IMG/VR virus record: IMGVR_UViG_3300012936_000076
Coordinates: 1-33,692 of that record
DNA length: 33,692 nt
Source: a virus
Direction: 5' to 3' (one strand)
The notes under the pieces were generated by a model. The model made no database searches. It was not told where the DNA came from and worked only from the letters and a program-made list of their open reading frames with translations. The translations under genes were made by a program, and so were the position numbers. Shown here piece after piece: positions 1 to 33,692 of this stretch. The first letter of the stretch is position 1; every line of letters begins with the position of its first letter.

Positions 1-2
1 AC

Positions 3-2783
3 TTGTCATTTGTGGAATCAACACTTCAAAACATTGCTGCAGGAGATTTAGAAGAAGCTCGAGATGTTCAAAAAAAGGTAATGACTCGATTATTAAGTAT
101 GAACGCAACAGGTTTTCCTGCGCTAGGTGCTTCTTTCGGAGAAGAATCAGTAAGAGCCGGTACAGGTATAAACTTAGACTATGAAGAAGAAAATTCTAAA
201 AATTCTTCCTCATTTGGTTCTAGTTACAATAGTGCAATTAGATTTGGAGATTACTCTAGAGCACAGAGATTAAAAACTGCTTTTAGGCTAATTGCAGTCG
301 TCAGCGCAGCAAAAACACTATTTGAAACCATAACAGAAGAATTAAATGTAGCAGAGTTTAAAAGTATTTCTGAGAGCATACCTAAAATTGCTACTTTGAC
401 AGACAAGGCACAGGCTGGTAAGCTCATATTAGGCCAAAGTAGAAAATCAACACGATTTGTAGCAAAAAATTATTTTTTAACAAACGTGTTAAGTGTCACA
501 GACTTTAACTACCTTGACTGTTTCAATGAAGGTCTTCTGTCAATGTTTGGAAACAAAGAAGATCAAGACTTGTCAGAGACTAATCTGACTAAAAATTCTA
601 CAAGCAAAGGAAGAAGAGAACGGAGGTTAGATTTTTCAGACGCCCCAGGTTTCTGGCACGCAGTGTCTAATTCCATCTTAAACTCTGTTAACAGTTTTAC
701 TGAGAGTTTAGAAAACGTAGGTGCACCAAACAACGGTGACACCGAATCTGAAAAAATTGCTATCTCAAAAATACTAAATGAAAATGACAAGATTTTAAGA
801 GTCATAAACGTGATCGCTACTATTGGAGAAAAAAGTCTGCATTCGAAAAATGCTGTTAAGCAAGATGATAGGAAAAATGTAGATTTAGTTAGAGATCCAG
901 ACTCATTGCCAAATCTTCCAGGGCACCGCGTAGGAAAAAGTAGAATAGGTAAGCAGCCTGATTCTAATCCAACAATGGGAAGCGAAACGACTCTAGCTTG
1001 GGAGCAAAGCAGCGTCCCATCAACTTATTTATTGCCCTTGAATATAATCAGATCAGTTCAACTGCTAAACAATACTTTTTCAGGACAAAACCCGATGCAT
1101 GGTATGCTCGGAAGCAGAATGGTTAGAAATACTTACACAGGTCTAGACACAAACGGAACAAATGCAAGAATACCAAACAGAGTGGTTAAGATTATCGAGG
1201 ATAGGCTTGACTCCGAGTATGTTCCGTTCTACTTTCACGACTTAAGAACAAACGAAATTATTGCTTTTCACGCGTTTTTGAAACAATTATCTGACACTAT
1301 TACCCCTTCATATGGGCAGACAAGGTCATTTGGTAGAATGGATCCTGTCCAGACTTACCAAGGAACAACCAGATCTTTGCAACTCGGCTTTACAGTCTAC
1401 GCAACTAACAGAGAAGATTTTGATGAGATGTGGTATAAAATAAATAAGTTAGTCACGCTTCTTTACCCGCAGTGGACAAAAGGAACTTTTGTAGGCAGCC
1501 TCTCAGATAATTCGCAATTCTATCAGCCCTTTACGCAAGTTGTCGGTGCTTCTCCAGTAATTAGACTTAGAGTCGGTGACATTATTAAATCAAACTATTC
1601 TAGATTTAATTTAGCCAGAACTTTTGGTATCGGTGATCCAGAAGTCAGTGCAAAAGTTATTTCTGATCAATTTATTAATTTACAAACTTTCGGTGCCGGT
1701 GGCGGCTTCATGGATGTAGTGGATGCAATCAAAGAAGCAGTAGTTTTACTTTTTGCTGCTGTTTTAGGCTCCCCTCAAGGGCTAATTGAACTTCTTTCAA
1801 CTGATGCTCAATCAATTGACAGTGTACTGGGTCGGGCAGCAGCACTCGGAGCGTCAGACGCCGCTGCTTCAGCTCTTGCCACAGTTCTTGTAAACGGATA
1901 CGCTAACCCACTTCTAACTAGCCAGATCATAAAAGTACTTAAGGATCCTAACGTATCTGGAGAAGATGCTGGTGCTAAGTTTAAAAAAGGCTTTAATTAT
2001 CTAAATCCAAATTTCATAGATGGTTACTTCTGTGAAGACGATGGAAAAAATTATTTTACTACAAAGCGCTTAATTGTAGATGTGGATAAAACAATAAAGA
2101 ATACTGACGGGAAGATTTTCTACAGAGCTAAAGTTAAAGATAAAACAGCAGGCGACGCCTTGTTTGACAAAGTCTTGATAGTCAGTCATGAGTCAATTCT
2201 GAACAGCCCACTCAGAACTTTTAGTTCTTCACTAGCTGGCATTATCTTCGGTGCTGGTTCACTAGACGCAGCCGGCGCACTGTCGCTCGCTGCGAGATCA
2301 GCATTTGGCGACGGTAGTGCACCCGAAGCTCTAAACGGCACAATTAACTTTGCAACAAGTTTTGTGAATCTCCTAATAGAAAACAAAGAATCTACATTTA
2401 TGAGGCCTGAAGTCAACCCGTTCACAAAAGCTTTTGAAACAACTAGAGGGAGGGGATTAGCAGGTGTAATGAAAAATATCTCGTTTAACTGGCTGGAAGA
2501 CAACGTTCCTTGGGAAACTGATTTTAATGCTCGTGCTCCAATTGGTTGCGACATAACATTTCAGTTTGACGTTATACATGATATACCTCCAGGTATCGAT
2601 CACACAGGGTACAACAGAGCACCTCTTTACAACGTCGGCGAGATAATGAGAAGTGTCGCCGGAGATCCATATGATGAAGTAATATCAGAATCTGAAATTA
2701 ATTTTAGGAAGGCAGGTAAGTCTGGTATTTATAAATCAGGAAATCAGCATCGTGTCTTAGGTGATAAAAAAGGTAAGAAATAA
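3..2783 (+). CDS. Large baseplate/tail structural protein, 5'-partial (possible tail-tube-fold connector)
   Basis: The reading frame is open from the first codon of the window and begins at a TTG with no ribosome site, so the true start is probably upstream and the 926 residues seen are incomplete. I do not recognise a named family with certainty. The centre (about residues 400-500) has a segment with FHDLRTNEIIAFHAFL, then GRMDPVQTYQGTTR and a pattern of alternating strands ending in LYPQW. The C-terminal part (about 820-900) has PIGCDITFQFDVIHD and a GxDHxGxNRAPLY stretch. Such GR-DP and IHD patterns recall tail-tube-like folds used by baseplate-to-tube connector proteins (T4 gp48/gp54 type); this is inference. 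It overlaps the next gene by one base (TAATG), and the two following genes are baseplate-like, which supports a tail role. Confidence 0.6.
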   Translation: MSFVESTLQNIAAGDLEEARDVQKKVMTRLLSMNATGFPALGASFGEESVRAGTGINLDYEEENSKNSSSFGSSYNSAIRFGDYSRAQRLKTAFRLIAVVSAAKTLFETITEELNVAEFKSISESIPKIATLTDKAQAGKLILGQSRKSTRFVAKNYFLTNVLSVTDFNYLDCFNEGLLSMFGNKEDQDLSETNLTKNSTSKGRRERRLDFSDAPGFWHAVSNSILNSVNSFTESLENVGAPNNGDTESEKIAISKILNENDKILRVINVIATIGEKSLHSKNAVKQDDRKNVDLVRDPDSLPNLPGHRVGKSRIGKQPDSNPTMGSETTLAWEQSSVPSTYLLPLNIIRSVQLLNNTFSGQNPMHGMLGSRMVRNTYTGLDTNGTNARIPNRVVKIIEDRLDSEYVPFYFHDLRTNEIIAFHAFLKQLSDTITPSYGQTRSFGRMDPVQTYQGTTRSLQLGFTVYATNREDFDEMWYKINKLVTLLYPQWTKGTFVGSLSDNSQFYQPFTQVVGASPVIRLRVGDIIKSNYSRFNLARTFGIGDPEVSAKVISDQFINLQTFGAGGGFMDVVDAIKEAVVLLFAAVLGSPQGLIELLSTDAQSIDSVLGRAAALGASDAAASALATVLVNGYANPLLTSQIIKVLKDPNVSGEDAGAKFKKGFNYLNPNFIDGYFCEDDGKNYFTTKRLIVDVDKTIKNTDGKIFYRAKVKDKTAGDALFDKVLIVSHESILNSPLRTFSSSLAGIIFGAGSLDAAGALSLAARSAFGDGSAPEALNGTINFATSFVNLLIENKESTFMRPEVNPFTKAFETTRGRGLAGVMKNISFNWLEDNVPWETDFNARAPIGCDITFQFDVIHDIPPGIDHTGYNRAPLYNVGEIMRSVAGDPYDEVISESEINFRKAGKSGIYKSGNQHRVLGDKKGKK

Positions 2784-3073
2784 TGGCAATTTCAAGATAT
2801 AATTTTACTCGAAGAATACCTGAGGGCGTGTCCATTAGCAATGCAAGTTTTTTAATATTTAGAGCGGCTTCGAACGGCACAATTAAAACAAAAAATATTG
2901 TATTAGAAGAAGGCCGAAGACTTGATCAGTTAGCTGGTGAAAACTACGGCGACGGTGCTTACTGGTGGGTGATTGCTGCTGCAAGCGGCATCGGTTGGGG
3001 CTTGCAGGTTCCGGCTGGAACTCTTGTTAGAATTCCTGTAAGTCTTGAAGCTGCCATAGGCGTGATAATATGA
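2783..3073 (+). CDS. Baseplate wedge protein, gp53/LysM-like
   Basis: A 96-residue protein whose C-terminal half (about residues 50-85) carries GENYGDGAYWWVIAAASGI followed by an aromatic and a VPAGTLVRIP strand. This is the pattern of LysM-like gp53 family baseplate proteins, in which a short helix-turn and a final strand close a small beta-alpha-alpha-beta fold. In T4, gp53 belongs to the baseplate wedge and helps bind the wedge to the hub. The start overlaps the stop of the upstream structural gene (TAATG) and its own stop overlaps the ATG of the hub-like gene (ATGA), so the three are probably translated as a coupled set. The family call rests on motif recognition only. Confidence 0.7.
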   Translation: MAISRYNFTRRIPEGVSISNASFLIFRAASNGTIKTKNIVLEEGRRLDQLAGENYGDGAYWWVIAAASGIGWGLQVPAGTLVRIPVSLEAAIGVII

Positions 3074-6000
3074 GTGGAGATATCAGAAATTACAACCTTG
3101 CTTTTGAAGTTTTCTTGTCAGCTGTTGAAGAGTACAAGAACTTTATTACAGGGCTAGATAAAGAGATGTACAACCAGTACACACTTGAAGTAAGAGAAGA
3201 AAGTGAAAAAACGAAAGAGGATCCAGAAAAAATAGCTACTGATAACCTAACAGCTAAAATACTTGATCGCACAGTCGGTGCTCACACAACTTTAGGGATG
3301 AGCAAACTTTTAAATGATTTTGCTGCCCTTAAGGAAATAACACATAGAAGCGACCTGATTCTCTCCTGTTATAACGGTAAGTCAGTTGACGACATAACAA
3401 TCTCAGACACTTCTGACGTACTTGCATCAGATGAGAAGTTGATCAGCATATTAGATTTTGTTGATACAAATCCAGACCCAAATCAGAATACTACTCTAGA
3501 AAGTATAGGGCTCAACAGTGCTACAACAGCTGGAGAAGCAGATAAATTTTCAGCACCTTCCTTGTCGGCTCACGTGATAAGAAAATCAGCATACGCGCCA
3601 AGTTCTCGACAGTCTCAACACTTGCCGATATTTTTTAGTGCGATAACTGATGTCGAAATGTCAAGATGTCAGCCTTTCTTAGAAGTAAAATTTGTTTATC
3701 CAGCTCGATTTTTTCCAAATCAAGTGGGTAATCCTAAAATGTCTTACACGAGATTTTTCGGTGAGGACAAAAATGATACGTTTACAAACCCATTACCTAT
3801 AAATAACTCGTCTGGTTTAGATGAAAACGAGACTGCATTTGAGAGTTACTCTTACATGAATTTATTTACCTCACCACAAACGATGGTGAACGCAAACTAC
3901 AATTCAGAAAACAACACATTTAGCTCAATTTTAGAAAGCAGTTTTGGATTTGATTTTACCACTGAAGACGAAGATCGAGCTCGAGCAGATCGCGCTGTGC
4001 TTGATCCATTTCAGCCTTTTCTTTCTTTAATATCTCTAGACATAACAGAGCAAGACGCTGGTGTTGGAGGTCTTCTGTCAACAAGAAACGGTGTACTTAA
4101 GCTCAAACTTCACGACAAGTCTAGACTTAAGCAGATAAGCCCAATGTTGGCAGTTGATGAGTTTGCAAACTCACACTTTGTTATCGAATACGGATGGACA
4201 CATCCAGACAGCAAGCTTACTTCAACAAATACAGTGGGAAAGTATATAAACAATCTAAGAAATGTAAGCGCTTATAATATAAAGAATGTATCTTACGGAT
4301 TTGGAGCAGACAACACTGTTGACATAACCATTGATATCATCACGAAAGGAAGCAGTTCAGTCACACCTAGAGTTTCTTCTGGAGCTGGAGTATTTCAGAG
4401 TCTAAGTGCTTTTGCAGGAGTAATTGATTTGGCGGTCAACTCTGCGCAAGGCGAAGGTGTCAAAAAAGCTTCTGAGACCCGGCCAAAGTCTGTGGTGTTA
4501 AATGATAAGCTTTCATCTCCTTCTAGGTTAGTAACTTTTGACAAGCTGCAAGCTGTGAACGAGCTTATTAAAGCAAAAGATTTTAGTATAGAAAGCAAAG
4601 CAGATAGAGCAAAATTCTTTGAAGCACTTAGGAAGGCGATGACAGGGTACATAGACGCTAACGGAAAACCTATCGATGGAACATCCGGCGAAGATGGAGC
4701 GGCCGGATTATCTTATTTTAAGACAGAAGGCGAAGCTTTTCAAGAAAAGTGGGAAACTTTAAGAACTACCCCTGATCCATTTCAGCTTGCAACTAGATTT
4801 GAGGACACTGTCACTACTGAAAATGTTTGGCGTGGTGACAAAGAGTTTGATAAGGGTGCCAGTCAGTTATTAAATTTTTATTTAAGAGATGCACAAATCA
4901 AGGCCGGAGCAGAGCCTGGAGAGGCCGTAGAAGGTGACTATCATGTGACGCTAGGCAAGCTTTTTACTAAGTTTGTTGCCTTGCCGATGGCAACTGCAGG
5001 TGTCTTTGATGATGTCCAAGTCTTTTTCTATCCGGTTAACCATCAAGCTGGCGGCGCCAGACGACACACGACAGCGAGTGTGCCTATAAATGCAGAAATT
5101 TTTAAAAACATGCTGGACAAGTCTTTGCAGGGCGAAAATGATCAAGAAAAAGTAAATAGTAGAAAATTGTCTGCCGTAGGTTTTGTCAATCATCTTAAAC
5201 GCTATCTAAGTGATAGATCAATCAGCGCTTATGACTTACAAGAAGACAGCAAGAAAATTTCAGCAGGTTCTATAAAAGAAACAAAGTCTAATTTTCAAAA
5301 AATGACACATGAAGAAAAAATAGCTTTTTTGACTGCTCTTCCTTCATCTCCTTCTGGTAATGTTGGTTCATTTGACAGCGTATCGTTTAAATTTAAATTT
5401 GATCCTGCAACAACTGCAGGCGCCACTCCAGAAGTCAAAAAAGAAAAAGAAGATAAAGCTATTCAAGAATTTCTAGAGGGCATTACAAAAGCAGCACTTC
5501 AGCAAATTGAAGCAAACTTAAACCACATATATAAAAATGATGGTGTTCTTTTGTGTGCTAGGCCTGGTGTTTTTCAACCTATTAGGTTAGATGTATTTTT
5601 TGAAGTCGCGCCTGCAATTGATGAAAAAACTGCGGAAGAAAAAGGGCTTGGTTCTATTTTAGGACCCTTTGCTGACGTAGTAAAAACCTTTAAAGACTCA
5701 AAAAAAGATGACATCCCTGCTGAAGATCAAGATGGAATATTTGTCGATAAGACTATTTTAAGAATACACGTTCACGACGCCGGTGCCATTCCGCACTCGG
5801 ATGAAGTAGTTTTAGGTCTAGGGTCTAGAGAAGACGGAAAACCTATCATACCAGATGGTTTAGCGCCGGCTACAAATCAAAACATAGATATAGCTGACAG
5901 GAAGTATAAGAATAGTAGAAATTTTTGGAAGAGTGTGATTACTTCTAAGTATCCAACAATAATTCACGGTAATTCAAGCAGTGTTATCAAGAGTGTTAAT

Positions 6001-6369
6001 GTTGACTCAAATGTACCTCCGATTATAGCAAATGTTCAAATAGTTGAAGGATATGAAAGAACAATTGCAAGACAGGTGGTAGATGAGAACGAGTCTCAGT
6101 TTGACGAAGTTCAGTTTTTTCCTACAGCTGTTAACGTAAGTATGATGGGTTGCCCAATGATGCTGAGAGGTACAACTCTATTTTTAGATCTTAAGACAGG
6201 AACTTCTTTAGATAATCTATATCAAGCAAACACTGTTACACATTCAATTACTCCTGGTGATTTTACAACAACTGTAAATCTTTTGGCACCAAACCAAAAT
6301 ATTGTTGCGTCTACTCGAAACAAAGTTCTCTCTAAAATTAAGGCACTTGAAGAAGAAAGTCAATCTTAA
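3070..6369 (+). CDS. Putative baseplate hub protein (gp27/gpD-like fold), large
   Basis: This 1099-residue protein follows the gp53-like gene with an ATGA overlap. Residues about 308-380 hold a strand-rich block with LKLKLHDKSRL and FVIEYGWTHPD. The last ~110 residues have the pattern typical of hub proteins of contractile and long tails: a conserved GCPMMLRGTTLFLDLKTGTS segment, then a Y-x-x-x-x-V-x-H-x-I-x-P-G-D-F-x-T-T turn followed by a final hydrophobic strand. Late-control D / gp27 / gp44-type proteins share that ending. The hub would sit at the tail axis and hold the spike and tube. The length is about three times that of T4 gp27, so extra domains are present; a middle region (about 760-900) is rich in charged residues. 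No lysozyme motif is visible. The hub assignment is inference from pattern and neighbours. Confidence 0.55.
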   Translation: MSGDIRNYNLAFEVFLSAVEEYKNFITGLDKEMYNQYTLEVREESEKTKEDPEKIATDNLTAKILDRTVGAHTTLGMSKLLNDFAALKEITHRSDLILSCYNGKSVDDITISDTSDVLASDEKLISILDFVDTNPDPNQNTTLESIGLNSATTAGEADKFSAPSLSAHVIRKSAYAPSSRQSQHLPIFFSAITDVEMSRCQPFLEVKFVYPARFFPNQVGNPKMSYTRFFGEDKNDTFTNPLPINNSSGLDENETAFESYSYMNLFTSPQTMVNANYNSENNTFSSILESSFGFDFTTEDEDRARADRAVLDPFQPFLSLISLDITEQDAGVGGLLSTRNGVLKLKLHDKSRLKQISPMLAVDEFANSHFVIEYGWTHPDSKLTSTNTVGKYINNLRNVSAYNIKNVSYGFGADNTVDITIDIITKGSSSVTPRVSSGAGVFQSLSAFAGVIDLAVNSAQGEGVKKASETRPKSVVLNDKLSSPSRLVTFDKLQAVNELIKAKDFSIESKADRAKFFEALRKAMTGYIDANGKPIDGTSGEDGAAGLSYFKTEGEAFQEKWETLRTTPDPFQLATRFEDTVTTENVWRGDKEFDKGASQLLNFYLRDAQIKAGAEPGEAVEGDYHVTLGKLFTKFVALPMATAGVFDDVQVFFYPVNHQAGGARRHTTASVPINAEIFKNMLDKSLQGENDQEKVNSRKLSAVGFVNHLKRYLSDRSISAYDLQEDSKKISAGSIKETKSNFQKMTHEEKIAFLTALPSSPSGNVGSFDSVSFKFKFDPATTAGATPEVKKEKEDKAIQEFLEGITKAALQQIEANLNHIYKNDGVLLCARPGVFQPIRLDVFFEVAPAIDEKTAEEKGLGSILGPFADVVKTFKDSKKDDIPAEDQDGIFVDKTILRIHVHDAGAIPHSDEVVLGLGSREDGKPIIPDGLAPATNQNIDIADRKYKNSRNFWKSVITSKYPTIIHGNSSSVIKSVNVDSNVPPIIANVQIVEGYERTIARQVVDENESQFDEVQFFPTAVNVSMMGCPMMLRGTTLFLDLKTGTSLDNLYQANTVTHSITPGDFTTTVNLLAPNQNIVASTRNKVLSKIKALEEESQS

Positions 6370-6388
6370 CATTCATTGAAATACTAGA

Positions 6389-6418
6389 TTGTAAAAGCAT
6401 TTTTAGTGTCACTATATT
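6389..6418 (+). promoter_or_regulatory. Candidate sigma70-like promoter before the polymerase gene
   Basis: TTGTAA at 6389-6394 and TATATT at 6413-6418 are separated by 18 bases. The -35 box is the same TTGTAA seen before the SSB and RecA genes. The -10 box lies only a few bases before the ATG at 6424, so a transcript from it would be almost leaderless, which makes the call weaker. Confidence 0.3.
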
Positions 6419-6423
6419 TGATT

Positions 6424-7503
6424 ATGCTTAAAAGAAACTTTGATAAAATCAAGACAAAGAATCTAATATTGCCTTCTGAATACAATAGAAAGGGTAATCA
6501 AAAAATTATTGCACTTTCAAATGATGGTGTAGACTTAGATATTTGTAAAATAAACACTTATAGAACTATATCAAATCTAGATAAAATAAAAGATTACAGA
6601 CTTTATTTTGATAGATTCTGTGAAGAGTTAAACATAACTGAGAGACGAGTTAGATGGGATCTGTTGGTAGGTAAGAAAAAGTGTGATAATTTCGACAAGA
6701 TTTTACTTAAAGATTTAAGATTTTCTATAGATAAAGTAACAACGTATCATACAGAAATATTGCCAAAAAGATCTGTTTTATACCAAAACCTTACTCAAAT
6801 TAAAGATTCTAAAGGTACAGACTTAGAAGTCCCCGTGTACTCACATGCAGGAGTTACTGGAAGAACAACAATTAAAAAAGGTTTTAATTACTTGACTTCT
6901 AAAAAAGAGTTTCGTAAAAGTTGTAAATCAAAAACAGATGGTAATATTCTAGTAAGCATAGATTTTAAAGCTTGTGAACCAAACTTGTTTTTAAGATCTA
7001 TTGGAAGAGAAGTATCAAACCCAGACATTTATGAGTATCTTTCTTCTGAGCTTGACTTAGATGTAAAAGATAGGAGCACACTTAAACGAGGTATTTTATC
7101 AGTACTTTACGGAGCATCAGACAGCACGTCAAGCAGAATTTTAGGGAGTAATAAAAAGACTTTAGACAAGATAAAAGAATTTTTTAAGATAGAAGAAATA
7201 GAGGCAGAGTTAAAAGAAGAGTTTAGTAAAAGCGACACAATATACAATCTTTACGGGAGGCCAATTCACTCAGATAAAAGTATACTTAACAAATGGATTC
7301 AGTCATCAGCAGTAGATTTTTGTAGTTTGGCATTTTTAAATTTTGTGGAAGAGTTTAATTTAGATGTCTGCTATTTAGTTCATGACGACATGGTCGTTGA
7401 TGTTGATCAAGAAATGTATGAAAAAATTAAAGACGTGAAAGAACTTTATGAACCTATATCAAAGTTAACTTTACCTGTAGAAGTTACAAAGATAAGTGCC
7501 TAA
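6424..7503 (+). CDS. Family A (Pol I-type) DNA polymerase core without exonuclease domain
   Basis: A 359-residue protein with the palm and finger motifs of family A polymerases. Motif A is SIDFKACEPNLF with Asp180 and Glu185. Motif B has the exact spacing R217-xxx-K221-xxx-L225-xxx-Y229-G230 (E. coli Pol I R754, K758, F762, Y766). Motif C is LVHDDMV with His320-Asp321-Asp322. The N-terminal ~175 residues would supply the thumb; there is no 3'-5' exonuclease domain, and the motif A to B distance is shorter than in Pol I. Residue 225, which corresponds to Phe762 of E. coli, is leucine, a variant known from many environmental phage polymerases. I chose the ATG at 6424; a GTG at 6406 would add six residues, and neither has a clear ribosome site. 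It lies between baseplate genes and the replication block. Proofreading, if any, must come from another gene or the host. Confidence 0.85.
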   Translation: MLKRNFDKIKTKNLILPSEYNRKGNQKIIALSNDGVDLDICKINTYRTISNLDKIKDYRLYFDRFCEELNITERRVRWDLLVGKKKCDNFDKILLKDLRFSIDKVTTYHTEILPKRSVLYQNLTQIKDSKGTDLEVPVYSHAGVTGRTTIKKGFNYLTSKKEFRKSCKSKTDGNILVSIDFKACEPNLFLRSIGREVSNPDIYEYLSSELDLDVKDRSTLKRGILSVLYGASDSTSSRILGSNKKTLDKIKEFFKIEEIEAELKEEFSKSDTIYNLYGRPIHSDKSILNKWIQSSAVDFCSLAFLNFVEEFNLDVCYLVHDDMVVDVDQEMYEKIKDVKELYEPISKLTLPVEVTKISA

Positions 7504-7511
7504 GTAATGTT

Positions 7512-9011
7512 ATGGCAGATAAAAAAGCTAAAGTAGAATCTTACGGAAGTCAACGCCGAACTTTTGCCGGAGGTCCAGGGCCCGGTAGCAATTTTTACCA
7601 CGGCAAAGACTTGGGGACCCACTCTAGAGGCAGTTTAGGCACTCGAGGTGCAGATTCTAATTTTTCTAGGAGGATGCAGGCATTGGTACCAAGTGATTAT
7701 TATGAGCTAGCTGAAGATGAAGATGAAGAGCTCGATGAAGACGTTGTTGTAGAGAATTCTAGATACTCTTTAGAGAAAACTCTAGAATTAAATGAGCGTG
7801 GAATGAGAGACCTTTTTCTTGATTTGGGCGGTGACCTTGCTGCTGCTGGACTGGCATCGGTACCAGCCATCGGAAACTTAGTATCAGCTGCATTTGCCGG
7901 CTGGAACATTAAACAGCTCTCTGATGATCTTAAAGAATCAAAAGTTGCTGTTGAAGCTTTCAAGAGAAGCCAGAGTGATGAAGTCTTAGAAAGAATGGAA
8001 GAAAAATTTGATGACATAGGTATTAACTTAGTTGACCTTTTTCAGCGAATAATAGAGTTAATACCTGATTTGGAGTTGCCAGGAGGAGAGTTAACTTCTG
8101 CCGGAACTTCTGTGGCAAACTTTTTTGTAAGATTTCCTAAGCTAGCGAGACTTGAAGGCCCAGCAAAAAGTGCATACAAAGGAATCTTAGGAATGTTGAA
8201 AGCAGCAGGTCTCAGAAGTGCCTCTGCTCCAGCAGCGACGTCAACTGCCGAAGCCCTTAGGCGAGCCACAGAAGCTAGATCCTTGTACTCAAAAGCTAAG
8301 ACTCACGGAATTGTAATTCCTGTTTTGAAATTTGTCATAGAAGCTATGGATGCAGGTCTCGCACCGGAAGAAGTTGTAAGAGAAAGCGGAATAGTAAAAG
8401 GCTCAGCTAACATGATGATTCTTTTGGCTGACTTACTTGAAGACTACTATATACAAAAAGAAGCGTATCTTTTAGCCATAGGTGACATGGAAGACCCCCC
8501 GCCTTTTATATATCAACACAGAATTCTTGGAGCTAGCGACAGAATAGAAGACTACAGTATTGAAGATTCTAGCCCTGACCCTCTGCCACCGCCTTCTACA
8601 GACTACGTAGAGTATTCTGATTCTCTTGAACCAGCGCCTGAAGATGCAACCCCGCCGGCGCCTCTCGGTCCAGACAGTTTTAATACAGGCGAATTTATTA
8701 GAAAGCTGTTTCTGACTAGCCCAGATGACGAAGGTCTTTTTAGCGAAAGTCTATCTGCAATGTCTTTGCAGTATTTAATAGAAGAAAAAGACGACGAATT
8801 AAAAGAAGAAGATCTAGAAGAAGAAGAAATAAGAGAGTTTTCTGGCGCCGGAGGAGGAGCTATAGCAATCGGCACACTTCCGCTTGGTATGTCAACAAAA
8901 GGGTCGAAAGGTGAGAGGAGTGCCACATCTGGGGGCAAGGCGTTTCCATACAGTAAGAAGAATAGAGACGCATTTAAAAAGCATGCAAGAAAATCTTTCG
9001 GTGGTAAGTAA
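7512..9011 (+). CDS. Unknown protein with hydrophobic Gly/Ala segment and acidic C-terminal region
   Basis: I do not recognise this 499-residue protein. The N-terminal ~60 residues are Gly/Ser/Arg-rich and look disordered; an acidic run follows (about residues 67-80). Residues ~105-135 form a long Ala/Gly-rich hydrophobic stretch (DLAAAGLASVPAIGNLVSAA) that could be a membrane-active or buried helix pair. A helical middle follows, then a Pro/Asp/Glu-rich segment (about 330-390), an acidic patch near 420-440 (KEEDLEEEEIREF) and a basic, Gly/Ser/Lys-rich tail. It starts eight bases after the polymerase stop with no obvious ribosome site, so coupling is likely. The low-complexity, virion-like composition suggests a structural or injected protein, but that is a guess. 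Confidence 0.6.
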   Translation: MADKKAKVESYGSQRRTFAGGPGPGSNFYHGKDLGTHSRGSLGTRGADSNFSRRMQALVPSDYYELAEDEDEELDEDVVVENSRYSLEKTLELNERGMRDLFLDLGGDLAAAGLASVPAIGNLVSAAFAGWNIKQLSDDLKESKVAVEAFKRSQSDEVLERMEEKFDDIGINLVDLFQRIIELIPDLELPGGELTSAGTSVANFFVRFPKLARLEGPAKSAYKGILGMLKAAGLRSASAPAATSTAEALRRATEARSLYSKAKTHGIVIPVLKFVIEAMDAGLAPEEVVRESGIVKGSANMMILLADLLEDYYIQKEAYLLAIGDMEDPPPFIYQHRILGASDRIEDYSIEDSSPDPLPPPSTDYVEYSDSLEPAPEDATPPAPLGPDSFNTGEFIRKLFLTSPDDEGLFSESLSAMSLQYLIEEKDDELKEEDLEEEEIREFSGAGGGAIAIGTLPLGMSTKGSKGERSATSGGKAFPYSKKNRDAFKKHARKSFGGK

Positions 9012-9030
9012 AAATTATTTGACAAAATTT

Positions 9031-9059
9031 TTGTAAACAATACTCTCCTTTTGTATAAT
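9031..9059 (+). promoter_or_regulatory. Sigma70-like promoter for the SSB gene
   Basis: TTGTAA at 9031-9036, 17 bases, then a perfect TATAAT at 9054-9059, followed by a leader of about 55 bases to the SSB start. The same TTGTAA-17-TATAAT arrangement, with TG directly before the -10 box, precedes the RecA gene. The palindrome TGCTTAAGCA (9059-9068) covers the expected transcription start and could be an operator. Confidence 0.6.
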
Positions 9060-9119
9060 GCTTAAGCAATTAAACGTTGCACATTAAGCATTGCACATTA
9101 AAAATTAAAGGAGAAAACA
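9060..9119 (+). promoter_or_regulatory. AT-rich leader with direct repeats before the SSB gene
   Basis: The leader holds two exact copies of TTGCACATTAA (9077-9087 and 9091-9101), 14 bases apart. It also has four ATTAA(A/G) runs before the strong ribosome site AAAGGAG (9107-9113). It is almost free of G and unlikely to fold. In T4, gp32 represses its own translation by binding an unstructured A/U-rich leader, so this could play the same part; that is inference. Confidence 0.4.
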
Positions 9120-9899
9120 ATGGCAATAGATTTTGACGCGATTAAACGCAAGCTAGAACGACTTAGCGGTGCAAACAAGAACCGCAATTCAACTTGGAAG
9201 CCTGTTGAGGGAGAAGAACATACTGTTCGACTTATTTCTTTTCCTGACAACGACGGCCAGCCTTTTAAAGAAGTCCAGTGGTATTACAATATTCCAGGTG
9301 CCCGAGGCCTAGTAGCGCCATACCAGTTTGGAAAGAAAGATCCGGTTCAGGAGTTGATTGGAAAGCTTCGAGAAGAAGGTTCCCCTGAGTCTTACGAGAT
9401 GGCTAAGAAGCTTTACCCTAATATGCGTACTTACGCAGCAGTTGTTGTTCGCGGACAAGAAGATGAAGGTGTAAAGATTTGGGGTTTTGGAAAGACTGTA
9501 TACCAAAAGCTTCTATCGATTATGCTTGATGAAGACTACGGTGATATTACTGACCCACTTGAAGGTCGCGACATTAAGGTCGTTTGCACCAAGCCTCCTG
9601 GTAAAAAGTATGCCATGACTGATGTAATGCCTAGAGGCAAAGTAACAAAGCTCTCTACTAAGTCAAAGCAAGCATCCGAGTGGCTTGAGAATATTCCTAA
9701 AGTAGAAGATCTGTATACACTCAAGTCATACGATGAAATCTCTGGAATTCTTGAGAAGTGGATTAACGGTGACGATGATACTATGTCAAGTGAGGGAACT
9801 GAACACCCAACAAGTACAAATGAATCATCAAGTGATGATTCTAGCAAGAGCCAAAAGTTTTCAAGCTTAGATGATGCTTTCTCAGACTTGATGGACTAA
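9120..9899 (+). CDS. Single-stranded DNA-binding protein, gp32-like
   Basis: A 259-residue protein with the layout of T4 gp32-type SSBs. There is a short basic N-terminal region for cooperative binding, a central OB-fold region (about residues 25-185) with conserved aromatics (WKPVEGEEHTVRLISFP, VQWYYNIPG, KIWGFGKTVYQKL), and a Ser/Asp-rich acidic tail ending in LDDAFSDLMD, the kind of tail that recruits other replication proteins. The Zn-binding His/Cys set of T4 gp32 is absent, as in several marine relatives. It would coat single-stranded DNA at the fork and during recombination. It has its own promoter, a repeat-bearing leader and a strong terminator, so it is probably a highly expressed single-gene unit. 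The codon choice also looks more GC-rich than in flanking genes. Confidence 0.85.
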   Translation: MAIDFDAIKRKLERLSGANKNRNSTWKPVEGEEHTVRLISFPDNDGQPFKEVQWYYNIPGARGLVAPYQFGKKDPVQELIGKLREEGSPESYEMAKKLYPNMRTYAAVVVRGQEDEGVKIWGFGKTVYQKLLSIMLDEDYGDITDPLEGRDIKVVCTKPPGKKYAMTDVMPRGKVTKLSTKSKQASEWLENIPKVEDLYTLKSYDEISGILEKWINGDDDTMSSEGTEHPTSTNESSSDDSSKSQKFSSLDDAFSDLMD

Positions 9900-9920
9900 A
9901 TCTTAGAAAATCCTGTACTG

Positions 9921-9950
9921 AAAGACACCGAAAGGTGTCTTTCTTTTTTT
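9921..9950 (+). terminator. Intrinsic terminator after the SSB gene
   Basis: A nine-base-pair stem, AAAGACACC (9921-9929) with GGTGTCTTT (9934-9942), closes a GAAA tetraloop and is followed by a T-rich run to 9950. The same stem core recurs in the terminator at 16732-16763. Confidence 0.9.
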
Positions 9951-9970
9951 CTAATTAAGTTTGTCAGCCC

Positions 9971-9999
9971 TTGTAAGATTTGCTAATTTTCTGTATAAT
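9971..9999 (+). promoter_or_regulatory. Sigma70-like promoter for the recombination/replication operon
   Basis: TTGTAA at 9971-9976, 17 bases, TATAAT at 9994-9999, just downstream of the SSB terminator and about 20 bases before the RecA gene start. The ribosome site AGGAG follows at 10011-10015. It would drive the genes from 10021 to the terminator at 16763. Confidence 0.6.
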
Positions 10000-10020
10000 C
10001 ATATAAATTAGGAGAACTAA

Positions 10021-11199
10021 ATGTCTAAAAACGATGATTTTACTAAAGACTTGATTAAGTCGCTAAATAAAGAACAAGGATCTAGAGTTGCTTACAATTT
10101 AGCTGTCGATGAAAGCCCGACTCATGTAAAGAGGTGGATAAGTAATGGATCTAAACAATTAGATTGGATTTGCGCAAATAAACCTGACGGAGGTTTACCA
10201 GAAGGCCGAATTGTCGAAATATTCGGGCCACCTAGTATTGGAAAATCTCACATAGCTACACAGATAGCTAGAAGTACCCAGTCTATGGGTGGCATTGTTG
10301 TTTATATAGATACAGAAAATGCAACGTCAGTTGAAAACTTACAATTGCTTGGTGTCGATGTTTCAAAAAGATTTGTATATGTTGATACACACTGCACCGA
10401 AGAAGTTCTTTCAATTGCTGAAAAGACAATATTGAAAGCAAAAGCTCTTGACAAAGATGTACCTGTCACAGTTATATGGGATTCAGTGGCTGCCTCTTCT
10501 CCCAAGGCAGAACTTATGGGTGACTACGACAAAGAAAGTATAGGACTTCAAGCAAGAGCAATTTCAAAAGGCATGAGAAAAATTACAGGCATTATTGGTC
10601 AGACTAACAGCTTGTTTGTGATTCTTAATCAAATTAGAACTAAGATCGGAGTGATGTACGGAGATCCAGATACAACTCCTGGTGGCAAAGCTATTCCTTT
10701 TCACTCTTCCATTAGAATTAAATTAGGTGCTGGACAGCCAATTAAAGATGGAGATGATGTGATCGGCATCAACGTTTGGGCAAAGACTGTTAAAAATAAA
10801 GTCGCGCCTCCATTTAGAAAAGTTCATTTCCAAATACACTTTGGAAAAGGCATTGTTGAACACGAAGAACTGTTTGATCTTCTTAGAAAACACTGCAAGG
10901 ACAACGATGTCATGAAAGATAACATCATGTACAAGATTGAAGGTGGAGGAGCTTGGAAAACAATTAGCATGACAGATACAAACACGGGCGAAGTAGTTGC
11001 AGAAAAGAAATTTTACAAAGCTAATTTTAATGAGATTGTCGAAAGTCATGACTGGAAAGAAGCAGTAGACATTTTAACTGAGTCTGCAATGTTTAAAAAG
11101 CTTGGTTCTATTGAAGGAGTCGACATTGATTCAGAATCTTATGAAGAAGTCCAGGCACTTGCACAAGAACTTGACATGGACTTAGATGTAGATGTATAA
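10021..11199 (+). CDS. uvsX: RecA/UvsX-type recombinase
   Basis: A 392-residue strand-exchange ATPase. The Walker A loop is GPPSIGKSH (Gly69-His77) and Walker B is the VTVIWDSVAASS strand near residues 150-161. The conserved RecA segment LNQIRTKIGVMYGDPDTTPG, followed by GGKAIPFHSSIRIKL, lies near residues 200-237. The acidic C-terminal tail (DMDLDVDV) is typical of RecA-fold recombinases. It would form filaments on ssDNA, displace the SSB, and drive recombination-dependent replication and repair. Its position between SSB and helicase fits a UvsX role better than a host-type SOS RecA. The start ATG has a good AGGAG site. Its last codons overlap the next gene by eight bases. Confidence 0.9.
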   Translation: MSKNDDFTKDLIKSLNKEQGSRVAYNLAVDESPTHVKRWISNGSKQLDWICANKPDGGLPEGRIVEIFGPPSIGKSHIATQIARSTQSMGGIVVYIDTENATSVENLQLLGVDVSKRFVYVDTHCTEEVLSIAEKTILKAKALDKDVPVTVIWDSVAASSPKAELMGDYDKESIGLQARAISKGMRKITGIIGQTNSLFVILNQIRTKIGVMYGDPDTTPGGKAIPFHSSIRIKLGAGQPIKDGDDVIGINVWAKTVKNKVAPPFRKVHFQIHFGKGIVEHEELFDLLRKHCKDNDVMKDNIMYKIEGGGAWKTISMTDTNTGEVVAEKKFYKANFNEIVESHDWKEAVDILTESAMFKKLGSIEGVDIDSESYEEVQALAQELDMDLDVDV

Positions 11200-12160
11200 A
11201 GATAGGGTCATACTTGTAGATGGTCTAAATCTATTTACAAGGCACTTTATTGCAAACCCCGCGATGTCTGAAAACGGAGAGCACGTTGGAGGCGTCGTGG
11301 GATTTTTTAATGCAACGATGCGATTAGTTGAAAAATGTAAACCTGAAGGTGTTGTAGTAGTCTGGGAAGGCGAAGGTTCTAAGAAAAAAAGAGGTCTGTA
11401 CAAAGAATATAAAAGAAACTCCAGACCTCAAAAATTAAATAGGTACTATGAAGATAGCGATATTCCTTCTACATATCAAAATAGAAACTTTCAACTAAAA
11501 ACTTTAATATCAATACTCACCTGTTTACCTGTGTGTCAAACTTATGTGTCTGGCGCAGAAGCAGATGACGCAATAGGTTATCTTTGCAAGTATTTGCTCA
11601 AAGACAAGAATATTGTGATAGTCTCTTCAGATCATGATTTTTATCAGCTTGTCAATGATAAAACAATTATATGGTCACCTACGCTAAAATCTTTTGTTGA
11701 TAAAAGCAAAATTATTGACAGATTCGGTATTCACCCCAACAACTTTTGCCTTGCGAAGAGCATTGCAGGAGACAATTCTGACAACATACCGGGCGTAAAA
11801 GGTGTTTCATACAAAAGCCTTGCTAAACGCTTCCAGAAGTTAACAGAGTCCCACGAATATATGCTCTATGACTTAGTTGCTGATGCAAAGCAATTGCAAA
11901 AACCAAAAGGACCAAAAATATTTGAAAGAATTGTCAACAGCGAAGACTTGATTAAGAGAAACAATCGGTTAATTCTTCTTGACACAAACAACTTATCTTT
12001 ATCACATATAGAAAAGATTGAAAGCGATGTTGAAAATTTTCTTCCTACATATGATAATATGACTATACACAAAATCCTTAAAGAATCATCAATCGATAAG
12101 ATTGATCTTTTAAGGTGGAACTATCTTCTAAAAAATTTAAAAAAAGGCACTATTAAATGA
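11192..12160 (+). CDS. 5'-3' exonuclease / RNase H, FEN/PIN-like family
   Basis: A 322-residue flap-type nuclease of the Pol I N-terminal domain / T4 RNase H family. Metal-binding acidic residues fall at the expected places: Asp10 in ILVDGLNLF, Glu122 and the Asp125-Asp126 pair in GAEADDAIGYL, Asp147 and Asp149 in SSDHDFYQLV, and Asp194 and Asp197 in AGDNSDNIPGVKGV, the last leading into the helix-hairpin-helix that binds duplex DNA. It would remove RNA primers and flaps during lagging-strand synthesis. It complements the family A polymerase, which lacks this domain: in cellular Pol I both parts are one protein, here they are separate genes. The start lies inside the end of the RecA gene and its stop overlaps the helicase ATG (ATGA), showing translational coupling. 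Confidence 0.9.
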   Translation: MYKDRVILVDGLNLFTRHFIANPAMSENGEHVGGVVGFFNATMRLVEKCKPEGVVVVWEGEGSKKKRGLYKEYKRNSRPQKLNRYYEDSDIPSTYQNRNFQLKTLISILTCLPVCQTYVSGAEADDAIGYLCKYLLKDKNIVIVSSDHDFYQLVNDKTIIWSPTLKSFVDKSKIIDRFGIHPNNFCLAKSIAGDNSDNIPGVKGVSYKSLAKRFQKLTESHEYMLYDLVADAKQLQKPKGPKIFERIVNSEDLIKRNNRLILLDTNNLSLSHIEKIESDVENFLPTYDNMTIHKILKESSIDKIDLLRWNYLLKNLKKGTIK

Positions 12161-13533
12161 GTTATGAAAATCACTTTTCTAAGTACGGAAAAGACTTTCA
12201 AGAAAAAATATTTCAATCTCTTTTGAGAGACCACCAGTGGGCAACTCAAATGGTTGAAGTAATGACACATGAGTATTTTGAACTAAAATATCTTCAGTAC
12301 TTATGTGACAGATTTTTTGGATTTTACTTAAAATACAAAAGTTTTCCAACCTTGAGCATGCTGGTATCAATTATCAAAGATGAGCTTACTGAAGGTGATG
12401 ACATAATTCTCAAAGGGCAGGTTATTGAGTATCTCTCGAGAGTCAAGTCCTCCCCTGATTTAGGTGACTTAGAGTACGTAAAAGAAAAAAGCTTAGATTT
12501 TTGCAAAAAGCAAGTGCTCCAGCAAGCTCTCGAAGATAGTGTAAAAGCAATTCAAGGTGAAAACTATGAAGCCGTACTAAACATCATGAAAGATGCTGTT
12601 TCTAAAGGATCGGGTTCTTCTGTTGGTCATGATTTTTTCAAAGATCATGAAGCTAGATTTGCCAAAATAAATAGAGTTTGTTGTCCAACAGGAATGCATC
12701 ACTTAGATACAAAAGATGTATTTAACGGAGGTCTTTCTAGAGGAGAAATTGGAGTCATCGTTGCCCCCACGGGTGTTGGTAAATCTCACTGGCTAGTAGC
12801 AATGGGTGCTGAAGCTCTTAAGCGCGGTAAAAATGTTGTTCATTACACTTTCGAGCTTTCAGAAACAGCTGTGGGCATCAGATACGATAGTAATTTGACC
12901 GGAATACCGTCCTCAGATGTTGTTGACAACAAAGAAAATGTTTTAAATCATTATAAGGAAAACGACTACGGTCGCCTAATTATAAAGCAGTACCCAACAG
13001 GTTCTGCCAGCATAGTGACGATTAGAAACCACATTGAAAAACTATCAATGAAAGATTTTATTCCGTCACTCATCGTAATTGATTATGCTGATATTATGAG
13101 ATCAACTAGACAATTCGATTCTTTACGACATGAGCTTAAGCTTGTTTATGAAGAGTTGAGGAACCTTGCAATGGAGATGAACATTCCTGTTTGGACAGCA
13201 TCACAAGCAAACCGGGAAGCTTCTAACTCTGAAGTAGTTGGTCTCGAAAATATGTCAGAAGCTTATGGTAAAGCCATGGTTGCTGACATTGTTGTTTCTT
13301 TATCGAGAAAAGCAACAGAAAAAGCTACTGGTTCTGGACGTCTGTTTGTAGCAAAAAATCGTGCTGGAAAAGATGGAATTCTTTTTCCTGTTAAAATTGA
13401 TACTGCAAGATCTAAAATAGAAATAATAGACGACCCGGGTCAGATGTCGCTGGTAGATATTTATGATTCTCATAATACAGGAACAAAAGACATGTTAAAA
13501 TCTAAATGGAAAGAAATCACCGCAAGCAAATAG
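12157..13533 (+). CDS. Replicative DNA helicase, DnaB/gp41-like
   Basis: A 458-residue RecA-fold hexameric helicase. The N-terminal ~150 residues are helical, as in the primase-interacting domain of DnaB/gp41. The C-terminal motor has Walker A APTGVGKSH (Ala203-His211), a Walker B strand SLIVIDYADIM near residues 306-316, and the ASQANREA segment that serves as the DnaB-type motif 3 sensor. A late KNRAGKDG stretch is the usual arginine/lysine-finger region. It would unwind DNA at the fork, loading on the lagging strand. No primase gene is visible in the window. It overlaps the 5' nuclease gene by four bases; eight bases after its stop the ribonucleotide reductase gene begins. Confidence 0.9.
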   Translation: MSYENHFSKYGKDFQEKIFQSLLRDHQWATQMVEVMTHEYFELKYLQYLCDRFFGFYLKYKSFPTLSMLVSIIKDELTEGDDIILKGQVIEYLSRVKSSPDLGDLEYVKEKSLDFCKKQVLQQALEDSVKAIQGENYEAVLNIMKDAVSKGSGSSVGHDFFKDHEARFAKINRVCCPTGMHHLDTKDVFNGGLSRGEIGVIVAPTGVGKSHWLVAMGAEALKRGKNVVHYTFELSETAVGIRYDSNLTGIPSSDVVDNKENVLNHYKENDYGRLIIKQYPTGSASIVTIRNHIEKLSMKDFIPSLIVIDYADIMRSTRQFDSLRHELKLVYEELRNLAMEMNIPVWTASQANREASNSEVVGLENMSEAYGKAMVADIVVSLSRKATEKATGSGRLFVAKNRAGKDGILFPVKIDTARSKIEIIDDPGQMSLVDIYDSHNTGTKDMLKSKWKEITASK

Positions 13534-13541
13534 GGGCATTA

Positions 13542-16088
13542 ATGTACACACACGAACAAGTTTTAAAAACATCAACAGAATATTTTCAGGGAGACGAGCT
13601 TGCAGCGAGTGTTTTTGCTGGAAAATACGCACTACAAGACAAAGAAGGTAATTATTTAGAAGTTGACCCAGACGATATGCATAAACGTCTATCCAAAGAA
13701 TTTGCCAGAGCAGAACAAAAATATCCTAATCCAATGTCTGAAGACGAAATCTACAGCCTATTCAAAGGTTTTAAGTACATAGTCCCACAAGGATCACCAA
13801 TGAGTGGTGTTGGAAACGACTATCAAATTCAATCTTTGTCAAACTGTTTTGTTATTGCCTCTCCTGAAGATAGTTACGGCGGAATTCTTAAGACTGACCA
13901 AGAGCAAGTTCAGATTATGAAGAGACGAGGTGGTGTAGGTTTTGACGTTTCAAACATTCGTCCAAAAAATCTTGCCACTTCTAATGCTGCAAAGACAACT
14001 TCGGGTCTAGAAGTATTCTTAGACCGTTTTTCAAATTCATGCCGTGAAGTAGCACAAGGAGGTCGTCGCGGTGCACTGATGATTTCTCTCTCAGTGCATC
14101 ACCCACAAATTAGAGATTTTATTAAGATTAAGAGAGATCTGACACGTGTGACAGGAGCAAACATCTCAATTCGCTTAAGCGAGGAATTTATGCGCGCAGT
14201 CCGAGGGGGTGATCCAATACAACTGCGTTTCCCTGTAGATGCCAAAGAGCCCATTGTAGAAGAGTGGGTTAGTGCCCAAGATCTTTGGCACGAGATTGTT
14301 GAGTCCGCACACGCGTCAGCCGAGCCTGGCCTTCTGTTTTGGGATACAGCGAAGAGAATGACTCCGTCTGATATCTACGAAGCAGAAGGCTTTGGCTCAA
14401 CCTCTACTAACCCTTGTGGTGAGATTATTCTGTCACCTTATGATAGCTGTCGATTAATGCTAGTCAATCTCACTTCTTTTGTTAAGAATGCCTGGGCTGA
14501 AGATGCTGAGTTTGATTTTGATCATTTTGGAGAAGTTTCACAAAAGGCTCAGCGATTAATGGATGATATGATTGATCTAGAAATAGAAAAAATTGATAAG
14601 ATCCTTGCTAAGATCGAAACAGACCCAGAGTCACCAGCCGCTAAGCAGCCTGAAATTAATCTTTGGAATAAAGTAAAAGAGCAAGCTGAAAATGGTCGTA
14701 GAACAGGTTTAGGTATAACAGGTATTGGGGATGCGCTAGCGATGCTGGGTATTAGATACGGTAGTAAAGCTAGTATTAGAATGACTGAATCGATCTATAA
14801 GGCGCTTGCTGTCAATTCATACGTTTCTTCTATGATTATGGCAAAAGAAAGAGGGGCATTTAAAGTCCACGACCCAAGCAGAGAAGAAGATCATCCTTTC
14901 TTAGATAGAATTTTTGATGCTATTGATGAGTCAGGACTCCTACCTTCGGCTGGGCCCATGGGAGAACATTGGCCTGCAAGATACTGGAATGCACACTTTG
15001 GCCGCAGAAACATCGCCAACACCACAACAGCACCTGCGGGCTCTGTTTCTGTTCTTACTCAAACAACAAGCGGGATTGAACCAGCATTTATGCTTCATTA
15101 CACCCGCCGAAAGAAGATTAATCCTAATGACGCAGACGCTAGTGTAGACTTTGTTGACGATTTAGGTGACAAGTGGTCAGAGTTTCCAGTTTATCATCAC
15201 GGGTTTAAATCTTGGATGGATACGGTAAGCGAAGAAGATCTAAAAATGTACCCAGTCGAAGACCTAGTAGGGTCAAGCCCGTATGCAGGCGCAACAGCAA
15301 ATGAAATTGATTGGGTCGCTAAGGTAGACTTGCAAGCAGCTGCACAAAAGTGGGTATGCCACGCAATTTCAAATACCACAAACCTTCCTGCTGATATTGA
15401 TGTAGAGACTGTTAAACAAGTTTACATGCGAGGCTGGCACAGTGGTTGCAAGGGTGTCACAGTTTATCGTGACGGCTCTAGGTCAGGTGTTCTTGTTAGT
15501 AATGAGGACACAACACCTAAAGATCGATCAGACATGAAATTTGTTGACAACAACGCACCTAAGCGACCAGAAAGCCTAGAGTGTGAAATTCATCATGCTA
15601 CAATCAAAGGTGAGAAGTGGACTATTCTTATTGGTTTGATGGACGGCCGCCCGTACGAGGTGATAGGAGGTCTTAGCGAGTACATAGAGATACCGAGGAA
15701 GCATCGTTATGGTGAACTTCGGCGCAGACAGAGAAAAACAATGCTTTCAAAGTATGATCTCTTTTGCGGTAGCGGCGAAGATGAATTTGCAATTAAAGAT
15801 GTGGTAGCTGTATTTGACAATCCTAACCACGCAGGATATACTAGAACTATATCACTTGCTTTGCGCCATGGCGCTCCCATTCAGTACGTTGTTGAACAGC
15901 TACAAAAAGACAAAGAAGCTGATCTCTTTAGCTTTAGCAAGGTTATCGCTCGTTGCCTTAAGAGTTACATTCCAGACGGCACAGTTGGCGGCGACAAAAC
16001 TTGTGTTGAGTGCGGAGCAGAAGGAAGTCTAGTGTATCAAGAAGGCTGTGTCATATGCAAGTCGTGTGGCAGCAGCAAATGTTCTTAA
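13542..16088 (+). CDS. nrdJ: Class II (adenosylcobalamin-dependent) ribonucleotide reductase
   Basis: An 848-residue NrdJ-type enzyme that reduces ribonucleotides to deoxynucleotides for phage DNA synthesis. I chose the ATG at 13542 because AGGGG lies five bases upstream; an in-frame start at 13506 would overlap the helicase gene. Key features: SLSNCFV with Cys102; STNPCGEI with Asn290, Cys292 and Glu294, the radical-site motif; then APAGSVSVLTQTTSGIEPAF, a conserved barrel segment. A TSCPD-like domain (about residues 675-810) and a Cys-rich end (CVECG, CVICKSCG, KC) follow, as in B12-dependent enzymes where terminal cysteines shuttle electrons or hold zinc. No small radical-generating subunit is next to it, which agrees with class II. 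Such enzymes are frequent in marine phages and need cobalamin from the host. Confidence 0.9.
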   Translation: MYTHEQVLKTSTEYFQGDELAASVFAGKYALQDKEGNYLEVDPDDMHKRLSKEFARAEQKYPNPMSEDEIYSLFKGFKYIVPQGSPMSGVGNDYQIQSLSNCFVIASPEDSYGGILKTDQEQVQIMKRRGGVGFDVSNIRPKNLATSNAAKTTSGLEVFLDRFSNSCREVAQGGRRGALMISLSVHHPQIRDFIKIKRDLTRVTGANISIRLSEEFMRAVRGGDPIQLRFPVDAKEPIVEEWVSAQDLWHEIVESAHASAEPGLLFWDTAKRMTPSDIYEAEGFGSTSTNPCGEIILSPYDSCRLMLVNLTSFVKNAWAEDAEFDFDHFGEVSQKAQRLMDDMIDLEIEKIDKILAKIETDPESPAAKQPEINLWNKVKEQAENGRRTGLGITGIGDALAMLGIRYGSKASIRMTESIYKALAVNSYVSSMIMAKERGAFKVHDPSREEDHPFLDRIFDAIDESGLLPSAGPMGEHWPARYWNAHFGRRNIANTTTAPAGSVSVLTQTTSGIEPAFMLHYTRRKKINPNDADASVDFVDDLGDKWSEFPVYHHGFKSWMDTVSEEDLKMYPVEDLVGSSPYAGATANEIDWVAKVDLQAAAQKWVCHAISNTTNLPADIDVETVKQVYMRGWHSGCKGVTVYRDGSRSGVLVSNEDTTPKDRSDMKFVDNNAPKRPESLECEIHHATIKGEKWTILIGLMDGRPYEVIGGLSEYIEIPRKHRYGELRRRQRKTMLSKYDLFCGSGEDEFAIKDVVAVFDNPNHAGYTRTISLALRHGAPIQYVVEQLQKDKEADLFSFSKVIARCLKSYIPDGTVGGDKTCVECGAEGSLVYQEGCVICKSCGSSKCS

Positions 16089-16105
16089 AAATAGGAGAAT
16101 AGAAC

Positions 16106-16708
16106 ATGTTATGGAAATTTGAAGCGTCAAATCTTTTAAAAGAATTTGAATTGTCTAACAACCCAGTTATTGTTACAGTCAATAAGTTTGACGAACAAGC
16201 TGCAGAAGATTTTAGAAATAAATTCTCTATGGCCCAAAATACTGGACAGAAAGTTGTTCCTGTTGTCATTGATTCATACGGGGGGCAAGTTTATTCTTTA
16301 ATGTCGATGATTTCAACAATTAGAGCTTGCCCACTTCCAGTAGCAACAATTGTTGAAGGAAAAGCAATGTCTTGTGGTGCTGTTCTTTTAACTTGCGGTA
16401 ACGAAGGCATGCGATTTATGGATCAAGACGCAACTGTTATGATCCACGATGTGGCATCAGGCCAGCACGGGAAAAACGAAGAAATTCAAGCATCAGCTGC
16501 AGAAACAGATAGACTTAACAAAAAGATATTTAGAATAATGGCAAGAAATTGTGGTAGACCTGATGATTACTTTCTTGAAGAAATACACAAGAGAGGACAT
16601 GCTGACTGGTTTTTAGAAGTTGACGAGTGTAAAACTATTGGTTTAGTAAATCATGCTAGACTTCCAAAACTAGAAGTAAAAATAGATGTAAGTATCGATT
16701 TTCAATAG
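16106..16708 (+). CDS. ClpP-like serine protease
   Basis: A 200-residue ClpP-fold protease. The catalytic triad can be read as Ser89 (KAMSCGAVLL), His114 (VMIHDVASG) and Asp167 (HADWFLEVDE). Spacing is close to E. coli ClpP (Ser97, His122, Asp171), and VIDSYGGQVYSLMSMI provides the oxyanion Gly-Gly. It has its own AGGAG site and lies at the end of the replication operon just before a terminator. No Clp ATPase is nearby, so it would use a host unfoldase, act alone, or mature capsid proteins; ClpP-fold enzymes act as prohead proteases in some phages. Being away from capsid genes argues mildly against the last option. Family membership is firm, substrate unknown. Confidence 0.85.
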   Translation: MLWKFEASNLLKEFELSNNPVIVTVNKFDEQAAEDFRNKFSMAQNTGQKVVPVVIDSYGGQVYSLMSMISTIRACPLPVATIVEGKAMSCGAVLLTCGNEGMRFMDQDATVMIHDVASGQHGKNEEIQASAAETDRLNKKIFRIMARNCGRPDDYFLEEIHKRGHADWFLEVDECKTIGLVNHARLPKLEVKIDVSIDFQ

Positions 16709-16731
16709 ACAGAATAGATAATTTTAACAAT

Positions 16732-16763
16732 AAGACACCTCACAAATAAAGGTGTCTTTTTTT
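16732..16763 (+). terminator. Intrinsic terminator after the ClpP-like gene
   Basis: AAGACACCT (16732-16740) pairs with AGGTGTCTT (16750-16758) around a nine-base loop, followed by a run of T to 16763. It ends the operon that starts at the RecA promoter. The stem core matches the SSB terminator. Confidence 0.9.
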
Positions 16764-16794
16764 AATTTTAGAGATATTTATCTTAGGAGTAGAA

Positions 16795-17250
16795 ATGTTC
16801 AAAGAAATAGCTTTATCAACTATCGGTTCATTTAAAGCTGTTGAGATGTGGATGCACGCGGCCCACCATCTTACAAAAGGCCCATCTTTTATAGCAAATC
16901 ACGAGCTTTTGTATGGAAGAATATATGAATCAGCAAGTAAAGATTTTGACGTAATTGTTGAAAAATCTTTGTATCAAACAAACGACGAGGAATGCGCTTG
17001 CCCTCTAATTGTTTCTTCTATGGCAGCTACAATACTGAGAAATTATCAGACACCTGCTAATCTATCAGATAGAGAAATTTCAATGTACGCTTTAGTGTTA
17101 ATTGTAGATCACATTAAAGCCATTGAACTTTTAAAAGTAACACTAGAAAAGGAAGGGGTTTTATCTTTGGGGATGGGCGACTTTCTGTCTGCAACATGCA
17201 GTCAGTACGAGTCCTATGCCTACATGATCAATCAAAAATTAAAATATTGA
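16795..17250 (+). CDS. Dps/ferritin-like protein (putative)
   Basis: A 151-residue all-helical protein whose first 60 residues follow the Dps pattern: HHLTKGPSFIANHELLYGR lines up with the Dps segment around H51 and H63 of E. coli. By this reading His24 and His36 are retained at the same 12-residue spacing, Asp52-xxx-Glu56 matches the D78-xxx-E82 pair with one extra residue, and the Asp67 position is Tyr40. Dps proteins form 12-subunit shells that oxidise and store iron and protect DNA. A phage copy could guard DNA from oxidative damage, or the fold may have been reused without iron chemistry. The second half (about 95-150) has two more helices as expected. It sits alone between a terminator and the fibre genes with a strong TAGGAG site. 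Confidence 0.55.
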   Translation: MFKEIALSTIGSFKAVEMWMHAAHHLTKGPSFIANHELLYGRIYESASKDFDVIVEKSLYQTNDEECACPLIVSSMAATILRNYQTPANLSDREISMYALVLIVDHIKAIELLKVTLEKEGVLSLGMGDFLSATCSQYESYAYMINQKLKY

Positions 17251-17318
17251 TTTTTTTAATAGGAGTCAAATACCTAGTAAGATTTCAAAGTTAAGTTTGT
17301 CTAAGTTGAGTTTTTAAA

Positions 17319-20300
17319 ATGACAGCAATAAGAGTTACAGAGTCGACAGGCTCGTTAGGAACTATCCAAGTATCAGCTGGTGACGGAAGCTTTTTGTCTG
17401 GTTCTTTAGTAGCAGGCTCAAACGTCACTATTACTGAAGATTCAGGTTCATTTACAATTGCTGCATCAACTACCGGTGGATCGACAATTGGTGCTGCTGA
17501 AGACGGCACTTACGAAGATGGGCTTTTTACAGACTTTACTACAGAAACTCTGATAGGCGTCTCTATTGACAGATTTAATGAAGTACTAAAGGCACTTGCT
17601 CCAGCGCCTGCACCTCAGCTTGACGATATAAACTCAACCAGCACTGGTATTGCCGCATTGCTGTCTTTTGGTTCTAGTAACGATCAAAGTTCTGCTAATC
17701 CTGCATACTCGTCTGTTTCCACTGCTGCCGGTCTGTCTGCTGTTGATGTCAACGGCAATTACACAGTTACAACAAGTAGTAATAATATACGACTAGGTAT
17801 TTTTAACGGTGATGAGCATGTTTCAGGCACCTTGAATGCTGACGTAGATTCAAACAGTCAGGGAAACGGGGTTATAAATTACCCTGTCTTTTCTTTTGGT
17901 GATGGTGACACCGGTGTCTTAAGGCTTGAGGTGAATGGTAGTAACATAAAAGAAATAGATCTTACGTCTGATCTAATCGGGTCAGGCGGATCTGGGATAG
18001 GTACTGGTTCATATCTTAACGCACAAGGTTCAGGCTTTAATTTTATTTCTACTGCCACTTCAGGCACGTTTTCAAATGGAAACCCATTTAACTCCTTTAA
18101 ACACAGAACAGGAAAGTTTGTCGTCGCGTCAGGCAGTCAACGACTTGGGTGGAACTATGCCAGAGTCACTCATGTCAAAACTGGCTCAACGGTGGCTACA
18201 AACTTTATTGAATGGGTAAACGATGACAACAATGATGCTTTAACAGCATCAGGCAATTCTTTGTCTTTTGAGGGTAGCGGAAGTATTCATTTATCAGGAG
18301 TCGAATACTTCCAAAGTGGATCTGCTGTTTACAAGACACGCGTGTCAAATGCATACAAATATATCTATGACAATTCAAACATAACTTTTACCACTTCAAA
18401 CTCAGCTGCAGCTAGTAACAGTGTGTCATTTACAATACCTGCTCAATCAAAACCCGCTATCAGCGGGAGTGAAGATCACACAAAAGTCCTTCATCTTACT
18501 GGATCTACCACAGTAACAGCAAATGACTTTATCAGCGGTACAATAGTTTCAAGTGTCAATGTAACTCACCCGCTTAAATCTAACTTATCCGCCGGCGGGC
18601 AGTCCACGCAGACCGGTATTTTGATGTATAATCGGTCAAACACGTCAGATGAACAAACAGAAACTTTTAGACGTGAAAACTTCAGAATAATCAGCGGAGC
18701 GTATGATACACAAGCTTCTTTGGTAGACAACGCAAATAAATGGGACTCAACTCGTCACCTAACAGCATCAAATGGTGCTCACTCAAACGGTCTACAGTTT
18801 TATAATTCCAGATTGTACTCTCCAACTAAAACACTGAATGCTGGCGATTTTAGGGACAATTCTGATGGAGGCACTTTAAATAATGCACCTTCTGAAAACC
18901 CTAATTATTCTGGAGAATCAGGACAGAGGACTTTCTATCGGTGGTTTAAGAATGAAACAGGGTCTGCAAAGAGAGATTTAAAGATAGTCACGTCAGGAGA
19001 AGGTGCTGGTTCTGGCACGATTGTTCCCGCATCAACAGCACTAAATTCAAACAGAATTAGAATATTTGTTAAGTTTCCTAGTGACGGAACAGGTTCAACT
19101 GGCTGGATGGACATCGCTTCAAATTTTGTTTTAGACAACTACAGTGACAACGACGGGGCAAATGCTTCGTTCGACAGCAGCAATGGATTCGATTCAAGAT
19201 TAAATGCAACAAATGAAGTGTCGCTAGGTACTGTTGAAATCGGTAATAATGAGTATATTGGCCTTAGAGTAGAAGCGGATGCTAGCTGGACAGGATATAT
19301 AAGCTCAATTACAATAACGTTTGGCGCCGGTCAAGGATCAATCACACAAATACCAGACCTAGATGATCTTGGCTGTAATGACGACGGCGAAGACGTCAAA
19401 CTTTCCTTTGGTTCCTCTAAAACAATAGCAGACTATACAAGTGTTGGGACAGCTGCTGGATTCTCTGCTGTTGATCTAAATGGAACATATGAGACAGACT
19501 CTTCATCTAACAATTTAAGACGCGCTGTGTTTAAGCTTGACACTAGTATCGAAGGTAAGTTAAACGATGACATAGGAGCTGTCACTAACGGATCACATCA
19601 AAATCATGCCGCAGATGCTTTTTCAGAAGGTAACAAAGGCACGTTAAAACTTGAAGTTAACGGTGCTGTTATTCATCAAGTTGAAATCACAGGGTCGCAT
19701 GATTTAGTTGGTGCAGGAAGCCCTGGCGGTGGATCTGCAACTTCATTGAACGGTAATGGGTCGGGCTTTTGGGATTTAAGCACGTGGAAACCGGCGCTTT
19801 ACCAGAATGGTGTGCCCGACTATACAGAAATACAACGCACAGCAAAATACAGGGTTGTCGTAGCAGATCAAAGAAATGGATGGAACTATGCCAGAGTTAT
19901 CCACGCTGTGGACGGCACTGACAGAGAGACTAATTATGTTGAGTGGGTTAACGATAATAACGCTGACGCCCTATCTTCGGCTGGTAATAATCTGACTATC
20001 TTTGGTGACGATTCTTTTAGCTTCATCAGCGGTGTGAAGTATTTTAACTCACCGTCAGGTAGTATCGAGACCAGAATATCAAACTTGTACAAAAATGTCT
20101 ATTCTAAAAGTACTTCTGCAATCGGTTTCGCTAGTCTCACAAATGCATCGGGAGTTAAAATTGTTCAAAGTGGCTCTGGATTAAGCAGTACAAAGTCGAC
20201 TAATTCAAACACTGACTCTCTTCAAGCTTTGAGCACAACAGCAGGATCGCAAGATACAGCGCTTCACTGCACTGGAACAATTAACTTTTCACAGTCTAAA

Positions 20301-21131
20301 TCTTTACCAGGCTCTTCCCTAACAACATCTCACAACTGCGCCGGCGCAATGGTGTTTAAACACCCACTTAAGTCAAATTTAACAATTTCGACTCAAACAA
20401 CTAACAATCTTCTGGTATGGACACCTTCAGATACGTCAAACGCAAACACAGATGAGCATTTTACTGGAGAGGCAAACAGGATTGTCAGTGCGACATACAC
20501 CGCACAATCAGATGTGACAGCAGGATCTAACAGCTGGAATTCACAAAGGTCAATGAACGACCAGGCATCTTATGCTGAACATGCCACTGGCCTTCTTGTA
20601 TACGATACATACTTAATATCACCAAAAGCAGCAGGATCAAACGGAGACTTTAGAAACCACGACGAAGGTGGTGGAATAGAGTCTCCTGCAGGTAATGTGA
20701 ACTACTCAACCTTGACAAACTCAACTAGAGATTTTTTTAGAGGGTTTTTAAATAATACCACTAACGATCTGGCAAGAGTAACTATTACACTGTACGGCGA
20801 TGCAGTGTTAGTAGGAAAGACCGGTCCTAATGCCGCAGCATTAGGTAGCAACAAGAACATTTTTGTTGAATTAAAAATACCTGGAAAAACCGAGTTCTTA
20901 GATTTAGGAAAACCTTCAGCAGGCGCAGGAAATATCTCTGCAGGAGACGGGTGTTTGTTTGGAGATTTAAATTCAGCTATCGATGGTTCTGGTGAGACCA
21001 ATGTGTGTACTTTTAATGGGCAAACTGTTAACGGTACAACTTCAGGTGCTGAATATTTTGTAATAAAAATATCTGCTAGCGAAAACTGGACTGGCTATTT
21101 AGATAGAATTCAAGTGGCTTGGAGCGGTTAA
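17319..21131 (+). CDS. Giant tail fibre/adhesion protein with internally duplicated module
   Basis: A 1270-residue protein rich in Ser, Thr, Asn and Gly with little Cys, as usual for beta-rich fibres and receptor-binding proteins. After a ~100-residue N-terminal part (possible particle-attachment domain) come two diverged copies of one module, residues 101-680 and 681-1270. Paired landmarks include STAAGLSAVDVNGNY and GTAAGFSAVDLNGTY, two GWNYARV segments each leading to an EWVND stretch, two HPLKSNL segments, and closing SWTGYISS and NWTGYLDR. The first copy ends in TITFGAG and the second in the protein terminus, so each module probably ends with a beta-sandwich. The ribosome site is weak; an in-frame TGA just upstream fixes the ATG. 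The next gene starts in the stop codon (TAATG). Confidence 0.75.
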   Translation: MTAIRVTESTGSLGTIQVSAGDGSFLSGSLVAGSNVTITEDSGSFTIAASTTGGSTIGAAEDGTYEDGLFTDFTTETLIGVSIDRFNEVLKALAPAPAPQLDDINSTSTGIAALLSFGSSNDQSSANPAYSSVSTAAGLSAVDVNGNYTVTTSSNNIRLGIFNGDEHVSGTLNADVDSNSQGNGVINYPVFSFGDGDTGVLRLEVNGSNIKEIDLTSDLIGSGGSGIGTGSYLNAQGSGFNFISTATSGTFSNGNPFNSFKHRTGKFVVASGSQRLGWNYARVTHVKTGSTVATNFIEWVNDDNNDALTASGNSLSFEGSGSIHLSGVEYFQSGSAVYKTRVSNAYKYIYDNSNITFTTSNSAAASNSVSFTIPAQSKPAISGSEDHTKVLHLTGSTTVTANDFISGTIVSSVNVTHPLKSNLSAGGQSTQTGILMYNRSNTSDEQTETFRRENFRIISGAYDTQASLVDNANKWDSTRHLTASNGAHSNGLQFYNSRLYSPTKTLNAGDFRDNSDGGTLNNAPSENPNYSGESGQRTFYRWFKNETGSAKRDLKIVTSGEGAGSGTIVPASTALNSNRIRIFVKFPSDGTGSTGWMDIASNFVLDNYSDNDGANASFDSSNGFDSRLNATNEVSLGTVEIGNNEYIGLRVEADASWTGYISSITITFGAGQGSITQIPDLDDLGCNDDGEDVKLSFGSSKTIADYTSVGTAAGFSAVDLNGTYETDSSSNNLRRAVFKLDTSIEGKLNDDIGAVTNGSHQNHAADAFSEGNKGTLKLEVNGAVIHQVEITGSHDLVGAGSPGGGSATSLNGNGSGFWDLSTWKPALYQNGVPDYTEIQRTAKYRVVVADQRNGWNYARVIHAVDGTDRETNYVEWVNDNNADALSSAGNNLTIFGDDSFSFISGVKYFNSPSGSIETRISNLYKNVYSKSTSAIGFASLTNASGVKIVQSGSGLSSTKSTNSNTDSLQALSTTAGSQDTALHCTGTINFSQSKSLPGSSLTTSHNCAGAMVFKHPLKSNLTISTQTTNNLLVWTPSDTSNANTDEHFTGEANRIVSATYTAQSDVTAGSNSWNSQRSMNDQASYAEHATGLLVYDTYLISPKAAGSNGDFRNHDEGGGIESPAGNVNYSTLTNSTRDFFRGFLNNTTNDLARVTITLYGDAVLVGKTGPNAAALGSNKNIFVELKIPGKTEFLDLGKPSAGAGNISAGDGCLFGDLNSAIDGSGETNVCTFNGQTVNGTTSGAEYFVIKISASENWTGYLDRIQVAWSG
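17619..19358 (+). repeat. Fibre module copy 1
   Basis: It encodes residues 101-680 of the fibre protein and starts at LDDINSTSTG. Similarity to copy 2 is clear in protein but diverged in DNA, so the duplication is old. Confidence 0.7.
19359..21128 (+). repeat. Fibre module copy 2
   Basis: It encodes residues 681-1270, starting at LDDLGCNDDG. Order and spacing of the landmarks match copy 1 throughout. Confidence 0.7.
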
Positions 21132-22228
21132 TGGCAGGAAAAACTAATACATCTGCTACATTTTTCGCCCAGAAGAAGCTTCTTGGCAAAGCGCACACTT
21201 CAAATCTCAAAACTGATGGCGAAGAGTTAATAGGGTCTAACATACAAGCAGCAACTTCGCTAATTTTCGGCGAAGAAATACCTGTTAACCCTAGTCTAGA
21301 TTTATACACGATTCAAAGTGCATCTAACGGAGCACCTGGCACTGTTGAGTATATTCCTTTTATACTAACAGCGCTGACAGGCACAACTTACGATGCTAAC
21401 AACACAAATCCTGACGGCGGTTCAGGTCAAGATGCAGGAGAGAGTAGTCAAACTGCTGGTCCACACACATACAAATTTGTATTCCCTCCAGACTACCAAT
21501 CCAATTCTTCAAATCCTAATAAAGGCGCAGGCTTATTTGACAACAACAAGATAGTGCACGAAACGCTAGGAAAGGTACAATTAATACCTCCTTTCTTTTC
21601 TCAGAACGCACCTAATCCTTATATTGTTAAAATATACAAAGATGACGGCACCGGAGGTGTTGGAGATGAAATACCGCTCTTAGACAATATTGACTGGAAT
21701 GTTGATTTCTACAATGGTATTTTATTCCTTCAAGATTACAATGCATCTAAAATACCAGCGCACGCAAAAGCTTTTGCTTATGTCGGTAAAATGGCTGACG
21801 AAGTTATTTCTTCAGGAGGAGGGTCAGGAGGGTCAGGAGATAATAGTGTCAAGTACTTAGTCTTGCAGGCGACTGGTTCACTCTCGAACGAAAGAGTAAT
21901 TTCTCCTGGCGCTGGCCTTTCTGCTTCTGACGGTGGCCCGGGAAATAATTACAGCCTTGTAAATACAAACGGAAACTATGTCTTTAATGAATTTTTAGGT
22001 GCAGGATCAGACTCTAATACACTTTTTAGTTTAAATCACACACCAACTGCACCCAAGAATGTATCAGTTTACGTAAATGGTCTTCTTCAAATGCCATCTA
22101 CATCAATCACATCTGCACCTTATCAAGATTACAGTTTAACTGGGTCAAACATATTTTTTACAACTTCTTCAAAGCCAGAGCTAGGAAGCATTATTATGGC
22201 AAATTACACAACTAACGAGTCCTTATAA
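21131..22228 (+). CDS. Tail fibre/structural protein, downstream partner of the large fibre
   Basis: A 365-residue protein. The start is taken as the ATG overlapping the preceding stop (TAATG); an upstream ATG at 21119 is less likely. The N-terminal ~70 residues (FFAQKKLLGKAHTSN, then SLIFGEEIPVNPSLD) look like a conserved attachment segment. A flexible SSGGGSGGSGD linker near residues 228-238 separates it from a C-terminal beta-rich domain. That domain shows NEFLGAGSDSNTLFSLNHTP, VSVYVNGLLQMP and a YSLTGSNIFFTT strand, the pattern of phage tail proteins with a VYVNGxLQ strand; a similar EVYVNGQLLAYG stretch ends the 22577 fibre. Tail-fibre or fibre-connector role is inferred. Confidence 0.6.
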   Translation: MAGKTNTSATFFAQKKLLGKAHTSNLKTDGEELIGSNIQAATSLIFGEEIPVNPSLDLYTIQSASNGAPGTVEYIPFILTALTGTTYDANNTNPDGGSGQDAGESSQTAGPHTYKFVFPPDYQSNSSNPNKGAGLFDNNKIVHETLGKVQLIPPFFSQNAPNPYIVKIYKDDGTGGVGDEIPLLDNIDWNVDFYNGILFLQDYNASKIPAHAKAFAYVGKMADEVISSGGGSGGSGDNSVKYLVLQATGSLSNERVISPGAGLSASDGGPGNNYSLVNTNGNYVFNEFLGAGSDSNTLFSLNHTPTAPKNVSVYVNGLLQMPSTSITSAPYQDYSLTGSNIFFTTSSKPELGSIIMANYTTNESL

Positions 22229-22229
22229 C

Positions 22230-22472
22230 ATGAAACGAAATAATTATAATGTGAATTACTTCCAAACATCTGACTTGGCTATTGCCGCATTTTTAATGAT
22301 GCGGGGTCTTAAGCTTTCTGATGCGTCAGTTCAGAAAGGTGGTCGATTTATGTTTAAATTCGAAGACCCAGACGGAAAAGCTTTTCAAATGTCTATTGAA
22401 TATGTCAATAGTGAGTCAGCTAAGTTTGATGCACACATAAAAAATTTAAAAAATATAATTTACAAGAGTTAA
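22230..22472 (+). CDS. Small phage protein, DUF5659-like
   Basis: An 80-residue protein with a single compact pattern: YFQTSDLAIAAFLMMRGLKL, then GGRFMFKFEDPDG, then a C-terminal helix with IKNLKNIIYKS. This TSDLxxAAxL plus FxFxD arrangement is that of a small domain of unknown function found in many phages (DUF5659-type). It begins one base after the upstream stop and lies between two fibre genes. No function can be assigned. Confidence 0.6.
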   Translation: MKRNNYNVNYFQTSDLAIAAFLMMRGLKLSDASVQKGGRFMFKFEDPDGKAFQMSIEYVNSESAKFDAHIKNLKNIIYKS

Positions 22473-22576
22473 ATGAGATTTGAAACAATATTTAGAAGTG
22501 TTAAAGTTCAAGTCTTAGTATAGTCCAGTAGTTAGCGTTACGTACAGCTTAAAAACAATAACTTTAGGAGAAAAAA

Positions 22577-24667
22577 ATGGCTTTTAAGACTCAATTAAGA
22601 CTCTCTCAGGTGACAGGATCAGCAGTCGACTTGAAATCTGAGTTTACACAATATGCAGCAAAGAGTGCTGTGGCCGCGATGACCGGTTCTGACCTTCAGG
22701 ACGTTCTTGGTATGATCGGTGCAGCTGTTGGTCGAATTAGTGGTAAGGATGACGGTGAGATTTTCAATCAAGACGCAGGCGTCTTCTCTCACACCTCAGC
22801 CAAGTTCGGTGGTGCCGGTGACGCACTCGAGATTATAGACAATCTTGGCGACGTTACGCTCAAAACACTTGTTCAAGATAAGGACATGATATTCAACGTT
22901 AACGACGGATCTTCTGATACAGAAGTTATGCGTCTCGACGGTGATGTTTCTGCTCTTAAAATGGCTTCAGGTAAGCAAATTCAGTTTGGTGACTCAGGTG
23001 AAAACATCAGTGGTGACGGAACAGACCTTGCTGTAAATTCAAGCAACAACCTCGACATTGTAGCAAATAACAAAGTGACAATCGACGCACAAGGCACCGA
23101 TAGCGGTGACGGTGTTGAGATAACACTTGGCGCCGACTCAGCTGATACTCAGTTTATCGTTCAGAACAATTCTGGTAACGATGCACTTGTAGTTGACGGA
23201 CTTTTGGATGTAACAGTTGGTAGAAATCTTACTGTTGCCGGCAACCTCGACGTTAATGGCTCAACAACGACTATTGACACTGTCAACTTAACAGTTCAAG
23301 ATTCAATCATCGCACTTGGTGTTTCAGGTTCTGGTGCTTACAGTGCTACAGGCGATAGAGGTATCCTCTTCCCTCGTGGAGCTGCAGGTTCAGCAACCAG
23401 TGCACTGTTCTTCGATGGCACACGTTTTAACCTTGCAGAAACATTAACCGGCCCGACTTCTGGTTCATTTGCTGCAGTTGAATCTTACTCAAGGCTTCGC
23501 TTAGGTAGGCTTGAAGTTGGTACAGGAGATGATAGAATCGTTCTCGATACTGATCTCAAGATCAGAGCAGCTGCTGATATTGAACTCAACCCACAGGGTT
23601 CAAACGTCAAGCCAGCTTCTGACAGTGCTATCGACCTCGGTGTCGCTGGAACTGCGTTCCGTACACTCTTTGTCGATGACATTAACATCAACGGTCAAGG
23701 TCGTATCGACCTCGATACCGACGGCAACACATCAATTCGCTCACCTTCTAATGATGTTATTTCGTTTGAAGTAAGTGGTTCTGATCTCTTCAGCATGGCC
23801 TCAGCTGGTATGAAGATAGTTGACGACATCGGTTTGACATTTGGTACCAATAACGATGCTACATTCAAGTATGACGAAGCGGGAACAGACACACTTCTTT
23901 ATGATGGCGCAAGTCTAAGAATTGCTGATGATGTCAAGCTTGAGTTTGGTGCAAATGGCGATGCTTCAATCGAGTATGACGAAGACGGCACTGATCAGCT
24001 TCGTTTCGTTCTTCCTCAAGACGGTATGGTTCTTGGCGGAGCAACTCCGAAGCTGGTTATCGGCGACGCTGATGCTGAAGACACAATGATCGTCTTCGAT
24101 GGCAATGCTCAAGATTATCGTATTGGTCTGGATGACGGAAATGATACACTTGAGATTGGTGTTGGAGCAACTCATGGTACCACAGTATCAATGGAACTTT
24201 CTTCAAACAGAGATGTCGATATTGTCGCACACGATGGCACAAACGGCCTTAAGCTCGGCGGCACTATTGTTAGCGCAACTGCTACAGAGCTCAGCTTGCT
24301 CGACGGCGACGGCGCTGTTGGTTCTTCAATCACAATTGCTGATACAGACGGATTCATTATTGATGACGACGGTACCACCAAGAAGATACCTGCAAGTGAC
24401 CTCAAGACATACATCGCGAGCGGTGCTACCAAGAACGTGACAGTTGTTGCTGCGGCAGTTAATGCTGACACAGACTTCGATACAGGTGTCGCAAACATCG
24501 AGGCAGCTGCCGAGAATCGCATTGAGGTTTACGTCAACGGACAGCTTCTTGCATACGGCGCTGACGCAAGTGCAAACAGAGACTTCTACCCAGGAACATC
24601 TTCTGGCCGTCTCAAGTTCGAGTTTGCTCTCGAAGTCGACGACGTTGTTACGGCAATCCTTAGATAA
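22577..24667 (+). CDS. Tail fibre protein with repeated beta units; probably highly expressed
   Basis: A 696-residue fibre. Residues about 215-245 carry TVAGNLDVNGSTTTIDTVNL followed by VQDSIIALG, a phrase common in tail fibres of marine myoviruses. Further on are short repeats with an FGxNxDAxxxYDExGTDxL pattern (two copies near residues 417-475), and the end has EVYVNGQLLAYGADAS. The low Cys, high Asp/Gly/Ser/Thr composition and repeats indicate a trimeric beta-rich shaft. The coding DNA is visibly richer in GC and in codons such as CTC, GTC and GAC than its neighbours, as expected for an abundant structural protein or a recently acquired gene. The ribosome site is strong (AGGAG). A hairpin terminator follows. 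Confidence 0.75.
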   Translation: MAFKTQLRLSQVTGSAVDLKSEFTQYAAKSAVAAMTGSDLQDVLGMIGAAVGRISGKDDGEIFNQDAGVFSHTSAKFGGAGDALEIIDNLGDVTLKTLVQDKDMIFNVNDGSSDTEVMRLDGDVSALKMASGKQIQFGDSGENISGDGTDLAVNSSNNLDIVANNKVTIDAQGTDSGDGVEITLGADSADTQFIVQNNSGNDALVVDGLLDVTVGRNLTVAGNLDVNGSTTTIDTVNLTVQDSIIALGVSGSGAYSATGDRGILFPRGAAGSATSALFFDGTRFNLAETLTGPTSGSFAAVESYSRLRLGRLEVGTGDDRIVLDTDLKIRAAADIELNPQGSNVKPASDSAIDLGVAGTAFRTLFVDDININGQGRIDLDTDGNTSIRSPSNDVISFEVSGSDLFSMASAGMKIVDDIGLTFGTNNDATFKYDEAGTDTLLYDGASLRIADDVKLEFGANGDASIEYDEDGTDQLRFVLPQDGMVLGGATPKLVIGDADAEDTMIVFDGNAQDYRIGLDDGNDTLEIGVGATHGTTVSMELSSNRDVDIVAHDGTNGLKLGGTIVSATATELSLLDGDGAVGSSITIADTDGFIIDDDGTTKKIPASDLKTYIASGATKNVTVVAAAVNADTDFDTGVANIEAAAENRIEVYVNGQLLAYGADASANRDFYPGTSSGRLKFEFALEVDDVVTAILR

Positions 24668-24676
24668 TATAGAGTA

Positions 24677-24690
24677 AAAGCTTAAGCTTT
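24677..24690. repeat. Perfect 14-base palindrome AAAGCTTAAGCTTT
   Basis: It lies between the stop of the fibre gene and its terminator. Its centre, GCTTAAGC, recurs at the SSB promoter (9060-9067). It could be a protein-binding site, or just the base of the terminator hairpin region. Confidence 0.35.
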
Positions 24691-24696
24691 GATTCT

Positions 24697-24730
24697 GCAG
24701 GGAGCCACTCAGTGGCTCCCTGTTTTGTTT
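24697..24730 (+). terminator. Strong intrinsic terminator after the fibre gene
   Basis: An 11-base-pair stem, CAGGGAGCCAC (24698-24708) with GTGGCTCCCTG (24712-24722), with a TCA loop and a following TTTTGTTT run. Confidence 0.9.
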
Positions 24731-24759
24731 GTAAACATAATCTTTTTTTATCTTATAAT
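24729..24759 (+). promoter_or_regulatory. Candidate promoter for the 24780-onward genes
   Basis: TTGTAA (24729-24734, continuing AACA as at the SSB promoter) and TATAAT (24754-24759) lie immediately after a terminator, but the spacing is 19 bases, longer than ideal. Confidence 0.4.
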
Positions 24760-24779
24760 TAGTTAAAATGGAGACTTTA

Positions 24780-25265
24780 ATGAAAGACATAGATTATCAC
24801 ACCAGGCTAAAAATAGAATTAGAAGAAGTGATCAAGGAACAAAAAAGTAGACTTTTGACCGATCAAATTTTAATGAACTCAATCTTAGCAAGAGTAAGAG
24901 AGATCTTCCTGTCTGAAATAATTGCTCGCAAAACTGATAACGAAGCTTTGGCAAATTACCTTGAGACGCTGTCAAATAAAATACTTTTAGACATAAACTT
25001 AACTAACGAGAAATACAAGACAGAAAAGATAAAAATAGAATCTAGAGTTGAACTTCTCGAAGCATTAATTAGTAAAAGTGAAAGAGAAAAAGAAGCTGCA
25101 CTTCAAAAAATTATTTTAGAGAGGAACGGGAAGGAGGAGCGAGAGAAGAGAGATATCAGAAAAATTGGAGAAAGACCTGAGACAATCAAAGAAAAAAGAA
25201 GAAAAACCGAAACTAGCATTCAAAAAGATATGGACGCTTTTGATACGACAGTAGGTGAAGAGTGA
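24780..25265 (+). CDS. Unknown coiled-coil protein
   Basis: A 161-residue protein, strongly charged and almost wholly helical. Heptad-like Leu/Ile patterns run through residues ~5-115, and a very basic Arg/Lys/Glu-rich segment lies near residues 110-145. I chose the ATG at 24780 over that at 24768 because GGAG (24770-24773) sits six bases before it and would lie inside the longer version. It is the first gene after a strong terminator and a candidate promoter. Its stop overlaps the GTG of the next gene (GTGA). Scaffold, tail chaperone or virion component are all possible; the sequence does not decide. Confidence 0.55.
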   Translation: MKDIDYHTRLKIELEEVIKEQKSRLLTDQILMNSILARVREIFLSEIIARKTDNEALANYLETLSNKILLDINLTNEKYKTEKIKIESRVELLEALISKSEREKEAALQKIILERNGKEEREKRDIRKIGERPETIKEKRRKTETSIQKDMDAFDTTVGEE

Positions 25266-25693
25266 AAGTCCTTCAAACAGCAAACTTAGGAAGAAGCCTA
25301 GGGGGAATATCAGGAAGCATTAGGTATCGTCTGTACGACACCCTAGGATCTTCTGTAACTACTGCTTCAAACACAGGGATTTATGAGCTAGGGGACAGTA
25401 CAGGTCTGTATGGCGTGCAGCTTGATCTATCAACACAGTTCAGTGGTTCTATTGTGTGGTCTGTTAATGGAAACAATAACGTGTTTGCAACCGAAGAAGT
25501 TAAAATCGATCAAAAAATGGCGAGATACATACACACAGGTCGATGGCAAGTAGATGAAAATACAAACCAGATGATATTTTTCCAAGATGATAACGCAACA
25601 GAAATCGCAAGATATGACCTTTTTGACAGGAATGGAAATTCGTCTATAACAGAACTTTTTGAGAGGCGTCTAGTAGGCACTGGAAGCGTCTGA
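25262..25693 (+). CDS. Small putative virion protein
   Basis: A 143-residue protein with a GTG start overlapping the previous stop. The N-terminal half (GISGSIRYRLYDTLGSS, TGIYELGDSTGLYGVQL, FSGSIVWSVNG) looks like a small beta-sandwich. The C-terminal half has the pattern WQVDENTNQMIFFQDDN with ATEIARYDLFDRNG and ends in FERR, a pattern found in several phage structural proteins. The two parts suggest a fibre-base or neck component, but no family name can be given. The next gene starts inside its stop (TGATG). Confidence 0.5.
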   Translation: MKVLQTANLGRSLGGISGSIRYRLYDTLGSSVTTASNTGIYELGDSTGLYGVQLDLSTQFSGSIVWSVNGNNNVFATEEVKIDQKMARYIHTGRWQVDENTNQMIFFQDDNATEIARYDLFDRNGNSSITELFERRLVGTGSV

Positions 25694-26052
25694 TGCCCGG
25701 TTTCACAGTTACAAGAGGTCTCGGCCCAGGAGCAACGCCGTCTCACTTGATTGCTCGAGGTTTTATCCCAGCTGCTGCAGAAGCTATAAGAATTTTTAGA
25801 GGCGGTCGAAGCGCTGCGTCTAGAGCAGCAAAAGATTTAGTTGATAACTTTAAGATAAGCGTCATGCTAATATCACACAACAACAAAGACCTTTTAGAAC
25901 CAATTGCAAGAAATATAAGAAAAACTTTCGTCAAGAACGAGATAGTTATTAAAGAAATCACACCAAAATCTGTCGAGCACAGAAAATCTAAAGATGTGAG
26001 AATTGTTGTCGAAAACATTAAGGTGAGGAACAAGAAAAATGTCAAACATTGA
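25693..26052 (+). CDS. Small basic protein of unknown function
   Basis: A 119-residue protein with a Gly/Ala-rich N-terminal part containing GFIPAAAEAIRIFRGGRSAA and a basic C-terminal half rich in Lys, Arg, Ile and Val. It is translationally coupled to both neighbours (one-base overlap upstream, 14-base overlap downstream), which places it in the same complex or stage of infection. No function is recognised. Confidence 0.5.
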   Translation: MPGFTVTRGLGPGATPSHLIARGFIPAAAEAIRIFRGGRSAASRAAKDLVDNFKISVMLISHNNKDLLEPIARNIRKTFVKNEIVIKEITPKSVEHRKSKDVRIVVENIKVRNKKNVKH

Positions 26053-26536
26053 TCTCTTATTAGACGAAGAAAACGAGCTAACTTTTGCTTTAAAGATAGA
26101 AGGAACTAGACCAGCCACAGCAAAGTGCAGACTTATACTTGAAAACAGAGGAATGTCATTGGCCTTCGATTCAGAACCATACGATGGCGAAGAAGTTAGC
26201 GTTGTACTGCCACCCTTAGGGCACGTTATAAAGGAAGGTGAATATAATATGAACTTAGAAGTCATTGTAGATGATAAATTTTTTAAACCTCTCGAGATGG
26301 TAGGTAATTTTGAAAAGAGTATTTCAATAGTCGCTGAAAAAGTAGAAAAGAAGAAGTCACTCTTGAAACCTCAAGTAAGCTTATCAAACGTAAAAGTAAG
26401 AAAACGTAACAACAACAACGTTTCGAATGTTAAGACGAGATCTGACAAAAAGATCATAGAAAAGAAAGGCACAGCCAAAACAAAACTAACCGATAAAGAT
26501 ATAATGACATTAATAGAGGCATTGAAGTCAAGATGA
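26039..26536 (+). CDS. Unknown protein with N-terminal beta domain and basic tail
   Basis: A 165-residue protein. Residues 1-95 have regular beta strands (ELTFALKIEG, AKCRLILENRGMSLAF, EVSVVLPPLGHVI, YNMNLEVIVDDKFFKPLEMV), as in an Ig-like or jelly-roll domain. The rest is a Lys/Arg/Asn-rich linker ending in a predicted helix (DKDIMTLIEALKSR). This build of a folded head plus a basic tail suggests a decoration or adaptor protein, but I have no family match. Its stop overlaps the ATG of the membrane protein that follows (ATGA). Confidence 0.5.
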   Translation: MSNIDLLLDEENELTFALKIEGTRPATAKCRLILENRGMSLAFDSEPYDGEEVSVVLPPLGHVIKEGEYNMNLEVIVDDKFFKPLEMVGNFEKSISIVAEKVEKKKSLLKPQVSLSNVKVRKRNNNNVSNVKTRSDKKIIEKKGTAKTKLTDKDIMTLIEALKSR

Positions 26537-26757
26537 CATCAGATCAAGTTTTGATTAATTTATTAATAGTTTCAGGATTTTCTTATTTGTCTCTTGGCGT
26601 AATCATGTGGTACGTTAAAAGTTCATTAAATAAACTAGCAGTTGAAGTGATTGAGTCTTCTAAGCACGTCAAAAATCAGAGAGAATTGTTAGCAAAGTGT
26701 AAGAAGCGTTTAAACCCTCTTCGGTACATGCTTTGGCCTTTAGAAATTTTTAAGTAG
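26533..26757 (+). CDS. Small single-pass membrane protein
   Basis: A 74-residue protein with one hydrophobic segment at about residues 7-28 (LINLLIVSGFSYLSLGVIMW), followed by a short amphipathic helix and a basic C-terminal part rich in Lys and Arg. Positive charges after the segment predict the C-terminus in the cytoplasm. One-TM phage proteins of this size include holin-like and spanin-like proteins, but there is no endolysin next to it and no lipobox, so neither is claimed. Confidence 0.5.
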   Translation: MTSDQVLINLLIVSGFSYLSLGVIMWYVKSSLNKLAVEVIESSKHVKNQRELLAKCKKRLNPLRYMLWPLEIFK

Positions 26758-26762
26758 GAACA

Positions 26763-27497
26763 ATGGCAATCAAGCCTGAAGAAAAGATCGAAATACTTCA
26801 GTACAAGCTTTACTTTGAAGAGCTTGAAATTGTCGAAAGCTTATTCCAGAAAGGTCAAGCAGACTTGCTTGCACACGTTACAAATTTTAGAGAGAATCTA
26901 TCTGAAGAAGTTGAGGGCCAGAGAGAAAACTTTAACGAACAATTTTTTGGTGATAGAGACATAGAAAAAAAGATCAGTGAAGATGATCCTGTCACTAACT
27001 TTGACGGTAACCAAGATATAGTAGATACGTCAGAAAAAAATTTAAAACCTGAATCTTGGGCAAAGCAGCTTTACAGAAAGATAGTGTTTTCTACTCACCC
27101 AGACAAAACTCAAAATTTTAACGTACCTTCACTCGTAAAAAAGCTTAATAAATACTACAATCTGACTGTAGATAGTTTCACCGAGGGTAATTATGAAAAT
27201 TTACTTTTTGTGGCCTTTGAATTAGATATTGAGCTTCCTGAAAATAAAGTTACTGAATTGATCAAGCCAAAAAACAAAAAAATGAATGCGATACTTGCGA
27301 GTAAAAAAAATAGCACTGAGTATCAATGGCAAACATTTCCAGAAGAAAGCAAGTATGTTGTGTTAAAGAATTACTTGACCTCGATGGGATATGTTTTTAA
27401 AGATAGTGATATAAAAGAAACATTTGAAAGAGTAAAAAGAATTAAGAGAAAATTAGGTACAAGACCTGTAAATCACATAAGAAGAAGAGTAAAATAA
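26763..27497 (+). CDS. J-domain (DnaJ-like) protein
   Basis: A 244-residue protein with a J-domain-type segment in the middle: SWAKQLYRKIVFSTHPDKTQ (about residues 97-116) has the helix II basic face and the diagnostic His112-Pro113-Asp114 loop. LVKKLNKYYNLTVDSFTEGN follows as helix III. The HPD loop is how J proteins stimulate the ATPase of Hsp70 (DnaK). The N-terminal ~90 residues are acidic and helical, and the C-terminal ~70 are basic and helical; neither part matches DnaJ zinc or substrate domains. It could redirect host DnaK to phage assembly or replication, or recruit it to a client. A TAGGA site precedes the start. Its stop codon is part of the hairpin before the next gene. Confidence 0.65.
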   Translation: MAIKPEEKIEILQYKLYFEELEIVESLFQKGQADLLAHVTNFRENLSEEVEGQRENFNEQFFGDRDIEKKISEDDPVTNFDGNQDIVDTSEKNLKPESWAKQLYRKIVFSTHPDKTQNFNVPSLVKKLNKYYNLTVDSFTEGNYENLLFVAFELDIELPENKVTELIKPKNKKMNAILASKKNSTEYQWQTFPEESKYVVLKNYLTSMGYVFKDSDIKETFERVKRIKRKLGTRPVNHIRRRVK

Positions 27498-27511
27498 CCT
27501 TAACGAGGTTA
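27495..27511 (+). promoter_or_regulatory. Hairpin covering the ribosome site of the MBD4-like glycosylase gene
   Basis: TAACCT (27495-27500) can pair with AGGTTA (27506-27511) around TAACG. The ribosome site GAGG (27505-27508) lies in the 3' arm, and the 5' arm starts with the stop codon of the J-domain gene. A ribosome ending translation there would open the hairpin, so this looks like translational coupling. It is only six base pairs, so the effect may be modest. Confidence 0.4.
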
Positions 27512-27514
27512 GCT

Positions 27515-27934
27515 ATGTCTCCTTACGGGCTTTTGCAAGAAGAAATAAACTATGATCCGTGGAAGATTTTTGTTTGCTGTATATTTTGCAACTTGACAAA
27601 AAGAGTTTCAGCCGAACCTTACTTCAGACAAGTTTTAAGATTGTGGCCTCAACCCTCAAAACTAGCATATGCTAGCGAATCTGAAGTAGCTGCAGTTATA
27701 AAACCTCTTGGCCTATCTAAGCGTCGAGCAAAAGCGCTTGTCAGAATGTCAAAAGATTATCTATCAAAAGAGTGGCAAGATGATCCAACTAAGCTTTACG
27801 GGATTGGAAAGTACGGATCAGATGCTTATAAGATTTTTTGTACTCCCTTTTGGAAAGAAGTAGAACCAAAAGATGGAGCTTTGGTAAACTATCACAACTG
27901 GTTAAAGGAGTTTGAAGATGCCAGAAGGACCTGA
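27515..27934 (+). CDS. HhH-GPD DNA glycosylase, MBD4-like (thymine/uracil type)
   Basis: A 139-residue stand-alone DNA glycosylase that reads like the catalytic domain of vertebrate MBD4. In order: SPYGLLQEEINYDPWKIFV (residues 2-20), VIKPLGLSKRRAKALV (61-76), the helix-hairpin-helix LYGIGKYGSDAYKIF (94-108), and VEPKDGALVNYHNWL (116-130), where Asp120 matches the catalytic Asp560 of human MBD4. There are no clustered cysteines, so it lacks the iron-sulfur cluster of endonuclease III. MBD4 removes T or U opposite G, and related damaged pyrimidines. One change is visible: human MBD4 has LNRT where this protein has CNLT (Asn26-Leu27-Thr28), so the DNA-probing arginine is replaced by leucine. 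It overlaps the Fpg/Nei-like gene by 17 bases, so the two glycosylases are made together. Confidence 0.85.
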   Translation: MSPYGLLQEEINYDPWKIFVCCIFCNLTKRVSAEPYFRQVLRLWPQPSKLAYASESEVAAVIKPLGLSKRRAKALVRMSKDYLSKEWQDDPTKLYGIGKYGSDAYKIFCTPFWKEVEPKDGALVNYHNWLKEFEDARRT

Positions 27935-28748
27935 ATGCGCAGCTACTGCACAGTCAATTAACAACTTTATGACCGATAAAATCTTAACTAATGTTGAGGT
28001 TTTGTCAGGAAGGTATACTAAAAAGTCGCCTCAAGGGTTAGACTGTTTTAAAGCTATGCTTCCTATAAACTGTGCCGGTTGGGGATCAAAAGGTAAGTTT
28101 ATTTATGGCGGTTTTGGCCCGGGAGGATCTGAAATACAGTGTTTTGTGTGGAATACATTAGGCATGTCAGGATATTGGTCTTACAGCGAGAAAAAACATT
28201 CTCGTGTAAGGTTTGATTTTGAAGACGGATCTTCAATCTGGTACACAGATACTAGAAACTTTGGTACTCTAAAGTTTGCCATGAATTTTGAAGAAACTCA
28301 AGAAAAGCTACTTCAGCTTGGACCAGATCCTCTTACTCATGACATACACATAGACGTATTTAAGGATCGACTTTTTAAGAAAAACAGAAAAGGTGAAAAG
28401 ACAATTTGCGAAGCTCTAATGAATCAAAAGACTGTCGCAGGGGTAGGAAACTATATTAAGGCTGAAGTTCTTTGGCTTTCAAAAGTTTCACCACTTAGAA
28501 CTGTCAACAGTCTCACTGACGAAGAAGTAATTTCGCTGAGAGACAATATCCAGTCAGTTATTAGAACTTCTTTTCAAAACGGAGGAGCCACTATTAAAAG
28601 CTTTTACGGCGCAGATGGGTCAAAAGGTACATATTCAAGCAAGTTTTTAGTGTACAATCAAAAGCTTGACCCTTATAATAATAATGTAGTTAAAACTAAA
28701 ACTCCTGATGGCAGAACGACACATTGGGTACCACAAATTCAAAAATAG
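27918..28748 (+). CDS. Fpg/Nei-family DNA glycosylase/AP lyase with zincless finger
   Basis: A 276-residue base-excision enzyme. The N-terminus is MPEGPE, giving the catalytic Pro2 and Glu3 after Met removal; this fixes the start at 27918, with AAAGGAG seven bases before it. A helix-two-turn-helix DNA-binding segment is at about residues 169-192 (NQKTVAGVGNYIKAEVLWL). The C-terminal hairpin (about 245-276) keeps the finger arginine in DGRTTHWVP but has lost all four zinc cysteines (LDPY, NNNV, WVPQIQ). Zincless fingers are known in NEIL1, plant and fungal Fpg, and Mimivirus Nei. These enzymes excise oxidised purines or pyrimidines and cut the strand by beta/delta elimination, so this one could also process abasic sites left by the MBD4-like enzyme beside it. 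Confidence 0.9.
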   Translation: MPEGPECAATAQSINNFMTDKILTNVEVLSGRYTKKSPQGLDCFKAMLPINCAGWGSKGKFIYGGFGPGGSEIQCFVWNTLGMSGYWSYSEKKHSRVRFDFEDGSSIWYTDTRNFGTLKFAMNFEETQEKLLQLGPDPLTHDIHIDVFKDRLFKKNRKGEKTICEALMNQKTVAGVGNYIKAEVLWLSKVSPLRTVNSLTDEEVISLRDNIQSVIRTSFQNGGATIKSFYGADGSKGTYSSKFLVYNQKLDPYNNNVVKTKTPDGRTTHWVPQIQK

Positions 28749-28756
28749 GAGAAACA

Positions 28757-28975
28757 ATGAAACTTAGCGACGCAACTATTGCTCACATCGCACAGTTAGT
28801 GCAGCTTGCAATGTTAACAGGAACAGATGTGGTTGACCACATGAGAATGATGACTTTGGTAGAAAATGAAGGTCAACTATTTTCAGATCCAGATTATGAG
28901 TCTCAGAGCGACGATAACATCCAAAAGATGATTCAAGAAGCTGTAAGAATGCAGAGTGAGACCTCAGAGAGCTAG
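28757..28975 (+). CDS. Small acidic helical phage protein, unknown
   Basis: A 72-residue protein starting at ATG 28757 behind a clear TAGGAG site; an upstream in-frame start is ignored because it lies inside the glycosylase gene without a ribosome site. The sequence has KLSDATIAHIAQLVQLAMLT and a TGTDVVDHMRMMTL helix, then an acidic, Asp/Ser/Glu-rich end. I cannot assign a family or function. It sits between the glycosylases and the nucleotide enzymes. Confidence 0.6.
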   Translation: MKLSDATIAHIAQLVQLAMLTGTDVVDHMRMMTLVENEGQLFSDPDYESQSDDNIQKMIQEAVRMQSETSES

Positions 28976-28980
28976 TACAC

Positions 28981-29358
28981 ATGAATTGCAACCTGCAAAA
29001 AATGTTTAAACTTAGAAATGAGTTTATCTCTGAAATGAGAGAAGCTCGACCTGGATCTTATCCAGATTTGCCACTTAATCTAAGTAAGAAAAATTCTCAA
29101 CAATTCTGTAGAGATTTGGCCCTGAGGGGTGTTGAAGAAATGTTTGAAGCACTTCAGCACTTGAAAAACTGGAAGCCTCACAGAATGACTGAGTTTAACG
29201 AAGGGCCTGATAGGGAAGAGTTCTTAGAAGAAATAGTTGATGCATTAAATTATTTTTTCTCTCTTCTCATCGCATCAGGTTTTAATGAGGACGATCTTTA
29301 TGAATCTTATGTCAGGAAGCATGAGATCATAATGAATAGGTTGAAGGAAGGTTATTAG
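28981..29358 (+). CDS. dUTPase/MazG-like nucleotide pyrophosphohydrolase (all-alpha)
   Basis: A 125-residue all-helical NTP pyrophosphatase. The metal site is visible as Glu53-xx-Glu56 in GVEEMFEALQHLKNW and Glu84-xx-Asp87 in LEEIVDALNYFFSLL. The following GFNEDDLYESYVRKHEIIMN, with RLKEGY at the end, is the ending of dimeric dUTPases and phage dCTPase/dUTPases. It would hydrolyse dUTP (or a related dNTP) to the monophosphate, supplying dUMP to the ThyX downstream and keeping uracil out of DNA, in line with the neighbouring glycosylases. The fold is confident; dUTP specificity is inferred. It overlaps the next gene by one base. Confidence 0.75.
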   Translation: MNCNLQKMFKLRNEFISEMREARPGSYPDLPLNLSKKNSQQFCRDLALRGVEEMFEALQHLKNWKPHRMTEFNEGPDREEFLEEIVDALNYFFSLLIASGFNEDDLYESYVRKHEIIMNRLKEGY

Positions 29359-30260
29359 TGAATTTTATAGAAATGATGAGGTTTCAAGCCAACTACAACG
29401 AGGCAAAGTTTGGAAAGCTTGAAACTAGTCAAAAAAGAGAAGTTAGTAAAGATTTAGCTTTAAACGCTTATAATTCAATTAACAAGATGATTGAAAAAAT
29501 GCGCGTTGATAGCGGTGTACCTGATGAGGATGACTTAGTCTATTCATCAATTGACGTTCTTCGCTATGTTATGTCAATGCTAAACTTGTGGGAAATAGCA
29601 CCCGAAGATGTGTCGTTAGCTTTTAGCTTAAAGGACACTTATTTAGAGCTTGATCATAAAATTAATACAAAAACATGGTCAGGTCAACCAGTAGCGATAG
29701 TTGATATTGACGACGTTCTTGCAGAATTTAGAACTCCTTTCGCAGAGTTTCTAAGTAGAGTCTATGATATTGAAGCTGACGTTGAAAGTGAACAATACTT
29801 CTTTGTCGAAGATATATTAAAAGCATCAGGAAATATTAACCCTGAAAAAGTTTTTGAATCTTTTGTTCAAGAGAGGCATTTTAGGTGTCTGCCTATTGTA
29901 GAAGACGCTCGTACATTTCTAGAAGATCTTAGGTCAAGAGGGTATTGGGTTCAGCTTTTGACAGCACGTCCTAAAAGCAATCTTAAGATATTTTATGATA
30001 CATACAGCTGGTTAACAACAACTGGATTACCTTTTGACAGGGTAGACTTTTCACCTGAAAAACTTAGATGGTGCATGAACTCAGAGTATTATGATACAAA
30101 TGCAATTAAATTTGCAGTTGATGACTCACCAAAGCACGCTATCGAGTATGCCGATCACGGAATACAAGTCAAGGTACCTGTTAAGAGTTACAATAGACAT
30201 ATTTCTGACAACAAGAATATTACTTTTTACAGTGAATTAAAAGAAATAATAGGAGTATAA
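29358..30260 (+). CDS. HAD-family 5'(3')-deoxyribonucleotidase fused to a degenerate MazG-like domain
   Basis: A 300-residue two-part protein with a GTG start in the upstream stop codon. Residues 1-~100 are helical with a MazG-like build (VYSSIDVLRYVMSMLNLW, then DTYLELDH), but the acidic pairs expected to bind metal are mostly replaced, so this part is probably inactive or serves oligomerisation. Residues ~108-300 are a HAD phosphatase: Asp116-x-Asp118-x-Val120 in AIVDIDDVLAEF, the LLTARP threonine motif, and the KFAVDDSPKHAIEYA acidic pair. The pattern fits 5'(3')-deoxyribonucleotidases, which convert dNMP to nucleoside. Coupled with the dUTPase, ThyX and deoxyribosyltransferase around it, a role in pyrimidine deoxynucleotide balance is likely. 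Confidence 0.75.
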   Translation: MNFIEMMRFQANYNEAKFGKLETSQKREVSKDLALNAYNSINKMIEKMRVDSGVPDEDDLVYSSIDVLRYVMSMLNLWEIAPEDVSLAFSLKDTYLELDHKINTKTWSGQPVAIVDIDDVLAEFRTPFAEFLSRVYDIEADVESEQYFFVEDILKASGNINPEKVFESFVQERHFRCLPIVEDARTFLEDLRSRGYWVQLLTARPKSNLKIFYDTYSWLTTTGLPFDRVDFSPEKLRWCMNSEYYDTNAIKFAVDDSPKHAIEYADHGIQVKVPVKSYNRHISDNKNITFYSELKEIIGV

Positions 30261-30261
30261 A

Positions 30262-30495
30262 ATGAGAGAACAACAAAAGAATATTCAAAAGTTTTCCTGG
30301 GAAGGGAAGAAGATTTTCTCGGAATATGAAAAAGCAGCCGCTTTTAGAGATTCTCTAAAAGAAGAAGGATTTGAGCATGTCAAGATAAGAAGGTGCGGTC
30401 CTGGAGGAGTAAATTTTAAAGTTCTTATAGGAAAACCTGTAAAAACAAACAAAAAAGCAAATAATAAAAACACAAACAAAAGGAAGGATACCTAA
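30262..30495 (+). CDS. Small basic protein, unknown
   Basis: A 77-residue protein behind AGGAG. The first two thirds have a small alpha-beta pattern (KIFSEYEKAAAFRDSLKEEG, then VKIRRCGPGGVNFKVLIGKP), while the last 20 residues are nearly all Lys, Asn and Thr, probably disordered. This RRCGPGG-FKV pattern appears in small phage proteins, and the basic tail hints at nucleic-acid binding; no function can be given. The ThyX gene starts directly after its stop. Confidence 0.6.
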   Translation: MREQQKNIQKFSWEGKKIFSEYEKAAAFRDSLKEEGFEHVKIRRCGPGGVNFKVLIGKPVKTNKKANNKNTNKRKDT

Positions 30496-31479
30496 ATGCC
30501 AATTAATAAGTCGCTTACGCCTGTTACGTTACCGATGGATTTAAAGTTTGACCAAGCTCCATCAACAACGTTCACCAATAACCTTCGTGCTCTCGGTGTT
30601 GAGCTAGTTGATCACCCAACGAGATCACAAGCACTCAACGTCGCATGGCAGTACGTGAAAGCAACGTGGGCCGATCATCATGATGAGACCAATCCTTCAA
30701 CTACTTCTATGAAGGAACTTTCTCAGAATCTTGAAGATGTCTTAAACTTTAGAGCGCTTCCAACTCCGATGGAGTGTCTAGGGTTTACTTTTAAATTAAG
30801 CGGCCTTTCTTTCCAAGAAGTTACACACATTATTCGACACAGAGCAGGTTCTTTCGCAGCGCAATGCACAGGTGATAGAGACCTTCGTGATGACGACGCA
30901 GTTATTCCTGAAGCAGTAGAAAACTCTCCAGAATTTTTACGTCGATACATGGACATTGTAAGAGATTCAAAGCAGCTTTACGCAGATATGACTGACTCAA
31001 AAGATGTGTCTATGATGGACGCTAGGATGATCTTACCTAAGTGCATGACATCTTTCTACCTTATGCGCATGAATCTCAAAGATCTGCTCGGATTCATCCG
31101 ACAGCGCCAAGATCGACAGATTCAACCTGCTGCTGATAATATTCTTGCAGCGTACATGGCCCGCGAACTAATTCGTGTTCTTCCCGAGGCTTCTACAGCA
31201 ATCAACTTTGAAAAGCCTGACATGCATTATGTTAAGACTTTTAGAGTCAAGGAAGGTGACGGATTTACTTCAAGAGGTACAAACTTGTACTGGCCCGAAC
31301 CCAAGAACGATATCTTTGAGTTTCATCCTGATGACACCATCTACCAGGCTCGCCGCGAAGAGATTAACGGTACAAACAACCCTGGAACGCTGACAGTCTT
31401 CGAAGATATCTGGGAAAGTACAATGAAAGAAATTGACGAAATGAAAGATAACTATGAAACATTTATGGAGAGAAGATAA
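30496..31479 (+). CDS. thyX: Flavin-dependent thymidylate synthase (ThyX), divergent
   Basis: A 327-residue ThyX-family enzyme, which would methylate dUMP to dTMP using methylenetetrahydrofolate and FAD/NADPH. The signature is IIRHRAGSFAAQC: Arg114-His115-Arg116 followed by seven residues and then Cys124, where the family has serine (RHRx7S). A second conserved segment, FIRQRQDRQIQPAADNILA (about 198-216), matches the ThyX region near its catalytic arginine, although the usual AQxE reads IQxA. The protein is longer than the common 220-260 residues, with an extra N-terminal part and a ~70-residue C-terminal extension. The altered signature leaves open a changed substrate, for example another pyrimidine. 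It follows the dUTPase-like gene cluster and overlaps the next gene by one base. Confidence 0.85.
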   Translation: MPINKSLTPVTLPMDLKFDQAPSTTFTNNLRALGVELVDHPTRSQALNVAWQYVKATWADHHDETNPSTTSMKELSQNLEDVLNFRALPTPMECLGFTFKLSGLSFQEVTHIIRHRAGSFAAQCTGDRDLRDDDAVIPEAVENSPEFLRRYMDIVRDSKQLYADMTDSKDVSMMDARMILPKCMTSFYLMRMNLKDLLGFIRQRQDRQIQPAADNILAAYMARELIRVLPEASTAINFEKPDMHYVKTFRVKEGDGFTSRGTNLYWPEPKNDIFEFHPDDTIYQARREEINGTNNPGTLTVFEDIWESTMKEIDEMKDNYETFMERR

Positions 31480-31931
31480 TGAGTATGAACAAGTGTTACA
31501 TTGCAAGCGGATGGTTTTCACCTGAGTGGCTTGAGGAATTAGAGAATATTAAGACAACGTTAGAATCTAAAGGTCTTAATTATTTTTCACCAAAAGATGA
31601 AAATCTTTGTTCACCCGACTCCACAGTAAACTTCCAAGATCAGGTTTTCAATGGAAACATTCGCGGAATGGAAGAATGTGACTGGATGCTTTGCAACACA
31701 CGCAATAAAGATATGGGCACTATCTTTGAAGCAGGTTACTTTCACAAATTAGGTAAACCGATTGTCTACTTCTGTGCAGGCCTTCCACCAGGAGCACAAT
31801 TTAATCTGATGCTAGCAGCTAGCGGCGAAGCTGTTTGTACCTCCTTAGATGATCTCGACGCTTATCTTCAGCGCTGTATTGACGAAGGTAGCAATATTCT
31901 TCCGAGACGATACCAGGGTAAGATTGAGTAA
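31479..31931 (+). CDS. Nucleoside 2-deoxyribosyltransferase-like protein
   Basis: A 150-residue Rossmann-like enzyme of the nucleoside 2-deoxyribosyltransferase superfamily. The start has CYIASGWFSPEW, the middle GNIRGMEECDWMLCN, and then DMGTIFEAGYFHKLGKPIVYF, where Asp78 and Glu84 match the substrate-binding Asp and nucleophile Glu of the family. Members transfer or hydrolyse the deoxyribose of nucleosides and nucleotides (NDT, DNPH1 or similar). With the nucleotidase upstream, it could salvage or remove particular bases. The substrate is not readable from the sequence. It is the last gene before a terminator-like hairpin. Confidence 0.75.
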   Translation: MSMNKCYIASGWFSPEWLEELENIKTTLESKGLNYFSPKDENLCSPDSTVNFQDQVFNGNIRGMEECDWMLCNTRNKDMGTIFEAGYFHKLGKPIVYFCAGLPPGAQFNLMLAASGEAVCTSLDDLDAYLQRCIDEGSNILPRRYQGKIE

Positions 31932-31960
31932 AAAATACTAACATAACAGTTAAAAACAGT

Positions 31961-31993
31961 CTCCTCGTGATAGTTATTCGCGAGGAGTTTTTT
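31961..31993 (+). terminator. Terminator-like hairpin containing the ribosome site of the next gene
   Basis: CTCCTCGTGA (31961-31970) pairs with TCGCGAGGAG (31978-31987) with one T-G wobble and a seven-base loop, followed by six T (31988-31993). It ends the transcripts of the nucleotide cassette. The 3' arm holds GAGGAG, the ribosome site for the ATG at 31994, so read-through RNA would hide that site. RNA starting inside the hairpin would expose it, as described for T4 gene e. Confidence 0.75.
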
Positions 31994-32731
31994 ATGAAAA
32001 TTACAAAGTCACAGCTACGAAGAATTATTGTCGAGTCAATCTTGAATGAAGACGGATACGAACAGATCATGTCAAGTTTAGGCGGAAAAAGAGACAACGG
32101 CCTTCTTGTCCCAGATGACGCTAACAAAGATGCTATACTTATTCACATGGCGGGAACATCGTACGGAATGGGAACAAGAAAGGACGGACGAGGAATTGGC
32201 ATGGAAAAGAACTCCATGGAAGGAATTGCAAAAGCCACCGGTAAAGATCTGTCTAAGAAAAACTACTATATCTGGAGAGGACTCTCTGAATACTGGGATT
32301 CTGGCATGACTAAACTTCCAGCATCTGGAAGAATGGGCGATCCTTACCTGTACATGCCTTCTTCGATCGGAAAAGATGGGTTTATTAACAAGGTGAGAGT
32401 TGTCGCAGGGCCACAAGCAAAAGCAATAGGTAGAACTATATCTGCTGATGCTTTGCAAGGAAAGCCTGCAAACTTAGCAGACATGGCGAAAGATCAACTT
32501 ATCGCACTGGGTGAACAAATTGCTGACTTTGTCAAAGAAGCTTACGATGCAGGTGTCGAAATGTCAGATGACGTTGAAAAGTTTGCTTCAAGAGTAGCTT
32601 CAAAATACTTAGGTGTTAAAGAGTCGACTGCTAGAAAATTTGTAAAATCATTTATTATTGGTGCTAGTTCACTCACAGGAATTGTAGGAATGGCAGCAAC
32701 AGCTGCGACCGTGTTACCTGATAGAAGTTGA
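31994..32731 (+). CDS. Unknown protein with QLRxIIVE N-terminal tag (putative injected/capsid protein)
   Basis: A 245-residue protein starting at ATG 31994, six bases after GAGGAG; an earlier in-frame start at 31967 would lie inside the terminator hairpin. Residues 1-16 (MKITKSQLRRIIVESI) match the start of the next protein in QLR-x-IIVE-x-I. I-V-E is a T4 gp21-type prohead protease site (I/L-x-E). The middle has Gly-rich and aromatic segments (DAILIHMAGTSYGMGTRKDG, NYYIWRGLSEYW) without a known family. The end (about 210-240) has a hydrophobic Ala/Gly/Ser stretch, FIIGASSLTGIVGMAATAAT, which could cross or disturb a membrane. It may be a packaged, injected protein; this is inference. Confidence 0.6.
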   Translation: MKITKSQLRRIIVESILNEDGYEQIMSSLGGKRDNGLLVPDDANKDAILIHMAGTSYGMGTRKDGRGIGMEKNSMEGIAKATGKDLSKKNYYIWRGLSEYWDSGMTKLPASGRMGDPYLYMPSSIGKDGFINKVRVVAGPQAKAIGRTISADALQGKPANLADMAKDQLIALGEQIADFVKEAYDAGVEMSDDVEKFASRVASKYLGVKESTARKFVKSFIIGASSLTGIVGMAATAATVLPDRS

Positions 32732-32740
32732 GACTTACTG

Positions 32741-33692
32741 ATGAAAGTGTCAAGAAAACAGCTGAGAAGCATTATTGTTGAAAATATTTTTAGCGATGCT
32801 TTCGAATATGTGAGTGATGCATTTTTTGGAGATTACACGCCTGGAGATGTAGTCACCACAGAATCAGAAGACCCTTTTGAATACAAAGAACAAGATGGTG
32901 GGTGGGTTTACAGAAAGAAAGATTCTGATAACACATGGAAAGCTGTAAACAGACAGGGCACTGCGAGGCTGAACAAGGTATTTAAAAAAGATCAAGACAA
33001 TTCGAAAGAAAGTAAAAAGACCGTGGGTCAGAACAATGAAGTGAGATCAGCCAGCGACGTCTACGGAGTTTTGGTTGAAAAAGGCATTATTGATGAAGGC
33101 GATACTTTGCTTTTAGTAGACGGTGTTAAACAAAAGTTTTATTTGAAAAGATCATCTTCAGGATCAGATATGTCTGGGCTAGTATCTACTGGCGTTAAAG
33201 GCTTCGGAAATAACAAAGGGTCAGGAAAGACTAGTACAGGTTTGATGAAAGTTGCAGGAATTGCTGGGAGAGGATTAGAAAAAGGCACAGTTTTACGTGG
33301 TAGAAAACCTACTCAGCCGAAGATTGTTCTTGGGCCTGTAACACCTGGTCCGAGAAAAGGGCACATAGCTGAAGTTTTATCAAGAGCAATAGTTCTTTCC
33401 GGTCTAGAAAATAAAAATACAAATGTCAGAGACAGAAATATTTATATCCACGGAACTAACAGAGAGCATAAACTAGGTAGTAGAGCGTCAGGTGGCTGTG
33501 TGAGAGTATCGAACAATAACGTGATTAAGCTTGCTGATAGCGAATTGAAAAACGGCGACTACGTTTACATATTTGATGGACCGGCTTCTGTTGTATCAAC
33601 TTTTAGAGGGTCAGTGTCCAATTTAATAGACAGAGGTCTTGAAATGGTCACTGAAGAGAGCTCAGACGCTCAGGAGCAAGAACCAAAAAACT
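32741..33692 (+). CDS. L,D-transpeptidase (YkuD-like) with QLRxIIVE tag, 3'-partial
   Basis: The frame is open from the ATG at 32741 to the window end (317 codons seen). Residues 1-16 (MKVSRKQLRSIIVENI) repeat the tag of the upstream protein. After a charged linker (about 20-100) comes the YkuD fold: LVSTGVKGFGNNKGSGKTST near residue 148, then IYIHGTN with His237 and RASGGCVRV with Ser250 and Cys253, the catalytic cysteine, and Arg255. The usual SHGC reads SGGC. L,D-transpeptidases form or alter 3-3 cross-links in peptidoglycan, or attach proteins to it. Placed in a virion and injected, it could reseal or reshape the host wall. The C-terminal part is cut off by the window end. It begins nine bases after the upstream stop. 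Confidence 0.85.
   Translation, partial: MKVSRKQLRSIIVENIFSDAFEYVSDAFFGDYTPGDVVTTESEDPFEYKEQDGGWVYRKKDSDNTWKAVNRQGTARLNKVFKKDQDNSKESKKTVGQNNEVRSASDVYGVLVEKGIIDEGDTLLLVDGVKQKFYLKRSSSGSDMSGLVSTGVKGFGNNKGSGKTSTGLMKVAGIAGRGLEKGTVLRGRKPTQPKIVLGPVTPGPRKGHIAEVLSRAIVLSGLENKNTNVRDRNIYIHGTNREHKLGSRASGGCVRVSNNNVIKLADSELKNGDYVYIFDGPASVVSTFRGSVSNLIDRGLEMVTEESSDAQEQEPKN

Follow-up and report, generated by a model that had tools for sequence, protein, structure and literature searches.

MBD4 is discussed as an animal and plant enzyme, and the locus described here raises the question of whether a virus encodes an enzyme of the same type and, if so, which lesions it would repair. The locus is situated in a stretch of 33,692 nucleotides, the complete span of the IMG/VR virus record IMGVR_UViG_3300012936_000076 that was analysed, which we call the window. 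A first-pass annotation, made from the sequence alone, had described the gene product as a phage-borne MBD4-like mismatch glycosylase. Our reading, with a probability of roughly 0.75, is that the gene codes for a phage-encoded monofunctional glycosylase of the MBD4 family that would repair deaminated cytosine, with the product of an overlapping Fpg/Nei gene serving as AP lyase.

Identification of the Glycosylase Gene

The open reading frame and its upstream signal are as follows.

27505..27508, + strand: GAGG, Shine-Dalgarno-like motif 6 nt upstream of the glycosylase ATG
27515..27934, + strand: gene of an MBD4-type HhH-GPD glycosylase, 139 aa (PF00730; MBD4 match with E-value 3e-33 and Z 23.5)

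The frame 27515-27934 starts with ATG; the opposite strand is interrupted by stop codons and has no open frame. The protein scored above the cut-off of the Pfam family PF00730 (HhH-GPD). In a phmmer search of PDB, human and mouse MBD4 were the top matches (E-value 3e-33, residues 2-133), followed by MutY at about 2e-4. The identity to the human MBD4 region 443-573 was 43.5% over 131 aligned residues, and every sequence block named by the first-pass annotation as MBD4-like was present. With the family profile, MBD4 was matched over the full length with an E-value of 9e-50, compared to only partial matches of MIG and endonuclease III at 1e-13; the respective scores were 171 bits for MBD4 and 54 bits for MIG. 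All NCBIfam equivalog models stayed below their cut-offs for the window glycosylase, and PHROGs had no family for it.

The methyl-CpG-binding domain is absent from the 139-aa protein, which consists of the catalytic domain alone. Judged by its sequence, the protein is therefore MBD4-type and not MBD4 as such.

We found that dN/dS ranged from 0.02 to 0.15 in nine of the ten homologue pairs for which it was computable, with a value of 0.32 in the remaining pair; for the window and the homologue L001 it was 0.10. Since dN/dS was low in most pairs, the open reading frame is not a chance one. Purifying selection acts on the phage glycosylase family.

Predicted Fold and Active Site

A model of the protein was built by AlphaFold from 68 window and viral-contig sequences, with the mean pLDDT of 95.2. 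When the model was compared with known structures by Foldseek and VIA-align, 16 MBD4 entries ranked first, with TM scores of 0.90-0.95, Z of 22.9-23.5 and rmsd of 1.0-1.1 Å; complexes with G:T and G:5hmU DNA were among the top structures. MIG, MutY and endonuclease III appeared at Z of about 13-14 and rmsd of 4-6 Å (13.8 and 4.7 for MIG).

A maximum-likelihood tree was rooted with Nth, MutY and MIG-like proteins, and in this tree the window family and MBD4 are separate from Nth, MutY and MIG. The first-pass annotation had named a superposition on MBD4, as well as an HMM search with a tree, as ways to check its family call. In the former, the predicted fold was closest to MBD4 (Z 23.5, rmsd 1.0 Å); in the latter, the protein grouped with MBD4. 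The question of whether endonuclease III or MutY could be the nearest kin is thus answered in favor of MBD4 by sequence, structure and rooted tree alike. That the biochemical class of the protein is an MBD4-type glycosylase we consider highly probable.

Three groups of codons are of interest with respect to the active site.

27590..27598, + strand: codons of Asn26-Leu27-Thr28 (NLT), equivalent to Asn467-Arg468-Thr469 of human MBD4, the DNA-intercalating loop
27794..27817, + strand: codons of LYGIGKYG, residues 94-101, the helix-hairpin-helix turn, with Tyr100 at the place of the catalytic Lys
27872..27874, + strand: codon of the predicted catalytic Asp120 (Asp560 of human MBD4), invariant in 107 of 107 members

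In the alignment, human residues N467, R468, L508, Y540, D560 and K562 correspond to N26, L27, L67, Y100, D120 and A122 of the window protein. Tyr100 occupies what we take to be the place of the catalytic Lys in bifunctional relatives, as located in endonuclease III. Asn26, Gly66, Gly98, Tyr100, Phe108, Asp120, Leu123 and Tyr126 were identical in all 107 distinct phage members, so that the catalytic Asp, which had been reported as retained in the window protein, is retained throughout the family. The absence of the iron-sulfur cluster also extends to the family, as none of the 107 members has four Cys residues after D120. At the position of Gln449, Val was present in 51 of the 107.

The residue Arg468 enters the helix in MBD4 (PMC5406665). 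The first-pass annotation had pointed to its replacement by Leu27 as a feature of the window protein. The replacement is real, but it is not peculiar to this protein: among the 107 distinct phage homologues the position was occupied by Gln (53), Leu (50) or Cys (4), and never by Arg. In the animal enzyme the intercalating Arg468 makes contact with DNA; it is not a defining mark of the fold family.

The change of Arg468 to Leu27, together with the change of Lys562 to Ala122, is what one could expect from an inactive relative that only binds DNA. We regard such a loss of activity as very unlikely, given that the catalytic Asp and Tyr are invariant in 107 of 107 members, that dN/dS is mostly within 0.02-0.15, and that Gln at the place of Arg468 is the usual plug residue of endonuclease III and MutY.

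The Overlapping Fpg/Nei Gene and the Gene Run

The glycosylase gene is followed on the same strand by genes of repair and nucleotide metabolism.

27918..28748, + strand: gene of an Fpg/Nei glycosylase/AP lyase, 276 aa from ATG 27918, with a zincless finger; overlaps the glycosylase gene by 17 nt
28981..29358, + strand: MazG-like nucleotide pyrophosphohydrolase, part of this run of genes and also found near the glycosylase homologue in 13 loci; its connection with the glycosylase is presumed
30496..31479, + strand: divergent ThyX-like thymidylate synthase, likewise part of this run of genes (44.8 bits at a cut-off of 87.9; PF02511 1.9e-19; RHRxxS kept)

The Fpg/Nei protein has the N-terminal Pro-Glu, the H2TH domain, and a terminal hairpin that carries Arg and has no zinc-finger Cys. 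Its best matches in PDB were the entries 3a42-3a46 and 3vk7/3vk8 with an E-value of about 1e-45, which we take to be mimivirus Nei1 and the closest solved relative; bacterial Fpg followed at 3e-21. A zincless finger is known for the mimivirus and NEIL1 enzymes (PMC3188539). We also observed that the protein matches phrog_21295, a family of unknown function in PHROGs, while Pfam, NCBIfam and PDB lead to Fpg/Nei of the mimivirus Nei1 type.

In 12 related loci, too, a gene of the Fpg/Nei family either overlaps the glycosylase gene or directly adjoins it, and in two others it is located 1-4 kb downstream. The H2TH family was detected in 12 of 38 member records, compared to 27 of 50,697 isolated-phage records matched by a relative's Fpg/Nei protein at E 1e-5; as methods and collections differed between the two counts, they serve as a rough guide only. 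The first-pass annotation, correct in its call of the glycosylase, had overlooked both this overlapping gene and the dCMP-modifying enzymes beside relatives that are described below.

The action of MBD4 leaves abasic sites; an adjoining AP lyase therefore makes a sensible two-step unit, and it is plausible that the Fpg/Nei protein is the partner of the MBD4-type glycosylase. In the proposed sequence of events, the glycosylase would flip T, U or 5-hydroxymethyluracil facing guanine out of the helix, and Asp120 would cleave the glycosidic bond to leave an abasic site. The Fpg/Nei product would then open the strand as AP lyase, and a polymerase and a ligase would complete the repair.

Elsewhere the window carries genes of a phage-type RNR, a DnaB-like helicase, UvsX/RecA, a gp32-like protein and a head protease. 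At 6406-7503 we observed a short DNA polymerase A (365 aa), whose match to its family is confined to the C-terminal part. In the member phages L185-L186, and in the flanks of L011, L013 and L019, there are genes of GroEL, a eukaryotic-type phosphomannomutase, UvdE, superoxide dismutase and sigma-70-like proteins.

The gene neighborhood bears on two other explanations. DNA-damaging enzymes directed at the host are known from many phages, and the glycosylase could similarly excise bases of the host DNA, or marks used by host defence. Such a role is very improbable for genes found in runs of replication and nucleotide metabolism, beside Fpg/Nei and RNR/helicase genes, and for a mismatch enzyme, as these normally spare intact duplex DNA. 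On the other hand, the position of family members among genes of nucleotide metabolism would also be compatible with DNA hypermodification. The aGPT-PPlase/AADT proteins of hypermodified phages are HhH-fold proteins proposed to alter modified thymidines, and a protein of the same fold could have been recruited here for a similar task. However, a match to the aGPT-PPlase Pfam families was absent for the window protein at E 1 and for 32 members at E 0.1, and since the protein matches MBD4 over its full length and retains the catalytic Asp, this explanation is highly improbable.

Association With Modified Cytosine

For the preferred reading, repair of deaminated cytosine, the genes near the family members in other phages are informative. 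Thymidylate synthase (TS) family genes were present within 6 kb of the glycosylase gene in 19 of 106 loci, and position 177 was Asp in all 18 sequences where it was readable. Among 38 records searched, a PF00303 match was found in 16; each of the 16 had an Asp177-type copy, with one having an Asn-type copy as well. With Asp in place of Asn at TS position 177, the enzyme acts on dCMP instead of dUMP, and the TS of metagenomic contigs that have modified cytosine is mostly of the Asp type (PMC8670742, PMC6400193).

In a small control of other phages, the glycosylase was found in one of seven with an Asp177-type TS and in three of 35 with an Asn177-type, i.e., it was not enriched. Of those three, one phage has, in addition, a divergent TS-like gene, which we read as Asp-type from its motif; the other two, nearly identical to each other, have the Asn type only, and their contigs are incomplete. 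The link from the glycosylase to the Asp177-type TS is strong, while in the reverse direction no enrichment was seen in this small control.

The Stenotrophomonas phage AXL1 is a member of the family (record L004) through its protein gp65, which was otherwise reported only from the Xanthomonas phage Xp12 (PMC9206674). In Xp12, 5mC replaces all C, and the DNA of AXL1 resists most enzymes whose sites contain C or G (PMC9206674). Xp12 (MT664984) shares a genus with AXL1 and DoCa6 (PMC11946847); its copy of the glycosylase is as reported in PMC9206674.

C5-methylases were found in four of 37 records. Besides their Asp177-type TS genes, the member phages L201, L202 and L203 encode divergent proteins that resemble C5-methylases and bear the motifs PCAGLSQ and ENAP, a gene set that possibly serves a layered modification of cytosine.

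Deamination of 5mC and 5hmC produces T and 5hmU opposite G, which are MBD4 substrates, and this gives a phage a reason to keep an MBD4-type enzyme. The enzyme would undo cytosine deamination in phage DNA, chiefly where the C5 group (5mC or 5hmC) yields T or 5hmU, products that a UNG-type uracil-DNA glycosylase leaves in place. We think it fairly likely that deamination repair is the purpose, with modified cytosine as the favored cause for the family as a whole. Phages with modified cytosines would then share with vertebrate genomes both the mutational problem and its solution.

Another purpose would be general uracil repair, where the enzyme replaces UDG and removes U that arises opposite G by deamination of plain cytosine, the modified cytosine being incidental. 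We observed no UDG-family gene in any of 37 member records; to our knowledge most phages have no UDG, and as an argument for a repair role this absence is weak. The records searched for the window's own clade gave no PF00303 enzyme and no PF00145 methylase; a MazG-like, a nucleoside deoxyribosyltransferase and a divergent ThyX-like gene occur in the clade instead. The plant MBD4-like enzyme, for its part, is more efficient in the excision of uracil than of thymine (PMC6728418). Still, the Asp177-type TS genes adjoin the glycosylase gene in several lineages, and a member is reported in Xp12, a phage with full 5mC. We regard general uracil repair as possible but doubtful. For the phage of the window, where we infer the purpose from its relatives, a cytosine-directed activity of the ThyX-like protein is conceivable; in other member phages, the gene near the glycosylase is instead an Asp177-type TS.

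Distribution of the Family in Phages and Cells

By alignment of the first relatives, 590 candidate stretches were drawn from IMG/VR, and at least 533 of them encode a relative; the best 80 of the 533 were retained. Eight records of isolated phages had a family member, namely Bradleyvirinae and their relatives (phages of Xanthomonas, Stenotrophomonas and Janthinobacterium) and the cyanophage S-TIM54. None of 32 members had a convincing family match in PHROGs. Of 29 member records, 16 were found to have a large terminase gene, including a record of 137 kb in which the 95% relative of the window is situated; therefore, these are tailed phages.

When 84,980 prokaryote species were scanned with a single pattern, and thus with limited sensitivity, six loci were obtained; judged by the neighboring genes, five were on phage-like contigs and the sixth, in Actinomarina, among bacterial genes. 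We also applied the profile to 1,187 genomes, sampled evenly across the four phyla in which finds had been made; only the four seeds were detected at E 1e-20, and none of the 1,183 others. In five seed genomes, the profile separated family members, with at least 147 bits, from other HhH-GPD proteins, with at most 52. The MBD4-type family is common in phages and almost absent from bacteria and archaea. The family call of the first-pass annotation stands, although its scope was too narrow: the protein belongs to a large phage family.

Such a distribution suggests that phages with modified cytosine need MBD4-type repair too. We found no publication on phage relatives of MBD4 as such in a literature search, which covered few subscription journals. 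The relationship of the window glycosylase to MBD4 suggests a function for an unannotated family of phage genes.

Several other sequences came to our attention in these searches. The MBD4-type gene of an uncultured Actinomarina (L154, 4959-5348) has bacterial neighbors and is placed in the tree with cyanophage-type sequences. Matches in Thermus plasmids were rejected as family members; the one that was read resembles MIG and ends in an Fe-S Cys motif at the C-terminus. On a Thermus thermophilus plasmid (L008, 2001-2309), an unannotated MIG-like Fe-S glycosylase gene is located directly after a DNA cytosine methyltransferase gene. An HhH-GPD protein of an insect granulovirus (BFVD U5KBB0) had TM of 0.93 over 138 columns with the window model; it is probably a separate capture.

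Position of Human MBD4 in the Tree

Human MBD4, the sole eukaryotic sequence in the main tree, joined the window's clade, which comprises nine phages, with support of 100/97, within a wider phage clade (100/97). In the AU test, a topology with all phages together without human MBD4 was rejected (p = 0.024); for a 23-row phage clade from which human MBD4 was kept out, significance was not reached (p = 0.118). When a provisional Arabidopsis sequence was added and long rows were removed, the support for human MBD4 with the window's clade fell to 91/71, and the Arabidopsis row itself was placed with weak support (90/67). The identity to human MBD4 reached 54% in phage L017 and 52% in L013. The gene order of the L013 contig, as we read it, resembles that of the window, with RecA, exonuclease, helicase, RNR, ClpP-like and ThyX-like genes.

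These data place animal MBD4 inside the diversity of the phage sequences, and they are compatible with either direction of transfer. Phages with modified cytosines may be the original home of MBD4. As a tentative scenario, of which we are more doubtful than convinced, the MBD4 domain would have arisen in tailed phages that guarded C5-modified cytosines, with eukaryotes taking it from a phage-like source and reusing it with 5-methylcytosine. With human MBD4 nested among phage sequences and the family rare in cellular prokaryotes, a phage origin is now testable. In addition, enzymes as small as about 140 aa are possible tools for the detection of G:T and G:5hmU.

Comparison With Known Systems

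Endonuclease III and MutY have the HhH-GPD superfamily in common with the window protein. Their standard forms carry an Fe-S cluster, and endonuclease III has a catalytic Lys. MIG, found in archaeal and bacterial mobile elements, has the HhH-GPD fold and the role of a G:T glycosylase beside a C5-methylase. It differs from the window protein by a C-terminal Fe-S Cys motif, which the latter does not have, and is more distant in structure (Z 13.8).

AXL1 gp65 and its counterpart in Xp12, annotated as ENDO3c, belong to the window family, where they form a distant branch (33% identity for AXL1). They were published without recognition of the MBD4 relationship, and Asp141 of gp65 was proposed as a possible catalytic residue (PMC9206674). 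An Fpg/Nei gene was not found in the AXL1-related records W01 and W02. The plant enzyme AtMBD4L is, like the window protein, a catalytic domain without the MBD (PMC6728418).

The closest likeness is to the catalytic domain of metazoan MBD4 (MED1). The window protein differs from it in having no methyl-CpG-binding domain, in the changes of Arg468 to Leu and Lys562 to Ala, and in being encoded by a phage gene that overlaps Fpg/Nei. What the two have in common is the fold (rmsd 1.0 Å), an alignment over the full length, the residues Asp560, Tyr540, Leu508 and Asn467, the absence of the Fe-S cluster, and the short C-terminal end.

Follow-up and report, generated by a model that had tools for sequence, protein, structure and literature searches.

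Two adjacent genes at the end of a viral genome fragment encode proteins with a shared N-terminal sequence (hereafter the tag). Very likely the tag directs cargo into the virus head, to be delivered to the next host, because it recurs on more than 100 unrelated proteins from large T4-like phages that are uncultured, and resembles the N-termini of products of head-assembly genes. The DNA analyzed here (the window, 33,692 nucleotides) is a complete 33.7-kb IMG/VR record and is itself a genome fragment. The two genes, ORF A and ORF B (Table 1), are adjacent and co-directional, with nine bases from the stop of A to the start of B. Their products begin with MKITKSQLRRIIVESI and MKVSRKQLRSIIVENI, and the first 16 residues of both fit MKx4QLRxIIVExI. 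The first-pass annotation, made from the sequence alone, had noted this start on two otherwise unrelated neighbors, with I-V-E at the same place in each. Both observations hold: the ORFs are real, each tag carries IVE14, and BLASTP of A against B returned as its sole match the N-terminal 31 residues (13/31 identical, E 1e-4), with nothing convincing outside them (remaining pieces E ≥ 0.087). A profile built from the tags of other contigs recovered A and B with the scores given in Table 1; among 9,900 shuffled N-termini scored as a null, the 99.9% point was 8.9 bits and the maximum 13.7.

Table 1. Coordinates of the tagged ORFs and their parts in the window, and of genes with a possible third tag in another locus.
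Feature	Position	Strand	Remarks
ORF A	31994..32731	+	245 aa, ATG start, tagged
Tag of A, MKITKSQLRRIIVE	31994..32035	+	ends in the first [I/L]-x-E (I12-V13-E14), then Ser15; profile score 39.1 bits
Candidate second cut site of A, L17-N18-E19, then Asp20	32042..32050	+	retained in the L002/L003 homologue
ORF B	32741..33691	+	open at the window end, 317 aa visible; tag, linker module and YkuD L,D-transpeptidase domain
Tag of B, MKVSRKQLRSIIVE	32741..32782	+	ends in I12-V13-E14, then Asn15; profile score 26.2 bits
YkuD domain of B (residues 124-275), with HGTNREHKLGSRASGGCVRV	33110..33565	+	Pfam match
Possible third-tag genes	L377:11813, 12907, 14732	reverse strand of locus	downstream of capsid gene

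Beyond the tag, A had no PHROG match and none in Pfam above cut-off, BrxC_BrxD coming closest (E 0.0062; 15.9 bits, cut-off 22.2). Homologues of A with 84% identity occur in two other contigs (L002 and L003); this homologue starts MKISRSQLRRLIESAILNED, in which the first Glu is shifted to position 13 (LIE13, then Ser) and LNE19 is kept. Just 5' of the start codon of A lies a Shine-Dalgarno-like GAGGAG, contained in a 10-pair terminator-like hairpin followed by six T (31961-31987, z -5.6). AlphaFold models of both proteins were too poor for use (mean pLDDT 37.5 for A and 33.7 for B).

The YkuD domain of B (PF03734) was matched by Pfam with E 1.1e-10 and 42.7 bits, against a curated cut-off of 23.4. 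The sequence of B contains HGT...SGGCVRV, which may hold the catalytic His and Cys in the motif expected of YkuD. One related protein (L070) matches B over the first 85-98 residues and then diverges into another C-terminal part, and a YkuD protein with its own tag (L102) aligns with residues 84-281 of B at 42%; B is thus a modular protein in which the tag, a linker module and the YkuD domain follow one another. In the L070 protein, ILE14 is followed by Asn and IKE20 by Gly. Judged by eye, the N-terminus of B is the tag and not an evident signal peptide, and tag-type starts are present on three YkuD relatives, namely B, L102 and L004, the last with a tag of another type (MKYIITESQ). B therefore resembles YkuD L,D-transpeptidases in its domain match over the cut-off, two of its relatives being tagged as well, and differs from them in its N-terminal head-type tag and linker module. 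We speculate that a head-borne transpeptidase of this kind might gain access to the host wall or periplasm during entry.

A search for the tag in related phages, a check proposed in the first-pass annotation, found it on many unrelated proteins of large phages. The exact pattern MKx4QLRxIIxE is present in at least 120 stretches of IMG/VR, compared with seven in the whole collection for a permuted pattern of the same residues. Among the matches listed are 187 tagged ORFs; with the eight shorter than 60 aa left out, the 179 tagged proteins among these matches form 127 body clusters, defined by the lack of BLASTP similarity after residue 24. Few known domains were found when 80 of the 127 representatives were searched against Pfam, with one match each to a poly(A) polymerase head, YkuD, an AAA_33 kinase, HNH, a tRNA-ligase phosphodiesterase, EF-hand and PepSY. 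Two tagged proteins, at L101:10719-12341 (poly(A) polymerase head) and L090:794-1510 (P-loop AAA_33), are possibly pre-loaded RNA-repair or tRNA enzymes. Twenty-five records, 24 of them tag-bearing and one holding an A homologue, were chosen for closer analysis (all 21 contigs of at least 97 kb in the list for this first tag class, three below that length, and G001; the list also has several contigs of 75-92 kb that did not enter). They hold 114 exact matches, spread over 24 of the 25 and reaching 14 in one record; the pattern read backwards gave no match in the same 25 records. Tagged genes frequently stand in tandem.

Outside viral collections the pattern is scarce, with 23 stretches in 84,980 bacterial and archaeal genomes, and the multi-copy contigs among them belong to metagenome-assembled genomes and look like misbinned phage. 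Two such contigs carry many tags each: the 306-kb NHDW01000006.1 (L235, L243, L248 and L251), filed as Methylococcaceae TMED69, and the 101-kb PBIO01000025.1 (L238 and L242), filed as Halobacteriovorax. A tblastn search of the consensus peptide against 50,697 phage records returned one match, in the uncultured 484-kb LR756508, although so short a query may miss others. The tag was absent from all four named relatives with T4-like capsids (immuto, Mel-JY01, RM378 and T4). Literature searches by title and abstract start, with slight coverage of subscription papers, returned no description of such a tag, and the strings QLRRII, QLRQII, QLRKII, MKITKRQLR and MKITKSQLR did not occur in the literature text searched, where sequence strings are seldom printed.

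The first-pass annotation had held that the lack of a prohead protease gene would speak against capsid targeting, and nearly all of the larger tag-bearing records encode one. Peptidase_S77 (the T4 gp21 family) was detected in 18 of the 19 tag-bearing records of at least 114 kb, and the Gp23 capsid gene in the same 18; the remaining one, the 154-kb G007, has neither. The six of the 25 records that are shorter than 100 kb gave no S77 match. As a base rate, Gp23 was found in none of three large contigs sampled. Two of the phages (G008 and G011, loci L168 and L170) each encode a tandem pair of complete capsid-protein genes. The window, a 33.7-kb fragment, contains neither a prohead protease gene nor a capsid gene; it does encode a ClpP-like protease (16106-16708, Pfam E 2.6e-28), distinct from the S77 prohead protease. 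A close relative, G028 (137,660 bases), was found via the window's untagged 926-aa structural protein (98% protein identity), and its DNA aligns with the window at 83-95% identity in six blocks, from window position 1 to 31934; the ClpP-like gene lies at 55549-56151 there. Since G028 encodes both S77 (E 1.6e-28) and Gp23 (E 1.6e-66), the window's lineage has a prohead protease. Relatives of the 926-aa structural protein are present in 17 of 27 records searched, and 16 of those 17 encode S77. In G028, 12 of 160 ORFs exceed the 99.9% null point of a tag profile made from other contigs, compared with 0.16 expected; the 12 include gene Y (see below), and one, at 114937, may be a false match. The capsid gene of G028 is followed, about 3 kb downstream, by three of the tagged genes (94110, 94537 and 94851).

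The alignment between the window and G028 ends just before A, and G028 has a different tagged gene at this spot (38738, 274 aa). In L002 (10001-12637) the same spot holds the A homologue and another gene with a tag-like start. The spot from window position 31934 onward is a place where tagged genes come and go among relatives. In L002 and G028 it is bordered by a 150-aa gene on one side and by epimerase and DNA polymerase III alpha genes on the other.

A link to head assembly emerges from the genes between the protease and capsid genes. This stretch was taken from 17 records; in G010 the two genes are far apart. All 17 regions contain a gene, X (124-161 aa), immediately after the protease gene or one gene on, and its product starts, for example, with MAKITKRMLKGIVKECLVEILSEG or MAKMSRNQLKSLIKECLVEVLVEG, the usual tag being MKITKRQLRRIIKEE. 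Against the null of the tag profile, X scored above the 99.9% point in 11 of 17 regions and above the 99% point in 13; in the four below it the form is shorter or displaced (KKSELKNIIKEC and the like). Another gene, Y (e.g. MKLTSQLLKQIIMEEVAKF), exceeded the 99.9% point in 8 of 17 and the 99% point in 10, one of which (L172) is out of register. Both genes are present in G028. The other ORFs reaching the 99% point in these regions were L180:2463, which matches at residue 20, two clearly tagged genes that adjoin the cluster (L171:7446 and L183:136), and nine capsid proteins, of which one exceeds 99.9%. In T4 the corresponding place is occupied by the core genes 67, 68, 21 and 22, and by analogy of this position we infer that X and Y are prohead core proteins. 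The tag may then be a copy of the segment that lets X and Y enter the prohead core, a reading that offers a testable account of the signal's origin and binding partner. We also considered that the tag might be a helix that docks onto some other component of the phage or host (tail, replication complex or membrane), with no part in head loading. Many tagged genes do sit away from the head cluster, and the tag is predicted to be helical, in poor models only, but a docking helix would leave unexplained both the tag-like N-termini between the protease and capsid genes and the enrichment of [IL]-x-E without [IL]-x-D described below, and we regard it as improbable. An argument from an amphipathic helix was rejected: the moment of the consensus was not significant (7.7% of shuffles were as high), and A and B were ordinary.

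Head loading by the tag would be followed by its removal, and the sequences carry the signature expected of a Glu-specific cut. According to PMC9026906, T4 gp21 cuts after L/I-x-E, capsid-targeting sequences (CTSs) are 10-19 residues long, and Asp as the last motif position blocks cutting and retains targeting. In the capsid proteins of the tag-bearing phages, L-[RK]-E followed by A, S, T or Q was found at residues 58-61 in all 20 aligned sequences (that of G010 did not fit the filter and was left out), adjoining a length-variable linker; T4 gp23 has LTE at 63-65, the known cut. In 14 of 17 regions X shows, at residues 22-27, an [I/L]-x-E with Gly or Ala as the next residue; the other three have IFE and then Glu at residues 20-28. 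To examine the tags themselves, 349 starts were chosen on residues 2-12 alone. Of these, 171 depart from the exact pattern within residues 1-12; Glu stands at residue 14 in 151 of them and Asp in 1. Of the 22 starts lacking Glu14, 20 contain a different [IL]-x-E somewhere in residues 1-30, which in 18 ends at residues 12-22. A second [IL]-x-E at residues 18-30 is present in 188 of the 349 tags, compared with 89.9 (sd 7.4) when residues 15-30 are shuffled, whereas [IL]-x-D at the same residues is not enriched (43/349 vs 46.5 in shuffles); these counts include related phages, and the contrast between Glu and Asp lies within the same sequences. Among 908 control ORFs (≥150 aa, same loci), 193 have [IL]-x-E. 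The second site was found in 131 of 202 tags with Glu15 compared with 21 of 78 with Ala, Ser or Gly15 (Fisher p 1e-8, a value too small because the counts include related phages). A Glu-specific protease that uses either a good first site or else a second one would be expected to leave such a pattern.

It could also be argued that head loading is right and the tag uncut, [I/L]-x-E being merely part of a binding helix. Glu is favored in helices, and 112 of 167 tags (the 187 with very short and repeated starts removed) have Glu15, which would be unusual after a cut, the residue following a T4 cut being usually small. We nevertheless judge an uncut tag very improbable, considering that [IL]-x-E rises above a composition-keeping shuffle and [IL]-x-D does not, that small residues after the first site accompany loss of the second, and that nearly all tags lacking Glu14 have the alternative site noted above. 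The first-pass annotation placed the cut before residue 15; its exact position is uncertain, as many tags, that of A included, are followed by a second [I/L]-x-E.

What is kept among the tags is the peptide, since codons vary freely at its invariant residues: six are used for Leu8, five for Arg9, and three each for Ile11 and Ile12. Conservation across the 167 tags is greatest at residues 2-14 and declines beyond. The tandem arrangement of many tagged genes would suit a shared start that is a relic of recent gene-start copying or a DNA or RNA signal for translation initiation, but this is the least probable of the alternatives, being ruled out as a nucleotide-level signal or recent copy by the codon variation and at odds with the 127 body clusters among the matches listed and with the fall in conservation after residue 14. 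Strong hairpins were found 5' of A, of its L002 homologue and of the L070 relative of B, and none 5' of B or of two tagged genes in G028. A late-promoter or hairpin signature was rejected, as neither strong hairpins nor TATAAATA-like motifs were enriched upstream of 346 tagged starts relative to 853 control ORFs.

The similarity to head-operon products, the company of S77 and Gp23, and the Glu-specific pattern make it highly probable that the shared N-terminus is a capsid-targeting propeptide. The tag would bind the core (scaffold) of the growing prohead, as X and Y are thought to do, and so draw A and B into the head. The S77 prohead protease would then remove it after [I/L]-x-E, at IVE14 in both proteins and perhaps at LNE19 in A. 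The trimmed bodies would remain with the DNA and be ejected into the next host, where B would deliver an L,D-transpeptidase.

The closest known counterpart is the CTS of the T4 internal proteins IPI, IPII and IPIII. As PMC9026906 and PMC3012670 describe it, the T4 CTS is likewise a short N-terminal sequence common to otherwise different proteins, with an MK start and an [I/L]-x-E end; it too goes together with an S77 protease and a Gp23 capsid, and its cargo is likewise diverse and variable between relatives. The two nevertheless differ in sequence, the T4 CTS (MKTYQEFIAE) scoring -7.5 to -15.2 against the tag profile, which rules out homology, and the T4 core proteins gave no match to the profile either. 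The tag is also about 14-22 residues long and resembles the head-operon proteins X and Y, and it occurs in up to 14 exact copies per record, compared with three internal proteins named in the T4 stretches examined. Because sequence homology failed, we file the tag as an analogue and not as a member of the T4 CTS family; that it works like the T4 CTS while being unrelated in sequence is well supported. The capsid targeting proposed in the first-pass annotation is supported by the spread of the tag and by the S77 and Gp23 genes that accompany it. Propeptides of the giant phages phiKZ and SPN3US offer a further parallel, with many ejected head proteins processed by a gp21-like protease (PMC9026906); cutting there follows S/A-x-E, in contrast to [I/L]-x-E and a recognizable shared targeting sequence here.

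Other phages carry other tags. A second, MKYIITExQ (e.g. L004:7091-7780; L253-L372), occurs in at least 120 stretches of IMG/VR, the permuted control existing for the QLR class only. Among the matches listed it starts 160 ORFs, of which 149 proteins of at least 60 aa form 51 body clusters. S77 was found in 18 of 24 long records with this tag, chosen from 80 of the matches listed. In six loci inspected (of eight), no MKYIITExQ-type N-terminus lies between the protease and capsid genes, so the likeness to core proteins is a result for the QLRxIIxE class. One phage of the second class has several different proteins right after its capsid gene with starts resembling ILNLHESATKxxYLxEQ, possibly a third tag (Table 1).

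We see roughly even chances for a broader hypothesis, in which cargo loading in large uncultured T4-like phages follows an open-ended code: with a core-protein N-terminus at its front, any protein would be packed, trimmed and injected, amounting to an exchangeable pre-loaded arsenal of up to a dozen or more proteins per genome, and S77 phage groups would differ in the code used (QLRxIIxE here, MKYIITExQ elsewhere). If true, the arsenal would include cell-wall transpeptidases, a LysM protein, a poly(A)-polymerase-type enzyme, a P-loop kinase and many small proteins. Injected proteins are normally learned from virion proteomics of isolates. Should the tag prove to be a loading signal, sequence could be used to list what a large group of uncultured phages injects, and many unassigned families would become candidates for counter-defence or host takeover.
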